Below, one piece after another: positions 1-64,000 of a stretch of DNA of 64,000 nt. Under the pieces are notes generated by a model. It was not told the DNA's origin. It did not search any database and worked only from the letters and a program-made list of their open reading frames with translations. The first letter of the stretch is position 1, and each line of letters opens with the position of its first letter. The stretch covers positions 2,542,001 through 2,606,000 of the forward strand of contig JAPCWB010000001.1 in NCBI GenBank assembly GCA_025938935.1, written 5' to 3'. This DNA comes from Novosphingobium sp. MW5. Lineage in GTDB: Bacteria; Pseudomonadota; Alphaproteobacteria; Sphingomonadales; Sphingomonadaceae. Made by a program: the position numbers and the translations under genes.

Positions 1-367
1 CGCTCAGGAAAACGACCCTCGTGTCACGCGGGTCGGCCGCTTCATCCGCAAGGTCCGGATCGACGAACTGCCCCAGACCTGGAGCGTGCTCAAGGGCGAG
101 ATGAGCTTCGTCGGTCCGCGCCCCGAGCGTCCCGAATTTGTCTCAGATCTTGAGGAAAAGCTGCCCTACTATGCGGAACGGCATATGGTTAAGCCGGGGA
201 TCACCGGCTGGGCGCAGATCAATTATCCCTACGGGGCAAATCTCGAGGATTCGCGTCACAAGCTCGAATACGACCTCTATTACGCGAAGAACTATACGCC
301 GTTCCTCGACCTGCTGATCCTGTTGCAGACGCTGCGGGTGGTGCTTTGGCATGAGGGCGCGCGCTGA
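1..367 (+). CDS. Exopolysaccharide sugar transferase, 3' part (5' end outside window)
   Basis: Last ~121 codons of an undecaprenyl-phosphate sugar phosphotransferase of the bacterial sugar transferase family; the reading frame is open from base 2 and ends at TGA 365-367. Visible family motifs are [12 protein letters not shown] and [10 protein letters not shown], which belong to the cytoplasmic catalytic domain that loads the first sugar on the lipid carrier at the inner membrane. It sits two bases before prsK. In XrtA/PEP-CTERM bacteria a TIGR03013-type sugar transferase is regularly found next to prsK-prsR-prsT, so the context supports an exopolysaccharide role linked to PEP-CTERM sorting. 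The N-terminal membrane part is not in the window. Confidence 0.88.
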
Positions 368-369
368 TC

Positions 370-2479
370 ATGGCTGCGCCGTGGACCCTGCTGGCGGCGG
401 TCACCCACGTTCTTGGAGCCTGCGCGGCTGCCGGAACGGCGGTATGGCTGATGCCGCAGCGCTCCAAGCTGGGATCGGTCGGACTGGCTGCCGTCCTCGC
501 GCTCGCCGTTAGCACCTCCTGGGCCATTACGGCAGGTGCGACCGGTACGGAGAGCGCCGGCACCTATTTCAGCAGAATCACTGCGCAACATCGCCTGGCT
601 GGTCGTGGTGTGGAAGCTGTTCGGGACAGATGGCCGCAGCAGTTCGATCAAGGCCGTCAGGCCGCTGGTCTTCGCTCTCGCGGCTGTTGAGATCATCGCA
701 GGATCACTGCTGGTCATCCTTCACCGCCCGCTTGAGGGGTATCTCGGTCAGGACCAGGCGTTCGCGATGATGGTCAGCTTTCGCCTGCTGTTCACCATCG
801 GCGCACTTGTGTTGCTGCACAATCTTTATAGCGGTGCATCAAACCATGCCCGCCTGGCCCTTCGCTGGCCGGCGCTCGCGCTGGCGGTGCTGTGGACTTA
901 CGACCTTAACATCTACACCGTCGCCTCGATCACCAATGCCTGGCCCGAAGGGTTGGCATCGCTGCGCGGCCTGTCGCTCGCCGCCTGCGCATTGCTGCTG
1001 CTGCCCGCCATCGCAAAGCGTCAGGCGGAGCTGCATTTCAGCCCTTCTCGCATGGTGACCTTCCAGTCCGTCGCCCTGCTCGGGATAGCGGGCTATTTCG
1101 GGGTCATGCTGCTCGCATCAGAGCTGGTCCATGTTGTCGGTCCGAATTATGCCAACCTGTTCCAGTTCGGCCTGTTTATCGTGGCTTCCACGATTGCCGT
1201 GATGCTGGTGCCGTCAAAGCGCCTGCGTTCTTGGCTGAAGGTCACGCTGACCAAGCATCTGTTCCGTCATCGCTATGATTACCGCGCGGAGTGGCTGCGC
1301 TTTGCCGGCACAATCGGCCGCAGCGGTGAGGCTTCATTGCCGCTGGAACAGCGTGCGGTTCAATCGGTCGCCCAGATCACCGAAAGCCCCGCCGGCCTGC
1401 TTCTGGTACCGGGTGAAAGCGGCGACTTCGTGCTGTCGAGCTGCTGGCAGTGGCGCTCGGCAGAGGTTCCCGCGGTCGCGATAGATGCGGCAGCGGCCCG
1501 GCTGCTTGAACAAACGGGCTTCATTGTCGAACTGGATGCCGTTCGCAGCGGAAAGGATCATCGCGGGGAGCGTGATGTGATCCCGGCATGGCTTCGCGAA
1601 GATCAGCGAGCCTGGGCCCTTGTGCCGCTGATCCACTATGAAAGGCTGGTCGGCATCGTCGTGCTGGCCCGCCCCGCGCATGATCGTCCGCTCGACTGGG
1701 AAGACTTCGATGTCCTGCGTGTCATCGGGCAGCAGCTCGCCACGACCCTGGCGGAACATGCCGGGCAGGATGCCCTGGCGGAAGCTGCACGCTTCGACGA
1801 GTTCAACCGCCGCATTGCCTTCGTCATGCATGATATCAAGAACCTGGCGAGCCAATTTGGCTTGCTTGCGCGCAATGCCGAGCTCCACGCGGACAATCCG
1901 GAATTTCGAGCCGACATGCTGGTGACCCTGCGCAGTTCGGCCGACAAGCTGAACGCCCTGATCGCCCGGCTTTCGCGCTATGGCGCCGGCGGTGTCGATC
2001 GTTCCGAAACCTGCGATGCAGCCGAACTGGTGGAACGTGTGGCCGAGCAGTTTGCCGGGCGCCATACTGTCACCGTAGTGCAAAAGCAGGGTGGCCAACT
2101 CCTCCTCAATCGGGAAGCCGTCGAACAGGCGCTTATCCATCTGGTTCAGAATGCTGTCGATGCAAGCGATCGCGGTACGCCGGTCTTCATCGATCAGACC
2201 AGCGACGGGCTCTCAGCCCGTATCGAGATCGTCGATTCCGGCGTTGGCATGTCACCTGAATTCGTCCGGACCAAACTGTTCAAGCCCTTTGTTTCTTCCA
2301 AGACCGGCGGCTTCGGCATCGGTGCCTTCGAGGCGCGCGAACTGATCCGCAGCGCCAAGGGCCGGCTCGATGTCGAAAGCCGGGAAGGGCTCGGTACCCG
2401 TTTCATTGTCCGCCTGCCGCTCGCCGCGACAGCCGATCTCCTGTCCAGCCACGAACCCAAGAACTGGAATGCAGCCTGA
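370..2479 (+). CDS. prsK: PEP-CTERM system sensor histidine kinase PrsK (one-base frame break)
   Basis: Membrane histidine kinase of the PEP-CTERM/XrtA exosortase system, partner of PrsR. The N-terminal half has several hydrophobic segments, the middle resembles a GAF sensor domain, and the C-terminal half has an H-box (MHDIKN, bases ~1827-1845) and an ATPase domain with a DSGVGM N2/G1 motif. The N-terminus (from ATG 370) reads in one frame to about base 570 and the remainder (from about ESLRNIAW, base 575) in the +1 frame. The span of 2110 bases equals 703 codons plus one base, so one surplus base near 545-575 explains it, possibly the A before GAATC at 575. Joined, the protein is ~702 residues, the normal family length. 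The stop overlaps the prsR start by one base, implying coupling. Probably a consensus error, not a pseudogene. Confidence 0.86.
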
Positions 2480-3843
2480 TGCCTGATACCAAACCCAAGC
2501 TGCTGATTGTCGAGGATGATGCCGGCCTGCAGGCTCAGCTCAAGTGGGCCTATCCCGACTTTGACGTCGTCATCGTCGGCGACCGTGCAGCGGCAATTGC
2601 GGCGGTCCGTGCGGAAGAGCCGCCGGTCGTCACGCTTGACCTTGGCCTGCCGCCCGATCCCGACGGCACGAGCGAAGGCTTTGCGGTGCTCGACGAGATC
2701 ATGGCGATCAAGCCGGACACCAAAGTGATTGTCGCCAGCGGCCACGGGGCGCGGGAGTCCGCCCTTCAGGCGATCGCGCGCGGCGCCTATGATTTCTACC
2801 AAAAGCCGCTCGACATCGACGCGATCGGCCTCATCGTCCGACGTGCATTTCATCTCCATCAGATCGAGAACGAGAACCGCCGCCTAGCTTCGAGCGCCGG
2901 AGACGAGAACCGGGTGCTGGGCAGGATGCTGACGGCTGCACCGGAAATGGTCCGGGTCGCCGGGACCATCGAGCGTGTCGCCAATACCAATGTCTCGGTC
3001 ATGTTGCTCGGTGCCAGCGGCACCGGCAAGGAACTGCTCGCGCGTGGTCTGCATGAGGCAAGCGACAGAGCAAAGGGCGCGTTCATCGCGATCAACTGTG
3101 CCGCGATCCCGGAAAACCTGCTGGAGAGCGAACTCTTCGGCCATGAAAAGGGCGCATTCACCGGCGCGGTCAAGACGACCGAGGGCAAGATCGAAATGGC
3201 CGACGGCGGCACCCTGTTCCTCGATGAAGTGGGTGACATTCCCTTGCCATTGCAGGTGAAGCTGCTTCGCTTCCTTCAGGAACGCGTTATCGAGCGCATC
3301 GGCGGTCGCACCTCCATCCCGGTCAACACTCGCATCGTCTGCGCAACGCACCAAAACCTTGATGCGATGATCGCCGAGGGCCGCTTCCGTGAGGACCTTT
3401 ACTACCGCCTTGCCGAAATCGTCGTGAAGATCCCGAGCCTGGCTGAACGACCGGGCGACGCGACGCTGCTGGCAAAGGCCTTCCTTGCCCGCTTTGCCCG
3501 CGAGATGAACCCGCAGGTCAAGGGCTTCGCGCCCGATGCGTTGGCGGCAATCGATGGCTGGCCCCGGCCGGGCAATGTCCGCGAACTGGAAAACCGGGTG
3601 AAGCGCGCAGTTATCATGGCTGACGGGAAGCTCGTTGCAGCCGCCGACCTCGACCTGCCAGGCGGGGTGAGCGACGAGGGCAATGCTCTCAACCTCAAGT
3701 CGGCACGGGAACACACCGACCGCAAGATGATCCGCCATGCGCTGGCCCGCAGCGAAGGCAACATTTCGAGCACCGCCAAGCTGCTCGGCATCAGCAGGCC
3801 CACCTTGTACGACCTGCTCAAGCAATACGACCTCCATGGCTGA
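2479..3843 (+). CDS. prsR: PEP-CTERM-box response regulator PrsR (sigma-54 activator)
   Basis: 454-residue NtrC-type regulator. Residues 1-~125 are a receiver domain with acidic pair E12/D13-D14 and predicted phosphorylated Asp54 in [10 protein letters not shown] central AAA+ domain follows, with Walker A GASGTGKE near residue 180 and the sigma-54 contact loop GAFTGA. The C-terminal Fis-type helix-turn-helix is near [18 protein letters not shown]. It is expected to activate sigma-54 promoters of PEP-CTERM and exopolysaccharide genes after phosphorylation by PrsK. The start ATG overlaps the prsK stop, and the 3' end overlaps the prsT start by eight bases, so the three genes form one transcriptional unit. 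Sequence is intact. Confidence 0.95.
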
Positions 3844-5598
3844 AAGGCGGCGCCTCCGCCCTTGGCTTGCGCTGGCAGGGGCCTGCGCTCTGGCGGCAGG
3901 TTCCTCTCCCGGGACCGCCGATGTCGCGGCACGCGATGCCGCATTTGCCAAGGCGCGGGCGGCACTGGCTCGCGGCGACGGCGTTGCTGCCGAGATCGCC
4001 CTTCGCGATGCCCAAGCGCAAGGGGCAGACAGGCTCTCGCTGGCTGCCGGAATGGGTGAGGCCTTGCTGGCTCAAGGCAAGCCTGACAAGGCACGCGAAT
4101 GGCTTGGGCCTGCACAATTTGCCGAGGCGGACCGGGCGCGTGGATTGCGAATGCTCTCCCGTCTGGAGAGCCTTTCCGGAAACGTGGCAGCGGCCGAGGC
4201 AGCATTGTCCAAAGCCATTGCGGCAAGTCCGGACGATGCCGACGCCTGGGTCGATCTCGCACAGCTGCGCTATCGCACCGGCAACCAGTTTGCCGCCTTC
4301 GATGCGCTGCAATCTGCGCTGAAGGCGGGGCCCGGCAATCTTCGCGCCATAGACTTCATGGGCCTCATCGTTCGCGATCAGTTCGGACCTGAAGCCGCGC
4401 TGCAATGGTTCGAGCGTGGCCTACTGCAAGCGCCGAATGATGGCATTCTGCTCGCTGACTATGCTGCGACGCTTGGCGATCTCGGGCGGTACAGGCAGAT
4501 GCTCGTCGTCACGCGCCGCATGCTCGAACTCGGTGTGGCAGAACCGAAGGCCCACTACTTGCAGGCGGTGCTGGCGGCGCGAGCCGGCAACCTTTCGCTG
4601 GCGAGAGCCTGTCTGAACCGGGCGGGCAAGATTGGCGAGGAAATGCCCTCGGCTATCCTGCTCTCGGGCATCATTGACCTGCAGGGCGGGAACCCCAAGC
4701 TCGCCGAGGAGTCCTTCCGGCGGCTCGTCTCGATGCAACCGCAGAATGAGGCGGCGCACCTGCTGTTGGCACGGGCGATGTACGACCAGGGCGGACAGAA
4801 AAGTGTCATCGAGAAATATGGCTCCCTGGCGGCGAGCGATGCTGCGCCGCCTTACCTTTTGACGCTGGTCGCCCGATCTTACGAAGACCTTGGCCAGCGA
4901 GACCTTGCCGCGCCCTTGCTGGATCGGGCCGCTTCAGTGCAGTCCGCTTCGCTCAGGACAGCACTCGACTTCGGCGCGTCATCGACGACCCCCGGTGATG
5001 CGGCCGCTGCCAAGGTTCGTTCCGCGCTGGCAAGCGGTCGCATTGCCGATGCCGCATCCATCGCCGAACAGCTTAAGTCAGCGTGGCAAGGAATGGGTTC
5101 AGCCCATCTCCTCGCCGGCGATGCCCAGTTCGCTGCTGGTCGTTTCGACCTTGCAGCGGCTGCCTATGCCCGGGCAGCCCGGGTCCGGCTTGATGACAAC
5201 CTCGCCGTCCGCCTCGTGCTCACCGCCGCGCGGCAGGGCAAGGCCGCTTCGGGTGCGCAGCTCACGGCGGGGTACCTGAGTTCCCGGCCACAGAGCCCCG
5301 TTGCTGCCCGTCTTGCCGCCGACTATGCCGCCTCGATGGGCGACTGGGGCAAGGCGAGGTCACTCCTCGAGAACCTCGCCGCGCGGGGCGGGGGCGAGAC
5401 GTTCGCCTGCTTGGCGATCTGTCCTACGCTCATCTCCGCCTTGGTGACGTCAAGTCAGCCACGAATACAGCGCGCCGCGCCCTGGATCTCCAGCCCGCAA
5501 GCCCGGTTGCGGCACAGGCGCTGGCAATGGCGCTCAAGGCGGGCAAGCAGGACGATGTCCTTGCCAACGCCCCGGCCGCCCGCGCCGCGCGACCCTGA
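3836..5598 (+). CDS. prsT: PEP-CTERM-associated TPR lipoprotein-like protein PrsT (one-base frame break)
   Basis: Exported tetratricopeptide-repeat protein of the prsK-prsR-prsT set. It starts with a basic stretch and hydrophobic signal-like segment (RPWLALAGACALAAG), then continuous helical repeats with A/G/Y TPR spacing along the whole length. The start ATG at 3836 overlaps the prsR end by eight bases. The frame breaks at a five-G run (5390-5394). Adding one G restores the downstream text (RDVRLLGDLSYAHLRLGD and further repeats), which ends at TGA 5596-5598. Without the fix, translation would run out of frame across the end of the next, convergent gene. A one-base loss in a G run fits a sequencing or assembly error. 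Stop codons of this gene and the convergent DUF475 gene are adjacent. Confidence 0.82.
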
Positions 5599-6649
5599 TC
5601 AGGCTTCCGCTTCGACTCCGTGGCGACGGTTCCAGCGGACCGACCACCACAGTGACAGCCCGATCATGGCCGCACCGATCAGGCCGGTGACGGCTTCGGG
5701 AATGTGGAACCTCGCCGAGGCAAGCATGATCCCGCCCAGCGCAATAATTGCCCAGAACGCGCCGTGCTCAAGGTAGCGGTATTCCGCAAGCGTACCCTTC
5801 TTGACCAGCATGATCGTCATCGAACGGACGAACATGGCGCCGATCGACAGGCCCAGCGCGATGACGATCATGTTGTTCGACAGCGCAAAGGCCCCGATCA
5901 CGCCGTCGAAGCTGAACGAGGCATCGAGTACGTTGAGATAGAGGAAACCGCCAAGGCCTGAACGCACCACTGCTCCTGCCGCCCGGTGCGCTTCCTCACG
6001 CATTTCCATGATCGTGCCGATTGCCTCGACCGCAATGAAGCTGACCAGGCCGAGCATACCTGCGACAACGAAAGTCAGGGCCTCTGCCGGATCGAGGAGC
6101 AGCGAAATGCCATAGATCACCAGCAGCAGCAGCGCGATTTCCAGCGCCTTGATGCTCGAGTACTTGGAAAGCCACGACTCCAGACCCTTGATCCAGTGCA
6201 CTTCCTTGTCCGAGATCGAAAAAGAAGCTGAGCCCGACCATGGCGAGGAACGCCCCGCCGAAACCGGCAATGCCGACATGGGCGCTCGATACGATTTCCT
6301 CATACTGCTTGGGTTGGTTCAATGAGAGTTGAACTGCCTCTACAGGGCCTAAACCTGCTGCAATCGCCACGATGGCAAGCGGGAAGACGATCCTCATGCC
6401 GAAGACGGCAATCACCATGCCCCAGGTCAGGAACCGGCGCTGCCAGATGTCGTCCATTTCCTGCAGCACCGTCGCGTTGACCACGGCGTTGTCGAACGAA
6501 AGCGAGATTTCGAGGATCGACAGGACGAAAACGATCCACAGCAGCGAAAGCATGCCGCTGACCGTGCCGTGCAACTGCCAGCCGTAAAGTGCGGCCAGCG
6601 CGAGGCAAACGGCGGTGAAAAGGATCGAACCCTTGTAGAAACGGAGCAA
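5599..6649 (-). CDS. DUF475 / TerC-like integral membrane protein (one-base frame break)
   Basis: Multi-span membrane protein of the DUF475 family, related to TerC; the transported ion is not known, though metal export is proposed for the superfamily. The N-terminal part shows LLRFYKGSILFTAVC and a conserved acidic helix ILEISLSFDNAVVNATVL; the C-terminal half has a second DASFSFDGVIGAFAL motif, the two-repeat layout typical of the family. The start is TTG 6649-6647 with GAGG about ten bases upstream. The frame breaks around 6218-6232, between LSFFFD and SDKEVHWIKG. The span of 1051 bases is 350 codons plus one, so one base is surplus; GATCTCGG on the coding strand was probably GATTCGG. Reconstructed length ~349 residues is usual for the family. 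Confidence 0.84.
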
Positions 6650-6684
6650 GGCTGGCCTCGAAGATTGGGGGCTGAAAAGGAGAG

Positions 6685-7554
6685 TTACTTGGGCTGGTAG
6701 GTCTGTTCGACGCCCGGAAACGCACGGGAGCGGACATCGGTTGCATAGCGTTCCGCCGCGGCCGAAATGGTATCGGCAATTTCCTCGTAGCGGCGCACGA
6801 AGCGGGGCACGCGTTCGAACATGCCGAGCATGTCCTCGGTCACCAGAACCTGCCCGTCGCACTGGGCCGATGCGCCGATGCCTATGGTGGGGCAGGCGAC
6901 CGCCTTGGTCACCTCGATGGCGATAGGCTCAACTACGCCTTCGATGACGATGGCAAAGGCTCCGGCAGCATCAAGCGCCTTGGCATCCGATACGATCTTT
7001 GCCGCTTCCGCATCGCTACGGCCGCGCGCATTGTAGCCGCCCAGCACGTTGACAGCCTGCGGCGTCAGCCCGACATGGCCGATCACCGGGATGCCGCGCT
7101 TCACGAGGAATTCGACCGTGGGCGCCATGGCCTCGCCGCCTTCGAGCTTCACGCCCGCGCAGCCCGTTTCCTTGAGCAGGCGCGATGCGCTTTCGAAAGC
7201 CTGCTGAGGTGATCCTTCATAGGAACCGAAAGGCATATCGACGATGACCACCGAATGGTACGATCCGCGCACCACTGCCGCGCCGTGGGCGGCCATCATG
7301 TCGAGCGTCACCGGTACGCTGGAGGGCAGGCCGTAAATCACCTGTCCGAGCGAATCCCCCACGAGCAGCACGTCGCAGTGCGCGTCGAGCAATTGCGCCT
7401 GTCGCGCCGTATAGGCGGTGAGCATGACGATCGGTTCGGCAGTCACGCCATCCACCTTGCGCTTGCGGATCGCGGGAACGGTCAGCCGCTTCATCGGCGC
7501 GGGAGTCGGATTCGCCCGGCTGGTGGCGGTATCGAGCTGGAAAGTGGATGACAT
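6685..7554 (-). CDS. panB: 3-methyl-2-oxobutanoate hydroxymethyltransferase
   Basis: First committed enzyme of pantothenate synthesis. It transfers a one-carbon unit from 5,10-methylenetetrahydrofolate to alpha-ketoisovalerate, giving ketopantoate. The 289-residue protein has the TIM-barrel signatures [10 protein letters not shown], the Mg-binding LVGDSLGQV, the catalytic-region KLEGGE and the HVGLTPQ motif. ATG at 7554 is preceded by AAAGGAA at a good distance. Its substrate alpha-ketoisovalerate is made by IlvBN/IlvC, also encoded in this window. It stands alone, divergent from the permease gene, with a strong inverted repeat 63 bases upstream of its start. Confidence 0.97.
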
Positions 7555-7907
7555 GGGCGTTCCTTTAAGCGCGATTGCGGCAAAGCGCCAGAACCGAGCG
7601 CGGCGGAAATCCGTGGTGCATGGGTGACAGAGGTGACACCCTGTCACCCTGCATTTCATGGCCATTTTCCGCAGATTCCCTCAGGCTTGGCGAGGGGCCG
7701 GCAAGGGTGACACATCGCGAGGTGCGCGCGGTGGCATGAATTGGCAGGATCGACATGGCCTCGATAAGCCACAAAATTGGCCCTGTAGGACAGTGTTTCC
7801 GTACAGGGATGCGACAAACGGCTGGGGATGGCGGACGTTTATTGCTTGCCAATGAAACTAGTCCCGCTAGCTTCCGCGCCAGAAATCAAACCGATCGGGG
7901 GAACCGC
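7555..7907. other. Intergenic region between divergent panB and permease gene (353 bases)
   Basis: The only stretch over 300 bases without a gene. It must hold the promoters for panB (leftward) and the amino-acid permease (rightward). The clearest structure is the inverted repeat at 7617-7653, annotated separately; a further copy of its half-site, GGGTGACA, occurs at 7705-7712. A 95-codon open frame on the minus strand has basic, Pro/Ser-rich composition and no recognisable domain, and was not called. No clear sigma-70 consensus, riboswitch or terminator was recognised. Confidence 0.6.
7617..7653. promoter_or_regulatory. Inverted repeat with three TGACA/TGTCA half-sites
   Basis: Left arm TGCATGGGTGACAG (7617-7630) and right arm CTGTCACCCTGCA (7641-7653) are complementary except for one extra T. 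The ten bases between them, AGGTGACACC, contain another GTGAC half-site, so GGTGACA and TGTCACC also pair at 7632-7638 and 7642-7648. The structure could be an operator for a dimeric repressor acting on panB or the permease, or an RNA hairpin in the panB leader. No regulator gene is adjacent, so the protein is unknown. Confidence 0.45.
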
Positions 7908-9503
7908 ATGTTCGGCCGCGTTAAACCGCTGGACGCCATTCTGGCGACAGCTGAAAAGAAATCCCTGCACCGCTCTCTGGGTGCGTTCCAGCTGACCATG
8001 CTGGGCGTCGGGGCCATCATCGGCACCGGCATCTTCGTTCTTACCGCCGAAGCCGCGCAGAAGGCGGGGCCGGGCATGATGCTCAGCTTCGTCATTGCCG
8101 GCCTGGTCTGCGCCGTTGCGGCGCTTTGCTATGCCGAAATGGCTTCGATGGTTCCTGTTTCCGGTTCCGCTTACACCTACAGCTATGCCGTTATGGGCGA
8201 ACTGCTGGCCTGGATGGTCGGCTGGGCGCTGGTGCTCGAATATGCGGTGGCTGCGGGCGCGGTTTCGGTCGGGTGGTCCGGCTATTTCGTCGGGCTATTG
8301 CGAGAGTACCTGGGCATCGGATTGCCGCAGGAAATCGTCAATGCCAACGCCCTGATCGCCCATATCAAGCTGGCTTTCGGCGCAACTCCTTCGACAGAGC
8401 TGTCCACGGCGCTGGAGGTTGGCGGTTACATCAACCTGCCGGCTTTCGTCATCGCCCTGCTGGTTACCTGGCTGCTGGTCATCGGCACCAAGGAAAGCGC
8501 CTTCGTCAACGCGGTGCTCGTCGTCGTGAAGATCACTGCGCTGACCGCCTTCGTCGTGCTTGCGGTGCCGGTGATGAATTCGGCCAATTTCGAACCTTTC
8601 GCACCGCTGGGCTTCGGCGGCATTTCGGCCGCCGCTGCCTCGATCTTCTTCGCCTATGTCGGCTTCGACGCGGTTTCGACCGCGGCTGAGGAAACCAAGA
8701 ACCCGCAGCGCAACATGCCGATCGGCCTGATCGGCAGCCTTGCCATCTGCACCGTCTTCTACCTGCTTGTTGCCGCTGGCGTCATCGGCACGGTGGGCGC
8801 CCAGCCGGTGTTCGATGCAGCCGGTAACGGCATTGCACCGGGCAATTCGACCGCCATGGCCGCTGCCTGCGCCAACATCGCCAATGAAGCCGTGGTTTGC
8901 TCCAAGGAAGCGCTGGCATGGACGCTGCGTGAAATCGGCTGGCAGCAGGTTGGCAACCTTGTCGGTCTTGCCGCCGGCCTGGCCCTGCCTTCGGTCGTGC
9001 TGATGATGATGTTCGGCCAGACCCGCATCTTCTTCGTCATGAGCCGCGATGGCCTGCTTCCGGAAAAGCTGTCGCGCATCCACCCGAAGTATCACACGCC
9101 GCATGTGGTAACGATCATCACCGGCGTGTTCGTCGCCCTGTTCGCCGCGCTGTTCCCGGTGGGCGCGCTGGCCGACATTTCCAACTCGGGCACGCTCTTT
9201 GCTTTCGCCATGGTGGCCATTGCCGTGATGGTGCTGCGCAAGACCGATCCGAACCGCGTGCGTCCCTTCCGTACGCCTGCGGTCATGGTGGTGGCGCCGC
9301 TTGCGATCCTGGGCTGTCTCTACCTGTTCTTCAGCCTCGATTGGTACACGCTCAGCCTGTTTGTGGGCTGGGCCGTGCTGGGGCTGATCATCTACTTCAC
9401 CTACAGCCGCAACCACAGCCATGTGGGCCGCGGTGTGGTCGAAGTGCATGAGGATGACGATGACATCCCGCCCAGTTCGGTTCCGCCGATGCCGGGCGTC
9501 TGA
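7908..9503 (+). CDS. APC-family amino acid permease (cationic amino acid transporter type)
   Basis: 531-residue inner-membrane carrier of the amino acid-polyamine-organocation superfamily, close to the CAT/YhdG-type permeases. The first membrane helix carries the substrate-binding signature GVGAIIGTGIFVL, and about twelve further hydrophobic segments follow, with an acidic cytoplasmic tail (HEDDDD). ATG 7908 follows a GGGGGA ribosome site. An upstream in-frame start exists at 7755, but it would add an uncharged leader not typical of the family. The substrate cannot be told from sequence; basic amino acids are the usual guess. A strong hairpin terminator follows the stop. Confidence 0.92.
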   Translation: MFGRVKPLDAILATAEKKSLHRSLGAFQLTMLGVGAIIGTGIFVLTAEAAQKAGPGMMLSFVIAGLVCAVAALCYAEMASMVPVSGSAYTYSYAVMGELLAWMVGWALVLEYAVAAGAVSVGWSGYFVGLLREYLGIGLPQEIVNANALIAHIKLAFGATPSTELSTALEVGGYINLPAFVIALLVTWLLVIGTKESAFVNAVLVVVKITALTAFVVLAVPVMNSANFEPFAPLGFGGISAAAASIFFAYVGFDAVSTAAEETKNPQRNMPIGLIGSLAICTVFYLLVAAGVIGTVGAQPVFDAAGNGIAPGNSTAMAAACANIANEAVVCSKEALAWTLREIGWQQVGNLVGLAAGLALPSVVLMMMFGQTRIFFVMSRDGLLPEKLSRIHPKYHTPHVVTIITGVFVALFAALFPVGALADISNSGTLFAFAMVAIAVMVLRKTDPNRVRPFRTPAVMVVAPLAILGCLYLFFSLDWYTLSLFVGWAVLGLIIYFTYSRNHSHVGRGVVEVHEDDDDIPPSSVPPMPGV

Positions 9504-9522
9504 TCTCCGCGATCAGTGCACG

Positions 9523-9560
9523 AAAAAAGGGCCGTCCCGATGGGGCGGCCCTTTCTCTTT
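9523..9560. terminator. Intrinsic terminator between convergent permease and PNPOx-like genes
   Basis: AAAGGGCCGTCCC and GGGGCGGCCCTTT form a near-perfect stem around a short loop at 9526-9553. The element is flanked by an A run on the left and TTTCTCTTT on the right, so it can stop transcription from both convergent genes. Confidence 0.85.
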
Positions 9561-9572
9561 GGCGCGTTGGCT

Positions 9573-10064
9573 TCAGTTTGCCTGGTCGAGCCGGGTTTCG
9601 CGGTGATAACCCTGGGTATCGTCGCGCACGTCCATGCCGAGCATCATCTTGATCGTCGGCTTGATGCCAAGGTCCGAATCCCAGATCGACGCATCGCCCA
9701 GGTCCATGCGCAGCATCAGCAGGTCCGGATCGTCCTTGCCGCCGGGGAACCATGCCTCGACAAAGTTCGACCAATGCTTTTCCAGGCGTTCCCGGCTGGT
9801 TTCCTCGATCAGGGTGCCGTGGAAGCGGCAGAACAGGTCATGATTCTTGGACGCGTAGGTTGCGGTGGCCGGGCCTCCCGGGGCGAAGCGGCCCGAGCGC
9901 GAGGTGTAGAACCAGATGTTGCCGTGGCCTTCCTTTTCGAGCTGCGCGGTCATCGGGGCGGCGCTGTCGGGATCGGCATCGAGCTGGAGCATCACCATCG
10001 GTGAATCTTCCATCTTGTGCCAGAACTTCTCCTTGATTTCGTGATTGCTGTCGTGGTCGCTCAT
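9573..10064 (-). CDS. Pyridoxamine 5'-phosphate oxidase-like (general stress protein 26 type)
   Basis: 163-residue protein of the split-barrel FMN-binding superfamily, in the group of general-stress PNPOx-like proteins. It shows LEKEGHGNIWFYTSRSG, a central CRFHGTLIEE strand and the family's C-terminal PTIKMMLGMDV. Members bind flavin or related cofactors and most have no demonstrated PNP oxidase activity. The chosen start is ATG 10064 (MSDHDSNHEIKEKFW); an upstream in-frame ATG at 10163 would run through the LexA operator of the divergent imuA and is unlikely. The start lies 83 bases from that operator, so SOS control of this gene is possible but not shown. Confidence 0.85.
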   Translation of the reverse strand: MSDHDSNHEIKEKFWHKMEDSPMVMLQLDADPDSAAPMTAQLEKEGHGNIWFYTSRSGRFAPGGPATATYASKNHDLFCRFHGTLIEETSRERLEKHWSNFVEAWFPGGKDDPDLLMLRMDLGDASIWDSDLGIKPTIKMMLGMDVRDDTQGYHRETRLDQAN

Positions 10065-10146
10065 GTCGGTTCTCGCTTCGCGGGGTGGGGGTGTGAAAAG
10101 AACCGCCGAGCGCCAGAACGGTTCCCTTGCCAAGCCGGAACAATGA

Positions 10147-10161
10147 GAACATAAAAAGAAC
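10147..10161 (+). promoter_or_regulatory. LexA operator (SOS box) for imuA-imuB
   Basis: GAAC-ATAAAAA-GAAC, an exact match to the alphaproteobacterial LexA site GAAC-N7-GAAC (reverse complement of GTTC-N7-GTTC). It lies 27 bases before the likely imuA start. The same extended pattern GAACATAWAARGAACAT recurs twice in this window (12397 and 16125). Confidence 0.92.
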
Positions 10162-10187
10162 ATTGAGCCGATTCGCTGTTGCTGACC

Positions 10188-10897
10188 ATGACCTTTGCCA
10201 CACCTCTTTCCGCCCCGCAGACCGCGCGATGGCAGCCCGGACTGGCCGCCCCCCGCTCCATGCCGAACTCTTTGCGCAAGGTGAGGAAGGGGCGGGGGCG
10301 GCCATGGCGATTGCCCTTGCGCGCGATCACTTGCGCATGGCGGGCGATCCCTTGGCGGATGTGCCGGACGAGCGCGCCTGGCTCTGGGTGCAGGACAAGG
10401 CGGCGGTGCGGCTTTCGGGCCGCCCCTACCGCCCCGGCCTGCCGCGCGAACTGCGCCACCGGCTGATCCATGTCGCCGCCAACAAGCCCGAGGATGCGCT
10501 GTTCGCCATTGAGGAGGGGCTGCGCTGCCGCGACCTGGCCTTTGTCATCGGTGAAATTGCCGGCAATCCCCGCGCGCTCGATTTCACCGCATCCCGGCGG
10601 CTCAGTCTGGCGGTGGAGCGGCATGGGGTGCCCTTGTGGCTGGTACGGCTCGATGCCGCGCGGGATCTCGGTTCGGCGCGGATGCGCTGGGAGGTGCGTT
10701 CCGCCGTGTCGGAGCCGCCGCTGCGCAACCCCTATGCGCCGGGATCGCCCGCCTGGCAGGCCGAACTGTTCCGCGCCCGCAACCACCCTCCCGGAGAATG
10801 GACCCTGCGCGATGAAGGAGGAGCGCTCCATGCATTCCCGCCGCATCATGGCGATCTGGTGCGCGCACCTGTCGATCGACCGCTGGCGGCTTTGTGA
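10188..10897 (+). CDS. imuA: SOS mutagenesis protein ImuA (RecA-like; probable one-base frame break)
   Basis: RecA-related accessory protein of the ImuA-ImuB-DnaE2 translesion mutasome. The bulk, from LHAELFAQGEEGAG onward, is in one clean frame with conserved AWLWVQDKAAVRLSGRPY and HVAANKPEDALFAIEEGL. Two starts are possible. ATG 10229 lies in the main frame but lacks a ribosome site. I prefer ATG 10188, whose product MTFATPLSAPQTARWQPG runs into the main frame if one C is added to the six-C run at 10249-10254. That start also lies 27 bases after the LexA box, like dnaE2 (30 bases). The 3' end overlaps imuB by 68 bases. The start is inferred; the gene identity is firm. Confidence 0.85.
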
Positions 10898-12371
10898 AGG
10901 CTGCGCGCCGGGGGAGGGGCCTGATGCCGAGCCGCACGCGCTGATCACCGAAACCGCGCACGGCCCCCGTATCGCGGCCATCAATCCGGCTGCGGCAGAG
11001 GCCGGGGTGCGGCGCGACGCGTTGCTCGCCGATGCCCGCGCGGTCTGCCCCTCGCTCGCCACCAGCCCGGCCGATCCGGCGGGCGACCTCGCTTTCCTTG
11101 AAGCGCTGGCGCTGTGGGCGCAGCGCTGGGGGCCGTGGTCGGCGATCGACCCGCCCGATGGCCTGATCGTCGATGTCACCGGGGTAGCCCACCTGTTCGG
11201 CGGCGAGGCCTCGCTCCTTGCCGATGCCGCGCAGCGGCTTGGCCTGCGGGGGCTGGGGGTGCGCACCGCCATCGCGCCGAGCGCCGGGGCGGCCTGGGCG
11301 CTCGCCCACTTTGGTCCGCAGCCTGCGATCATGCAGCCGGGGGACAGCCTCGACGACCTGCCCGTGGCGGCGCTGCGGCTCGATCCGGCGGTAAACCTGC
11401 TGCTGCGCCGGCTTGGCCTCAAGCGCATCGGCGACTTGGGCGGGGTGGCGCGTTCAGCCTTGGCCCGACGGTTCCGCAATCGCCACAACCCGGCCGCCAA
11501 CCCGCTGATCCGGCTCGACCAGCTCATGGGCCGGGTGCCCGAACCCTTGCTGCCGGTGATCGCGCACGAGGTGCCGCTGGTCCAGCGCCGCCTGATGGAG
11601 CCGATCCGCCACCGCGACCTGCTCGACCGGGTGATGGAAGACCTGGCACAGGACATGGCCCGCCTGCTCGAAGCGCGGGGCGAGGGCGCGCGGCGGCTTG
11701 AGGCGGGGATGTGGCGCGTCGATGGCGAAGTGCTGGTGCGCCGGCTCGAACTCGCCTCGGCCAGCCGGGACGGGGCGCACATCGTCCGCCTGTTCGCCTC
11801 GCGGCTTGATGATGTCGAGGCGGGATTCGGCATCGAGATGGTCCGCCTGCGCGCGCCGTGGTGCGAGCCGGTCGCGCTGTCGCAGCGCGATTTCGATGCC
11901 GCTTCGGAAGAGCACGGCACCAGTCTGGCCGCCTGCATCGACCGGCTGGTCGTGCGCCTTGGCGAAGGGGCCGTGCGCCGCCCGGTGCCTCACGCCAGCC
12001 ACTTGCCCGAGCGCGCCCAGCGCTGGCAGCCGCCGCTCGAGCCGCAGCCGGCAAGCCAGGGCGAGTTCGCCTTTCACGACCGGCCGCTGAAGCTGCTCGA
12101 CCGGGCGGAGCGTATCGCCGTGCTCTATGCCACGCCCGATGGCCTGCCGCGCCGCTTCAGCTGGCGTGGGGGAGTACATGATATCGCCCGCGCCGAAGGG
12201 CCGGAGCGGATCGCGCCCGAATGGTGGCGCGAACGCTCGACCGCGCGGCTGCGCGATTACTACCGGATCGAGGACGAGGCCGGCCGCCGCTACTGGATCT
12301 ACCGCGCCGGCATCCTCGGCGATGGGCGCGAGGGTGCGCCCGAATGGTTCCTGCAAGGGCTGTGCGGTTGA
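10830..12371 (+). CDS. imuB: SOS mutagenesis protein ImuB (inactive Y-family polymerase homologue)
   Basis: 513-residue DinB/UmuC-like protein that connects ImuA, DnaE2 and the beta clamp in SOS mutagenesis. The N-terminus reads MAIWCAHLSIDRW, without the metal-binding acidic pattern of active Y-family polymerases, as expected for ImuB. The middle carries the little-finger-like region (GLKRIGDLGGVARSALARR); the C-terminus has the ImuB tail with a conserved WWRE and RDYYRIEDEAGRRYWIYR. ATG 10830 is chosen because AAGGAGG sits nine bases upstream; ATG 10812 lies before that site. It overlaps imuA and is co-transcribed from the LexA-controlled promoter. The gene ends 25 bases before the next LexA box. 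Confidence 0.95.
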   Translation: MHSRRIMAIWCAHLSIDRWRLCEGCAPGEGPDAEPHALITETAHGPRIAAINPAAAEAGVRRDALLADARAVCPSLATSPADPAGDLAFLEALALWAQRWGPWSAIDPPDGLIVDVTGVAHLFGGEASLLADAAQRLGLRGLGVRTAIAPSAGAAWALAHFGPQPAIMQPGDSLDDLPVAALRLDPAVNLLLRRLGLKRIGDLGGVARSALARRFRNRHNPAANPLIRLDQLMGRVPEPLLPVIAHEVPLVQRRLMEPIRHRDLLDRVMEDLAQDMARLLEARGEGARRLEAGMWRVDGEVLVRRLELASASRDGAHIVRLFASRLDDVEAGFGIEMVRLRAPWCEPVALSQRDFDAASEEHGTSLAACIDRLVVRLGEGAVRRPVPHASHLPERAQRWQPPLEPQPASQGEFAFHDRPLKLLDRAERIAVLYATPDGLPRRFSWRGGVHDIARAEGPERIAPEWWRERSTARLRDYYRIEDEAGRRYWIYRAGILGDGREGAPEWFLQGLCG

Positions 12372-12396
12372 AAGCCACTAGCCACCCGCGATCTAA

Positions 12397-12411
12397 GAAC
12401 ATATAAAGAAC
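12397..12411 (+). promoter_or_regulatory. LexA operator abutting the radical SAM gene start
   Basis: GAAC-ATATAAA-GAAC, exact SOS box. It ends two bases before the ATG at 12414, so the operator occupies the place of the ribosome binding site. Either the transcript has a very short or no leader, or translation depends on imuB read-through. A weak candidate promoter is TTGAAA (12369-12374) with TCTAAG (12392-12397). Confidence 0.9.
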
Positions 12412-12413
12412 AT

Positions 12414-13661
12414 ATGTCGCAGCCCAGCCTGATCGAACGCCTCGCCATCCTTGCCGATGCCGCCAAATACGATGCCTCCTGCGCCTCGTCCGGCACATCG
12501 AAACGCACCAGCAAGGGCGGCAAGGGCATTGGCTCGACTGAGGGCATGGGCATCTGCCACGCTTATGCGCCGGATGGGCGCTGCATCTCGCTGCTGAAGA
12601 TCCTGCTGACCAACCACTGCGTGTTCGATTGCCATTACTGCATCAACCGCAAGAGCTCGAACGTCCGCCGCGCGCGGTTCACCCCACAGGAAGTGGTGGA
12701 CCTGACGCTCAGCTTCTATCGCCGCAATTACATCGAGGGGCTGTTCCTCTCCTCAGGCATCGTCAAGAATTCCAGCCACACGATGGAGCAGTTGATCGAG
12801 GTTGCCCGCATCCTGCGCGAGGAGCACGATTTCCGCGGCTATATCCACCTCAAGACCATTCCCGAGGCTGACCCCGAACTGGTCCGGCAGGCGGGCCTTT
12901 GGGCCGACCGCGTCTCGATCAACGTCGAACTGCCTACCCGTGACGGCCTGACAAAACTCGCGCCCGACAAGAGCGAAGCCGTGATCGAAGGCGCCATGGC
13001 CGATGTGAAGGAGGCAATTGCCGAGAACAAGGACGCCCGCAAACACTTCCGCTCCGCGCCGAAATTCGCGCCTGCCGGTCAGTCGACCCAGATGATCGTC
13101 GGCGCCGACGCCGCCAGCGACGCCGATATCGTCAGCAAGGCGAGCGCGCTTTACGGGCAGTTCCGCCTGCGCCGCGTGTACTATTCCGCCTTCAGCCCGA
13201 TCCCCGATGCCAGCAGCGTCCTGCCGCTGAAACGCCCGCCGCTGATCCGCGAACACCGGCTCTACCAGTCCGACTGGCTGATGCGCTTTTACGGCTTCGC
13301 GCCGCAGGAAGTGCAATCGGCGGCGGGGGCGGACGGCATGCTGCCGCTCGATATCGATCCCAAGCTCGCCTGGGCGCTCAAGTTCCGAGAGAGCTTCCCG
13401 GTCGACGTCAACCGCGCCCCGCGTGAAATGCTGCTGCGGGTTCCGGGCTTGGGCACTAAGGCGGTTGGTGCGATCCTTGCCAGCCGCCGCCACCGTACCT
13501 TGCGGCTAGAGGATGTCGCCAAGCTCAGCGTGTCGGTCGCCAAGCTGCGGCCCTTCATCGTTACGGCTGACTGGCGGCCAGTGCTGCTGACCGACCGCGC
13601 CGACCTGCAAAGCCTGATCGCCCCCAAGCGCTCCGAACAGCTCGAACTGTTCGCCGCATGA
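12414..13661 (+). CDS. Putative DNA modification/repair radical SAM protein (TIGR03916-like)
   Basis: 415-residue radical SAM enzyme distantly related to spore photoproduct lyase. The radical SAM Cys triad CxxxCxxC is seen in NHCVFDCHYCINR. The N-terminus has the family text AKYDASCASSG and ICHAYAPDGRCISLLKIL, which fixes the start at 12414. The C-terminal ~60 residues hold a helix-hairpin-helix (NRAPREMLLRVPGLGTKAVG), a DNA-binding fold. The reaction is unknown; the family is named from its pairing with a DUF4130/UDG-type protein. Here that partner follows with a four-base overlap, and both lie behind a LexA box between imuB and dnaE2. A role in SOS-induced DNA repair is inferred from this context. 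Confidence 0.92.
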   Translation: MSQPSLIERLAILADAAKYDASCASSGTSKRTSKGGKGIGSTEGMGICHAYAPDGRCISLLKILLTNHCVFDCHYCINRKSSNVRRARFTPQEVVDLTLSFYRRNYIEGLFLSSGIVKNSSHTMEQLIEVARILREEHDFRGYIHLKTIPEADPELVRQAGLWADRVSINVELPTRDGLTKLAPDKSEAVIEGAMADVKEAIAENKDARKHFRSAPKFAPAGQSTQMIVGADAASDADIVSKASALYGQFRLRRVYYSAFSPIPDASSVLPLKRPPLIREHRLYQSDWLMRFYGFAPQEVQSAAGADGMLPLDIDPKLAWALKFRESFPVDVNRAPREMLLRVPGLGTKAVGAILASRRHRTLRLEDVAKLSVSVAKLRPFIVTADWRPVLLTDRADLQSLIAPKRSEQLELFAA

Positions 13662-15106
13662 CCCCGTTCCGCGATGCCCGCATTGCCGATGCCTGCGCCG
13701 TGCCGCTGGCCGCGCCCGATGATTTCGACGGCTGGCGCGAGCAGGCGCGGCGGCTGATCATGGCCGAGGTGCCGCCCGACCGGGTGGTCTGGATCGTTCC
13801 GGGTGAGGGCAATGGCGATCTGTTTGCCGAAAGCCCCGGCCATTCGCGCCGCCTGCCTGTGCCGCGCGCCGCTGCCCCGCAGCCCCGCGTTTCGCGAGCT
13901 TTCCTAAGCCTTGCCAAGGCGGCGGCGCTGCACAGCGATCCGCAGCGATTTGCCCTGCTGTACCGCTTGCTGTGGCGCTTGCAGGGGCGGCCCGGCTTGC
14001 TGGAGGACAAGGCCGATGCCGATGTGCGGCGGCTCCATGACCTCTCCCGCGCGGTGCGGCGTGACAGTCACAAGATGCACGCCTTCGTCCGCTTTCGCGC
14101 GGTGGAGGACGAAGAGGGACGCGAACATTTCGTCGCCTGGTTCGAACCATCGCACCATATCCTGCGCGCCAATGCGTCGTTCTTCATCAACCGCTTCACC
14201 ACGATGCGCTGGTCGATCCTGACCCCGCGCGGCAGCCTGCACTGGGATGGCGAGGTGCTGCTGGAAGGTCCGTCCGCGCGGCGCGAGGATGCTCGCGGCG
14301 GCGATCCTGCTGAGGACCTGTGGCGGCAGTATTACGCCTCGATCTTTAATCCGGCGCGCCTCAAAGTGGGCGCGATGGTCAAGGAAATGCCGCGCCGATA
14401 CTGGAAGAACCTGCCCGAGGCGGCGCTGATCCCGGACCTGATCGCCGGTGCCCAGGCGCGCGAGGCGGCGATGGTTTCCGCTGGCGGCGATCCCTTTGCC
14501 GGGATGGCAAAGCCGGAGGACCTCGACGCATTGGCGAAGGGCATTCGCGATTGTCGCCGCTGCCCGATAGGCTGCAACGGCACGCGCGCCGTGCCGGGGG
14601 AAGGGCCGGGTAACGCTTCGCTGATGATCGTTGGCGAGCAGCCGGGCGATCACGAAGAGATGGAAGGGCGTCCCTTCGTCGGGCCTGCAGGCCAGCTTCT
14701 GGATGAACACATGGGCGCCGCAGGAATAGACCGGCAGCGGGCGCGGCTGACCAATGCGGTCAAGCACTTCAAGTTCGAGCAGCGCGGCAAGCGCCGTCTG
14801 CACCAGAACCCGACCGCCAAGGAGATCGACATATGCCGCTGGTGGCTCGATGCCGAGCGCGCGATCGTCAGGCCGAAGCTGGTGCTTGGGCTGGGCGCCA
14901 GCGCGGGCCGCTCTTTATTGGGCAAGACGACATCGATCCAGTCGGTGCGGGGCAGGCCGATTGCCTTGGCTGACGGCAGCGAGTTGTGGCTTACCGTGCA
15001 TCCGTCCTACCTGTTGCGGCTCGACGGAGAGGCTCGCGAAGCGGAACGCGGCAGGTTCGCGGCGGATCTTGCAGCCGTTGCTGCCCGCCGCCGCGAACTG
15101 GCCTGA
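13658..15106 (+). CDS. udgX: DUF4130 - UdgX fusion: uracil-DNA binding protein
   Basis: 482-residue two-domain protein. Residues ~1-250 match the DUF4130/TIGR03915 'DNA metabolism' family (LYRLLWRLQGRPGLLED, FVAWFEPSHHILRANASFF, PRRYWKNLPEA). Residues ~280-482 are a family-4-like uracil-DNA glycosylase of the UdgX type. That domain has Fe-S cysteines in CRRCPIGC, motif A GEQPGD, TNAVKHFKFE, the UdgX-specific loop GKRRLHQNP and the C-terminal HPSYLLRL. In studied UdgX the His of this loop forms a covalent bond with uracil-containing single-stranded DNA; that His is present here. The start overlaps the radical SAM gene by four bases, so the pair is translationally coupled. Often annotated as two genes elsewhere; here they are one frame. 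Confidence 0.94.
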   Translation: MTPFRDARIADACAVPLAAPDDFDGWREQARRLIMAEVPPDRVVWIVPGEGNGDLFAESPGHSRRLPVPRAAAPQPRVSRAFLSLAKAAALHSDPQRFALLYRLLWRLQGRPGLLEDKADADVRRLHDLSRAVRRDSHKMHAFVRFRAVEDEEGREHFVAWFEPSHHILRANASFFINRFTTMRWSILTPRGSLHWDGEVLLEGPSARREDARGGDPAEDLWRQYYASIFNPARLKVGAMVKEMPRRYWKNLPEAALIPDLIAGAQAREAAMVSAGGDPFAGMAKPEDLDALAKGIRDCRRCPIGCNGTRAVPGEGPGNASLMIVGEQPGDHEEMEGRPFVGPAGQLLDEHMGAAGIDRQRARLTNAVKHFKFEQRGKRRLHQNPTAKEIDICRWWLDAERAIVRPKLVLGLGASAGRSLLGKTTSIQSVRGRPIALADGSELWLTVHPSYLLRLDGEAREAERGRFAADLAAVAARRRELA

Positions 15107-15110
15107 GGCA

Positions 15111-16001
15111 TTACATCGGATCAGCGGCGAAGCTTTGGCGGGTCATCTCGTCAAGCGCTTCCTGCGGTACCGGAGCGGCGTCGCCGGCGATGAACGAGAG
15201 CAGATCGTTCTTCAGTCGCTCGGTGTCGGTCGCGAAGACGCCATGGGCCGAGCCATCGTATTCGATCAGGCGTGAGCCCGGTACCTTTTTGGCGACTTCA
15301 CGCGCCGTCGGATCAATCGGCACTGTCTTGTCGTCAGTGCCGTGGATGATCAGTGTCGGCACCTTGAAATGGGCCAGATCGGGGCGGAAGTCGGTGGTGG
15401 CAAAGGCCTTTGCCGCGGCATGGGTGGGGCGCAGTCCGGCCTGCATGGCGGTGAGCCAGGAAAGGTGAAGCACTTCGTCGCTTACCGGCTTGCTGACCCA
15501 GCCGACTCCGTAGAAGTCCTTGAAGAAGGACGTGAAGAATTTCGCCCGATCTTCGAGCATGCCTTGCGTCATTTCATCGAAGGTTTCCTGCGGCACGCCG
15601 TCCGGATTGCTTTCGTCCTGCAGCATGTATGGGACGACTGAGGACACCAGAGCAATGCGGCTCACGCCCTTGCCCTGATGGCGCGACATGTAGCGGGCAA
15701 TTTCGCCGCCGCCCATCGAGAAGCCGACGAGGGTGACATCGTCTTGAGCGTCGTGGAACTTCATCACGGCGGATAGGTCATCGGCAAAGGTATCGTAGTC
15801 ATAGCCACCCGAAGGCTGACTCGACCGGCCAAAGCCGCGCCGGTCATAGGAGATAGCCTTGAAGCCGGCGTCGGCCAGGCCATGGCTGATCGGGTCCCAG
15901 CTATCGGCAGAGAGGGGCCAGCCATGAATCAGAACGACCGGCGGACCTTCGCCCCATGCCTTGGAATAGAGGTGGGCGTCGCCGGTTTCGATGATGTGCA
16001 T
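15111..16001 (-). CDS. Alpha/beta hydrolase, non-heme chloroperoxidase-like
   Basis: 296-residue alpha/beta-hydrolase. It has the oxyanion HGWPLSADSW motif, RRGFGRS, nucleophile elbow GFSMGGGE, acid in IIHGTDDKTVP and catalytic His in DGSAHGVF, all in the expected order. This is the cofactor-free haloperoxidase/esterase branch; the natural substrate is unknown. It lies opposite to the SOS genes and splits dnaE2 from the imuAB-radical SAM-UdgX block. The start is divergent from dnaE2, 123 bases from its LexA box, and no SOS role is suggested by the sequence. Confidence 0.9.
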   Translation of the reverse strand: MHIIETGDAHLYSKAWGEGPPVVLIHGWPLSADSWDPISHGLADAGFKAISYDRRGFGRSSQPSGGYDYDTFADDLSAVMKFHDAQDDVTLVGFSMGGGEIARYMSRHQGKGVSRIALVSSVVPYMLQDESNPDGVPQETFDEMTQGMLEDRAKFFTSFFKDFYGVGWVSKPVSDEVLHLSWLTAMQAGLRPTHAAAKAFATTDFRPDLAHFKVPTLIIHGTDDKTVPIDPTAREVAKKVPGSRLIEYDGSAHGVFATDTERLKNDLLSFIAGDAAPVPQEALDEMTRQSFAADPM

Positions 16002-16124
16002 GATGGGTCTCCGAATAGGTGCCTGTGCAACGCCCCAGAATCAAAGGCGTTCCGGGGCGGTGCTGGGATTTGCGGTCAGGGGAGTGCGGCGTGTCGACAA
16101 AAGGATTCGCCGGTCCGACAAAAA

Positions 16125-16139
16125 GAACATAAAAGGAAC
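16125..16139 (+). promoter_or_regulatory. LexA operator (SOS box) for dnaE2
   Basis: GAAC-ATAAAAG-GAAC, exact GAAC-N7-GAAC site, 30 bases before the dnaE2 start at 16170. It is in the same orientation and has the same A/T-rich spacer as the other two boxes. Confidence 0.92.
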
Positions 16140-16169
16140 ATTTAACCCCTTACCGATGTTGTCGCACCC

Positions 16170-19100
16170 GTGCCTGAAGCCGCCCTAACTCCCGAACGCC
16201 GCCGCGTGGAGCAGTCCATGCTGCCGCCTGCCGATGCCGCGCCCTTCGTGGAACTCGGTCTGGCGAGCTGCTTTTCGTTCCTGCGCGGGGCCTCCGATGC
16301 GGTGGATCTGGCGCTGACGGCGCGGCGGCTTGGCTATGACGCGCTGGGGATTGCCGACGCCAATTCGATGGCCGGTGTGGTGCGATTGCACGGTGAGGCA
16401 AAGGCGCTGGGCATGCGGCCGGTCATCGGCTGCCGGATCGAGACGGTGGAGGGGCTGGTGTTCCTCGCCTATCCGGTGGACCGCGCCGCCTATGGCCGTC
16501 TCTGCCGCCTGATCTCCGCCGGGCGCATGGCGCGGCCGGATGGTGAATGGCAGGACAAGGGCGTCTGCGAGATTACGGTTCCCATGCTGGCGGACCATGC
16601 CGAGGGGGTGCAACTCGTGCTGGTGCCGCCGCGGGACCTGGCGGCGGAATTTGCTGTGGCGGTGGAGGGCAATATTGTCCCTTTGCGTCGTCCCGGACTT
16701 GATCCGGGACCGCTGGAGGACGGGAGCGAGGTTGCGGTAGAAAGGCCAGCGGTCCCGGGTCGGCCCCGGGACGACGTCTTGACCGCCCCCCTCGAAATCC
16801 TGCTGCCGCATCTCATCCAACAGCTTCCCACGCTGCGGCATTTGGCGGCGAGTTATCTCCACGCCGGGGACGATATTCGCCGCATCGCCGCGCTCGATGC
16901 CATGGCGCGGGAGAACGGGATCGGCCTGTTCGCCACCAATGACGTGCTCTACCACGCGCCGGAACGCCGCCCGCTGCACGATGTGATGACCGCGATCCGG
17001 CACAAGACCACGGTGGCCAAGGCAGGCTACCTGCTCGAGGCCAATGGCGAACGGCACCTGAAATCGCCGGAGGAGATGTGCCGCCTGTTCGCCGCCTGGC
17101 CGCACGCGATCGCGGCCTCGCGGCAAGTGGCGGATGCCTGCCGGTTCAGCCTCGACGAGCTGCGCTATGAATATCCCGAGGAGACCTGTCCCGAGGGGCG
17201 CACCCCGCAGGAGCATCTTGAGGTCCTGACCTGGCAGGGGGCGGAAGGCCGCTATCCCCACGGCCTGCCCGAGGACGTGCGCGCCACATTGGAGCGGGAG
17301 CTGGAACTGATCGGCAAATTGCAGCTCGCCCGCTATTTCCTCACCATCAAGGACATCGTCGATTTCGCCCGGTCGCAGGATCCGCCGATCCTGTGCCAGG
17401 GGCGCGGATCGGCGGCCAATTCGGCGGTGTGCTATGTGCTGGAGATCACCGCGGTGGACCCTGCGCGCCACTCGCTGCTGTTCGACCGGTTCATCTCCGA
17501 GGACCGCAACGAGCCGCCCGACATCGACGTCGATTTTGAACACGAGCGGCGCGAGGAGGTGATCCAGTACATCTATGCCCGCTATGGTCGCCAGCGCGCC
17601 GGGCTTTGCGCCACGGTGATCCACTACCGCCCACGCATGGCGATCCGCGAGGTGGGCAAGGCTATGGGCCTGTCCGAGGACGTCACCGGTGTGCTCGCCC
17701 GCACGGTCTGGGGCGGGCACGGGCGCTCGATCAAGGAGGCCCATGTCGCGACGGAAACGGGTGTCGATCTCGACGATCCGCACCTGCGCCGCGTGCTGGC
17801 GCTGACCGAGCAGATGATCGGCATGCCGCGCCACCTGTCGCAGCACGTTGGCGGGTTCATCCTCACGCAGGGCCCGCTGACCGAGACCGTGCCGATCGGC
17901 AATGGCGCCATGCCCGAGCGCAGTTTCATCGAATGGGACAAGGACGATATCGAGGCGCTGGGCATCCTCAAGGTCGATGTTCTGGCGCTTGGCATGCTCA
18001 CCTGCATCCGCAAGTGCCTCGACCTGCTTCGGACGCACCATGGGCAGGACCTGACCCTCGCCACCGTGCCGAAAGAGGACCCGGCGGTTTACGACATGCT
18101 GTGCAAGGGCGATCTCGCTCGGCGTGTTCCGGGTGGAAAGCCGCGCGCAGATGAACATGCTGCCGCGCCTGCGCCCGCGCCAATTCTACGATCTCGTGAT
18201 TGAGGTCGCCATCGTGCGGCCCGGGCCGATCCAGGGCGATATGGTCCACCCCTATCTCAAGCGGCGGCGCGGGGCGGAGAAAGTCGAAATCCCCGCGCCC
18301 GGTCCGGCGCATGGCCCGCCGGATGAGTTGACCTCGATCCTCGGTCGCACCCTTGGCGTGCCGATCTTTCAGGAACAGGCGATGAAGATCGCGCTCGATG
18401 CCGCCAAGTTCACCGGGGCCGAGGCAAACCGCCTGCGCAAGGCCATGGCCACATTCCGTTCGCGCGGCATGGTCGATGAATTGCAGGACATGATGGTCGG
18501 CCGCATGATCGAACGCGGCTACGATCCGGATTTTGCGGAGCGGTGCTTCAACCAGATCAAGGGCTTCGGCGAATACGGCTTCCCCGAAAGCCACGCGGCC
18601 AGCTTTGCCCTGCTGGTCTATATCTCGTCATGGCTGAAGTGCCATTTCCCGGCAGCTTTCGCCTGCGCGCTGCTCAATTCGCAGCCGATGGGCTTCTACG
18701 CCCCGGCGCAGATCGTGCGCGATGCGCGGGAGCATGGCGTGCCGGTGCTGCCGGTCGATGTGAACTGCTCGGGCTGGGACAATACGCTGGAAGTGGAGAG
18801 GGGAGCGGTCGCCCTGCGCCTCGGCCTGCGGCAGGTCGATGGCTTCCCCGAGGCGGCGGCGGCGCGGATCGTTTCGGCGCGCGAAGAGGGCGGGCGCTTT
18901 GCCGATGTGCGCGAATTGCAGGAGCGGGCGGGGCTGTCCCCCGCGCTGGTTGAGCGCCTTGCCGCGGCGGATTGCTTCAATTCGCTGGAGATTACCCGAC
19001 GGCAAGCCTTGTGGGACGCGCGCAGCCTGATTGCAGCGCCCGAGCTGCCGCTTTTCGCCGCCATGCAGGCGCGCGGCGAAGGGGCGGAGGCCAAGGCAAC

Positions 19101-19686
19101 GCGGCTCCCGGCCATGCCGCTCAGCGAAGAGGTGGTGGCCGATTACCAGACCCAGCGGCTTTCGCTCAAAGCCCACCCCATGGCCTTCCTGCGGCCGCAG
19201 CTGGCCGAGCGCGGCTTTGTCCGGGCGGCAGACCTGCGCCTGCGCAAGTTCCGTTCGTCCGTGCAGGTCGCCGGCGTGGTCCTCATCCGTCAGCGTCCGG
19301 GCAGCGCCAAGGGCGTCTGCTTCATCACCATCGAGGACGAAAGCGGCGTCGCCAACCTGGTCATCTGGCCCGATGTCATGGAAAAACAGCGCAAGGTGAT
19401 CATGAGCGCGCGGCTGATGGAGGTGCAGGGGCGGGTGGAATATGACGACGAGGTGATCCACGTGATCGTCACCCGGCTTACCGACGCCACCGCCAGCCTG
19501 CATGCCTTGTCGGACGACATGCTGAACAGCCCCGCCGCCCGCGCAGACCATGTCAGCCGCCCGTTGCCATCGCGCTTCCAGCCCGAAGTCTGGCAGCCCC
19601 CGGGCCCCGGAAATCGCGATTGCGGGTGGAGCCATGGCCATCCCCGCGATGCCCGGATCATCCCGGCCTCACGCGATTTCCATTAA
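16170..19686 (+). CDS. dnaE2: Error-prone DNA polymerase III alpha subunit DnaE2 (one-base frame break)
   Basis: Catalytic polymerase of the ImuA-ImuB-DnaE2 translesion system, C-family DNA polymerase. N-terminal PHP domain begins FVELGLASCFSFLRGAS; the polymerase active site includes PPDIDVDFEHERREEV; the C-terminal part has HhH and OB-fold regions and the typical DnaE2 ending RDARIIPASRDFH. Start GTG 16170, 30 bases after a LexA box. At 18110-18118 the text GATCTCGCTCGGC breaks the frame. GATTCGCTCGGC would restore the family sequence GDSLGVFRVESRAQMNM. The length of 3517 bases is 1172 codons plus one, agreeing with one surplus base, so this is probably a consensus error. A palindromic repeat is inserted in frame at residues ~173-202 of the PHP region (annotated separately). 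Confidence 0.93.
16687..16775. repeat. ~89-base palindromic element inserted in frame in dnaE2
   Basis: Left arm 16687-16716 (GTCGTCCCGG...GACCGCTGG) and right arm 16746-16775 (CCAGCGGTCC...CCGGGACGAC) are inverted copies, identical over their outer ten and inner eleven bases. The 29-base loop contains GCGAGGTTGC at 16726-16735. A second element with matching arms, a 29-base loop and the same loop core on the other strand lies at 39236-39323. Inside dnaE2 it is read without a stop and adds about 30 residues rich in P, G, R and D, in a loop of the PHP domain that is not conserved. Confidence 0.85.
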
Positions 19687-19750
19687 CCACGGGAAAGTGC
19701 CTAGGCCCGCGCAAAAGAGCCGTTTGCCGATGCAGTGGCATCACGCGCGC

Positions 19751-20140
19751 ATGAGCGACATGTCCTTTCCCCGCATCCAGCCCGACATCGGCAAGCGCGT
19801 GACCAGCCGGCTGCGGCTGCGCCTGCCCGCGAGGATGATGACCACGGCGCAGGGATGGTCGGCCGAACTGCTCGACCTGTCCTACTTCGGCGCCCGCATC
19901 GCCTGCGAGGAACCGCCGCAGCCGGGGCAGGACGTAGTGCTCGAATGGGGAAGCCATGAAGCCTTCGGAATGGTCGTATGGGCCAGCCTGCGCACTTGCG
20001 GAGTGCGCTTCTACGATCCGCTCGGGCCCGATGTCCTGCTCGCCACCCGCGACCGGGGGGACGTCGAAACCGCACCCAGCACACGCGAGCGTGCGCGGAT
20101 GGAAGCCAAGGATTTCGTGCAAGGCCGTATCAGGCGCTGA
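19751..20140 (+). CDS. PilZ domain protein
   Basis: 129-residue single-domain protein. A basic stretch (RVTSRLRLRLPARM) precedes the PilZ D/NxSxxG motif, seen as LLDLSYFGARI, followed by beta strands ending in VWASLRTCGVRF. PilZ domains bind cyclic di-GMP; whether this one keeps full binding is uncertain, because the RxxxR arginine pattern is only loosely met. The start is ATG 19751; ATG 19733 is an alternative adding six residues. It follows dnaE2 on the same strand after 64 bases, with no LexA box of its own. Its output could concern motility or exopolysaccharide. Confidence 0.78.
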   Translation: MSDMSFPRIQPDIGKRVTSRLRLRLPARMMTTAQGWSAELLDLSYFGARIACEEPPQPGQDVVLEWGSHEAFGMVVWASLRTCGVRFYDPLGPDVLLATRDRGDVETAPSTRERARMEAKDFVQGRIRR

Positions 20141-20144
20141 AGGC

Positions 20145-20219
20145 TGGTGACCCCTACGGGAATCGAACCCGTGTTTCAGCCGTGAGAGGGCCGCGTCCTG
20201 ACCGCTAGACGAAGGGGCC
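20145..20219 (-). tRNA. tRNA-Glu (anticodon CTC)
   Basis: 75-base tRNA on the minus strand with CCA encoded (20145-20147 in complement). The acceptor stem GGCCCCT pairs with AGGGGTC with one G-U pair; the T-loop is GGTTCGATTCC and the anticodon loop CCTCTCACG reads CTC. It differs from the neighbouring tRNA-Glu at only two positions. Confidence 0.95.
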
Positions 20220-20248
20220 GGGAATATCCGGCCGAGCCTGACAGAGCT

Positions 20249-20323
20249 TGGTGACCCCTACGGGAATCGAACCCGTGTTTCAGCCGTGAAAGGGCCGCGT
20301 CCTAACCGCTAGACGAAGGGGCC
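20249..20323 (-). tRNA. tRNA-Glu (anticodon TTC)
   Basis: 75-base tRNA on the minus strand, CCA encoded, anticodon loop CCTTTCACG giving TTC. It is identical to the downstream copy except for one D-arm base (GGTT against GGTC) and the first anticodon base, so the pair arose by tandem duplication. Confidence 0.96.
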
Positions 20324-20401
20324 GCACCAGCTTGCGCCGAGGCGAGGCCGCGCAATTAGGGGAGAGGCCAAAACGGTCAACCCCTGTAATTGCACAAATG
20401 C

Positions 20402-22183
20402 TCAATCGGCCCGGGCGGCATCATCAAGATGCAGTTCGGCCTGCGGACGGCTGGACCAGTCATCGATCTTGGCGCGGCCTGCCAGCCACAGTTTCCGGCC
20501 CTTGGCGCCGTGGAGCAGGGCCTGACCCATGTCGCTCTGCGCGGCGCGGAAGGCGATCGCCTTGAAGCTCGCCCCGTCATTGCCGCCCGCCAGCAGGCGC
20601 ACGTGATCGGTGCCGACAATGTCCGCCTTGATCAGGTGCACCGGCCCGACCGCGATTCGGGGCGCGGGCCAGCCCATGCCGAAAGGCCCTGCGCTTTCCA
20701 GCTCGGCTACCAGCTGCGGCGTCAGGCCGCGCGGCGAAAGGCTGAGATCGAGCAGCATCGACTGCCCGGCCATTGCCGCAAGAACATCATTGCCAAGCCG
20801 CTCGTCCAGCCAATCCGACAGGGCATCCAGCTTGCCCGGAGCGATCGTGAGGCCCGCCGCCATGGCGTGCCCACCGCCCGCCACCAGCAGGCCCGCCTCG
20901 CGCGCGGCGATGATGGCCGCACCAAGGTCTACCCCCGTGATGGAGCGGCCCGAGCCCTTGCCATGGCCCGCCTCGTCCGCATCCAGTGCAATGACCAAGG
21001 TGGGCTTGCCGGTCTTTTCCTTTACCCGCCCCGCGACAATACCAATGACCCCCGGGTGCCAGCCTTGCCCGGCCAATACGATCACGGCGCGATTGTGCTG
21101 GCGCTCGATCTGCGCCTCGGCAGCCTCCTGAACCGCGGCTTCGATGGCGCGGCGCTCTTCGTTAAGCTGCGAAAGCTGGGCGGCGATGACGCGCGCCTCG
21201 TCCGGATCCTCGGTGGTCAGCAGGCGCACACCGAGCGTCGATTCGCCGACACGTCCGCCCGCATTGACGCGTGGCCCCAAGGCAAAGCCAAGGTCGCTGC
21301 AGGTCGGCGCCCGCGACAGCCGGCTAGCATCGATCAACGCGGCCATGCCGATGTTCTCGCGCCGTGCCATGACCTTCAGGCCTTGGGCGACGAATGCGCG
21401 GTTCAGGCCCCTGATCTGGGCGACATCGGCCACGGTCCCAAGCGCCACAAGGTCAAGCAGGCCGAACAGGTCCGGCTCCTTGCGATCGGCGAAGTAACCG
21501 GCACCTCGCAGTTCGCGCACCGTTGCGACAGCCAAAAGGAAGGCCACGCCCACGGCGGCGAGGTGTCCGTGCGAAGCGGCATCATCCGCCTCGTCCAGCC
21601 GGTTCGGATTGACGAGGAAGAGCGCGGCGGGAAGCTCTGCCGAGCACTTGTGGTGATCGACCACGACCACATCCACGCCTGCATCCCGGGCCATGGACAG
21701 CGCCTCGTAAGCCATGGCTCCGCAATCGACCGTCACGATCAGCGTCGAACCATCCTGTGCGATGCGGACCAGCGCCTCACCCGAAGGGCCGTAGCCTTCG
21801 AGCAGGCGGTCAGGGATGTAATAGGCCGGGTCCGCCCCCAGGGCGCGCAACAGGCGGATGAGCAAGGCGGCGCTGGTTGCGCCATCCACGTCATAATCGC
21901 CGTAAATCGTCACCTTTTCGCCGCTTTTGACAGCTGCGGCGAGCCGCCCGGCGGCATTCTCCATGTCGCGGAAAATCGAAGGGTCGGGAAGGAAACCGCG
22001 CAGACTGGGGCTGCGGTGACGGTCGAGGTCGTGCCGTTCAACCCCGCGCGCCATCAGCAACTGGGCGACCAGATCGTCTCCCAGGCTGCCGTCGCCCATG
22101 TCCATGTTGCCGGCGCGCCACCGCCAGGCTTTTCCAGACAGCGATTGCTCGACAGCAGCAACGGATGATGCGCGGGTAGCCAT
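20402..22183 (-). CDS. recJ: Single-stranded-DNA-specific exonuclease RecJ
   Basis: 593-residue DHH-superfamily 5'-3' exonuclease for recombination and mismatch repair. The DHH signatures are present: YGDYDVDGATSAALL, VVDHHKC, and the DHHA1 motif VAGGGHAMAAGLTI, with GPRVNAGGRVGES between. ATG 22183 (MATRASSVAAVEQS) is preferred; a GTG at 22210 would add nine residues. It stands upstream of the two tRNA-Glu genes on the same strand and divergent from the next gene. It lies close to the SOS island but no LexA box was found before it. Confidence 0.95.
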   Translation of the reverse strand: MATRASSVAAVEQSLSGKAWRWRAGNMDMGDGSLGDDLVAQLLMARGVERHDLDRHRSPSLRGFLPDPSIFRDMENAAGRLAAAVKSGEKVTIYGDYDVDGATSAALLIRLLRALGADPAYYIPDRLLEGYGPSGEALVRIAQDGSTLIVTVDCGAMAYEALSMARDAGVDVVVVDHHKCSAELPAALFLVNPNRLDEADDAASHGHLAAVGVAFLLAVATVRELRGAGYFADRKEPDLFGLLDLVALGTVADVAQIRGLNRAFVAQGLKVMARRENIGMAALIDASRLSRAPTCSDLGFALGPRVNAGGRVGESTLGVRLLTTEDPDEARVIAAQLSQLNEERRAIEAAVQEAAEAQIERQHNRAVIVLAGQGWHPGVIGIVAGRVKEKTGKPTLVIALDADEAGHGKGSGRSITGVDLGAAIIAAREAGLLVAGGGHAMAAGLTIAPGKLDALSDWLDERLGNDVLAAMAGQSMLLDLSLSPRGLTPQLVAELESAGPFGMGWPAPRIAVGPVHLIKADIVGTDHVRLLAGGNDGASFKAIAFRAAQSDMGQALLHGAKGRKLWLAGRAKIDDWSSRPQAELHLDDAARAD

Positions 22184-22307
22184 GGCATCTGCGCTAGCCT
22201 CTGGCCGCACGGACGGGAAGAGGGGGGCAAGGTAATCTGCCGGAAATTGACATTTTGCGCAGGCAGGTATTCACTGCGAACGGGCGCTGAATCGAAAGGG
22301 CTGGATC

Positions 22308-23564
22308 ATGTTCGCTTCGCCGAAGCCTCTCCTCCTTGCATCTGCGGCAGGCCTCCTTGCAGCAGGAATCGCTATGCCCTTGCTGGCGCAGACCAAGCCG
22401 GCCAGCGGCCCGGTTGCGCGCTATGACATGCGCGCGGGTACCGTCACCGGCGTCGGCGCGATGGGGCGCGGCATGGGTTCTGCCATGGGCATGATGTTCG
22501 GCGGCGGCAGCAGCGCGCCACAGCATGAACTCTACTTGCGACTCGGTTCATCGCAGGCGAGCGCGAAGGGAGCGCCAAAGGCCGATCACTTCATGCCGCC
22601 GGTTGCCAAGCTCGGCAAATCGGTGCCGCTCACCACACCGCAGGCCGAGCGCGAGGCCCGCGACGAATTGCCGCAGATGGGCAATGAAAAACCGAAAGGC
22701 CGTCTGCTGATATTCTGGGGCTGCGGCGAACATGCACCCAAGGGGCAGCCGGTCGTGATCGACTTTGCCAAGATGGCAGCCGGGCAGGTGCCGCCCGGAA
22801 TGTGGTCCAATACGGTCCTTCGGGACTGGGGCCCGACCTTGGCTAACAGCAAGACCTTCGGGCGCTGGCCGAATGAGGACACGATGGGCGGGAACAAGGC
22901 GATCCGCACCGATGCTTCCCTGATTGGTGCGCACCGGGTTGCCGGCAACTACAGTCCGGAGATGGCCTTCAACCTGCAAAAGGACTTTATGGGTCCGCTC
23001 AACGTCAGCACAAGTTCGCTGCCGTCGGGTGCGGGAATGCTGCGGTGGGGTGCGGTGCAGGATGCGACCGGCTATTACGCCACGCTGTTCGGCGGGAAGC
23101 AGGGACCGGGCGGCGAGATGGGCGACATGGTGATGTGGTCCAGCAGCGCCTCACGCCAGTTCGGCGGCGGGTTGCAGGACTGGCTGTCCCCCAGCCAGGT
23201 CGCGCCGCTGGTGACCAACAAGACCGTTTTGCCGCCCACGGCGACAACGTGCATTGTTCCGGCTGAGGTCAAGGCGGCGACCGAGTTTCGCATGGGTACA
23301 CTGACCGCGTTCGGACCCGAAGAAAACTTCTCCTATCCGCCCAGACCCGCGGATCCGAAAATGGCCTGGGCGTTGCAATGGACAGCGCGCATCCGGCACC
23401 GTTCCACCACAAGCTGGATGGACATGCCGGGAATGCCGGGTGGCATGCCAGGGGGCATGTCGTCGGATGATCCGCCAACGCGGCCGCAACCCAGGCCTGA
23501 TTGCCGGCCCAAGGGTCTCGGGGGTATCATGGGCGGGGTCCTGACCGGCCGAACCGGGTGCTGA
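22308..23564 (+). CDS. Exported protein of unknown function, Gly/Met-rich segments
   Basis: 418 residues, not matched to a family I recognise. The N-terminus is a clear Sec signal (KPLLLASAAGLLAAGIAMPLLAQ), so it is periplasmic or surface-located. Two low-complexity parts stand out: GRGMGSAMGMMFGGGSS after the signal and DMPGMPGGMPGGMSS near the end. Between them is a mixed region with KGRLLIFWGCGEHAPKGQPVVIDF. The C-terminus ends in a Gly-rich GLGGIMGGVLTG stretch. Methionine- and glycine-rich exported proteins can bind metal, but nothing here proves it. Divergent from recJ. Confidence 0.75.
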   Translation: MFASPKPLLLASAAGLLAAGIAMPLLAQTKPASGPVARYDMRAGTVTGVGAMGRGMGSAMGMMFGGGSSAPQHELYLRLGSSQASAKGAPKADHFMPPVAKLGKSVPLTTPQAEREARDELPQMGNEKPKGRLLIFWGCGEHAPKGQPVVIDFAKMAAGQVPPGMWSNTVLRDWGPTLANSKTFGRWPNEDTMGGNKAIRTDASLIGAHRVAGNYSPEMAFNLQKDFMGPLNVSTSSLPSGAGMLRWGAVQDATGYYATLFGGKQGPGGEMGDMVMWSSSASRQFGGGLQDWLSPSQVAPLVTNKTVLPPTATTCIVPAEVKAATEFRMGTLTAFGPEENFSYPPRPADPKMAWALQWTARIRHRSTTSWMDMPGMPGGMPGGMSSDDPPTRPQPRPDCRPKGLGGIMGGVLTGRTGC

Positions 23565-23582
23565 TCAACCGTACGAAACTTG

Positions 23583-24070
23583 ATGCCTGACAGGGGGCGC
23601 TCACTATCGTCTGGCACAGCCGAACGGGTGCCAGCGAAGCCATGGCGCGCGCCGTGGCGGAAGGGGCAGGCGATCTCGGGCTGCTCTTCCCAGCCCACGA
23701 AGCCGATGGGGGCACGTTGTTGGCAGCGTCCGGCTATGTCTTCGTCTGCCCGGAAAACCTTGGCAGCATGAGCGGTATCATGAAGGACATGTTCGACCGG
23801 ACTTATTACCCGGTTCTTGGACGGATCGAGGGCCGCGCTTATGCGACAGCCATAGCCGCCGGGTCCGACGGTGAGGGGGCCGAACGCCAGATCGACCGAA
23901 TCGTGACCGGCTGGCGGCTGCGGCGCGTGGCGGAATCATTGATCGTGAATTTGGATGCGCAGCGTCCCGAAACGATACTGGCGCAGAAATCTGTTTCCAA
24001 AGAGGACCTTGAACGCTGCCACGATCTGGGCAAGGCCTTCGGGGAGGGTATAAGGCTTGGCATCTATTGA
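23583..24070 (+). CDS. Flavodoxin-family protein (probable one-base frame break at start)
   Basis: Short FMN-binding flavodoxin-like or NADPH-dependent reductase. The FMN phosphate loop is visible as IVWHSRTGASEAM. The second loop VFVCPENLGSMSG is typical of the flavodoxin family. Reading back from the internal ATG 23642, the frame stays open through the phosphate loop but meets TGA at 23588 without any start codon. ATG 23583 is one base out of frame; adding one G to the five-G run (23593-23597) joins them as MPDRGALTIVWHSRTG. So the gene is most likely intact with a consensus error in the G run. The electron partner is unknown. Confidence 0.72.
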
Positions 24071-24161
24071 ATCAGCACATTTATGTTAGTCAATATCGTG
24101 CATTGGGGGATCGACGCGCTTGGAAAATCTGGCAATTCAAGCTGTGCAGACAAGGAGGGCA

Positions 24162-24929
24162 ATGCAATTTGCCGCGCATGTGACCAATAGGATTGCCCCC
24201 TCCTCTCCGGCCCTCAGCCTGCATTTTGCCCGTGGCATGCGGCCGAACGTGGAGGCGATCCTGCGTCTGGCAGCGCGCCCGGCTGAAAGCACCGCCTTTT
24301 CCATCAGCCTGATGCCCGAGCCGGACGAAGGCTGGCTCGAACTCCTTGCCATGGGGCTGACCTTTGATCTGCACGGGCTGGAACCGTTCAAGCCGGAAAA
24401 AATCGATCCGGGCCATCACTATTTCGGCCTCGCCCAGAGCGACTATGTCGAGGGGCCGGATGCTTTGCGCCTTTCGCCGGGACCGCACCTTTCCGGGGCT
24501 TCAACCATGCTGCCGGTCTTGCGCCTGCTTGCCGGGCTGGGCGCGGAACTTGCCAGGCTGCCGGGGCTCATGGCGATCGGATGGAGCACTGCGGGAACCC
24601 GAATGGCGCCGTCCTATTTCATGAGCAGCGTGCGCGCCTGGCTGGCAGGCGGCGCCTTTCCCGCGCTGGGTCTGACCGGGCTTACTATCCGCGATGATGG
24701 CGGGGTTGAGAGCGAAGGCTTTGCCCTGTTCGCCGGCCATGAAATTGTTGTCGAGCCGCTTCCCGAAGAAGCAGTTGCTGATCGTGCAAAGCTTGCCGCG
24801 CGGGCGATGCACCACATCGTGCATGCCGGGGCAGGCCAGATCGGCCAGGTTACCGATAGCGCGGGGCGTCCGCTGCATGCGGACTTGGCGGCGAACGGCG
24901 GCGTGCTGCGTCTGTGGCGGTCGCTCTGA
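24162..24929 (+). CDS. Conserved-looking protein of unknown function
   Basis: 255 residues, no family recognised. ATG 24162 is chosen because AAGGAGG lies just upstream (24152-24158); a TTG at 24120 would extend it by 14 residues. There is no signal peptide or membrane span; it has mixed alpha/beta composition with Trp/Gly positions such as EPDEGWLELLAMGLTFDL and a Ser-Gly-rich turn near PHLSGASTML. It has duplicated-looking C-terminal features (DRAKLAARAMHHIVHAGAG). It lies between a flavodoxin and an AHH-type protein on the same strand. No function is assigned. Confidence 0.75.
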   Translation: MQFAAHVTNRIAPSSPALSLHFARGMRPNVEAILRLAARPAESTAFSISLMPEPDEGWLELLAMGLTFDLHGLEPFKPEKIDPGHHYFGLAQSDYVEGPDALRLSPGPHLSGASTMLPVLRLLAGLGAELARLPGLMAIGWSTAGTRMAPSYFMSSVRAWLAGGAFPALGLTGLTIRDDGGVESEGFALFAGHEIVVEPLPEEAVADRAKLAARAMHHIVHAGAGQIGQVTDSAGRPLHADLAANGGVLRLWRSL

Positions 24930-24949
24930 TAGACTTGGCCTGCGGAGCG

Positions 24950-25540
24950 ATGCGGGTGGGGCAGACCCGGGCGACGCGCCACATACAGACAACAGACACA
25001 ACTCCAGCGACCAAGCCCAAGCAGGTTTTGCCATGTGGAAGGCGGCCCGATCTTCCGTTCCGGGCAGTCAATCGCCAGGGTTCAAGCGATTACAACAGCG
25101 CCCTCCAGCGGCATCATCTCCTGCCGCTGCAGCTCCTGTCGATGCGAAGCTTTTTGCGGTTTTTCGAGTCAATTGGCCTTGATAACATCGGTTTCGACGA
25201 CTTTCGCCGCAACGGCCTCCTTCTGCCCTGCTCAGACGCAACCGCGACGATGATGGCGCTGCCCATGCACCGCGGGCCACATCACCGCTACAATGCGATG
25301 GCAATCGAGCGCGTGGCCCGGATCGAGCAGGACTGGCGAAACCGCGGCCGGTCCCTTGATGCCGGCGAGGAAGCGCTGTTCCGGTTGGCTTTGCTGCAAG
25401 GCGCCTTGCGCCGGCGCCTGCTCGACCCGCGTCGTGGTCCGATACCGCTCAACCGCAACGATCCGGCCCTGCGCACGCCGGATTTTTCAGATCTCGATGC
25501 GATGGCTGATATGCTTTGGGGCGCGACCGAAGGCCTTTAA
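24950..25540 (+). CDS. AHH-type nuclease-like protein (HNH/Endo VII superfamily)
   Basis: The core shows NRQGSSDYNSALQRHHLLP, then FRRNGLLLP and LPMHRGPHHRYN, the His-His and trailing H-x-x-Y pattern of AHH proteins in the HNH/Endo VII superfamily. Such domains are usually toxin tips of secretion-dependent proteins; this one is short, without leader domains. The start is unclear. ATG 24950 is in frame, but residues before ~25050 look non-coding. The natural start may be ATG 25033 (MWK), one base out of frame with the conserved DLPFRAVN, which would mean another indel near 25040-25050. No immunity gene is apparent next to it. The 3' end overlaps the convergent nitronate monooxygenase gene by four bases. 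Confidence 0.65.
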   Translation: MRVGQTRATRHIQTTDTTPATKPKQVLPCGRRPDLPFRAVNRQGSSDYNSALQRHHLLPLQLLSMRSFLRFFESIGLDNIGFDDFRRNGLLLPCSDATATMMALPMHRGPHHRYNAMAIERVARIEQDWRNRGRSLDAGEEALFRLALLQGALRRRLLDPRRGPIPLNRNDPALRTPDFSDLDAMADMLWGATEGL

Positions 25541-26517
25541 AGCGAAAGGCCGGCAGTGCGTTCCGCCAGTTCGCGGCGGGCTTCGGCGTATTGCGCAGAG
25601 AGCCGAGCAACGCGGTCTGCAACCGATTCAATCGCTTCGACCGCGCCGATCCCTTGCCCGGAACCCCAGATATCCTTCCAGGCCTTGGCCGCGGAATTGC
25701 CGCCCGAACCGAAGTTCATCTTGCTGGGATCGCTTTCCGGCAAAGCATCGGGATCAAGCCCCGCGGCGATGATCGAAGGCTTCAGGTAGTTGCCGTGAAC
25801 CCCGGTGAACAGGTTGGTATAGACGATGTCGTCCGACCGCCCGTCAACAATGGCCTGCTTGTAGGCTTCGACCGCATTGGCCTCATGCGTGGCGATCCAC
25901 GGGCTGCCGATATAGGCAAAGTCGGCACCCAGCGCCTGAGCGGCGAGGATCGAACGACCGCAGGCGATCGAGCCGGACAAGGCTACCAGGCCGTGGAACC
26001 AGCTGCGGATTTCCTGCATCAGGGCGAAGGGCGAAAGCGTGCCGGCGTGTCCCCCGGCCCCGGCGGCGACAGGGATCAGGCCGTCCGCGCCTTTCTCGAT
26101 CGCCTTGCGCGCAAAGCGGTCGTCGATGACGTCGTGAAGGACAATGCCGCCCCAGCCATGCGCCGCATCGTTCACTTCCTTCACCGCGCCCAGCGACGTG
26201 ATCAGCATCGGTACGGCCCACTTGGCGCAGGCAGCAAGATCGCTCTCAAGCCGATCATTGGTGCGGTGCACGATCTGGTTGACGGCAAAGGGGGCAGCGG
26301 GCGTATCGGGGTTGGCGCGGTTATGTGCGGCCAGCTCCTCGGTGATCTGGTGCAGCCATTCGTCGAGTTGGCTGGCTGGCCGGGCATTCAGCGCGGGGAA
26401 GCTACCGACAATGCCGGCCTTGCACTGCGCGATGACCAGTTCAGGTCCGGAAATGATGAACAGTGGCGAGCCGATGACGGGCAGGCGCAGGCGATCGAAC
26501 GGAGCAGGGAGGTTCAT
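25537..26517 (-). CDS. Nitronate monooxygenase family flavoprotein
   Basis: 326-residue TIM-barrel FMN enzyme of the 2-nitropropane dioxygenase/nitronate monooxygenase family. It has RLPVIGSPLFIISGPELV at the N-terminus, the glycine-rich VAAGAGGHAGTLSPF motif, GSIACGRSILAAQALGADFAYIGS for phosphate binding and a GSGQGIG turn near the end. Family members oxidise alkyl nitronates, and some act as detoxification or enoyl reductases; the real substrate is not evident. Start ATG 26517. It is divergent from the dehydratase pair, so it could share their regulation but not their transcript. Confidence 0.88.
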   Translation of the reverse strand: MNLPAPFDRLRLPVIGSPLFIISGPELVIAQCKAGIVGSFPALNARPASQLDEWLHQITEELAAHNRANPDTPAAPFAVNQIVHRTNDRLESDLAACAKWAVPMLITSLGAVKEVNDAAHGWGGIVLHDVIDDRFARKAIEKGADGLIPVAAGAGGHAGTLSPFALMQEIRSWFHGLVALSGSIACGRSILAAQALGADFAYIGSPWIATHEANAVEAYKQAIVDGRSDDIVYTNLFTGVHGNYLKPSIIAAGLDPDALPESDPSKMNFGSGGNSAAKAWKDIWGSGQGIGAVEAIESVADRVARLSAQYAEARRELAERTAGLSL

Positions 26518-26677
26518 GGTGGGCGGAATGCCCCGTTTCTTGGCACTTGTCGAGCAAGCTGGCCTGATCGCGCGGGCGCTTTTGTGCTGAACTCCTGCTC
26601 AGCCGCACTGTGCCAGATTGCCTTTGCGCGGCACTTGCCCGAAGGCATGGGGTGAAATTCTGCGGGAGACCAAAGTC

Positions 26678-27856
26678 ATGAGCGCGCTCGAACTCGATTG
26701 CTCGGACCTCGAAAATTACATCGGCAAGCCATTGCAACCAGCCCGCATGGTAGATCCGATTGCCAACAGTGACATTCGCCGCTGGGTTCAAGCGATGCAT
26801 TACCCGAACCTGCTGCACTACGATCACAACTTCGCAGCGCAAAGCCGCCACGGCCAGCTGGTTGCACCGCAGAGCTTCCCGGTTGTGATGGACGATGCAC
26901 ATGGATCGGCGCCTTCCTGCATCGGTATGATCCCCAATTCTCATATGTTGTTCGGCGGCGACGAATGGTGGTTTTACGGGCCCGTCCTCAAGGCGGGTGA
27001 GCGCGTGTTCAACGAACGCATCCCCTTCGACTACACGGTCAAGAACACCTCCTCGTTCGGCCCGACCTGTTTTCAGCGCGGCGACAATTTCTATTACAAC
27101 CAGGACGGCGATCTGGTTGCCAAACAGCGTTCGACCTCGATCCGCTATCTGCAATCGGCTGGCGAGGCGAGCCAGAGCGATTCCACCGAAGGCCAGGACG
27201 ATCCCGTGTGGACCGATGACGAGCTGGAAGCGCTGGAGGATCGCAAGTTCACCTGGATCCAGATGATGCACGATCTTGGCCATTCCGCCCGTTACTGGGA
27301 GACGGTCAATGTCGGTGACGAGATGCCGGAACGCGTGTTCGGTCCGCACTCGATTGTCAGCTTTACCACCGAATGGCGCAGCTACCTGTTCACTAGCTGG
27401 GGCACCACGCACCGCCGGACCGACCTTGATATCGAAGCGCTCGGTTTCGTCGGGCCGATGGCGGGCAAGGAGCAGGATCCCGTCCTCGAACGGATCAATC
27501 CGGAGCAGACGGACGGTGCCTATATCGGCCCGTCGCGCGGTCACCTGTTCCCCCGCTGGGCCCGCTATATCGGCATGCCGCGCGGCTATGGTTACGGCGC
27601 CTCAATGGGTGCCTGGCTGACCGACTATGCCGCTGGCTGGGCCAGCGAATGGGGCATGGTCCGCCACTCGGTGTGCAATTATCGCAGCCCGGCGCTGACG
27701 GGTGACATCACCATCCAGACCGGCAAGATCACCGGCAAATACGTCGATGAAGAGGGCCGCCACATCGTTGCGGTCGACATCCGCATGACAAACCAGCTGG
27801 GTTCTGTCCTCGCCACAGCGAAGACCGAAATCGAGCTTCCTGCAAGGCCTGCCTGA
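26678..27856 (+). CDS. FAS1-like/MaoC-type acyl dehydratase, paralogue 1
   Basis: 392-residue hot-dog-fold protein with an N-terminal FAS1-like dehydratase domain and a C-terminal half of similar fold. Characteristic text is IRRWVQAMHYPNLLHYDHNF, LFGGDEWWFYGPVLKAGE, FGPTCFQRGDNFYYNQ and MPRGYGYGASMGAWLTDYAA. The start at 26678 follows GGGAG. It is closely similar along its full length to the next gene, which begins three bases after its stop. Proteins of this group hydrate or dehydrate acyl-CoA intermediates of steroid or aromatic side-chain breakdown; the substrate here is not known. Confidence 0.85.
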   Translation: MSALELDCSDLENYIGKPLQPARMVDPIANSDIRRWVQAMHYPNLLHYDHNFAAQSRHGQLVAPQSFPVVMDDAHGSAPSCIGMIPNSHMLFGGDEWWFYGPVLKAGERVFNERIPFDYTVKNTSSFGPTCFQRGDNFYYNQDGDLVAKQRSTSIRYLQSAGEASQSDSTEGQDDPVWTDDELEALEDRKFTWIQMMHDLGHSARYWETVNVGDEMPERVFGPHSIVSFTTEWRSYLFTSWGTTHRRTDLDIEALGFVGPMAGKEQDPVLERINPEQTDGAYIGPSRGHLFPRWARYIGMPRGYGYGASMGAWLTDYAAGWASEWGMVRHSVCNYRSPALTGDITIQTGKITGKYVDEEGRHIVAVDIRMTNQLGSVLATAKTEIELPARPA

Positions 27857-27859
27857 ACC

Positions 27860-29020
27860 ATGACCACTTTCGACACCTCCGACATCGACCGCTACCTAGG
27901 CGTGCCCATGGACCAGTCGTTCCTGCGCGAACCGATCGCCGGAAACGACATCCGCCGCTGGGTCCATGCCATGCATTACCCGAACCTGCTCCACTTCGAC
28001 CCGAAGTTCGCGGGCGAGAGCCGCTTCGGCAAGCTGGTTGCACCGCAGAGCATTGCCATTGCCACCGACGATGGCCACGGCGCCGGTCCTGCCTGTGTCG
28101 GCAAGATCCCGGAATCGCACCTGCTGTTCGGCGGGGATGAATGGTGGTTCTACGGCCCGCGCATCCAGCCCGGTGACACAATCGAAAACAAGCGCGTGCC
28201 GTTCGATTACGTCGTCAAGGAAACGGGTTTTGGGCCGACCTGCTTTCAGCGGGGCGACAACAACTACGTCAATCAGAATGGCGAAGCGATCGCCAAGCAG
28301 CGCTCGACCGCAATCCGCTATCTTGCCTCGGCAGGCGGCGGCAGCGTGAATGAGGCCGATTTCGCCGAGCCAGAGTGGTCCGACGAGGAAATGGACGCCT
28401 TTGATGCGCGCCGCTTCACCTGGGTGAAGATGCTGCGCGATCTGGGTCACGCGGAACGCTGGTGGGATGATGTCGCAGTGGGCGACCAGCTCCCCGAGCG
28501 CCTGTTCGGCCCGCACTCCGTCGCCAGCTTTACCACCGAATGGCGCGCCTACATCGTGAACAACTGGGGCACGATGAACCTGCGCAAGAATGACCTTGAG
28601 GCGCTGGGCTTCACCCGCGAGATGGCTGGATACGAAAACGATCCCGACATGCTGCTGGACAACACGTTCCTGACCGACGGAGCCTACTACGGCCCGTCGC
28701 GCGGGCATCTGTTCCCCAAATATGCCCGCCGGATCGGCATGCCGCGCGGCTATGGGTACGGCGCGTCGATGGGTTCGTGGGTAACGGACTACCTGTCGGG
28801 CTGGGCTGGCGAGCATGGCATGGTCGTCCACTCCACGGCCAATTATCGCGGCCCCGCGCTGACGGGAGACGTCACCATCCAGACTGCCGAGGTTACCGAG
28901 AAGTCGGTTGACGCCGATGGGCGGCACCTCGTCCACGTCAAGCACCTGATGGAGAACCAGCGCGGCGTGAAGATGTGCACGGGCACTGCGGAAATCTGGC
29001 TGCCGAAGAAAAAGGACTGA
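27860..29020 (+). CDS. FAS1-like/MaoC-type acyl dehydratase, paralogue 2
   Basis: 386-residue paralogue of the previous gene, with the same landmarks (IRRWVHAMHYPNLLHFDPKF, LLFGGDEWWFYGP, FGPTCFQRGDN, MPRGYGYGASMGSWVTDYLS). The two differ mainly in the linker between the two halves and in the middle (NNWGTMNLRKND in place of SWGTTHRRTDLD). Three bases separate the genes, so they are co-translated and may form a heteromer. A molybdenum hydroxylase pair follows 61 bases later on the same strand. The order suggests a short catabolic operon, but this is inference. Confidence 0.85.
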   Translation: MTTFDTSDIDRYLGVPMDQSFLREPIAGNDIRRWVHAMHYPNLLHFDPKFAGESRFGKLVAPQSIAIATDDGHGAGPACVGKIPESHLLFGGDEWWFYGPRIQPGDTIENKRVPFDYVVKETGFGPTCFQRGDNNYVNQNGEAIAKQRSTAIRYLASAGGGSVNEADFAEPEWSDEEMDAFDARRFTWVKMLRDLGHAERWWDDVAVGDQLPERLFGPHSVASFTTEWRAYIVNNWGTMNLRKNDLEALGFTREMAGYENDPDMLLDNTFLTDGAYYGPSRGHLFPKYARRIGMPRGYGYGASMGSWVTDYLSGWAGEHGMVVHSTANYRGPALTGDVTIQTAEVTEKSVDADGRHLVHVKHLMENQRGVKMCTGTAEIWLPKKKD

Positions 29021-29081
29021 GCGGCCCGATTGCACTTCGGCAGGCAACGGCTAAACCTCTGGCAACGGAGGATGCCGCCCG

Positions 29082-29561
29082 ATGGCCGAAATGCGCGATT
29101 ACTCGATCAAGGTGAATGGACAGGCGCGAAAGGTGCGCGCCACGCCGGACATGCCGCTGCTTTGGGCCCTGCGGCAGGAACTCGACTTTGCCGGCGTAAA
29201 GTTCGGTTGCGGGGCAGGGCTGTGCGGTGCTTGTACTGTACATCTCGACGGCCAGCCCGTCCGTTCCTGCCAGATGCCGATTGGCGAACTCGGCAAAGGT
29301 TCGGTCACGACGATCGAAGGCCTGTCCGGCCCGTTGGCGGACAAGCTGCGGCAGGCGTGGCTTCAGATCGACGTGCCGCAGTGCGGCTATTGCCAGGCAG
29401 GCCAATTGATGGCTGCCCATGCCTTGCTGAAGGAAAACCCAAAGCCCGACGCGGCGGCCATCGACGCGGCCATGGAGGGCAACATCTGCCGCTGCGCGAC
29501 GTATCCCCGCATAAGGCAGGCCATCCGTATAGCTTCCGGCCAGGAGAGCGCGGATGCTTGA
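29082..29561 (+). CDS. (2Fe-2S) subunit of a molybdenum hydroxylase (IorA/xanthine dehydrogenase type)
   Basis: 159-residue electron-transfer subunit with two [2Fe-2S] clusters: the plant-ferredoxin cluster ligands in KFGCGAGLCGACTVHLDG and a later Cys, and the second cluster in VPQCGYCQAGQ plus NICRCATYPRIRQA. It belongs to the isoquinoline 1-oxidoreductase alpha-type two-subunit group, which has no separate FAD subunit. It pairs with the large subunit that follows with an eight-base overlap. The substrate cannot be read from the sequence. Confidence 0.94.
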   Translation: MAEMRDYSIKVNGQARKVRATPDMPLLWALRQELDFAGVKFGCGAGLCGACTVHLDGQPVRSCQMPIGELGKGSVTTIEGLSGPLADKLRQAWLQIDVPQCGYCQAGQLMAAHALLKENPKPDAAAIDAAMEGNICRCATYPRIRQAIRIASGQESADA

Positions 29562-31743
29562 GGAGAAGGCACTGGATCGGCGCTCGTTCCTGAAGGTTTC
29601 GGCGCTTGCGGGCGGTGGCATGTCGCTTGCGATCGCTCTTCCGGCCTCGGCGCAGGGGGCCAAGCCCGTTGCTGCGGCGCTGACCGTCTATGTGGCGATC
29701 GCGGCCGATAACAGCATCACCATCACGGCCAAGAACCCGGAAATGGGGCAGGGTGTAACCACCTCGCTGCCGATGATGATCGCCGAGGAACTCGACTGTG
29801 ACTGGTCGCAGGTCAAGGTCGTGATGGCAGAGGCTTCCCCGGCCAAGTACGGCGCGCAGATGTCGGTCGGCTCGATGGCGACGCCGATGAACTACATGCC
29901 CATGCGGCAGGCAGGTGCGGCGGCGCGCGCGATGCTCGTTTCGGCGGCGGCCAAGCTGTCCGGACTGCCAGCGGGCGAGTTGACCACGAAGTCCGGGCGG
30001 GTGCTCCACGCTTCTTCGGGCAAGGCCTGGACTTACGGCGAATTAGCCGCGGAGGCTGCCCGTCAGCCAGTGCCGGCAGCGGCGAGCCTGACGCTCAAGC
30101 AGCCCGCGCAATTCGGTCTCATTGGCAAGCGGCAGCGCGGCGTCGAATCGGCGAAAATCGTCAAGGGTGAGCGGCTGTTCGGCATCGACGTTGACCAGCC
30201 CGGGCAACTCTACGCGATATACGAAACGGCACCCGCCCACGGCGGCAAGCTGGTCAAGGCGGATATCGCGGCGGCCAAGGCCTCGCCTGGCGTGGTTGCG
30301 GTGTTCCCGGTCAATGGCATCGGCGATGCGCAGGTGCTGATTGACGGCATTGCGATCGTTGCGACCAACATCTGGTACGCCGAAAAGGCCCGTGGGCTGC
30401 TCAAGCCGGAGTGGGATCTTTCGGCCAGCAAGGACCACACGTCGGCGCGTTATGACGAACTTGCCAAGGCCGCGATCACAGCCGCCAAGGGCAAGGAGTT
30501 CCGCAAGGATGGCGATGCCGCTGCCGCTCTTTCTTCCTCCGCGAAGCGCGTTGCGGCGACCTATTCCTACCCCTTCCTTGCCCATGCCACGCTGGAGCCG
30601 CAGAACTGCACGGCCCAGATGCATCCTGACGGTGTGCTAGAGCTTTGGGCACCCACCCAGGGGCCGCACTGGGGCATGGACCTGATCGCCAAGCATCTTG
30701 GCGTGCCAATGGACAAGCAGCGCGTCCACATCATGCGCTGCGGCGGCGGGTTCGGTCGGCGCGGTTCGAATGACTTCATGATGCAGGCCGCCGCCATCGC
30801 AAAGGCACTGCCGGGCAAGCCGATCCAGCTGATCTCGAGTCGTGCCGACGACCTGAAGCGTGACTATTTCCGCCCCGGTGGCTGGCATGCATTCGAGGCC
30901 GGCATCTCAGCAGACGGAAAGCTGGATGCCTTCAATTGCCATTTCATCACCTATGGCAGCGGTGGTCAGCCCTATTCGACGGCGCGGCTCAATCCTGCCG
31001 CCTTCCCGGCAGGGCTGGTCGGCAACCTCACCTATTCGCAGGATGTGCTCGATACCGTCATCCCCATGGGTTTCCTGCGCGCCCCCGGCGCGAACGGGCA
31101 GGCTTTCGCTATCCAGGGTTTCCTTGATGAGGTGGCAGAGGCAGCTGGGAAGGACTTGCCGACCCTGCTCCTTGAACTCTGCGCGAGTGAGCGCACCGTG
31201 GGCGACGCCGGGGGGCATGGACCGGCTCCCGTATTCCGCACCACTCGCGCCCGCAGCGTGATCGAGCGCGTCCTAGCCGATTCCGGCTGGACTGGCCGGC
31301 CGAAGCAGGCGGGCCGCGGCTTCGGCTTTGCCTTCTACTTCGCGCATCAGGGCTACTTCGCCGAGGTGGTGGATGCCACCGTTTCGGACGGTGCAGTGAA
31401 GGTCAACAAGGTCTGGGTTGCCGGCGATGTCGGCAGCCAGATCATCAATCCAATGGGGGCCGAGGCGCAGGTGCGAAGCTCTGTAATCGAAGGACTCCAG
31501 ATGGCGCTTGGCCAGGAAATGACCTTTACCGACGGCGCGCCGGACCACCGCAATTTCGACGGTTACAGCCCCGCCAGGATGAGCCTGACGCCGGACATTG
31601 CCATTTCGTTCGTCCGCTCGGACTATCCGCCGACAGGACTGGGCGAACCCGCCTTGCCGCCGGTCATCCCGGCGCTGACTAATGCGATCTACGCCGCAAC
31701 CGGCAAGCGCGTGCGCAGCTTGCCGGTGCGTTTGACAGCCTAG
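29554..31743 (+). CDS. Molybdopterin-binding subunit of an IorB-type aldehyde/N-heterocycle oxidoreductase
   Basis: 729-residue catalytic subunit. A twin-arginine signal is present at the start (LDRRSFLKVSALAGGGMSLAIALPASAQ region), so the enzyme is probably exported folded with its cofactor. The molybdopterin-domain motifs include MRCGGGFGRRGSNDF, GFLRAPGANGQAFAIQGF and a Glu near the end in PPTGLGEPALPPVIPA. It starts at ATG 29554 within the small subunit's end. The stop overlaps the convergent leuA stop by three bases. Expected acceptor is a quinone or cytochrome, given the lack of a flavin subunit. Confidence 0.92.
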   Translation: MLEEKALDRRSFLKVSALAGGGMSLAIALPASAQGAKPVAAALTVYVAIAADNSITITAKNPEMGQGVTTSLPMMIAEELDCDWSQVKVVMAEASPAKYGAQMSVGSMATPMNYMPMRQAGAAARAMLVSAAAKLSGLPAGELTTKSGRVLHASSGKAWTYGELAAEAARQPVPAAASLTLKQPAQFGLIGKRQRGVESAKIVKGERLFGIDVDQPGQLYAIYETAPAHGGKLVKADIAAAKASPGVVAVFPVNGIGDAQVLIDGIAIVATNIWYAEKARGLLKPEWDLSASKDHTSARYDELAKAAITAAKGKEFRKDGDAAAALSSSAKRVAATYSYPFLAHATLEPQNCTAQMHPDGVLELWAPTQGPHWGMDLIAKHLGVPMDKQRVHIMRCGGGFGRRGSNDFMMQAAAIAKALPGKPIQLISSRADDLKRDYFRPGGWHAFEAGISADGKLDAFNCHFITYGSGGQPYSTARLNPAAFPAGLVGNLTYSQDVLDTVIPMGFLRAPGANGQAFAIQGFLDEVAEAAGKDLPTLLLELCASERTVGDAGGHGPAPVFRTTRARSVIERVLADSGWTGRPKQAGRGFGFAFYFAHQGYFAEVVDATVSDGAVKVNKVWVAGDVGSQIINPMGAEAQVRSSVIEGLQMALGQEMTFTDGAPDHRNFDGYSPARMSLTPDIAISFVRSDYPPTGLGEPALPPVIPALTNAIYAATGKRVRSLPVRLTA

Positions 31744-33407
31744 AGCGCGTTGGCGGCGCTGAGCACGGCGCGGACACTGGCGGTGGCAACGTCCTCGTCG
31801 ATGCCGACGCCCCAGACGACCTTGCCGTCTGCCGTGACGCATTCGACATAGGCGGCGGCGCGGGCATCGGCGCCCTTGCCCATTGCGTGTTCCGAATAGT
31901 CACGGACTTCGAGCTTTACGCCGAATGCGTCCTCAAGGGTCGAGCACACCGACGAAATCAGGCCATTGCCGCGGCCGGAGACCGATTGTTCGCGACCATC
32001 GACGCCGATCTTACCAGCGAAGATTCGCGACCCATCGGCTGCTTTGGTTTCCTCGTAATCGACCAGCTGGAAATGCTGCGGCTCGTCGAGACGGTAGACC
32101 CTGCGGAATACGTCCCAGATGTCGGGGGCCTGCAATTCGCGGCCGAGTTCGTCCGCAAGGTCCTGTACATGGCGGCTGAAATGGGCCTGCATCCGCTTTG
32201 GCAGCTTCAGTCCCTGGTCCTGCTCGATCACCCAGGCAAAACCGCCCTTGCCGGACTGCGAGTTGACCCGGATCACCGCTTCGTATGAGCGGCCAAGGTC
32301 AGCCGGATCGATCGGCAGGTAAGGCACGGCCCAGAGTGGATCGTTGCGCGTTTCCTGCGCCGCGAAGCCCTTTTTGATCGCGTCCTGATGACTGCCGGAA
32401 AAGGCGGTAAAGACCAGTTCGCCGCCATAGGGATGCCGCTCCGGCACCTTGAGCTGGTTGCAGTACTCGACCGTCTGGATGACCTCGTCGATGTCCGAGA
32501 AATCGAGCTCAGGATCGATGCCCTGAGTGTACATGTTGAGCGCCACGGTGACGAGGCAGCAGTTGCCCGTCCGTTCGCCATTGCCGAACAGGCAGCCTTC
32601 GACGCGGTCTGCGCCGGCCATCAGGCCCAGCTCCGCCGCCGCCACGCCGGTGCCGCGATCGTTATGCGTGTGGAGCGAGATCACAGCGCTTTCGCGGTTC
32701 GGCAGGTTGCGACAGAAATACTCGATCTGATCGGCGTAGATGTTCGGCGTCGATGCCTCGACCGTGGCGGGCAGGTTGAGGATGATCGGCTTTTCCGGCG
32801 TCGGCTGCAGGATGCTCATCACCGTCTCGCAGCACTCGATCGAGAAATCGACCTCTGCGGTGGAGAAGGTTTCCGGCGAATATTCGAAGTGCCAGTCGGT
32901 CTGCGGGAAGCGGGCGGCATTATCGCGCAGTTGTTTGGCACCGTTTTCGGCAATGGCCCGGATGTCGGCCTTTTCCATGCCGAACACCACCTGCCGCCAC
33001 AGCGGCGACACCGCGTTGTACACGTGGACGATTGCCGCATGTGCGCCGGCGAGGCTTTCGAACGAGGTCTTGATCAGGTCATCGCGCGACTGGGTGAGGA
33101 CCTGGATCATCACGTCCTGCGGCACCCGGCCAGAGTCCACCAGGCCTCGGATGAAATCGTATTCGGTCGCACCGGCGGCGGGAAAGCCAACCTCGATTTC
33201 CTTCAGGCCCAGCTTGATCAGCAGGTCGAAGAAGCGCGTCTTCTTTTCCGCGCCCATCGGATCGATGAGCGACTGGTTGCCATCGCGCAGGTCGGTTGAG
33301 AGCCAGCGCGGCGCCTTGGTGATCGTGCGCGAGGGCCACTGCCGGTCAGGCAGGTGGATTTGCGGGAAGGGCCGGTACTTGGCCGAAGGGTCTTTCAACA
33401 TGGTCAT
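31740..33407 (-). CDS. leuA: 2-isopropylmalate synthase
   Basis: First enzyme of the leucine branch, condensing acetyl-CoA with alpha-ketoisovalerate. 555 residues, the long LeuA type 2 form. Catalytic signatures are APRWLSTDLRDGNQSL and ISLHTHNDRGTGVAAAEL, with the C-terminal leucine-sensing regulatory domain (AYVECVTADGKVVWGVGID). The start is ATG 33407; an ATG two codons later is possible. A 16-codon Leu-rich reading frame lies 84 bases upstream, suggesting attenuation by leucyl-tRNA supply. Confidence 0.96.
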   Translation of the reverse strand: MTMLKDPSAKYRPFPQIHLPDRQWPSRTITKAPRWLSTDLRDGNQSLIDPMGAEKKTRFFDLLIKLGLKEIEVGFPAAGATEYDFIRGLVDSGRVPQDVMIQVLTQSRDDLIKTSFESLAGAHAAIVHVYNAVSPLWRQVVFGMEKADIRAIAENGAKQLRDNAARFPQTDWHFEYSPETFSTAEVDFSIECCETVMSILQPTPEKPIILNLPATVEASTPNIYADQIEYFCRNLPNRESAVISLHTHNDRGTGVAAAELGLMAGADRVEGCLFGNGERTGNCCLVTVALNMYTQGIDPELDFSDIDEVIQTVEYCNQLKVPERHPYGGELVFTAFSGSHQDAIKKGFAAQETRNDPLWAVPYLPIDPADLGRSYEAVIRVNSQSGKGGFAWVIEQDQGLKLPKRMQAHFSRHVQDLADELGRELQAPDIWDVFRRVYRLDEPQHFQLVDYEETKAADGSRIFAGKIGVDGREQSVSGRGNGLISSVCSTLEDAFGVKLEVRDYSEHAMGKGADARAAAYVECVTADGKVVWGVGIDEDVATASVRAVLSAANAL

Positions 33408-33491
33408 GGCGTTACTCGGAATTCGGATTTACGGTCGGTCGGCGATCGATCCCTTGAGCGCGAGCCGCGCCGGGAGAGCCGACACGGCAAT

Positions 33492-33542
33492 TCACGCCCA
33501 AGGGCGCGTAAGTCGCAGCGTAAGTCCGAGGTTCCGTGTCAT
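33492..33542 (-). CDS. leuL: leu leader peptide upstream of leuA
   Basis: A 16-residue frame, MTRNLGLTLRLTRPWA, starts at ATG 33542 and ends at TGA 33494-33492, 84 bases before leuA. Four of eight residues 5-12 are leucine (CTC, CTT, CTG, CTT), each spaced one residue apart, as expected for a control peptide where ribosome pausing senses charged tRNA-Leu. A short GC hairpin (GCGCG-AGC-CGCGC, 33458-33470) lies between it and leuA but no U tract follows, so the terminator partner is not firmly seen. The call rests on composition, size and position. Confidence 0.72.
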   Translation of the reverse strand: MTRNLGLTLRLTRPWA

Positions 33543-33555
33543 GTTTTGGCCTATG

Positions 33556-33599
33556 GGCAAGGCGGGTGGGCTTGTAAAGGCCCATAAGCCCGCCCTGCC
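33556..33599 (-). terminator. Possible weak terminator after the sterol-desaturase-like gene
   Basis: GGCAGGGCGGGCTT and AAGCCCACCCGCCTTGCC (minus strand, 33599 to 33556) can fold into an imperfect GC-rich hairpin. No U run follows, so it may instead be part of the leuA leader region. Confidence 0.35.
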
Positions 33600-33621
33600 G
33601 ATAGTGTTCACGTAGCGGTGA

Positions 33622-34422
33622 TCACTCTGTCGCCAGTTCCTTCTTCGGCCGGGCATGGACAACCTTGCCATAGCCCCTGCCGTAGTCGAGCGTACCGAAC
33701 ATCCAGTCATACAGCAGGCTGATCGTCGCGAAATTGCCGCCGGTGAAGTAGGCGTGATGGTTGTGGTGCATTACCGACATCGTGTTGAGATAGCGGAAGG
33801 GGAAGCTGTCGGTCTTCCAAAGATCGTGGTTGTGCTGGTTGATTTCCGAGAACGCGATCCAGGTGATCACGACCGTCGGCACTGAGAAATTGCCCAGCAG
33901 GAATGACAGGCCGAAGATCGTTCCGACATAAAGGCCCAATCCTCCGGCAACCTCGATCGGGTGGATAAAGCTCGAATCCCCGCGGCAGGGGTTGTGCTGG
34001 CGATGATGGACAGCGTGCACCCACATCAGCGGGCCCTTGAAGTAGCCGCTGTCGTGGAACAGGAAGCGGTGCACCAGATAGTAGAAGAAATCATAGACCA
34101 GCAGGATGATCACGCAGTCACGCAGGACCCGGCCGACCGAATGGAGTTCAGGGGAAATCGCGAATGGCACTATGGCTGCAAAGATCACCACCCAGAAGAT
34201 CGCTCCCCACTTTCGGTTCCACGCCTGATTGGCGGCATAGGTTGGCTTTTGCATCTTCTCTTCGAAGGCGGCCCGGTTCGCCTTGGCAGAGGCCCTGAAG
34301 GTCGGCACGAGTGCGGTACCGATAATGCGAAGCAGCTTGGTGATGGCGATGATGGCGACGGCGGCGATCAGCGACTGTTGCCAGTGGTATCCGGCAAGCA
34401 GGCTGTTGGTAATCTCATCCAT
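33622..34422 (-). CDS. Sterol desaturase / fatty acid hydroxylase family membrane protein
   Basis: 266-residue integral membrane di-iron enzyme. The three histidine clusters of the fatty-acid hydroxylase superfamily are present in order: HRFLFHD, HAVHHRQH and HHNHHAYF, with membrane segments before and between. Such enzymes hydroxylate or desaturate lipids, sterols or carotenoids; the exact substrate is open. ATG 34422 (MDEITNSLLAG) is preferred because AGAGGA lies upstream; a further upstream frame start at 34512 adds a basic leader unlike the family. Between MFS and leuA on the same strand. Confidence 0.88.
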   Translation of the reverse strand: MDEITNSLLAGYHWQQSLIAAVAIIAITKLLRIIGTALVPTFRASAKANRAAFEEKMQKPTYAANQAWNRKWGAIFWVVIFAAIVPFAISPELHSVGRVLRDCVIILLVYDFFYYLVHRFLFHDSGYFKGPLMWVHAVHHRQHNPCRGDSSFIHPIEVAGGLGLYVGTIFGLSFLLGNFSVPTVVITWIAFSEINQHNHDLWKTDSFPFRYLNTMSVMHHNHHAYFTGGNFATISLLYDWMFGTLDYGRGYGKVVHARPKKELATE

Positions 34423-34516
34423 AGTTCTAGTCCTCTGGCTAAAGCGCGAGAACACTGTTCTCATACCGAGGTCTAGACCAATTCGCCAGGGATCATCCTT
34501 GATCGAGCGCAAATTC

Positions 34517-35767
34517 TCAGGCGACGGGAGTGACGGGCTCCGCTGGCTTGGCCGCGCCCAACCGAACTATCGGAACAAGCAGCAGCATCATCACAGCAAG
34601 CCCAGCAAACAGGCCAAAGATCACATCGTAACTGCCCGTCACGTCATAGATGCGCCCGAACAATGGGGGCGAGATCAGCAAGAAGGACATGATCAGCAGG
34701 TTGAGCATGCCGCCGACTCGCCCGACAACTTCCCGGCCCCAGATGCGCGGGATAAGGAAGCTTTCCATCGGGATCATCATCCCGCCGAAAAACCCCATGA
34801 GTGCCACGCCGGTCGCGATCGCGGTATAGCCTGCGTCGGCCCAGATCATGGCCACGCAGCCCAGGGCGTAGCCGATCAGGCTGACCGCCATCATGAGGCG
34901 CGGATTCATCCGGTCTGCCATGACCGCGAAGCCAAGCTTGGCGACGAAACCGCTGCTGGCATAGATCGAGATCAGGAAGGCTGCCGACCCCGCAGCAATG
35001 CCAACGTCCGTGGCTAGCGACACCAGGTTTGTCACCATGCCCTTCAGGCCGGCAGTCACCGTCGCCACGAGTACCGCGATCATCCAGAACGTGGGATCGC
35101 GGAGCAGCGTGGTTGCCGGAATGGTCCTGACCTTGTTCGCAGCCAGTGAAGCCTCTGCATCAACAGCCGCGCCGTCCGGATTCAATCCGCGATCCGCAGG
35201 GTAGTTGACGATGAAGGCGGTCGTCAAAAGCGTGATGGCGAGAACGATCAGCGCCAGCGCGCGCAGGCCCATCCGCCATTCGAGATTTTCAAGCAGATAT
35301 TGCATGACCGGCGGAAAGATCACGCCGCCTACCGAAATGCCGGCAATCGCCACGCCAAGGGCCGTGCCTCGCCGCTTTGCGAACCAGCGCGTCAAGAGGA
35401 CCGTGCAGGCCAGCGGCCCGATCAGCAAATTGGCCGGCGCGACAAGCAGGCCATAGACGATGAGGACATGGTTGAAGCTCTGCGCAAAGCTGATCGCGAC
35501 GAAACCGAGCGCCAGCAATACCCCGCCAAGCGCCATCGCCTTTTGGAGCGATACGCGGTCGAGCAGCTTGCCTACACTGGGAGAAATAAGTGCCGAGACA
35601 CCGGAGAGCACCGTCATCGCAAACATCAGCCACATGCGCGAAGGGTGGAATTCCTTCGCCAGCGGCACCGCGATAACACTGTAGGAAGAGGTGATCATGG
35701 CAGTTACCGCCAGCAACACCAGGCAGGCTCCCACCTGCCGCCAGCCAACCGCGAATGAGCGTTCCAT
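34517..35767 (-). CDS. MFS transporter
   Basis: 416-residue carrier with about twelve hydrophobic segments. The loop between helices 2 and 3 reads GKLLDRVSLQKAMALGG, the conserved MFS A-like motif, and a second copy occurs in the C-terminal half (MADRMNPRLMMAVSLIGYA). It resembles monocarboxylate/oxalate-formate antiporter-type MFS members. The substrate is unknown. It lies upstream of the sterol-desaturase-like gene on the same strand with 94 bases between, so the two may be linked functionally. Confidence 0.9.
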   Translation of the reverse strand: MERSFAVGWRQVGACLVLLAVTAMITSSYSVIAVPLAKEFHPSRMWLMFAMTVLSGVSALISPSVGKLLDRVSLQKAMALGGVLLALGFVAISFAQSFNHVLIVYGLLVAPANLLIGPLACTVLLTRWFAKRRGTALGVAIAGISVGGVIFPPVMQYLLENLEWRMGLRALALIVLAITLLTTAFIVNYPADRGLNPDGAAVDAEASLAANKVRTIPATTLLRDPTFWMIAVLVATVTAGLKGMVTNLVSLATDVGIAAGSAAFLISIYASSGFVAKLGFAVMADRMNPRLMMAVSLIGYALGCVAMIWADAGYTAIATGVALMGFFGGMMIPMESFLIPRIWGREVVGRVGGMLNLLIMSFLLISPPLFGRIYDVTGSYDVIFGLFAGLAVMMLLLVPIVRLGAAKPAEPVTPVA

Positions 35768-35919
35768 GCCGTCTCCCGGAAATTCGGGCCCTTCGCGCCC
35801 GTTATCCGTGGAGTATGAACGTCAAAGGCGGAAAAGGAAGTCGGCCGGGCCCGCTCGCCCCGGCCGGCTGCGGAACTTCTTCCATTCATCGCCGGGGCAG
35901 GGTGAACGCGCGCAGCAGA

Positions 35920-35949
35920 ATGGGGAAGGAACCGAAGCTCCTTCCCCAT
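35920..35949 (-). terminator. Hairpin downstream of hcp
   Basis: ATGGGGAAGGA (35920-35930) and TCCTTCCCCAT (35939-35949) form a perfect eleven-pair stem with an eight-base loop, 25 bases after the hcp stop. The U tract on the minus strand is short, so termination efficiency is uncertain. Confidence 0.6.
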
Positions 35950-35974
35950 CCATGCCGAACGCCTGGAGGGATGG

Positions 35975-37615
35975 TCAGGCGGCTTCGAGCATCCGGGCAA
36001 GATCCGCCTCTGCCTCTCCGGTCGGTCGGATATCGAACTTGTCGATCAGGATGCCGAGCACCTCGGGGGTGAGGAACTGCGGCAGCGTGGGGCCGAGGTG
36101 AATGCGGCGAATGCCCAGGTGCAGCATGGTCAGCAGGACCGCCGTGGCCTTTTGCTCGAACCAGCTGATCGCATAGTGCAGCGGCAGGTCGTTGACGCCG
36201 ACACCCAGCGCACCGGCGACCGCAACGGCAATCTGGATGGCCGAGAAGGCATCGTTGCACTGGCCGACGTCAAGCACGCGGGGCACGCCGTTGATGTCAC
36301 CCAGGTCCTCGCCATTGAAGCGGAACTTGCCGCAGCCCAGGGTCAGAATCAGGCTGTCCTGCGGCGTCGCCATGGCCAGATCGTGGAAGTAGTTGCGGCC
36401 TGGGCGAGCGCCATCGCAGCCGCCGATCAGGAACAGGTTCTTGACGTCGCCCTTGTCGATCATGCCGAGCAGCGTGTCGGCCACGCCCATCACGGTGTTG
36501 CGGGCAAATCCGGTGGGAATGGTCCGTTCGGGCGCGTCCTCGGCAAAGCCCGGCTTGGCAAGCGCGCATTCGATGGCCGGTGTGAAATCGTGATCCTGAA
36601 TGTGCGGAAGCCCTTTCCAGCCCACGGGACCCGCAGTGAATATCCGGTCGCCATAGCCCTTGATCTCGGGATTGATCAGGCAATTGGAGGTCATGACGAT
36701 CGCCCCCGGGAAGGCATCGAAGTCCCTCTGCTGGTCCTGCCATGCCCCGCCGTAATTGCCGACGAGGTGTGTGAACTTCTTGAGGCCGGGATAGGCATTT
36801 GCGGGCAGCATTTCGCCGTGGGTATAGACGTTCACGCCCTTGCCCTCGGTCTGCTTGAGAATGGTTTCGAGGTCGCCCAGGTCATGGCCGGAGACGAGCA
36901 GGGCCTTGCCGGCCTTGGGGCTCATCCGCACCATGGTGACTTCGGGATGGCCGAAGCGGCCGGTGTTGGCAGCATCGAGCAGCTCCATCACCCTGAGGTT
37001 CAGCGCGCCCACCGCGAGGGATTCGCTCAGCAGTTGATCGGCATCGGTCGGATCAGTGGCGAGGAAAGCGGAAATGCGGTGGAATTCCGCGCTAACTTCA
37101 GCCTCTTCCTCTCCCAGCACGCGGGCATGTTCGCCATAGGCGGCTGTACCCTTGAGGCCATAGAGGATGAGGTTGCGCAGGCCGACGATCGAGGGGCCAT
37201 CGCGGTCCATGAAGCGCTGGATCGCGGCCATCGGAGCGGCGGCGGCCAGTTCCGACGGGGTCGTGCCGGGGTTCCACGTGGCAGGTTCGGGCAGGTCAGA
37301 AAGATCGGCACCGGCCTTGATGGCGAGCGCCTTGGCCCGCTCGCGCATCTCCAGGGCCTGGGCAATCAGGCCGGTGAAGCGATCAGGGTCGAAATTGACG
37401 TTGGTAAGCGTCGTGAACCAGGCGTGCGGCGTAAAGGCGTCGACCTGCGCGTTCTGCAGCCCTTTTTCCGCGGCGCGGTGGGCAAAGACGGACACGCCCA
37501 TCATCAGGCGCAGAAGTACGTCCTGCATATCGGCGACCTCGGCAGTCTTGCCGCAGGAGCCCACTTTGACGGCACATCCGCCCTTGTTCGATTGTTCGCA
37601 CTGCACGCAATACAT
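35975..37615 (-). CDS. hcp: Hydroxylamine reductase / hybrid cluster protein
   Basis: 546-residue hybrid-cluster protein, which reduces hydroxylamine or NO and serves in nitrosative-stress defence under low oxygen. The N-terminal cluster ligands are C3, C6, C14 and C21 (MYCVQCEQSNKGGC..C). Further ligands of the hybrid Fe-S-O cluster are seen in SGHDLGDLE, TSNCLINPE, GGCDGARPGRNYFHD, LGCGKFRFN and VGQCNDAFSA. It is divergent from an NsrR-type repressor gene, with an FNR-type box and an inverted repeat in between, which fits NO- and oxygen-dependent control. No hcr reductase gene is adjacent. Confidence 0.96.
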   Translation of the reverse strand: MYCVQCEQSNKGGCAVKVGSCGKTAEVADMQDVLLRLMMGVSVFAHRAAEKGLQNAQVDAFTPHAWFTTLTNVNFDPDRFTGLIAQALEMRERAKALAIKAGADLSDLPEPATWNPGTTPSELAAAAPMAAIQRFMDRDGPSIVGLRNLILYGLKGTAAYGEHARVLGEEEAEVSAEFHRISAFLATDPTDADQLLSESLAVGALNLRVMELLDAANTGRFGHPEVTMVRMSPKAGKALLVSGHDLGDLETILKQTEGKGVNVYTHGEMLPANAYPGLKKFTHLVGNYGGAWQDQQRDFDAFPGAIVMTSNCLINPEIKGYGDRIFTAGPVGWKGLPHIQDHDFTPAIECALAKPGFAEDAPERTIPTGFARNTVMGVADTLLGMIDKGDVKNLFLIGGCDGARPGRNYFHDLAMATPQDSLILTLGCGKFRFNGEDLGDINGVPRVLDVGQCNDAFSAIQIAVAVAGALGVGVNDLPLHYAISWFEQKATAVLLTMLHLGIRRIHLGPTLPQFLTPEVLGILIDKFDIRPTGEAEADLARMLEAA

Positions 37616-37627
37616 GGTCGTTCCTTA

Positions 37628-37654
37628 TAAAGTGGACTTGCAGATACCACTTTA
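37628..37654. promoter_or_regulatory. Inverted repeat, candidate NsrR operator
   Basis: TAAAGTGG (37628-37635) and CCACTTTA (37647-37654) are perfect inverted copies, 11 bases apart, 12 bases upstream of the hcp start. If the FNR box at 37676-37689 activates from about -41, the hcp start of transcription falls inside this repeat, which is where a repressor would act. Binding by the adjacent Rrf2-type protein is inferred. Confidence 0.62.
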
Positions 37655-37675
37655 ATCAGGGCGCGACCGATTCCC

Positions 37676-37689
37676 TTGATCTCGATCAA
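37676..37689. promoter_or_regulatory. FNR/Anr-type box between hcp and nsrR
   Basis: TTGAT-CTCG-ATCAA is an exact match to the FNR consensus TTGAT-N4-ATCAA. Its centre is 67 bases from the hcp start codon and about 57 from nsrR, a place suited to activate hcp when oxygen is low. Confidence 0.75.
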
Positions 37690-37739
37690 TTCACCCGAAC
37701 GCTTGTCACGCCACGGAGTTTTGTCGAAAGAAAGCCCCG

Positions 37740-38123
37740 ATGCAGCTGACCCGCCACACAGACTATGCCTTGCGCCTGCTGATCCAGCTGGCCGGATTTC
37801 CCGGGCAGCGCGTGTCGATTGGGGCGGTGGCGAAGGAACAGGACATTTCGCAGAGCCACCTGATGAAGGTTGCCAATGATCTTGCCCGCGCAGGTTTTAT
37901 TGACGCGGTGCGGGGAAGGGCGGGGGGCATATCGCTCAGCCGCCCGCCGGAAGAGATCAACATCGGCGCGGTTGTCGCTGCGATGGAGCCGCATTGCGAA
38001 CTGGTGAAGTGCAGCGAATGCCGCCTGGTGCAGGGATGCGGGCTCCCGGGCGTCCTGTCGAAAGGCATCGGTGCCTTCATGGACGTCCTGCGCGGCTATA
38101 CTCTGGCAGACATCATCCGCTGA
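37740..38123 (+). CDS. nsrR: Rrf2-family transcriptional repressor, NsrR type
   Basis: 127-residue winged-helix regulator with an N-terminal Rrf2 fold (MQLTRHTDYALRLLIQLA) and the recognition region DISQSHLMKVANDLARAGFI. Three Cys in CELVKCSECRLVQGCGLPG match the NsrR [Fe-S] binding region that senses nitric oxide. Divergent hcp and the candidate operator next to its start support the NsrR assignment over the related IscR. The gene is followed by a strong terminator facing ilvC. Confidence 0.9.
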   Translation: MQLTRHTDYALRLLIQLAGFPGQRVSIGAVAKEQDISQSHLMKVANDLARAGFIDAVRGRAGGISLSRPPEEINIGAVVAAMEPHCELVKCSECRLVQGCGLPGVLSKGIGAFMDVLRGYTLADIIR

Positions 38124-38133
38124 CAGCTGACAC

Positions 38134-38176
38134 GAAAAAGCCCGCCCCGCTGCTGCGGGACGGGCCTCTTCTTAGG
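38134..38176. terminator. Terminator between convergent nsrR and ilvC
   Basis: GCCCGCCCCGC and GCGGGACGGGC pair over eleven bases (one wobble) around TGCT, flanked by an A run to the left and CTCTTCTT to the right. It can serve both convergent genes. Confidence 0.82.
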
Positions 38177-38190
38177 CGTTGCTGCCGAGA

Positions 38191-39228
<1,038 letters not shown>

Positions 39229-39235
39229 TCAATGC

Positions 39236-39323
39236 GTCTTCCCGGGCTTGACCCGGGACCGCTGGCCGCTTGGCGCAACCTCGCGTCGACGAGGCCAGCG
39301 ATCCCGGCTTTCGCCGGGATGAC
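39236..39323. repeat. ~88-base palindromic element between ilvN and ilvC
   Basis: Left arm 39236-39265 (GTCTTCCCGGGCTTGACCCG..) and right arm 39295-39323 (CCAGCGATCCCGGCTTTCGC..) are inverted copies with a few mismatches; the loop (39266-39294, 29 bases) contains GCAACCTCGC. The same design, with the same loop core in the other orientation, lies inside dnaE2. In RNA it would fold to a strong hairpin between the two ilv genes. Confidence 0.82.
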
Positions 39324-39334
39324 GGGTGAAAGTA

Positions 39335-39853
39335 TCAGGCCCCCTCAGGCCCCCTCGTCATGCCGACGATGCCGGTACGTCCCACTTCGACCAGCCCCAG
39401 TTCGCGCATAATGGCGATGAAGCTGTCGATCTTTTCGGGCGTCCCGGTCAGTTCGAAAATGAAGCTGGAGGTCGAAGTGTCGACCACCTTGGCGCGGAAC
39501 ACGTCGGCGACGCGCAGTGCCTCGACGCGCTTTTCGCCAGTGCCGGACACCTTGATCAGCGCCAGTTCGCGTTCGACGTGCGGGCCGGCTTCGGTCAGGT
39601 CGACGACCTTATGCACTGGCACCAGCCGTTCGAGCTGGGCGTGGATCTGGTCGATCACCGCGGGCGGGCCCTGCGTCACGATGGTGATGCGGCTCGTCGC
39701 GTGGTTCTCCGAGATATCGGCCACGGTCAGGCTGTCGATATTGTAGCCGCGCGCGGTGAACAGCCCGGCGATCTTGGCGAGGATGCCCGCTTCGTTGTCC
39801 ACCGTGATGGCAAGGACGTGGCGTTCCGAGGCTTGCTGCTTGATCTTCATCAT
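39335..39853 (-). CDS. ilvN: Acetolactate synthase small (regulatory) subunit
   Basis: 172-residue regulatory subunit that confers feedback control by branched-chain amino acids on IlvB. The N-terminal ACT domain begins HVLAITVDNEAGILAKIAGLFTARGYNIDSL, shown here in part: ITVDNEAGILAKIAGLF; the C-terminal ACT-like half ends ELGLVEVGRTGIVGM. ATG 39853 or 39850 both fit. It lies ten bases after ilvB. The last codons run through a tandem 10-base repeat TCAGGCCCCC (39335-39354), and the stop codon depends on the second unit. Confidence 0.96.
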   Translation of the reverse strand: MMKIKQQASERHVLAITVDNEAGILAKIAGLFTARGYNIDSLTVADISENHATSRITIVTQGPPAVIDQIHAQLERLVPVHKVVDLTEAGPHVERELALIKVSGTGEKRVEALRVADVFRAKVVDTSTSSFIFELTGTPEKIDSFIAIMRELGLVEVGRTGIVGMTRGPEGA

Positions 39854-39863
39854 CCCGGCCCCC

Positions 39864-41606
39864 TTACACCAGCGCCTTGGCTTCATCGTCCATGGTCCCG
39901 GCGACGACATCGCCCTGCAGGATCATGTCCGTATGCGCCGCGCCTGACGGGATCATCGGGAAGCAGTTGGCCTGCTTGGCGACGAGGCAATCGACGATCA
40001 CCGGCCCGTCATGGTCGATCATTGCCTGGATGCCGGCGTCAAGCTCGTGCTCGCTCTCGATGCGGATGCCCTTCCAGCCATAGGCTTCGCCCAGCTTCAC
40101 GAAGTCGGGCAGGCTGTCCGAGTACGAGTTCGAATAGCGGCTTTCATAGGTCAGTTCCTGCCACTGGCGGACCATGCCCATGTATTCGTTGTTGAGTATG
40201 AAGATCTTCACCGGCAGGCGGAACTGGCTCGCGGTGCCGAGCTCCTGGATATTCATCTGGATCGAGGCTTCGCCGGCAATATCGATGACTAGGCTGTCCG
40301 GATTGCCGAGCTGCGCGCCGATCGCGGCGGGAAGGCCATAGCCCATGGTGCCGAGCCCGCCCGAGGTGAGCCACTTGTTCGGGCCAAAGAAGTGGAAATG
40401 CTGCGCCGCCCACATCTGGTGCTGGCCGACCTCGGTCGAGATGATCGGGTCCTTGTCCTTGGTCAGCTCGTAAAGGCGTTCGATCGCCAGCTGGGGCGCG
40501 ATTTCGCTGCGCGGCTTGGGATAAGCGAGGCTCTTCTTGTCGCGCCAGCGGTCGACCTGCTTCTTCCACGCGGTCAGGTCCTGCGCCTCGCGGCTGCCCC
40601 ATGCCTCGATCAGCTGCTCCAGCACCTCGGCGCAGTCGCCGACGATCGGCAGGTCGACGTGGACTGTCTTGTTGATCGAGCTGCGGTCGATATCGATGTG
40701 GATCTTGGTTGAATTGGGCGAGAAGGCATCGAGACGGCCTGTGACGCGGTCATCGAAGCGCGCGCCGACGCAGAGGATCAGGTCGGCCTGGTTCATCGCC
40801 ATGTTGGCTTCATAGGTGCCGTGCATGCCCAGCATGCCCAGCCAGTCGGCATGGTCAGCAGGGAAGGCGCCGAGGCCCATCAGTGTCGATGTGGTCGGTG
40901 CGCCAGTCATCGCCTGCAGCTTGCGCAGCAACTCGCTGGCGCGCGGGCCGGAATTGATGACGCCGCCGCCGGTGTAGAAAACCGGAGCCTTGGCATTGGC
41001 GAGCAGTTCGATCGCCTTGGCAATCTCGCTTTCGCTGCCCTGCATGCGCGGCGAATAGCGGTTGCGGCGCTGCGGCTTGCCTTCGTTGAAAGTTGCCGTG
41101 GCGATCTGCACGTCCTTGGGAATATCGATCACGACCGGGCCGGGCCGGCCGGTGGTGGCAATCTGGAACGCCTCGTCAATAACGGCGGCCAGTTCGCTCG
41201 GGTCCTTCACAAGGTAGTTGTGTTTGCAGCAATGGCGGGTGATGCCGATGGTATCGGCTTCCTGGAACGCGTCCGAGCCGATCAGGCCCGATGGCACCTG
41301 GCCAGTGATGACGACCAGCGGGATGGAATCGAGGAAGGCGTCGGCAATGCCGGTGACCGCGTTCGTCGCGCCGGGGCCTGAGGTAACCAGGACGACGCCG
41401 GGCTTGCCGGTCGAGCGGGCATAACCCTCAGCCGCATGGGCGGCGCCGGCTTCGTGACGGACGAGGATATGGCGGATGCGCTCTTCGGCGAAGAGTTCGT
41501 CGTAGATCGGCAGCACCGCGCCGCCGGGATAGCCGAACACGAATTCGACCCCCTGCTGGACCAGGCTTTCAACCAGAATGTTTGCGCCGCTGCGCTCCTG
41601 GCTCAC
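39864..41606 (-). CDS. ilvB: Acetolactate synthase large (catalytic) subunit
   Basis: Thiamine-diphosphate enzyme forming acetolactate or acetohydroxybutyrate, first common step of branched-chain synthesis. Motifs include [18 protein letters not shown], the catalytic Glu in [15 protein letters not shown] and the ThDP-binding region [28 protein letters not shown] replaces the common GDA/GDG. I chose GTG 41606 because GAGGAG lies at a good distance; GTG 41615 overlaps that site. Upstream is a TTGACA box and a hairpin terminator that may act as an attenuator. Confidence 0.96.
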
Positions 41607-41640
41607 TGTACGCACTCCTCAAATTCGTCACTTGCCGCGC

Positions 41641-41678
41641 TTAAAAGACAGACCCGGCACAGTATCCTGCGCCGGGTC
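41641..41678 (-). terminator. Intrinsic terminator in the miaA-ilvB gap (possible ilvB attenuator)
   Basis: GACCCGGC and GCCGGGTC (41671-41678 and 41651-41658) form an eight-pair GC stem with a 12-base loop; TGTCTTTT follows on the minus strand. It lies 35 bases before the ilvB start. It may end miaA transcripts, but a TTGACA box lies between miaA and the hairpin, so it would also sit in the ilvB leader. No branched-chain leader peptide was found. Confidence 0.78.
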
Positions 41679-41724
41679 GCCTCTCCAGCTCGCTCAGGGC
41701 CACATATGAAGCCCGTTGTGCGGC

Positions 41725-41753
41725 GCGGTAGGCGACAGGAAATAACGTGTCAA
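41725..41753 (-). promoter_or_regulatory. Putative ilvB promoter
   Basis: Perfect -35 TTGACA at 41753-41748 (minus strand), immediately after the miaA stop, with TACCGC 17 bases downstream (41730-41725) as a weak -10. The 11-mer GCTATTGACAC recurs upstream of coq4. Confidence 0.42.
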
Positions 41754-41756
41754 TAG

Positions 41757-42713
41757 CTAATCACGTAATAATGATGCGAATATATCCTCTATATTAAAAT
41801 CTTCTGACTCAACCCTCGGCCAATCTTCGGACGGCTGGTTGCGCAGCCAGGTCATCTGGCGCTTGACGTAGTTGCGCGTTGACTGGCTCCCGCGCGTCTC
41901 TGCATCAGCCAAAGAACTAATTCCTCGCAGGAAATCAGCAATTTCCGGCACACCTATCGCGCGCATGACAGGAAGATCACCTGGAAGGGCCCGGGCCAGC
42001 AGTGCCTCGACCTCCGCAATTGCGCCGCGCTGCAGCATGGAGTGGAAGCGGCGGTCACAGCGCTCGTAGAGCCACGCGCGATCGGGAAGGAGGATGGCGG
42101 GATAGAGTGCAACCTGATCGCCAATTCCCCCGGAAAGCTGCTGCTGCCAGTGGGCGAGGGGGCGTCCGGTCGAGCGCGCCACTTCCAGTGCCCGTGCCAC
42201 GCGGGTGGCGTCGCCTGCATCCAGGCGGGCCGCACGCTCGGGATCTTCCACTTGCAGCGCCGCATAGGCTTGCGCGACCGGCAGGGAGCGAACCTCTGCG
42301 CGGATCTGCGGATCAATCTCTGGCACCGGGGCGATCCCCTCGATCAGCGTCCGGATATAAAGCCCCGTCCCGCCGACAAGGATCGGCACCGCACCAGCCG
42401 CATGGGCAGCTGCGACTTCCGCCTTGGCCGCCTGCGCCCAGTCCGCTGCCGAGCAGGCGGTCGCACCGTCCCATGCGCCATAGAGGCTGTGCTCGACGCC
42501 TTTCATCTCCTCGTCCAAAGGCCGAGCGCTCAAAATGCAGAGATCGGCATAGACCTGCGCGGAGTCCGCGTTGATCACCACGCCCCTGCGCCCGCGCTTT
42601 TCCAACGCCTGCGCCAGACGGACAGCCAGATCGCTCTTGCCGCTCGCCGTTGGCCCTGCAATGAGCGCCAGCGGCGGCCTTCCGGGTCCTTCAGGAGAAT
42701 CTTCAGTGCTCAT
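41757..42713 (-). CDS. miaA: tRNA dimethylallyltransferase
   Basis: 318-residue enzyme adding the dimethylallyl group to A37 of tRNAs reading UNN codons. The P-loop is LIAGPTASGKSDLA; the substrate region shows INADSAQVYADLCILSARP and GGTGLYIRTLIEG; the C-terminal RNRYVKRQ-like helix is RNYVKRQMTWLRNQ. ATG 42713 overlaps the divergent serB start by eight bases. No hfq follows. It ends just before the ilvB promoter region. Confidence 0.96.
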   Translation of the reverse strand: MSTEDSPEGPGRPPLALIAGPTASGKSDLAVRLAQALEKRGRRGVVINADSAQVYADLCILSARPLDEEMKGVEHSLYGAWDGATACSAADWAQAAKAEVAAAHAAGAVPILVGGTGLYIRTLIEGIAPVPEIDPQIRAEVRSLPVAQAYAALQVEDPERAARLDAGDATRVARALEVARSTGRPLAHWQQQLSGGIGDQVALYPAILLPDRAWLYERCDRRFHSMLQRGAIAEVEALLARALPGDLPVMRAIGVPEIADFLRGISSLADAETRGSQSTRNYVKRQMTWLRNQPSEDWPRVESEDFNIEDIFASLLRD

Positions 42714-43590
42714 CGCCCGCGTAATAGCAGAACCGGAACAGATGTCGGCACATGTCGATGCTGCCATCGCGGCAATGAAGGCGCGTGGCACCGTGGTGGC
42801 CGGGGCGGCCATGACCGATTTCTGCGGCAACGTGCTGGAATTCGATATTGCCGAGGGCGATCCTGCGGTGGTGCGCGAAGTGCTCGACGCACAGTTCGCC
42901 CCCAGCGACGTGCTGGTGACCGATCACGAGCCGCGCGTGCCGGGCCTGTTCGTGTCGGACATGGATTCGACCATGATCATGGCCGAATGCATTGACGAAC
43001 TTGCTGATTTTGCCGGCCTCAAGCCGCAGATCGCCGCAATTACCGAGCGCGCCATGCAGGGCGAGCTCGATTTCGAGTCTGCCCTGCGCGAACGCGTATT
43101 GTTGCTGCGCGGCCTGTCCGAAGGCGCGATTGCCGAATGCCTGGCCACCCGCATCGCTCCGATGCCGGGCGCGCGGGTGCTGGTGGAAACGCTGAAGGCC
43201 CATGGCTGCAAGACCGTGCTGGTCACGGGCGGATTCCATCAGTTTGCCGATCCGGTGGCAGAGCAGCTCGGCTTCGAGATGGTCGTCGGCAATCGGCTCG
43301 AGGTGCTGGGCGGCGAACTCTCCGGCGGCCTAGTCGGCGCGATCACGGACAGCAGCGTCAAGAAGGCGGTCCTGCTTGAGGAGGCTGCACATCTGGGTGA
43401 GGGGACTGTAACGCTTGCCACAGGCGATGGCGCCAACGACATCCCGATGATCGAAGCTGCGACCTATGGCATTGCCTATGCCGCCAAGCCCAAGGCCCGC
43501 GCGGCTGCCGATGGCTGGGTTGACCGGGGAGACCTGACGAACGTGCTCAACCTGCTCGGCATCCCGCGCGATCAGTGGGTCTGGGAATAG
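42706..43590 (+). CDS. serB: Phosphoserine phosphatase
   Basis: 294-residue HAD-family enzyme for the last step of serine synthesis. An N-terminal ACT-like domain precedes the catalytic part with the DxDST nucleophile motif FVSDMDSTMIMAE, the KTVLVTGGFHQFAD motif and the GDGANDIPMI Mg-binding loop. GTG 42706 is chosen since AGGAGA stands upstream; an earlier frame start would cover much of miaA. Its 5' end overlaps the opposite miaA by eight bases, and its 3' end overlaps the next convergent gene by 19 bases. Confidence 0.95.
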   Translation: MLIARVIAEPEQMSAHVDAAIAAMKARGTVVAGAAMTDFCGNVLEFDIAEGDPAVVREVLDAQFAPSDVLVTDHEPRVPGLFVSDMDSTMIMAECIDELADFAGLKPQIAAITERAMQGELDFESALRERVLLLRGLSEGAIAECLATRIAPMPGARVLVETLKAHGCKTVLVTGGFHQFADPVAEQLGFEMVVGNRLEVLGGELSGGLVGAITDSSVKKAVLLEEAAHLGEGTVTLATGDGANDIPMIEAATYGIAYAAKPKARAAADGWVDRGDLTNVLNLLGIPRDQWVWE

Positions 43591-44159
43591 GCCGTGTGCA
43601 ATTTCGCCTGCCTGCGGCGCCATGCCAGGTATCGCAGGCCAAGCGCAAGGTAGCAGGCGAGGGCTAGCGGGATGGTAGCCAACCGCTCTTCTCCGGAAAT
43701 TGCCTTGCCGGTGTAGGCCAGGGTGAATGCTCCCCACAGGATGTAGATTCCGGCCTTGTGCAGCCGTTTCCAGTTTGGCCCGAGCGCCTTTTGTGCCGCA
43801 TCGTTCGACGTCAGCACCATAGCGTAAAGCACGGCATAGACCGGGGCGCCCAGCAGTGGAACCGGCTGGCCGATGGCTATGAAATAGGTGACGAATGCCG
43901 CCAGGTGAACTGTATGGACCAGCGCGAAGCTGAGCCCGTTACGCCGCCGACTCAGATAAAGTGCCTTCGTGTAATGGCTGGGGCTCAGGCGATAGAGTGA
44001 TGAAGCAAGGAACACAGGAAGGAAGAGCAGGAACGACGCCCGAGCCGTATAGCGCGCCGCCAGCTTGATCCCCTCGACCGGATCGGCGCCCAGCCTCAAC
44101 CCGATTATCACGGCTCCAGTGGCCATGACGGTGCCGACCATCAGGCTGAATATGCGCAT
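43572..44159 (-). CDS. Ferric reductase-like transmembrane protein (MsrQ/YedZ-like)
   Basis: 195-residue polytopic protein with about six hydrophobic helices. His residues placed for haem binding are seen in ALVHTVHLAAFVTYF and RLHKAGIYILW, as in the ferric reductase-like domain (PF01794) that includes MsrQ. No msrP-like molybdoprotein is next to it, so an MsrQ role cannot be claimed. ATG 44159 follows a G-rich ribosome site; ATG 44201 is a less likely start. Divergent from coq4. Confidence 0.78.
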   Translation of the reverse strand: MRIFSLMVGTVMATGAVIIGLRLGADPVEGIKLAARYTARASFLLFLPVFLASSLYRLSPSHYTKALYLSRRRNGLSFALVHTVHLAAFVTYFIAIGQPVPLLGAPVYAVLYAMVLTSNDAAQKALGPNWKRLHKAGIYILWGAFTLAYTGKAISGEERLATIPLALACYLALGLRYLAWRRRQAKLHTAYSQTH

Positions 44160-44231
44160 GGCGCCCCCCTTATGTATCCCCTCAGCAAGGATAGTGTTCA
44201 CTAGTGACCTAAGCTAGGGATAATTTGCTAT

Positions 44232-44245
44232 TGACACCTATGTCA
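44232..44245. promoter_or_regulatory. Palindrome over a TTGACA box upstream of coq4
   Basis: TGACA-CCTA-TGTCA is a perfect inverted repeat that overlaps a TTGACA -35 (44231-44236). A second palindrome, TCACTAGTGA, lies at 44198-44207. With a 17-base spacer the -10 would be CATCTC and the transcript would begin almost at the coq4 ATG. TetR-type regulators often use such sites; none is encoded next door. Confidence 0.42.
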
Positions 44246-44265
44246 GTAATGGCCATCTCGACACT

Positions 44266-45114
44266 ATGGATATGCCTGCTTCACATGACGCATTCGATGC
44301 GGCCACCAAGGCGGCGCGAGCCAATAAGCCCGTGCTGATCCCCGGCCGTCCGAAACTTCGCTATGACTGGCCCCGCGCGTGGAAGCACTTCCGTGCGCTT
44401 ATCCGTAACAAGGAAGACACCACGCAGGTCTTCCACGTCTTCGAATCCCTCCCGTGGAAGGGCATGGAAGCGGCCGCCGTGCAGTTTCTCGAAAGCCCCG
44501 AAGGGCGCGCGCTCTATGAAGCGGAACCTTTCCTGCCAGCGCTGCTAGACGATCACGCGGCGCTGCGCCGGATGCCAGCCGGTTCGCTTGCTCACGCCTA
44601 TTGCGACTTCATGGAAGGCGAAGGCCTGACCGCCCAAGGGCTGGTCGACGAGTTCGAGACCTTCTGGGCGGATCGTCCGCGCTTTGACGACCGTTTCACC
44701 TGGTATTTCGACCGCATCCGCGACACGCACGATTTCCTCCACGTGCTGACGGGATATGGCCGCGACGCCCTGGGCGAGCTCTGCGTGCTGGCCTTTACCT
44801 ATAGCCAGCAGCCCGCTCCGGCTCACCTGTTCCTCGGTTATGCCGGGGGCGTGGAACTGCGCACGCGGATCAAAAGCAAGGCCCCGGTGCTGCGCGCGAT
44901 CCGTGAAGGGCAGAAGCTGGGCAAGGCTTGCCCGCGCCTGGCCGAATTGCCGATCATGGAATTGCTGCCGCTCCCCATCGAGGAAGCGCGCCGCCGGCTC
45001 AACATCACGCCCGCGCGCAATTACACCCAGTGCCACGCCGAGTGGCGGGCGCTGGGCGTTGATCCCTATGACCTGATCGCGCCGGTCGAAGGCCCGATGG
45101 CAGTGGCGGCTTAG
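44266..45114 (+). CDS. coq4: Coq4 family protein (ubiquinone biosynthesis)
   Basis: 282-residue COQ4-like protein. The metal-binding HDxxH-x11-E motif is present in [23 protein letters not shown]4 is needed for ubiquinone synthesis in eukaryotes and many alphaproteobacteria; recent work links it to oxidative decarboxylation at C1 of the ring, but this bacterial copy is untested. The N-terminal text RKLRYDW-like region reads [19 protein letters not shown]. The 3' end overlaps the convergent purL by four bases. Confidence 0.9.
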
Positions 45115-47291
45115 GCTTCCATCCAGTCGCGGAAGAACGACTCGCTGGCTTCGCGAAGCGCCGAGAGGGCCACCGGCTTACCGTTGACCTCAAGCGCCGA
45201 GCCACCCGTCTTGCCGATCGACATGAGCGGAAGGTCCAGCCCTTCCAGCGCATCGGCATCGGGCAGGGTTACGACATAGCGTGACTGCGCCTCGCCAAAG
45301 GCCAAGCCGGCGTTCATGCCATCGAGCTCGGCACCGATATTCCCGGCCAGCGCCATTTCGGCAATTGCGACGAGAAGGCCGCCGTCGCTGATGTCATGGA
45401 CGGCGGTTACTGTGCCCGCATCGATCAGTCCGCGAATGGCCTCGCCAAGCTCGCGTTCCAGCGCCAGGTCGACCGTCGGCGCGTCGCCATCCTCGCGGCC
45501 ATGGATTTCGCGCAGGTAAAGCGACTGGCCAAGCTGGTCATAGTTATAGCCGATGACAACAATGTCCTCGCCTTCGCTCTTGAAAGCGATGGTCGCCATC
45601 TTCTCGTGATCTTCCATCAGGCCGACGCCGCCGATGGCAGGGGTGGGCAGGATGGCCGAGCCGCCGCCAGTTGCCTTGCTTTCGTTGTAAAGGCTGACGT
45701 TGCCCGAGACGATCGGATAGTCCAGCGCGCGGCAGGCATCGCCCATGCCGTTCAGGCAGCCGACGATCTGCGCCATGATTTCCGGGCGCTGCGGGTTGGC
45801 GAAGTTGAGGCAGTTGGTGATCGCCAGCGGCGTCGCGCCGACCGCGCTGATGTTGCGATAGGTTTCGGCCACGGCCTGCTTGCCGCCTTCGTAAGGATCG
45901 GCATAGCAATAGCGCGGTGTGCAGTCGGTGCTCATGGCGAGCGCCTTCTGCGTGCCGTGAACGCGCACCACAGCCGCATCGCCGCCGCTCTTCTGCAGCG
46001 TGTCAGCGCCCACTTGCGAGTCATACTGCTCCCAGATCCACCGCCGAGAGGCGAGGTCGGGGCAGGCCATCAGCTTTAGCAGGTCCGCACCCAGATCGGC
46101 GCTTTCCGGCACGTCGCCCAGCGGGGCGACATTGGCCCACACCTTGTATTCTTCCGGCGAAACGTAGGGCCGCTCATATTCCGGTGCGTCGTCGGCCAAG
46201 GGCCCGAGCGGAATGTCGCAGACGACCTCGCCATTGAATTCCAGAACCATGTGGCCGGTGTCGGTCACTTCGCCGATAACCGCGAAGTCGAGCTCCCACT
46301 TCTTGAAGATCGCCTCGGCCATGGCTTCCTTGCCGGGCTTGAGCACCATGAGCATGCGCTCCTGGCTCTCGCTCAGCATCATCTCGTATGGCGTCATGCC
46401 CTCTTCGCGGCACGGCACCATGTTCATGTTCAGCCGGATGCCCGCGCCGCCCTTGCTCGCCATTTCGACCGAGCTCGAGGTGAGGCCTGCCGCGCCCATG
46501 TCCTGGATCGCGACGATCGCATCGGTCGCCATCAGTTCGAGGCAGGCCTCGATCAGCAGCTTTTCGGTGAAGGGATCACCCACCTGCACGGTGGGGCGCT
46601 TTTCCTCGGACTTCTCGTCGAAATCGGCCGAGGCCATGGTCGCGCCGTGGATGCCGTCGCGGCCCGTCTTGGAGCCGACATAGACGATCGGATTGCCGAG
46701 GCCGGTGGCGGCGCAATAGAAGATCCTGTCCTGCTCGGCGACGCCAACGGTCATCGCATTGACGAGGATGTTGCCGTCGTAGGCCTTGTGGAAGTTCGTC
46801 TCGCCGCCCACGGTCGGTACGCCGACGCAGTTGCCATAACCGCCAATGCCCGCGACGACGCCTTGCACCAGGTGCTTCATCTTCGGGTGGTCGGGACGGC
46901 CGAAACGCAGCGCGTTCATGTTTGCCACCGGGCGCGCGCCCATGGTGAACACGTCGCGCAGGATACCGCCAACGCCGGTAGCCGCGCCTTGATAAGGCTC
47001 GATGTAGCTGGGGTGGTTGTGCGACTCCATCTTGAAGATGGCGGCCTGATTGTCACCGATGTCGATGATGCCGGCGTTCTCACCCGGGCCGCAGATTACC
47101 CACGGAGCCTCGGTCGGCAGCTTCTTCAGGTGGAAGCGGCTCGACTTGTACGAACAATGCTCGGACCACATGACCGAGAAGATGCCGAGCTCGACAAGGT
47201 TCGGCTCGCGCCCGAGTGCGTTGAGCACGCGCGCGTATTCGTCTTCGGACAGCCCGTGGGCGGCGACAACATCAGGCGTAATGTCGGTCAT
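45111..47291 (-). CDS. purL: Phosphoribosylformylglycinamidine synthase subunit PurL
   Basis: 726-residue small-type PurL, ATP-dependent amidation of FGAR in purine synthesis, working with PurS and PurQ (not in window). Landmarks: [17 protein letters not shown]/Mg region [27 protein letters not shown] and [19 protein letters not shown] 47291 ([15 protein letters not shown]) is preferred over 47303. It is followed downstream only by coq4 on the other strand. Confidence 0.97.
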
Positions 47292-47324
47292 GCGCGCGCC
47301 CATAGCCGCGCAGGGCCGCCATGG

Positions 47325-47723
47325 CTAGGCCGCGAAACGCGTTGTCACCCAAGTAGCCACAGTCGCCGCCACAGCGGTGGCAAATGCGCCCCAGATGATG
47401 TCGACGATCGTCACGTGGACGGGCCACACCTTCATTGTCGCCTGATTGGTCAGGTCATAGGTGGAATAGGCTAGCCCGCCCAGCAGCGCGCCGTTGAGCA
47501 GAGCCGCGCCGGTCCCGCCCGTCAGGCCCGGCCGCACCGCGAACCAGACCATGCCGGCGATGTAGATCGCATAGAACACCAACGCGGGGCCGCCCCGGAA
47601 TGACGGGGCCAGCAGTTCGCCGATGGCTGGCCGGTAAAAATTCTTGCCCGCCCAGCCGAGCCACAGGAAGTCCAGCACGCCAAAGCTGATGGCGGCGGAA
47701 ACGTATGCAATTACCCATTTCAT
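47325..47723 (-). CDS. DUF2177 family membrane protein
   Basis: 132-residue protein with four hydrophobic segments. Conserved DUF2177 features seen: GVLDFLWLGWAGKNFYRPAIG near the start (in part, FGVLDFLWLGWAGKNFY), and YDLTNQATMKVWP followed by VDIIWGA. The function of the family is unknown. ATG 47723 follows AGGGAG. It lies upstream of purL on the same strand with 33 bases between, so it is possibly co-transcribed. Confidence 0.85.
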   Translation of the reverse strand: MKWVIAYVSAAISFGVLDFLWLGWAGKNFYRPAIGELLAPSFRGGPALVFYAIYIAGMVWFAVRPGLTGGTGAALLNGALLGGLAYSTYDLTNQATMKVWPVHVTIVDIIWGAFATAVAATVATWVTTRFAA

Positions 47724-47783
47724 CTGCGGTTTCTCCCTGATGGCAGCTTGACCGTGACGCGCGGCAAGGTCAATGGTTCCGCC

Positions 47784-48026
47784 ATGTCCGAAACGACCCA
47801 AGAAATGACCTTCGAACAGGCCCTGCGCGCTCTGGAAGACGTGGTGCGCAAGCTGGAAAGCGGTGAAGTGCCGCTCGACGATTCGATCACGCTCTATGAA
47901 GAGGGTGAGCGGCTGCGCAAACTGTGCCAGGCCCGGCTAAATGCGGCTTCGGCGCGGATCGAGAAGATCGTCAAGGGCGCTGACGGACAGCCCGCCACCG
48001 CGCCTTTCGATCCTGCTGGCGCCTGA
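47784..48026 (+). CDS. xseB: Exodeoxyribonuclease VII small subunit
   Basis: 80-residue XseB; the protein shows the family sequence TFEQALRALEDVVRKLESGE and DSITLYEEGERLRKLCQARL, forming a helical hairpin that binds XseA. Start ATG 47784; an upstream frame start at 47748 adds twelve residues. Ten bases before ispA, the common xseB-ispA arrangement. xseA is not in the window. Confidence 0.93.
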   Translation: MSETTQEMTFEQALRALEDVVRKLESGEVPLDDSITLYEEGERLRKLCQARLNAASARIEKIVKGADGQPATAPFDPAGA

Positions 48027-48036
48027 GCCGCTGGCT

Positions 48037-48933
48037 ATGCCGGCCAGTCCGATCCTCAGCGCCGCGCTTAGCCGCATCGCCGCCGATGTCGACGCGATGT
48101 TCGATGCCATGCTGCCAGTCCCTGACGATGCTCGCGCGCGGCTGATCGAGGCCATGCGTTATGCCGCAATCGGCGGCGGCAAGCGGCTCCGCCCGCTGTT
48201 GCTGACCGCTACGGCCGAGCTCCACGGCGTCGATTTCTCCACGGCCCTGCGCGCCGGTGTCGCGATCGAGGCGATCCACGTCTATTCGCTGATCCATGAC
48301 GACCTGCCCTGCATGGACGATGACGACATGCGCCACGGCAAGCCGACGCTCCACAAGGCATTTGACGAGGCGACCGCAGTGTTGGCGGGTGATGCGCTCC
48401 ACGCCTTCGCTTTCGAAGTGATCGCCGATCCCGACCTGTTCCCGGATCCTTTCACCCGCGCCGAACTGGTGCTCGCCCTTGGCAATGCTGCGGGGATGAA
48501 CGGCATGGCCGGCGGGCAGATGATGGACATTGTTGCCGAGGGTGAGTGCTTTGATCTCCGCACTGTTACGCGGCTCCAGCAACTCAAGACCGGTGCCTTG
48601 CTGGGTGCGGCGGTGGAGATGGGGGCGATCCTCGGCCGTTTGCCGCCCGAGGGCCGCACGCACTTGCGCGGATATGCGCGCGACATCGGGCTTGCCTTCC
48701 AGATCGCCGACGACCTGCTTGACCATGAAGGCGATGAAACGGCCGCAGGCAAGGCTCTGCGCAAGGACGAGGCGGCGGGCAAGCAGACCTTCGTCTCGCT
48801 CCTGGGCCCCGAACGCGCCCGCCAGCAGGCGACGATGCTGGTCGACCAGGCCATTGCGCATCTCGCCCACCACGGGCAGGAAGCAGACCTGCTGCGGGCC
48901 CTGGCGCGCTATGTGGTTGAGAGGGACAGGTGA
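48037..48933 (+). CDS. ispA: Farnesyl diphosphate synthase (polyprenyl synthetase)
   Basis: 298-residue trans-prenyltransferase. The first Asp-rich motif is LIHDDLPCMDDDDMRHG and the second FQIADDLLDHEGDET; GGKRLRPLL binds diphosphate. It supplies farnesyl diphosphate for ubiquinone, carotenoid and undecaprenyl lipids. Start ATG 48037, co-transcribed with xseB and coaD (next gene begins two bases after its stop). No dxs follows, unlike the usual order. Confidence 0.95.
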   Translation: MPASPILSAALSRIAADVDAMFDAMLPVPDDARARLIEAMRYAAIGGGKRLRPLLLTATAELHGVDFSTALRAGVAIEAIHVYSLIHDDLPCMDDDDMRHGKPTLHKAFDEATAVLAGDALHAFAFEVIADPDLFPDPFTRAELVLALGNAAGMNGMAGGQMMDIVAEGECFDLRTVTRLQQLKTGALLGAAVEMGAILGRLPPEGRTHLRGYARDIGLAFQIADDLLDHEGDETAAGKALRKDEAAGKQTFVSLLGPERARQQATMLVDQAIAHLAHHGQEADLLRALARYVVERDR

Positions 48934-48934
48934 C

Positions 48935-49447
48935 ATGACTGAACGCGTGGGCGTCTATCCCGGCACTTTCGATCCGATCACGCTGGGCCATGCCGATATC
49001 ATTCGGCGCGGGGCCAAGCTGGTGGACAAGCTGATCATCGGCGTCACCACCAATATCGCCAAGTCACCCATGTTCAGCGATGACGAACGCATTGCCATGG
49101 TCCGGCGCGAGGCTGAGGGGCTGGGGATCGACACTGTCGAGGTGGTCGGCTTCAACTCGCTGCTTATGGATTTCGCCGATGCGCAGGGTGCCTCGGTCGT
49201 GATCCGCGGTATTCGCGGTGTGACCGACTTCGAATACGAATACCAGCTGACCGGCATGAATCGCCAGCTCAACAACAAGGTCGAGACGGTGTTCCTGATG
49301 GCAGATGTCAGCTTGCAGCCGATTGCCAGCCGTTTGGTAAAGGAAATTGCCCTTTACGGCGGAGACATTGCCAAGTTCGTCAGCCCCGCCGTCCGCGCCG
49401 ACGTTCTCGCCCGCATCACCGAGACGGCGCGACTTGCACGGGACTGA
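48935..49447 (+). CDS. coaD: Phosphopantetheine adenylyltransferase
   Basis: 170-residue nucleotidyltransferase of coenzyme A synthesis. The T/HxGH motif is in YPGTFDPITLGHADI; the second signature is VIRGIRGVTDFEYEYQLTGMN. Starts ATG 48935, directly after ispA. With panB it makes two CoA-pathway genes in the window, far apart. Confidence 0.96.
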   Translation: MTERVGVYPGTFDPITLGHADIIRRGAKLVDKLIIGVTTNIAKSPMFSDDERIAMVRREAEGLGIDTVEVVGFNSLLMDFADAQGASVVIRGIRGVTDFEYEYQLTGMNRQLNNKVETVFLMADVSLQPIASRLVKEIALYGGDIAKFVSPAVRADVLARITETARLARD

Positions 49448-49536
49448 TTTACGATCCTTGCACCCCGTTCATTGCCATGACAGTTGCCGGGCGCTATCGA
49501 CACGCCACCAAGGCACCAGCCACGAGAGTTGACCAG

Positions 49537-50271
49537 ATGAAGCCGCGTAACCTGATCGTTTCCATCATGCTGGGCCTGGCCCTGGTGGCATCGCCCGCCA
49601 TGGCGAAGAAAAAGAACAAGGATATCGTTGCGGAGAAACCGCAGGTCCTGCTGAACACCGCCGTCAATGCCGACATGAAGTTCGAGCCGGAGAATATCCT
49701 GCTGCTCGACCTGTCGAACGGCGGCCGCGTTGCCATCCGCCTGATGCCGGCCTGGGCGCCTGGCCACGTTGAGCGGATCAAGACTCTGACCCAGCGCGGT
49801 TTCTACAACGGCGTCATCTTTCACCGCGTGATCGACGGCTTCATGGCCCAGACCGGCGACCCGAAGGGCACGGGTGAGGGCGGTTCCGACCTTCCCGACC
49901 TGACGGCCGAATTCAACATGGTACCGCACATGCGCGGAACCGTCTCTATGGCGCGCACCAACGAGCCGAACACGGCGAACAGCCAGTTCTTCATCGTGTT
50001 CTACCCGCGCTTCGCTCTCGACAAACGCTACACGAACTTCGGCAAGGTGATCGCCGGCATGGAATACGTCGACGCGATCGAGCGGGGCGAGCCGCCGCTG
50101 AACCCGACGAAGATCCTGCAGGCCAGCCTGGCCAGCGAAGGCAAGGCGCAGATGCTGCCTCCGCCGCCCGCACCGCCGGTGGTTGTGGCTCCGGAGCCGG
50201 CTCCTGTCGCGCCGGCCGCGCCTCCTGCCAAGGCCGCTCCTGTGGCGAAGGCCAAGCCGCGCACCAAGTAA
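49537..50271 (+). CDS. Periplasmic cyclophilin-type peptidyl-prolyl isomerase
   Basis: 244-residue protein with an N-terminal signal peptide (LIVSIMLGLALVASPAMA) and a cyclophilin domain: FYNGVIFHRVIDGFMAQTGD, SMARTNEPNTANSQFFI and FGKVIAGMEYVDAI. The C-terminal tail is an unusual Pro/Ala/Lys stretch (from PPPPAPPVVVAPEPAPV to AKAKPRTK) that could cross peptidoglycan or bind the wall. ATG 49537 is the start giving a proper signal peptide. Between coaD and queA on the same strand. Confidence 0.9.
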   Translation: MKPRNLIVSIMLGLALVASPAMAKKKNKDIVAEKPQVLLNTAVNADMKFEPENILLLDLSNGGRVAIRLMPAWAPGHVERIKTLTQRGFYNGVIFHRVIDGFMAQTGDPKGTGEGGSDLPDLTAEFNMVPHMRGTVSMARTNEPNTANSQFFIVFYPRFALDKRYTNFGKVIAGMEYVDAIERGEPPLNPTKILQASLASEGKAQMLPPPPAPPVVVAPEPAPVAPAAPPAKAAPVAKAKPRTK

Positions 50272-50310
50272 GGGCCGCGGCTTTTCCTGCTCCCGCAAGG
50301 ATCGGGCGAG

Positions 50311-51342
50311 ATGCGCGTAGACCTGTTCGATTTCGAGCTTCCGCCAGAGAACATAGCACTGCGCCCGGCAAGGCCGCGCGATTCAGCGCGTATGCTGCTG
50401 GTCGAAGGTGACCGTCCGTTCGAAGACCTGACCGTCCGCGACCTGCCACGTCTGCTGCGGTCGGGCGACGTGCTGGTGTTCAACGATACGCGTGTCATCC
50501 CGGCGCAACTCGAGGGCCAGCGCGGCGAGGCGCGCATCGGCGCGACCCTGCACAAACGCATCGACTTGCGCCGCTGGCAGGCCTTTGTCCGCAACGCCAA
50601 GCGGCTGCGCGAGGGCGACGTGGTGGCCTTTCCCGCGAACGTTTCCGCCACGGCAGAGGTGCGGCACGATGACGGCAGCTGGACACTTGCCTTTGCCGGG
50701 GAAGAACCGGTCGAGGTACTGCTGGAGCGGGCAGGGCGGATGCCGCTACCGCCCTATATCGCCGGCAAGCGCCCAACCGACTCCGCCGACCTTGAAGACT
50801 ATCAGACGATATTTGCCAATGAAGCCGGTGCCGTTGCCGCTCCGACCGCCGCCTTGCACTTCACGGCTGAGCTGCTCGCCGCCATCGACGAGGCCGGGAT
50901 CGCGCGCGAAACGCTGACCCTCCATGTCGGTGCCGGAACCTTCCTCCCCGTCAAGGCGGAGGATACGGACGATCACGCGATGCATGCCGAATGGGGCCGC
51001 ATCGAACCCGAAACCGCCGCTCGCCTCAACGCCGCCCGCGCGGTCGGGGGCCGGATCATCGCGGTCGGCACCACAAGTCTCAGGCTACTGGAAAGTGCAA
51101 CCGGCGAAGATGGCATCATCCAGCCCTTCGCCGGGGACACCTCGATCTTCATCACCCCGGGTTACCGTTTCCGCGCGATCGACGGGCTGATGACGAACTT
51201 TCACCTGCCGAAGTCTACGCTGTTCATGCTGGTTAGCGCCCTGATGGGGCGGGAACGGATGCAAAGGGCCTATAGACATGCGATCGAACAGGGTTACCGG
51301 TTCTATTCTTACGGCGATTCATCTCTGCTACTTCCCGACTGA
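50311..51342 (+). CDS. queA: tRNA preQ1(34) S-adenosylmethionine ribosyltransferase-isomerase
   Basis: 343-residue QueA, which adds the epoxycyclopentane ring from SAM to preQ1 at tRNA position 34. Motifs [21 protein letters not shown] in part ([11 protein letters not shown]), [17 protein letters not shown] and [19 protein letters not shown] are all present. Tgt, the preceding enzyme in the pathway, is encoded nearby at 52498, separated by one exported amidohydrolase. Confidence 0.96.
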
Positions 51343-51414
51343 ATTGACGGCCTAGCATCTTGCCAAAGCAATGCCTGCCCTACAGACTATGCAGGCAAGG
51401 AAGAGGCGGGACAT

Positions 51415-52437
51415 ATGCGCAGATTCTCAAAGATAAGCATTGGCTTGGCTGTTTCTGCCAGTCTGGCAGCTACGTCCGCCACGGCTGCGAGACCCGCGCC
51501 CATCATCGACGTCCACGTCCACGCACTTTCGGCGGACGATCAGGGACCGCCCCCGCTTGCCATGTGTACGCCGATTGATCCGATGCCCACTTGGGATACG
51601 GTCAAGCCGGTGATGGGCAACTTTCTTGATCTCTTCAAGAAACCGACATGCAAGGACCCGATCTGGTCGCCGATGACCGATGCCGAAGTCATGCAGCGCA
51701 CCCTTGCGGTGATGGAACGCAACAACGTCTATGGCGTCGTTGCGGGACGGTTCAAGCTCGTCTCCGAATGGCGAAAGGCAGCTCCGTCGCGCGTCATGCC
51801 TAGCCTTGTGCCAGATTTCCCCCTGAAGCCCGGACTGGCCGAGGAACTGAAGGAAGGCAAAGCCAGTGGAATGCTGGGGGTGATCGGAGAACTCGGCTTT
51901 CAGTACGATGGTATTTCGGTATCCGACCCCGCTCTTGAACCTCTGTGGGCAGCGGCCGAGTCCAATGACATTCCGGTTGCCGTGCATTTTGGCCCGGGTC
52001 CGCCGGGCATGGCCTATGTGCCGGGATCGGGATATCGCGCGCGGCTTTCCAGCCCGCTCTTGCTGGAAGACGTTCTGGTCAAGCATCCCAAGCTGCGGGT
52101 TAACGTGATGCACGCCGGGTTCCCGATGCTCGATGATACTTTGGCACTGCTCTACGCGCACCCGCAGGTCTATCTGGACACGGGGGTGATCGTTTACACG
52201 CAGCCCAGGCCCGCGTTTTATCGTTACCTTCAGGCCTTGGTCGATGCCGGATTCGGTAAGCGCATCATGTTCGGGTCCGATCAGATGGTCTGGCCGGAAA
52301 CGATGGAACGCGCGATCCGGGTAATCGAGGAAGCGCCTTTCCTGTCAAAAGAGCAGAAGCGCGACATCTTCTACAACAATGCCGCCCGATTCCTTCGGCT
52401 CGATGATGCAACCATTGCCGCGCACCACCGCAAGTAG
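51415..52437 (+). CDS. Exported amidohydrolase-2 family protein
   Basis: 340 residues. An N-terminal signal peptide (FSKISIGLAVSASLAATSATA) is followed by a TIM-barrel metal hydrolase of the amidohydrolase-related type: IIDVHVHALSADDQ for metal binding, VAVHFGPGPPG, NVMHAGFPMLD and MFGSDQMVWPE as the C-terminal Asp motif. The substrate is unknown; family relatives decarboxylate or hydrolyse aromatic acids. It lies between queA and tgt on the same strand but its exported location argues against a queuosine role. Confidence 0.87.
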   Translation: MRRFSKISIGLAVSASLAATSATAARPAPIIDVHVHALSADDQGPPPLAMCTPIDPMPTWDTVKPVMGNFLDLFKKPTCKDPIWSPMTDAEVMQRTLAVMERNNVYGVVAGRFKLVSEWRKAAPSRVMPSLVPDFPLKPGLAEELKEGKASGMLGVIGELGFQYDGISVSDPALEPLWAAAESNDIPVAVHFGPGPPGMAYVPGSGYRARLSSPLLLEDVLVKHPKLRVNVMHAGFPMLDDTLALLYAHPQVYLDTGVIVYTQPRPAFYRYLQALVDAGFGKRIMFGSDQMVWPETMERAIRVIEEAPFLSKEQKRDIFYNNAARFLRLDDATIAAHHRK

Positions 52438-52497
52438 CGGGGATTTTGCGTTCGAAAATGTTGGCAGTTTTCGCCCTGCGCTGCCACAGGCGCGGAC

Positions 52498-53622
52498 ATG
52501 ACGCGGTTTTCCTTCACCATCCACGCCACTGACGGCAAGGCCCGAACGGGCACGATCGCGATGAAGCGCGGTGAAATCCGCACGCCGGCCTTCATGCCGG
52601 TGGGTACCGCCGCGACGGTGAAGGGAATGAAGCCCGAGGGCGTGCGCGCGGCGGGGGCGGATATCATCCTCGGCAACACGTATCACCTGATGCTGCGCCC
52701 AGGCGCGGAGCGGGTGGCGCGGCTTGGCGGCTTGCACAAATTCATGAACTGGCACCGGCCGATCCTGACGGACAGCGGCGGTTACCAGGTGATGAGCCTG
52801 AGCGAACTTCGCAAGATCACCGAGGAAGGTGTAACCTTCGCCAGCCACCTCGACGGATCTCGGCACATGCTGAGCCCCGAACGCTCGATGGAAATCCAGC
52901 GGCTGCTGGGTTCCGACATCGTCATGTGTTTTGACGAGTGCCCGCGCGCTGACCAGCCCCGCGATGTCATTGCCAGGTCAATGGAAATGTCGATGCGCTG
53001 GGCCAAGCGGAGCCGTGATGCTTTCGATGCAGGCGGCGAACACGCCGAGAATGCTGCCCTGTTCGGCATCCAGCAGGGCGCACTCGACGAAGGCCTGCGA
53101 CGCCATAGCGCGGACTCCCTGCGAGAGATCGGTTTTGACGGTTACGCCATCGGTGGGCTCGCGGTGGGCGAGGGGCAGGAGGCCATGTTTGCGACGCTCG
53201 ACTTTGCGCCCGGACAGCTCCCGGAAGACCGTCCGCGTTACCTGATGGGTGTAGGCAAGCCCGACGACCTGGTCGGGGCAGTGGAGCGCGGGGTCGACAT
53301 GTTCGACTGCGTGCTGCCTACCCGGTCGGGCCGCAACGGGCAGGCCTTCACCTGGAACGGTCCGCTCAACCTGCGCAATGCGAAACATGCCGAGGACCTG
53401 GCCCCGCTGGACGAAAAGTGCGGCTGCCCGGCCTGCAAAGACTACAGCCGCGCTTACCTGCATCACCTGATCAAGTCGGGAGAGATGCTGGGCGCGATGC
53501 TGCTGACCGAGCACAATCTGTGGTTCTACCAGTCGCTGATGCAGGGGATGCGCGACGCAATTGCTGCGGGCAGCTTCACCCAGTTTGCCGCGAAGTTCCG
53601 ACAGGACTATCGGAGCGGCTGA
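52498..53622 (+). CDS. tgt: tRNA-guanine(34) transglycosylase
   Basis: 374-residue Tgt, exchanging guanine for preQ1 at position 34 of Asp, Asn, His and Tyr tRNAs. It shows [29 protein letters not shown], the catalytic Asp region [16 protein letters not shown] and the zinc site [17 protein letters not shown]. Start ATG 52498, 60 bases after the amidohydrolase. Confidence 0.97.
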
Positions 53623-53716
53623 CCCTGGTGGGGACGAAAATTTCATCTGGCCGCATAACGGCTTGATTTCGATGCGCTTTGCACCGACTCCTGATCTTCT
53701 CATAGGGGAGATATTC

Positions 53717-55705
53717 ATGCGCAAGGCGGCAATTTTCATCTCGGCATTTGGCCTGCCACTGGCTTCCGCCCAGGCCCAGACGTCCCCGGATGCGACGGCC
53801 GCAAAGTTCGGCGCGCTTCAGGGTGTCAGCGATATCGCCATGTCGCCGGACGGGAATTGGGCCAGCATCGTCGCGCCGCGGCCGGGCGGCGGGCAGCGCC
53901 TTTTCATCGCCGACCTGGTCTCCGGCGGCGCGCCGAAGCCGATTCTCGCCGAAACGGGCAAGGAGCAGAACCTGCGCGGGTGCCGCTGGGCGACTGATAC
54001 GCGGCTGGTCTGCACTGTCAGCGTGGTGATCAAGGATAACGGCGTGCTCATCGGATTTTCCCGGCTGATTGCGCTCAACAAGGACGGCAGCGGCATCACT
54101 GTCCTCTCGAAGGGCGGTGGAATGAATTCCACCGGCTATATCCAGAACGGCGGGCGCATCATCGATTGGGACCTGCCGGGCAAGCCGGGTAAGGTGTTGG
54201 TCACTCGCCAATTCGTGCCGGAAGTGTCGGATTACGCGACCAACATCACCAAAGAGGCTGATGGCATTGGCGTCGAGGAACTCGATATCACGAGCCTGTC
54301 CCGCAAGGTCGTTGAACGCCCCAAGCCAACGACCGCCGAATTCCTCTCGGATGGTAAGGGGAATGTCCGCATCATGGGTTCGGCGCTTGTGGATGGCAAT
54401 GGCCGGCTGACCGGGCGAACCAACTATTACTATCGTAAGCAGGGCTCGCGTGAATGGGAACTGCTGTCAAAGGTCAGTGGCAGCGCGCAGGGGATCGATG
54501 CGGGCTTTGATCCTTACGCCATCGATCCGGCCAAGAATGTCGTTTACGGCTTTGAGAACAAGGACGGATTTACTGCACTTAGCAGCGTCTCGCTCGATGG
54601 CACGGCAACCAAACAACTGGTTCTGTCGCGCAGCGATGTCGATATCGACGGGCTGGTAAGGATTGGCCGTGACGGCAGGGTCGTCGGGGCGAGCTATGCC
54701 ACCGAACGGCGGACGATCGAATTTTTCGATCCCGATCTGAAGAAGCTCGGCGCGGCGCTGAAGCGGGCCCTGCCGGGCAATCCCAACATCGATTTCCTTG
54801 ATTCAAGCGCGGATGAATCGCGTCTTCTGTTGTTTGCCTCGGGCGATACCAATCCCGGCATGATCTATGTCTATGACAAGACGACGCGCAAGCTGGCCGA
54901 GCTTCTGCCGGCTCGGCCGGAGCTTGCCGGTGTCGCGCTCGGCACCATGGCGCCGATTACCTACACCGCGGCTGATGGTACGAAGATCCCCGGCTATCTC
55001 ACCTTGCCTCCGGGCAGCACGGGGAAGAACCTGCCCGCGATCGTCATGCCGCATGGCGGACCTTCCGCGCGCGACGAATGGGGCTTTGACTGGCTCGCCC
55101 AGTACTTCGCGACAAAGGGATTTGCCGTCCTCCAGCCGAACTTCCGCGGTTCCGCCGGCTATGGTGCGGATTTCTACCAAAGGAACGGCTTCCAGTCCTG
55201 GAAAACGGCGATTGGCGACGTCAATGATGCAGGGCGCTGGCTCCTGTCCCAAGGCATTGCGGCCCCGGGCAAGCTGGCCGTCGTCGGCTGGTCCTATGGC
55301 GGATATGCCGCCTTGCAGAGCCCTGCTCTCGAACCGGACCTGTTCAAGGCGATTGTCGCGATTGCTCCGGTTACCGACCTCGAGCAACTGCGCACCGATG
55401 CGTCGCAGTTCACCTCCAGCCGGCTGGTCAGCAAGTTCATCGGCTCCGGCCCGCACGTCCGCGAGGGATCGCCGGCGCAAAACGTGGGGCGGATCAGGGC
55501 TCCCGTCCTGCTATTCCACGGCGATCTCGATCAGAACGTCAACGTGGGACAATCACGGCTGATGAATTCGAAGCTGAAGGGTGAAAGCAAGACAGTCGAG
55601 TACGTGGAATTCCCCGGCCTCGACCATTACCTTTACGAACCCGCCGCGCGAACAGAAATGCTCACCAGGAGCGACGCCTTCCTGAGGAAGGCGCTCGGGC
55701 TCTAG
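53717..55705 (+). CDS. S9 family peptidase (prolyl oligopeptidase type), exported
   Basis: 662-residue serine peptidase. It starts with a signal peptide (IFISAFGLPLASAQAQ), continues with a beta-propeller-like region (VSDIAMSPDGNWASIV and similar blades) and ends in an alpha/beta-hydrolase domain with catalytic Ser in VVGWSYGGYAAL, Asp in LFHGDLDQNV and His in GLDHYLYE. ATG 53717 follows AGGGGAG. Likely a periplasmic acyl-aminoacyl or dipeptidyl-type peptidase. It overlaps the next small convergent gene by four bases. Confidence 0.92.
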   Translation: MRKAAIFISAFGLPLASAQAQTSPDATAAKFGALQGVSDIAMSPDGNWASIVAPRPGGGQRLFIADLVSGGAPKPILAETGKEQNLRGCRWATDTRLVCTVSVVIKDNGVLIGFSRLIALNKDGSGITVLSKGGGMNSTGYIQNGGRIIDWDLPGKPGKVLVTRQFVPEVSDYATNITKEADGIGVEELDITSLSRKVVERPKPTTAEFLSDGKGNVRIMGSALVDGNGRLTGRTNYYYRKQGSREWELLSKVSGSAQGIDAGFDPYAIDPAKNVVYGFENKDGFTALSSVSLDGTATKQLVLSRSDVDIDGLVRIGRDGRVVGASYATERRTIEFFDPDLKKLGAALKRALPGNPNIDFLDSSADESRLLLFASGDTNPGMIYVYDKTTRKLAELLPARPELAGVALGTMAPITYTAADGTKIPGYLTLPPGSTGKNLPAIVMPHGGPSARDEWGFDWLAQYFATKGFAVLQPNFRGSAGYGADFYQRNGFQSWKTAIGDVNDAGRWLLSQGIAAPGKLAVVGWSYGGYAALQSPALEPDLFKAIVAIAPVTDLEQLRTDASQFTSSRLVSKFIGSGPHVREGSPAQNVGRIRAPVLLFHGDLDQNVNVGQSRLMNSKLKGESKTVEYVEFPGLDHYLYEPAARTEMLTRSDAFLRKALGL

Positions 55706-55869
55706 TCACCCGCTCGTTCTTCCAGCCGGGTTTCCCGGTAAGCGACGAATTTGCCGCTGCGGGCATCGAGAAAGCCGGCGCCGATATTGCTGGCCTGTGC
55801 CTGCGCCTCGCGCAGGTCGCGGTACCATTTGCCCCGGCGATTGGGCGTGACGAAGCGATACATGTGCAT
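55702..55869 (-). CDS. Small basic protein of ~53-55 residues
   Basis: A short frame starting MYRFVTPNRRGKWYRDLREA (ATG 55863, or MHM from ATG 55869) and ending EERAGD at TAG 55704-55702. The text has clear codon bias and the look of a conserved sphingomonad small protein: basic start, then GAGFLDARSGKFVAYRETRL. No domain is recognised. It is too short for a usual gene list but reads cleanly, and the upstream GGGAAC suits ATG 55869. Function unknown. Confidence 0.68.
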   Translation of the reverse strand: MHMYRFVTPNRRGKWYRDLREAQAQASNIGAGFLDARSGKFVAYRETRLEERAGD

Positions 55870-55959
55870 GAGCGTTCCCAAGACAGTTCATGCCGCCCCT
55901 TCGCAGCGGGCGGCATCTTAATCCTGAAACTGCGAACCCATGCTTAAAGTTCCTGGAAA

Positions 55960-55994
55960 ACAAACAAAAAAGGCGAGACCTGGGGTCTCGCCTT
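55960..55994 (-). terminator. rpsD terminator
   Basis: AAGGCGAGACC (55970-55980) and GGTCTCGCCTT (55984-55994) form a perfect eleven-pair stem with a three-base loop. On the minus strand it is followed by TTTTTTGTTTG, a strong U tract. Confidence 0.93.
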
Positions 55995-56020
55995 GATTGC
56001 TGGTAAGAGAGCCGAAACGA

Positions 56021-56635
56021 TCAGCGCGAATAGAATTCGACGACCAGGTTCGGTTCCATCTTCACCGGATACGGCACTTCGTCGAGCGTGGGTACGCGGA
56101 CGAAAGTGATCTTGTCGTTGCCGTCGGGCGCGACGTATTCGGGGATTTCACGCTCAGCCAAGCTCTGCGCTTCGATGATCAGCGCCATTTCCTTGGCCTT
56201 GTTGCCGAGGCTGATGACGTCACCGGGGCGAACGCGGCGGCTGGCGATGTTGCAGCGCACGCCGTTCACGCGGATGTGGCCGTGCGAAACGATCTGGCGG
56301 GCAGCGAAGATGGTCGGAGCGAACTTGGCGCGGTACACGACCATGTCGAGGCGCTGTTCGAGCAGGCCGATCAGGTTCTGACCGGTATCGCCCTTCATCT
56401 TGGACGCTTCCTGATAGGTGCGCTTGAACTGCTTTTCCGTCACGTCGCCGTAGTAGCCCTTGAGCTTCTGCTTGGCGCGGAGCTGGATGCCGAAGTCCGA
56501 GATCTTGCTCTTGCGGCGCTGGCCGTGCTGGCCCGGGCCATAGGCGCGGCGGTTGACCGAGCTCTTGGGACGGCCCCAGATGTTTTCGCCAAGACGACGG
56601 TCAATCTTATGCTTGGAAGCCTTGCGCTTCGACAT
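56021..56635 (-). CDS. rpsD: 30S ribosomal protein S4
   Basis: 204-residue S4, primary rRNA-binding and assembly protein of the small subunit. The S4 RNA-binding domain shows [20 protein letters not shown] and SHGHIRVNG; the N-terminus [16 protein letters not shown] is the standard alphaproteobacterial form. ATG 56635 is used rather than 56650. The gene stands alone with its own terminator, as usual in this order. Confidence 0.98.
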
Positions 56636-56785
56636 GCGTATTTCCTTCAATTTGCCATGCGGGACAACGCGTCCCGCTTCCAGTCCGGAACCGCACCGCC
56701 TGGCCTGTTGCCAGACGCGACCGCCGCTTCACCGGAGTGCGAGGTCAATTGCGAAGGCGCGCCTTTAGCTTGCCATGGCACAAAG

Positions 56786-57511
56786 TCAAGGCTTTCGCGG
56801 CCCTTTCTCAAGCGCGGAGAGCACGCCGCGCATGGTCCGCACCTCAAGGTGGTTCCAGCCGGGCTTGGTCAGCATGTTGCGCAGGGTCAGCCGGGTAGCC
56901 TCCGCGCGGCTTGGCGGGCGAAAATAGCCGGCAGGCTGAAGCATGCCTTCAAGGTGCTGGATCATCCCTTCCAGCTCCTCCTGCGGGGCCGGAGGCAGCA
57001 GTTCCTCGACCGTCGGCTGGGTCAGGTTCGCCTGCTTCGACCACTCGTAAGCGCAAAGGATCACTGCCTGGGCAAGGTTGAGCGAACCGAACTCGGGGTT
57101 GATCGGCACGGTCAGGATTGCGCGGGCAAGGGCGACATCCGATGATTCGAGACCCGAGCGCTCGGGGCCGAAAACGATGGCCGAACGCCCCGGCTCGCGG
57201 TGGATAGCTTGCGCTGCCTCTTCCGGCGTCACCACCGGCTTGGTCACACCCCGCTTGCGCACCGTTGTGGCATAGACATTGGCGCAGTCCGCCACGGCAT
57301 CGGCTAGCGTCTCGAATACCTTGGCCTTTTCGAGCACGACGTCCGCCCCTGCAGCGGCAGGGCCGGCAGACGGATTTGGCCAGCCATCACGCGGGGTGAC
57401 GAGCCGCATTTCGGTCAGCCCGAAATTCAGCATCGCACGGGCAGCCTTGCCGATGTTCTCGCCCAGCTGCGGCCGGACAAGGACGATGACGGGGTCAGCC
57501 CTTGCCGACAT
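56786..57511 (-). CDS. trmJ: tRNA (cytidine/uridine-2'-O-)-methyltransferase, TrmJ type
   Basis: 241-residue SPOUT methyltransferase, modifying ribose at position 32 of tRNAs with SAM. Typical text: [38 protein letters not shown] and [20 protein letters not shown], forming the SAM knot. ATG 57511 gives [12 protein letters not shown]; its start overlaps the nrdR end by 17 bases, so translation is probably coupled. Confidence 0.93.
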
Positions 57512-57956
57512 CGCGCACCGTTCCCGCGAACTCTTCAAAATCCTTGGCGTCGCCGAAATCGCGGTAGACCGAGGCAAAGCGGATGTACGCAACCGAATCG
57601 AGTTGGCGCAGGCCTTCCATCACCATCTCGCCGATGGCGCGCGAGGGGACTTCCGTCTCGCCCATGGTCTCGATCTGGCGCTGCACGCCGGAGACAAGCT
57701 GGTCGATCCGTTCCTGTGCAATGCCGCGCTTGCGGCAGGCTAGGGTGACGGACTGCTCGATCTTCAGCCGGTCGAACGGTTCGCGCGCATCGTTGCTCTT
57801 CAGCACGATGATTTCGCGCAGCTGGACACGTTCGAACGTGGTGAAGCGTGCCCCGCAGCTCTCGCACTGGCGGCGCCGGCGGATCGCGGTGTTGTCCTCG
57901 GTCGGACGCGAGTCCTTTACCTGGCTGTCGTCATGGGCGCAAAAGGGGCAACGCAT
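57495..57956 (-). CDS. nrdR: Transcriptional repressor NrdR
   Basis: 153-residue repressor of ribonucleotide reductase genes. N-terminal zinc ribbon [18 protein letters not shown] and [12 protein letters not shown], then an ATP-cone ([20 protein letters not shown]). It binds ATP/dATP to sense nucleotide state. It is part of the rpiB-glyA-small protein-nrdR-trmJ row on the minus strand. Confidence 0.97.
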
Positions 57957-57962
57957 CGGCGG

Positions 57963-58184
57963 TTACGGGCGAACCCGCTTGTATAGCATGAAACCCGCCC
58001 CGGCGAGCGCGCCGAGCGGCAGCGACACGACCGGCAGGATCCACCCGGCCGCCGCGCCGATCGCCATGCCGGTCAGCACCGGCTTGGTCGAGGGATGCTT
58101 CGCTCCGTCCTTGGCCATGCCAACCACTTCGACCTTCAGGTCTTCGATCAGGTCACCGCCATTGGGGTTCTTGCCTTCGGTCAT
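57963..58184 (-). CDS. Small membrane protein of unknown function
   Basis: 73 residues with a hydrophilic acidic N-terminus (MTEGKNPNGGDLIEDLKVEV) and two short hydrophobic segments (VLTGMAIGAAAGWILPVVSL in part). It lies between glyA and nrdR with three and six bases of spacing, so it is surely co-transcribed. No domain recognised. Confidence 0.8.
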   Translation of the reverse strand: MTEGKNPNGGDLIEDLKVEVVGMAKDGAKHPSTKPVLTGMAIGAAAGWILPVVSLPLGALAGAGFMLYKRVRP

Positions 58185-58187
58185 CGG

Positions 58188-59480
58188 TCACATTCCTTCG
58201 TAGATGGGGAAACGGGCGCAGAGCTCTTCTACGCGCGCCTTGACCGATTGTTCCACCTGCGCGTCGCCATCGTCGCCGTTCTTGCGCAGGCCTTCGACGA
58301 CTTCTGCGATAAGTCCGCCGATCTGGGTGAATTCTTCCGTGCCGAACCCGCGGGTGGTGCCGGCGGGGGTGCCAAGGCGGATGCCCGAAGTGACGAAGGG
58401 CGAACGCGTGTCGTTCGGAATGCCGTTCTTGTTGCAAGTGATCGCCGCGCGGTCGAGGCCCTTTTCGGTGGCCTTGCCGGTGATCTCCTTGGCGGTCAGG
58501 TCAACCAGCATCAGGTGGTTGTCGGTGCCGCCCGAAACGATCGACAGGCCCTGCGCCTCGAGCGAGGCGGCAAGCGCCTTGGCGTTTGCCTTCACGGCGG
58601 CAGCATAGGCCTTGAACTCGGGGGTCATCGCCTCGGCAAAAGCAACCGCCTTGGCGGCGATGATGTGCATCAGCGGACCGCCCTGAAGGCCGGGGAAGAT
58701 CGCCGTGTTGATTTTCTTGGCGATGTCCTCATCGTTCGACAGGATGATGCCCGAGCGCGGGCCGCGCAGCGACTTGTGCGTGGTGGTCGTGGTGACGTGG
58801 GCATGCGGCACGGGCGAGGGGTGGACGCCGCCGGCGACGAGGCCGGAGAAATGGCTCATGTCGGCCAGCAGGTATGCACCCACTTCATCAGCGATTTCGC
58901 GGAAACGGGCAAAGTCCCACTCGCGCGAATAGGCGGTGCCGCCGCAGATGATCAGCTTCGGCTTGTTGGCCCGTGCGATCTCAGCGACATTGTCCATGTC
59001 GATGCGGTGGTCATCGGCGCGCACGCCATAGGGAACGGGCTTGAACCACTTGCCGCTCATGTTCACCGGCGAACCGTGCGTCAGGTGACCGCCGGCGTTG
59101 AGGTCGAGCCCCATGAAAGTGTCGCCCGGCTGCAGCAGCGCGAGGAAAACAGCCTGGTTCATCTGGCTGCCGGAGTTCGGCTGGACGTTGGCGAAGTTCG
59201 ATCCGAACAGCTTTTTAGCGCGTTCGATGGCCAGCGTCTCGATCTCGTCGACGTATTCGCAGCCGCCGTAATAGCGCTTGCCCGGATAACCCTCGGCATA
59301 CTTGTTGGTCAGGATAGAACCTGCCGCTTCGAGCACGGCCTTCGAGCAGATGTTTTCGCTCGCGATCAGCTCGATCTTGTCGCGCTGGCGGCCGAGTTCC
59401 TTGCCGATCCAGCCAGCAATGTCAGGGTCGGTCTGGGCGAGGCTGGCGGTGAAGAAGCCATTGGGGGTGACGGCGGTCAT
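58188..59480 (-). CDS. glyA: Serine hydroxymethyltransferase
   Basis: 430-residue PLP enzyme interconverting serine and glycine with tetrahydrofolate; it makes the methylene-THF used by PanB. The PLP lysine lies in [16 protein letters not shown]; other marks are [20 protein letters not shown] in part (YPGKRYYGG) and [13 protein letters not shown]. Start ATG 59480, 14 bases after rpiB. Confidence 0.97.
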
Positions 59481-59494
59481 CGGAAGATCCCTGT

Positions 59495-59932
59495 TCAGCA
59501 GGTTGGATTGGAGAGCTTTTCGACGCGGCCCGTGTGGCGGCCGCCACCAAAGTCGGTCGAAAGGAAGGCGTCGAGGCAGGCCTTGGCCATGTCCTCACCG
59601 GTCAGCCGCGCACCCATGGCGATGCAGTTGGCATCGTTGTGCTCGCGCGCCAAGGCGGCTGATAGGGGCTCGGAAACCAGCGCGCAGCGCAGCTTCGGGT
59701 TGCGGTTCACGGCAATAGAGATGCCGATGCCCGATCCGCACAGTGCGACGCCGCGCTCCGCCGTGCCATCGGCGATTACCGAGGCGAGCTTGTAGCCGTA
59801 ATCCGGATAGTCCACCCGGTCCGCCGTTTCGGGACCAAGATCGGCCACTTCATGGCCGAGCCCGATAAGGTATTCACGCAAGGCGGTCTTCAGGTCGACA
59901 GCGGCGTGGTCGGAGGCAATCGCTATTCTCAT
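59495..59932 (-). CDS. rpiB: Ribose 5-phosphate isomerase B
   Basis: 145-residue RpiB of the LacAB family, converting ribose 5-phosphate and ribulose 5-phosphate. The start [15 protein letters not shown] and catalytic Cys in [17 protein letters not shown] are clear. ATG 59932 is used; 59992 would add 20 non-family residues. First gene of the row leading to glyA, nrdR and trmJ. Confidence 0.95.
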
Positions 59933-60094
59933 CGGCTCATGCTCGGCAGAAGTCTGGGGATCTCGCTGGTGACCCCATAGGGGCAAGCCCAAAAGGATGC
60001 CACCCGCAATCCGGCCCTATTGCACAGCATCGCACAAATTGACTCGAGGGGAAGCGAGGGGCATCACTTCGGACCGGGACCAAAGGGGATTTGC

Positions 60095-61802
60095 ATGAAG
60101 CGCTGGACCGGATTTCTGGCCACTCTGGCCATGGCCATTATCCTTGCAGTCATGGCGACCACACCGCCCGGGCCAGTAGCTGAAAACGCACCGCAGTCCG
60201 ACTTTTCCGCCAAGCGGGCCATGGCAGACGTCGAGCGAATTGCGGCTTCACCTCATGCGACCGGTACAGCGGAAAACGCAGTAGTCCGGGCCTATCTGGT
60301 CGAACGGCTCAGGTCCATGGGGCTGGAAGTGCGAGAGGTCAGCCTGCCGCTGCCACCGCGATCGATCGAGCGGATGCGGGGCTGGAGCAAGGGCGCGCAT
60401 GTTCCCACCACCATGGTCAACGTGATTGGCGTGCTGCCGGGCAAGCATCGCGGACTGCCCGCCGTCGCCCTGATGGCGCACCACGACACGGTCTGGGGCT
60501 CTCCCGGCGCGGCGGACGATACGGCGGGGGTTGCCACGATCCTTGAATCCGTCCGCGCCATCAAGGCGCGAGGCATGGCCGAGCGCGACCTGGCAGTGAT
60601 CATCACCGATGCGGAGGAGCTAGGCCTTTCGGGTGCGGAAGCTTTCTTTGCCAGCGACCCGCTGCGTGACCGCATCGGCATGGTCGTCAACATGGAAGCG
60701 CGCGGCGGGGGCGGGCGCACGACGCTGTTCGAGACATCGCCGGACAACGGAAATGCCATGGTGCTTTACGCCGATGCAGTCAGCCATCCCGGCGCAAGCT
60801 CGCTCGCCGCCTTCATCTACAGCGTACTGCCGAACGACACAGATCTCTCGGTTTCGCTCCGGGCCGACAAGCCGGGCTACAACTTCGCCTTTATCGGCAG
60901 GTCGGGCCTCTACCATTCACCCAAGGCGACCCCTGCAAACCTCGATCAAGGCGCGCTGCAGGACATGGGCGGGCAGGTGCTTGCGCTGACTGACCGGCTG
61001 CTGCGGGAGAGGGCGCTCCCGGCGCCTGCGCCCAGCGTGGTGTTCTTTGATGCCTATGGCCTGTTTCTTGTGACCTATCCCACGTGGGTCGGCTGGCTTA
61101 TGCTCGGTGCAATTGTGCTGGGCCTGGGACTTGCCGCGCGCGCTGGTCCGGGGCGGCAGGTTGCCGAAGGGCTGGGGCGCATGCTGATCCTCATCTTCGG
61201 GACGGCGGTGACCTTGTTCGTCTTCAACCTTGTCTCCGGGGCGGGATCGGGCGCCAACTATTACGACAGGCTGGCCGCCATTCCGAAGCTGGAGGCTATG
61301 GCGCTGCTGACCTGCGCGGGCATGAGCCTGCTGCTGTTCCGCACCAACCAGATCACTGCGCGGGTCGTGGGAGCGGCCCTGCCGTTGCTGGTGCTGGGAG
61401 CGGCGGCCCAGTGCCTTTGCACCCACGGCAGCCTATGTGATCCTTGTACCGCTCTTGCTGCTGACGCTGGCGATCAACCTGCGGGGCAGCATCGCGAAGT
61501 ACGCGACCGTAATAGTGGCTGCACTGGTGCTCGGCTACGAACTCTACCTCGGCCATTTCGTCATGCAGGGAGTGGGGCCGGGCATGCCATACGCTGTCGT
61601 GCTCCCGCTCGCGCTGGCAGTAACCGCGATGCTGCCTGCGTGGCCGGGCATGGCGAAAAAGCCCGCGCGCCGGACCGCAATCTGTCTGCTGGTTGGTGGC
61701 CTGCTGGTGGCTTTGTGGGTGCGCTTCGATCCGCTGCCCGATACGGTCGCCGTCTATTCGACCGACAAGGCGGTACCCGCCATTCCGATTACCAAGCCGT
61801 AA
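60095..61802 (+). CDS. M28 family zinc peptidase with membrane C-terminus (one-base frame break)
   Basis: Predicted ~568-residue membrane-anchored aminopeptidase. A signal-anchor at the start (FLATLAMAIILAVMATT) precedes the M28 domain with zinc and catalytic residues in ALMAHHDTVWGSPGAADDTA, ITDAEELGLSG, VVNMEARGGGG and GRSGLYHSPKAT. The C-terminal third has several membrane spans. At 61408-61419 (CCCAGTGCCTTTGCACC) the frame breaks. The rest, APTAAYVILVPLLLLTLAI onward to TAA 61800-61802, is in the next frame. The span of 1708 bases is 569 codons plus one, so one surplus base, possibly a T, accounts for it. Start ATG 60095 after AAAGGGGA. Probably a consensus error. Confidence 0.85.
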
Positions 61803-61824
61803 CTGCTATGCCCTGAAACGAGTG

Positions 61825-61855
61825 AGCCCCGCCAGCGTTTTACCGCGGCGGGGCT
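61825..61855 (+). terminator. Hairpin after the M28 peptidase
   Basis: AGCCCCGCC (61825-61833) and GGCGGGGCT (61847-61855) form a nine-pair stem 22 bases after the stop. The following U tract is poor. Confidence 0.6.
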
Positions 61856-61900
61856 GCTCCAGATCTGTTTCCTAAGAAACGCGATCCTGATTACTAAACC

Positions 61901-61931
61901 CGCGCAGGCCGGAATGGTTCCGGGCCGCGCG
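61901..61931 (-). terminator. rpoD terminator
   Basis: On the minus strand CGCGCGGCCCGGAA and TTCCGGCCTGCGCG pair with small bulges around CCA, 8 bases after the rpoD stop, followed by GGGTTTAG. A strong GC hairpin with a weak U tract. Confidence 0.6.
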
Positions 61932-61939
61932 AATATTTT

Positions 61940-63959
<2,020 letters not shown>

Positions 63960-64000
63960 TTTCCCGCCGTGTTCCTGCCGGGTGACCGCCTATTCCGGCG

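Follow-up and report, generated by a model that had tools for sequence, protein, structure and literature searches.

A radical SAM and DUF4130-UdgX gene pair behind a LexA-type box in Novosphingobium: a candidate clamp-tethered lesion-processing unit

The window, the whole stretch of 64,000 nucleotides of Novosphingobium sp. MW5 that was analysed, carries a radical SAM gene followed by a gene that fuses DUF4130 to UdgX, and this pair lies between imuA-imuB and dnaE2, with three LexA-type boxes within 6 kb (Table 1). The first-pass annotation had placed a LexA box two bases before ATG 12414 and had described the two genes as overlapping by four bases. Both statements hold, as the box (GAACATATAAAGAAC, 12397-12411) is separated from the start codon by the spacer 12412-12413 and the two frames share an ATGA. 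The true start of imuA is probably located downstream of a further box at 10147-10161. The flanking imuA-imuB and dnaE2 genes with their boxes, the clamp-type tail motif and the three extra conserved cysteines had gone unmentioned in that annotation. Among the relatives, dnaE2 adjoins the pair or diverges from it in 22 of 154 loci, and when the 121 loci with full flanks are considered, dnaE2 is near the pair in just 20 and absent from its vicinity in 101, so that the usual place of the pair is elsewhere.

Table 1. Features of the locus, with positions numbered from the first nucleotide of the window.
Feature	Position	Strand	Basis or remark
imuA ORF	10127..10897	+	NF033429 E 4.2e-5, below NF033429 cut-off; homologues adjoin imuB and dnaE2
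imuB frame	10893..12371	+	Pfam IMS 28.1 bits (cut-off 23.2); DUF6504
Predicted -35 position (TAGCCA)	12379..12384	+	box-anchored promoters; weak in MW5, relatives favour TTG here
LexA-type box GTTCTTTATATGTTC	12397..12411	-	contains + strand -10-like TATAAA (12402-12407)
Radical SAM gene, TIGR03916, 415 aa	12414..13661	+	571 bits, cut-off 343.5
Codons of C23, C48 (with H49) and C57, candidate auxiliary Fe-S site	12480..12584	+	conservation; cluster inferred
C69xxxC73xxC76, SAM-cluster motif	12618..12641	+	kept in 154/154 proteins
HhH motif RVPGLG (342-347)	13437..13454	+	Pfam below cut-off; invariant residues in relatives
QLELF (409-413), beta-clamp-binding-type motif, C-terminus	13638..13652	+	conserved in relatives; binding inferred
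ATGA, start/stop overlap of radical SAM and DUF4130-UdgX genes	13658..13661	+	sequence
DUF4130-UdgX fusion gene, 482 aa	13658..15106	+	TIGR03915 residues 19-255, TIGR03914 residues 257-474
UdgX motif A, GEQPGD (326-331)	14633..14650	+	in 112/113 fused partners
UdgX R-loop KRRLH with His382	14789..14803	+	His in 111/113 fused partners
LexA-type box 5′ of dnaE2	16125..16139	-	pattern match
dnaE2	16170..19686	+	NF004225 matched as two halves; overlapping frames 16170-18203 and 18124-19686

Read on the minus strand, the box of the pair has the form GTTC-N7-GTTC. Four matches to this pattern occur in the window against 1.45 expected, with at least four in 6 of 100 shuffles, and genome-wide this loose form shows little enrichment (118 sites against 98 for the reversed control). 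The weight of the box rests therefore on its tighter form, its place and its conservation. The tighter form GTTCN5ATGTTC is present at 15 sites of the genome against 2 control sites; three of the 15 are at the locus, 5′ of imuA, of the radical SAM-DUF4130 pair and of dnaE2, and further ones precede genes read as recA, uvrD and radA. In the host's class, 129 of 131 loci have a LexA-type box next to the start of the radical SAM gene. This box is replaced by CTGTN8ACAG in 12 of 17 loci from other proteobacterial classes, 3 more showing this motif with one mismatch, and locus L249 contains two GAACN4GTTC. The conservation of the box in relatives, partly as the box types of other groups, supports the SOS control that had been proposed for the pair. 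A conserved gene order outside SOS control, named by the first-pass annotation as an observation that would count against its proposal, is absent from most of the loci tested; the exceptions are L077, which has no box, and L125, L127, L228 and L253, for which none was found with the patterns tried. Both lexA copies of the MW5 genome are split over two frames, and if this split is real rather than an assembly error, LexA control has been lost in MW5.

Alignment of the promoters anchored on the box revealed a TATAAT-like -10 element inside the box, 17 bp after a TTG, and the first in-frame start codon is found exactly 2 nt past the box in 56 of 129 loci. Because the -10-like hexamer lies within the box, a leaderless mRNA is predicted, and from this conserved hexamer together with the 2-nt spacing we infer, in line with what had been suggested earlier, that the transcript of the pair is nearly leaderless.

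The distribution of the pair was surveyed in 385 genomes drawn from the host's class, where presence was defined as a match over the curated cut-off. The radical SAM family was present in 25 of them, and occurs in other phyla also, and of the 25 genomes with radical SAM, as of the 25 with DUF4130, 24 have both (Fisher p 7e-36). Among the control genomes, that of C. vibrioides (Caulobacter crescentus, a laboratory species) matched both families. Adjacency of the two genes holds in relatives; the estimated gap between them exceeds 100 bases in 19 loci, and no DUF4130 was found within 8 kb downstream in L194. The inserts between the pair genes in 13 loci consist of varied genes, as read from translations. 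For all sets, L098 (broken radical SAM) and L246 (shortened) were left out, L097 (open end) was left out of the tail and cysteine counts, and L250 was dropped as a duplicate of L252; the identical proteins L086/L205 and L092/L201 stay in the counts, with 128 distinct proteins among 130 class loci. A search of viral contigs provided two loci, of which L245 was counted and L246 was not, and eight matches bear the label 'Bacteriophage sp.'. Of two 'Acinetobacter phage' matches, the one examined adjoins glyS/glyQ and, since it has the same neighbours as an A. baumannii record, was read as mislabelled host DNA; L250 was dropped on this ground too.

The radical SAM protein exceeds its family cut-off and contains both the CxxxCxxC, as C69xxxC73xxC76, and the C-terminal helix-hairpin-helix (HhH) that had been noticed in the first reading. 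The match of the latter to Pfam HHH_3 is weak (20.2 bits, E 6.5e-4, below the cut-off of 27), but all 154 proteins keep R342, P344, G345 and G347 unchanged. The protein ends in a clamp-type tail, and when patterns taken from the clamp-binding consensus of PMC12309361 were applied, the strict one was matched by 124 of 153 relatives against 1 of 1026 control ORFs and the loose one, broadened once variants had been noticed, by 148 of 153 against 6 of 1026. The tails of L241 and L253 show no recognisable clamp motif. In the AF2 model, pLDDT is under 50 at residues 412-415, in keeping with an exposed tail. The conserved peptide suggests that the tail may dock on the beta clamp (DnaN); we know of no clamp-bound radical SAM enzyme. 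The other unusual element of the protein consists of three cysteines, C23, C48 and C57, which are kept in 153 of 154 proteins and lost all together in the sole exception (n=1), L251, a distant homologue with 37% identity and no partner detected. Conserved cysteines in addition to CxxxCxxC are also a trait of auxiliary-cluster radical SAM enzymes of the LipA/MiaB type, and the triad is a candidate site for a second Fe-S cluster. It is not visible as a cluster in the AF2 model, since pLDDT is under 50 at residues 24-48.

The partner protein is over the cut-offs of both DUF4130 (TIGR03915, 223 bits, cut-off 112.25) and UdgX (TIGR03914, 301.7 bits, cut-off 189.95) and carries GEQPGD, GKRRLHQNP and HPSYLLR, which confirms the fusion and the histidine in GKRRLHQNP originally described. 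UDG structures fill the match lists when the partner is used in a structure search, and the model of its UdgX domain aligns with 6ajo over 198 residues (Z 30.0, rmsd 1.6). Motif A was taken from PMC10359453, which also provides the role of His109 of M. smegmatis UdgX, the counterpart of His382. These motifs indicate that the partner can probably bond covalently to uracil-containing DNA. The covalent chemistry of UdgX is published, and its physiological role is called largely unknown in the same paper (PMC10359453).

The best explanation of these observations as a whole is that the two genes encode an SOS-induced, clamp-tethered lesion-processing pair (probability about 0.55). At roughly even odds stands a more detailed version, which combines a two-cluster, clamp-tethered, HhH-bearing radical SAM enzyme, obligate pairing with DUF4130 and a leaderless SOS promoter, and in which lesions at stalled forks are repaired or altered beside the DnaE2 mutasome, UdgX serving as a cap for abasic sites where it is present. 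Upon damage, LexA would leave the box covering the -10 element, a leaderless or near-leaderless mRNA would be produced and both proteins would be made, the radical SAM protein and DUF4130 acting presumably as one working unit. The C-terminal QLxLF peptide would bring the radical SAM protein to the beta clamp, a platform also used by ImuB, the HhH would grip DNA, and SAM-radical chemistry would be carried out on the damaged nucleotide, probably aided by the second Fe-S cluster on C23/C48/C57. The site of action would be gaps or stalled forks, where DnaE2 works too. Where fused, UdgX may play an accessory part, locating uracil in exposed DNA, removing it and then capping the abasic site via His382.

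The first-pass annotation had envisaged a lesion-recognition and repair, or crosslink-release, machine. The role in DNA lesions is favoured by the HhH, the clamp-type motif and the linkage to dnaE2/imuB in some loci, and it is the release of UdgX adducts as the core function that loses ground. A machine in which UdgX forms a covalent trap at uracil sites, leaving the radical SAM protein to free or repair the adduct, would agree with the published chemistry (PMC10359453) and with the fusion of UdgX, by motif, to 113 of 142 partner proteins. However, 27 of the 29 partners not recognised as fused appear to be without UdgX (L159 is fused according to tblastn, and L239 has a UdgX match but a short frame), no UdgX over cut-off was present in 5 of the 24 genomes carrying radical SAM and DUF4130, and neither of these genes was over cut-off in 15 of the 34 genomes with UdgX. 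Since the pair without UdgX and UdgX without the pair both occur, this double dissociation makes adduct release very unlikely as the core function. A direct reversal of the SPL type, with the radical SAM protein taking hydrogen from a pyrimidine photoproduct that DUF4130 recognises, is also unlikely, although in PMC3765255 Aravind and colleagues link DUF4130 to SplB-like radical SAM photolyases. The short motif C-I-Y-D-C-x-Y-C is common to the radical SAM family and SPL-like proteins, but the profile match, obtained with 3 SPL-like sequences below their family's cut-off, is confined to 10 columns around the cysteines, and the NCBIfam scan at E 0.001 returned solely TIGR03916 and a weak thiH match, with no SPL model. 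To our knowledge, SPL is devoid of the three extra cysteines.

Structural comparison brings in a different possibility, namely a modification enzyme, for instance sulfur-inserting or methylating, that alters a nucleotide or protein so that DnaE2 bypasses lesions, which would make the pair a mutagenesis factor and not a repair system. A sequence search of the PDB at E 0.01 revealed no determined structure related to the radical SAM protein. Among the best fold matches of its model are lipoyl synthase LipA (4u0o; Z 17.6, rmsd 3.0, 217 aligned), HydE (Z 17.2, rmsd 2.5, 213 aligned) and biotin synthase BioB (8vcw; Z 16.4, rmsd 2.9, 214 aligned), with MiaB and RimO among Foldseek's best matches. 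No SPL structure was among the matches listed, which says nothing against an SPL fold. In LipA, BioB, MiaB and RimO, the second cluster serves sulfur insertion, and the linkage to dnaE2 would also fit a modification enzyme. Nevertheless, the fold is common to many radical SAM enzymes, HydE ties with LipA, the profile comparison with 15 LipA sequences, whose alignments were narrow, gave nothing, and most full loci are without dnaE2, all of which renders this explanation quite unlikely.

Where and when the radical SAM family acts would be indicated by the conserved clamp-type tail and by the SOS promoter. If the lesion-processing reading is true, the set of enzymes active on the replication clamp is extended by radical chemistry and UdgX gains a setting, and through the tail and the promoter a repair protein of undescribed chemistry becomes directly testable. 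No earlier description seems to exist of the clamp tail, of the additional cysteines or of how the promoter is laid out. A description of the chemistry of the radical SAM family was not found in the literature, nor was UdgX together with radical SAM; no radical SAM was among the matches listed for sliding clamp, DNA repair and clamp binding, and no UdgX among those listed for SOS, uracil and LexA. Term searches did not find 'radical SAM' in the Caulobacter papers searched, or 'SOS' or 'operon' in PMC10776899.

Compared with known systems, the pair is the same as TIGR03916 with TIGR03915/TIGR03914, the NCBIfam putative DNA modification/repair radical SAM protein and its partner, both over their cut-offs; the clamp-type tail, the cysteine triad, the promoter geometry and the imuAB-dnaE2 linkage were not found in the texts consulted. 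Both the pair and its SOS control are already known, the published control being that of COG4277-COG1573, which is taken to be this pair, with COG4277 presumably its radical SAM family. In Bacteroidetes, where LexA motifs control this UDG operon of two genes, it is termed a putative base excision repair system in PMC8565304, whose accessible part cites earlier reports of SOS control in Verrucomicrobia and Alphaproteobacteria and mentions neither DUF4130 nor the clamp. With respect to its best structural neighbours, lipoyl synthase, HydE and biotin synthase, the radical SAM protein adds the HhH and the clamp-type tail. The M. smegmatis UdgX (6ail, 6ajo) shares the fold, GEQPGD, the R-loop KRR[IL]H and HPSxLLR with the MW5 domain, which differs from it in being fused to DUF4130 and adjoining a radical SAM gene. 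Finally, the ImuA-ImuB-DnaE2 mutasome has the same locus and box type as the pair in MW5, and mycobacterial ImuB docks on the clamp via QLPLWG, according to PMC10421592.

The LexA-type box at the start of the radical SAM gene (TIGR03916) is retained in nearly all of the alphaproteobacterial loci compared. Of the 131 class loci, the window included, 129 had a GTTCN7GTTC-type site that begins no further than 150 bases upstream or 45 bases downstream of the extrapolated start of the radical SAM gene; the coding strand read GAAC at the box in 117 of these 129. The class loci without a box were L077 and L216, the latter differing by one mismatch. Within the phylum but outside this class, 12 of 17 loci had CTGTN8ACAG near the radical SAM start and three more had it with one mismatch; L125 and L127 had neither form there. 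Two GAACN4GTTC sites were present in Pusillibacter (L249) and one, with one mismatch, in Acetoanaerobium (L247). None of the LexA patterns tried gave a match in L253 or in L228 (Xanthomonas); L248, L251 and L252 were inspected by eye only. These counts indicate that the radical SAM gene retains SOS-type sites though the LexA motif varies by group. In L127 and L228, where the LexA patterns tried were absent, the palindrome GTCTCA-N5-TGAGAC stands immediately before the radical SAM gene; it may be an operator particular to the lineage, or else a hairpin.

Genes and LexA-type boxes of the window around the radical SAM gene
Feature	Position	Remark
imuA ORF	10127-10897	NF033429 below cut-off; weak support on its own
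LexA-type box	10147-10161
imuB	frame end 12371	profile matches
LexA-type box	12397-12411
Radical SAM gene	12414-13661	TIGR03916
DUF4130-UdgX gene	13658-15106	profile matches
Alpha/beta hydrolase gene	15111-16001	reverse strand
LexA-type box	16125-16139
dnaE2	16170-19686	two frames, break near 18.1 kb

Genome-wide, GTTCN5ATGTTC occurred at 15 sites versus 2 for the reversed pattern; reading of the translations suggested recA, uvrD and radA among the genes concerned, together with several mobile-element and unrelated genes. The loose GTTCN7GTTC pattern was scarcely enriched (118 sites versus 98 reversed), and one such site lies 50 bases upstream of one of the two lexA copies. Both lexA copies are split into two frames, which counts against the whole reading of the pair in Novosphingobium sp. 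MW5. The splits are likely to be assembly (indel) errors, because dnaE2 is also broken and radA too shows an apparent frameshift about 190 codons in. Frame breaks in dnaE2, lexA and radA were seen in the window's dnaE2 and in loci L072, L285 and L286 of the same genome, and assembly contamination is listed as 6.47%. L064, another locus of this genome, encodes a second radical SAM protein, unlike the first (CEHGCIYCFARPTHAY type), whose start, at about position 1501, lies at a GTTCTATTTATGTTC box; SOS control may thus reach further radical SAM genes in this genome.

The box-anchored consensus of 114 distinct promoters was GAACATATAATGAAC, in which TATAAT falls within the box. Information at -18, -17 and -16 was 0.54, 0.33 and 0.38 bits, and 37 of the 45 upstream positions stayed below 0.1 bits. 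After dereplication to 104 promoters, TTG started at -18 in 33, at -17 in 10 and at any other position in at most 8, and the box hexamer differed from TATAAT at no more than two bases in 75 and was identical to it in none. The spacer between the TTG at -18 and the -10 element is 17 bp; the predicted -35 in the window, TAGCCA, is weak. In 56 of 129 loci the first in-frame start codon (ATG, GTG or TTG) lay exactly 2 nt after the box, and in 69 of 104 it lay at most 4 nt after it. At the 2-nt distance, the A of ATG is the seventh base past the -10. The first-pass annotation had proposed a nearly leaderless transcript from the position of the operator, and both the -35/-10 layout and the start-codon distance support this proposal. 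The mRNA would then be leaderless, and LexA would occlude the -10 element.

The pairing was surveyed in 385 genomes of the class with curated cut-offs. TIGR03916 and TIGR03915 (DUF4130) each exceeded the cut-off in 25 genomes, 24 of them shared; of the unpaired genomes, G045 has its locus (L097) cut off by a contig end, and in G182 the neighbour of DUF4130 is a mere fragment of the radical SAM gene (L098). TIGR03914 (UdgX) exceeded it in 34 genomes, 19 with the pair and 15 without, and five pair genomes had no such match. These counts indicate that the unit is radical SAM plus DUF4130, with UdgX as an optional module. A DUF4130 hit at E 1e-8 was obtained for 143 of the 154 loci; L247 and L253 are among the other 11. 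L097, L173, L196 and L245 end too soon for detection, the neighbour in L248 and L249 is annotated TIGR03915, L125 matched at E 1e-3, and no DUF4130 was detected in L194 or L251. Invariant DUF4130 residues (45 sequences) include H138, W161, E163, F230-R234 and W249. The UdgX motif was recognised in 113 partners, of which 112 have GEQPGD and 111 the R-loop His (107 identified by pattern and 4 by eye); the exceptions are L124 and one HKTPH loop. Fifteen of the 113 fusions (L210, L223 and L156, for example) lack the CxxC ahead of motif A, and 12 of these also lack the C-R-W-W Cys, with the R-loop His and motif A kept; these forms may have lost the Fe-S cluster. The UdgX domain also aligns with the N-terminal stretch of a family-A DNA polymerase (phiLo; PDB 9qhs_A; Z 17.2, rmsd 2.5, 160 aligned). 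UdgX might serve as a cap.

In the radical SAM protein, C69, C73 and C76 were present in 154/154 sequences and C23, C48, H49 and C57 in 153/154. The sole exception, L251 (Gemmatirosa), has lost all of the latter four at once, and no DUF4130 was detected in its vicinity. These four residues are read as ligands of a candidate auxiliary Fe-S cluster, which would give the protein a second cluster. Against this reading, the AF2 model, with a mean pLDDT of 82.4, falls below 50 at residues 24-48. Its top VIA-align neighbours, lipoyl synthase 4u0o (Z 17.6, rmsd 3.0, 217 aligned) and HydE 7o1o (Z 17.2, rmsd 2.5, 213 aligned), are tied; Foldseek also lists MiaB and RimO. No SPL family model matched in the NCBIfam scan at E 0.001. 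DNA is the putative substrate.

The protein ends in QLELFAA. Clamp motifs are described as QL[S/D]LF or QxxLF (PMC12309361) and as Q-L-x-L-F, often C-terminal (PMC4549789), and that of ImuB as QLPLWG (PMC10421592). A loose clamp-type pattern occurred in the last 12 residues of 148/153 relatives, 6/1026 control ORFs, 1/144 partners and 6.1% of shuffled tails; it was broadened after variants had been seen, so the strict count is safer (124/153, 1/1026, 0/144 and 0.6%, respectively). The controls were the longest non-overlapping ORFs of at least 250 aa from the same loci, partners among them and some not genes. Of the five loose-pattern misses, L127 (QGSLF), L247 (QLSIF) and L251 (QLSLW) have the motif more internally, and the tails of L241 and L253 have no recognisable one. 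The protein could dock on the clamp beside ImuB.

With the window uncounted, 17/154 loci have dnaE2 behind the partner gene in the same orientation, no more than 300 nt away as measured between alignment ends, and dnaE2 with imuA-imuB is divergent from the pair in 5/154, with one box between the two units in L078, L142, L146 and L157. Among 121 loci with enough flank, dnaE2 was present in 20 and imuB in 19. The locus set leans to close kin because the sequences taken were the top 80 of at least 587 matches, and the nearest named relatives among the matches listed were Sphingomonadales (Novosphingobium, Erythrobacteraceae). In L250 (CAKLQH020000003.1, from a phage collection), named Acinetobacter phage MD-2021a, the genes around the pair, glyS/glyQ among them, are arranged as in the host; the record is probably host DNA.

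In conclusion, sequence comparison shows the control sites, the pairing, the motifs and the linkage. The clamp tail, the Cys triad, the promoter geometry and the dissociation of UdgX had no mention in the literature searched, which covered few subscription papers. The family, the pairing and the SOS control were already known, and SOS control of such a pair is already in print (PMC8565304).
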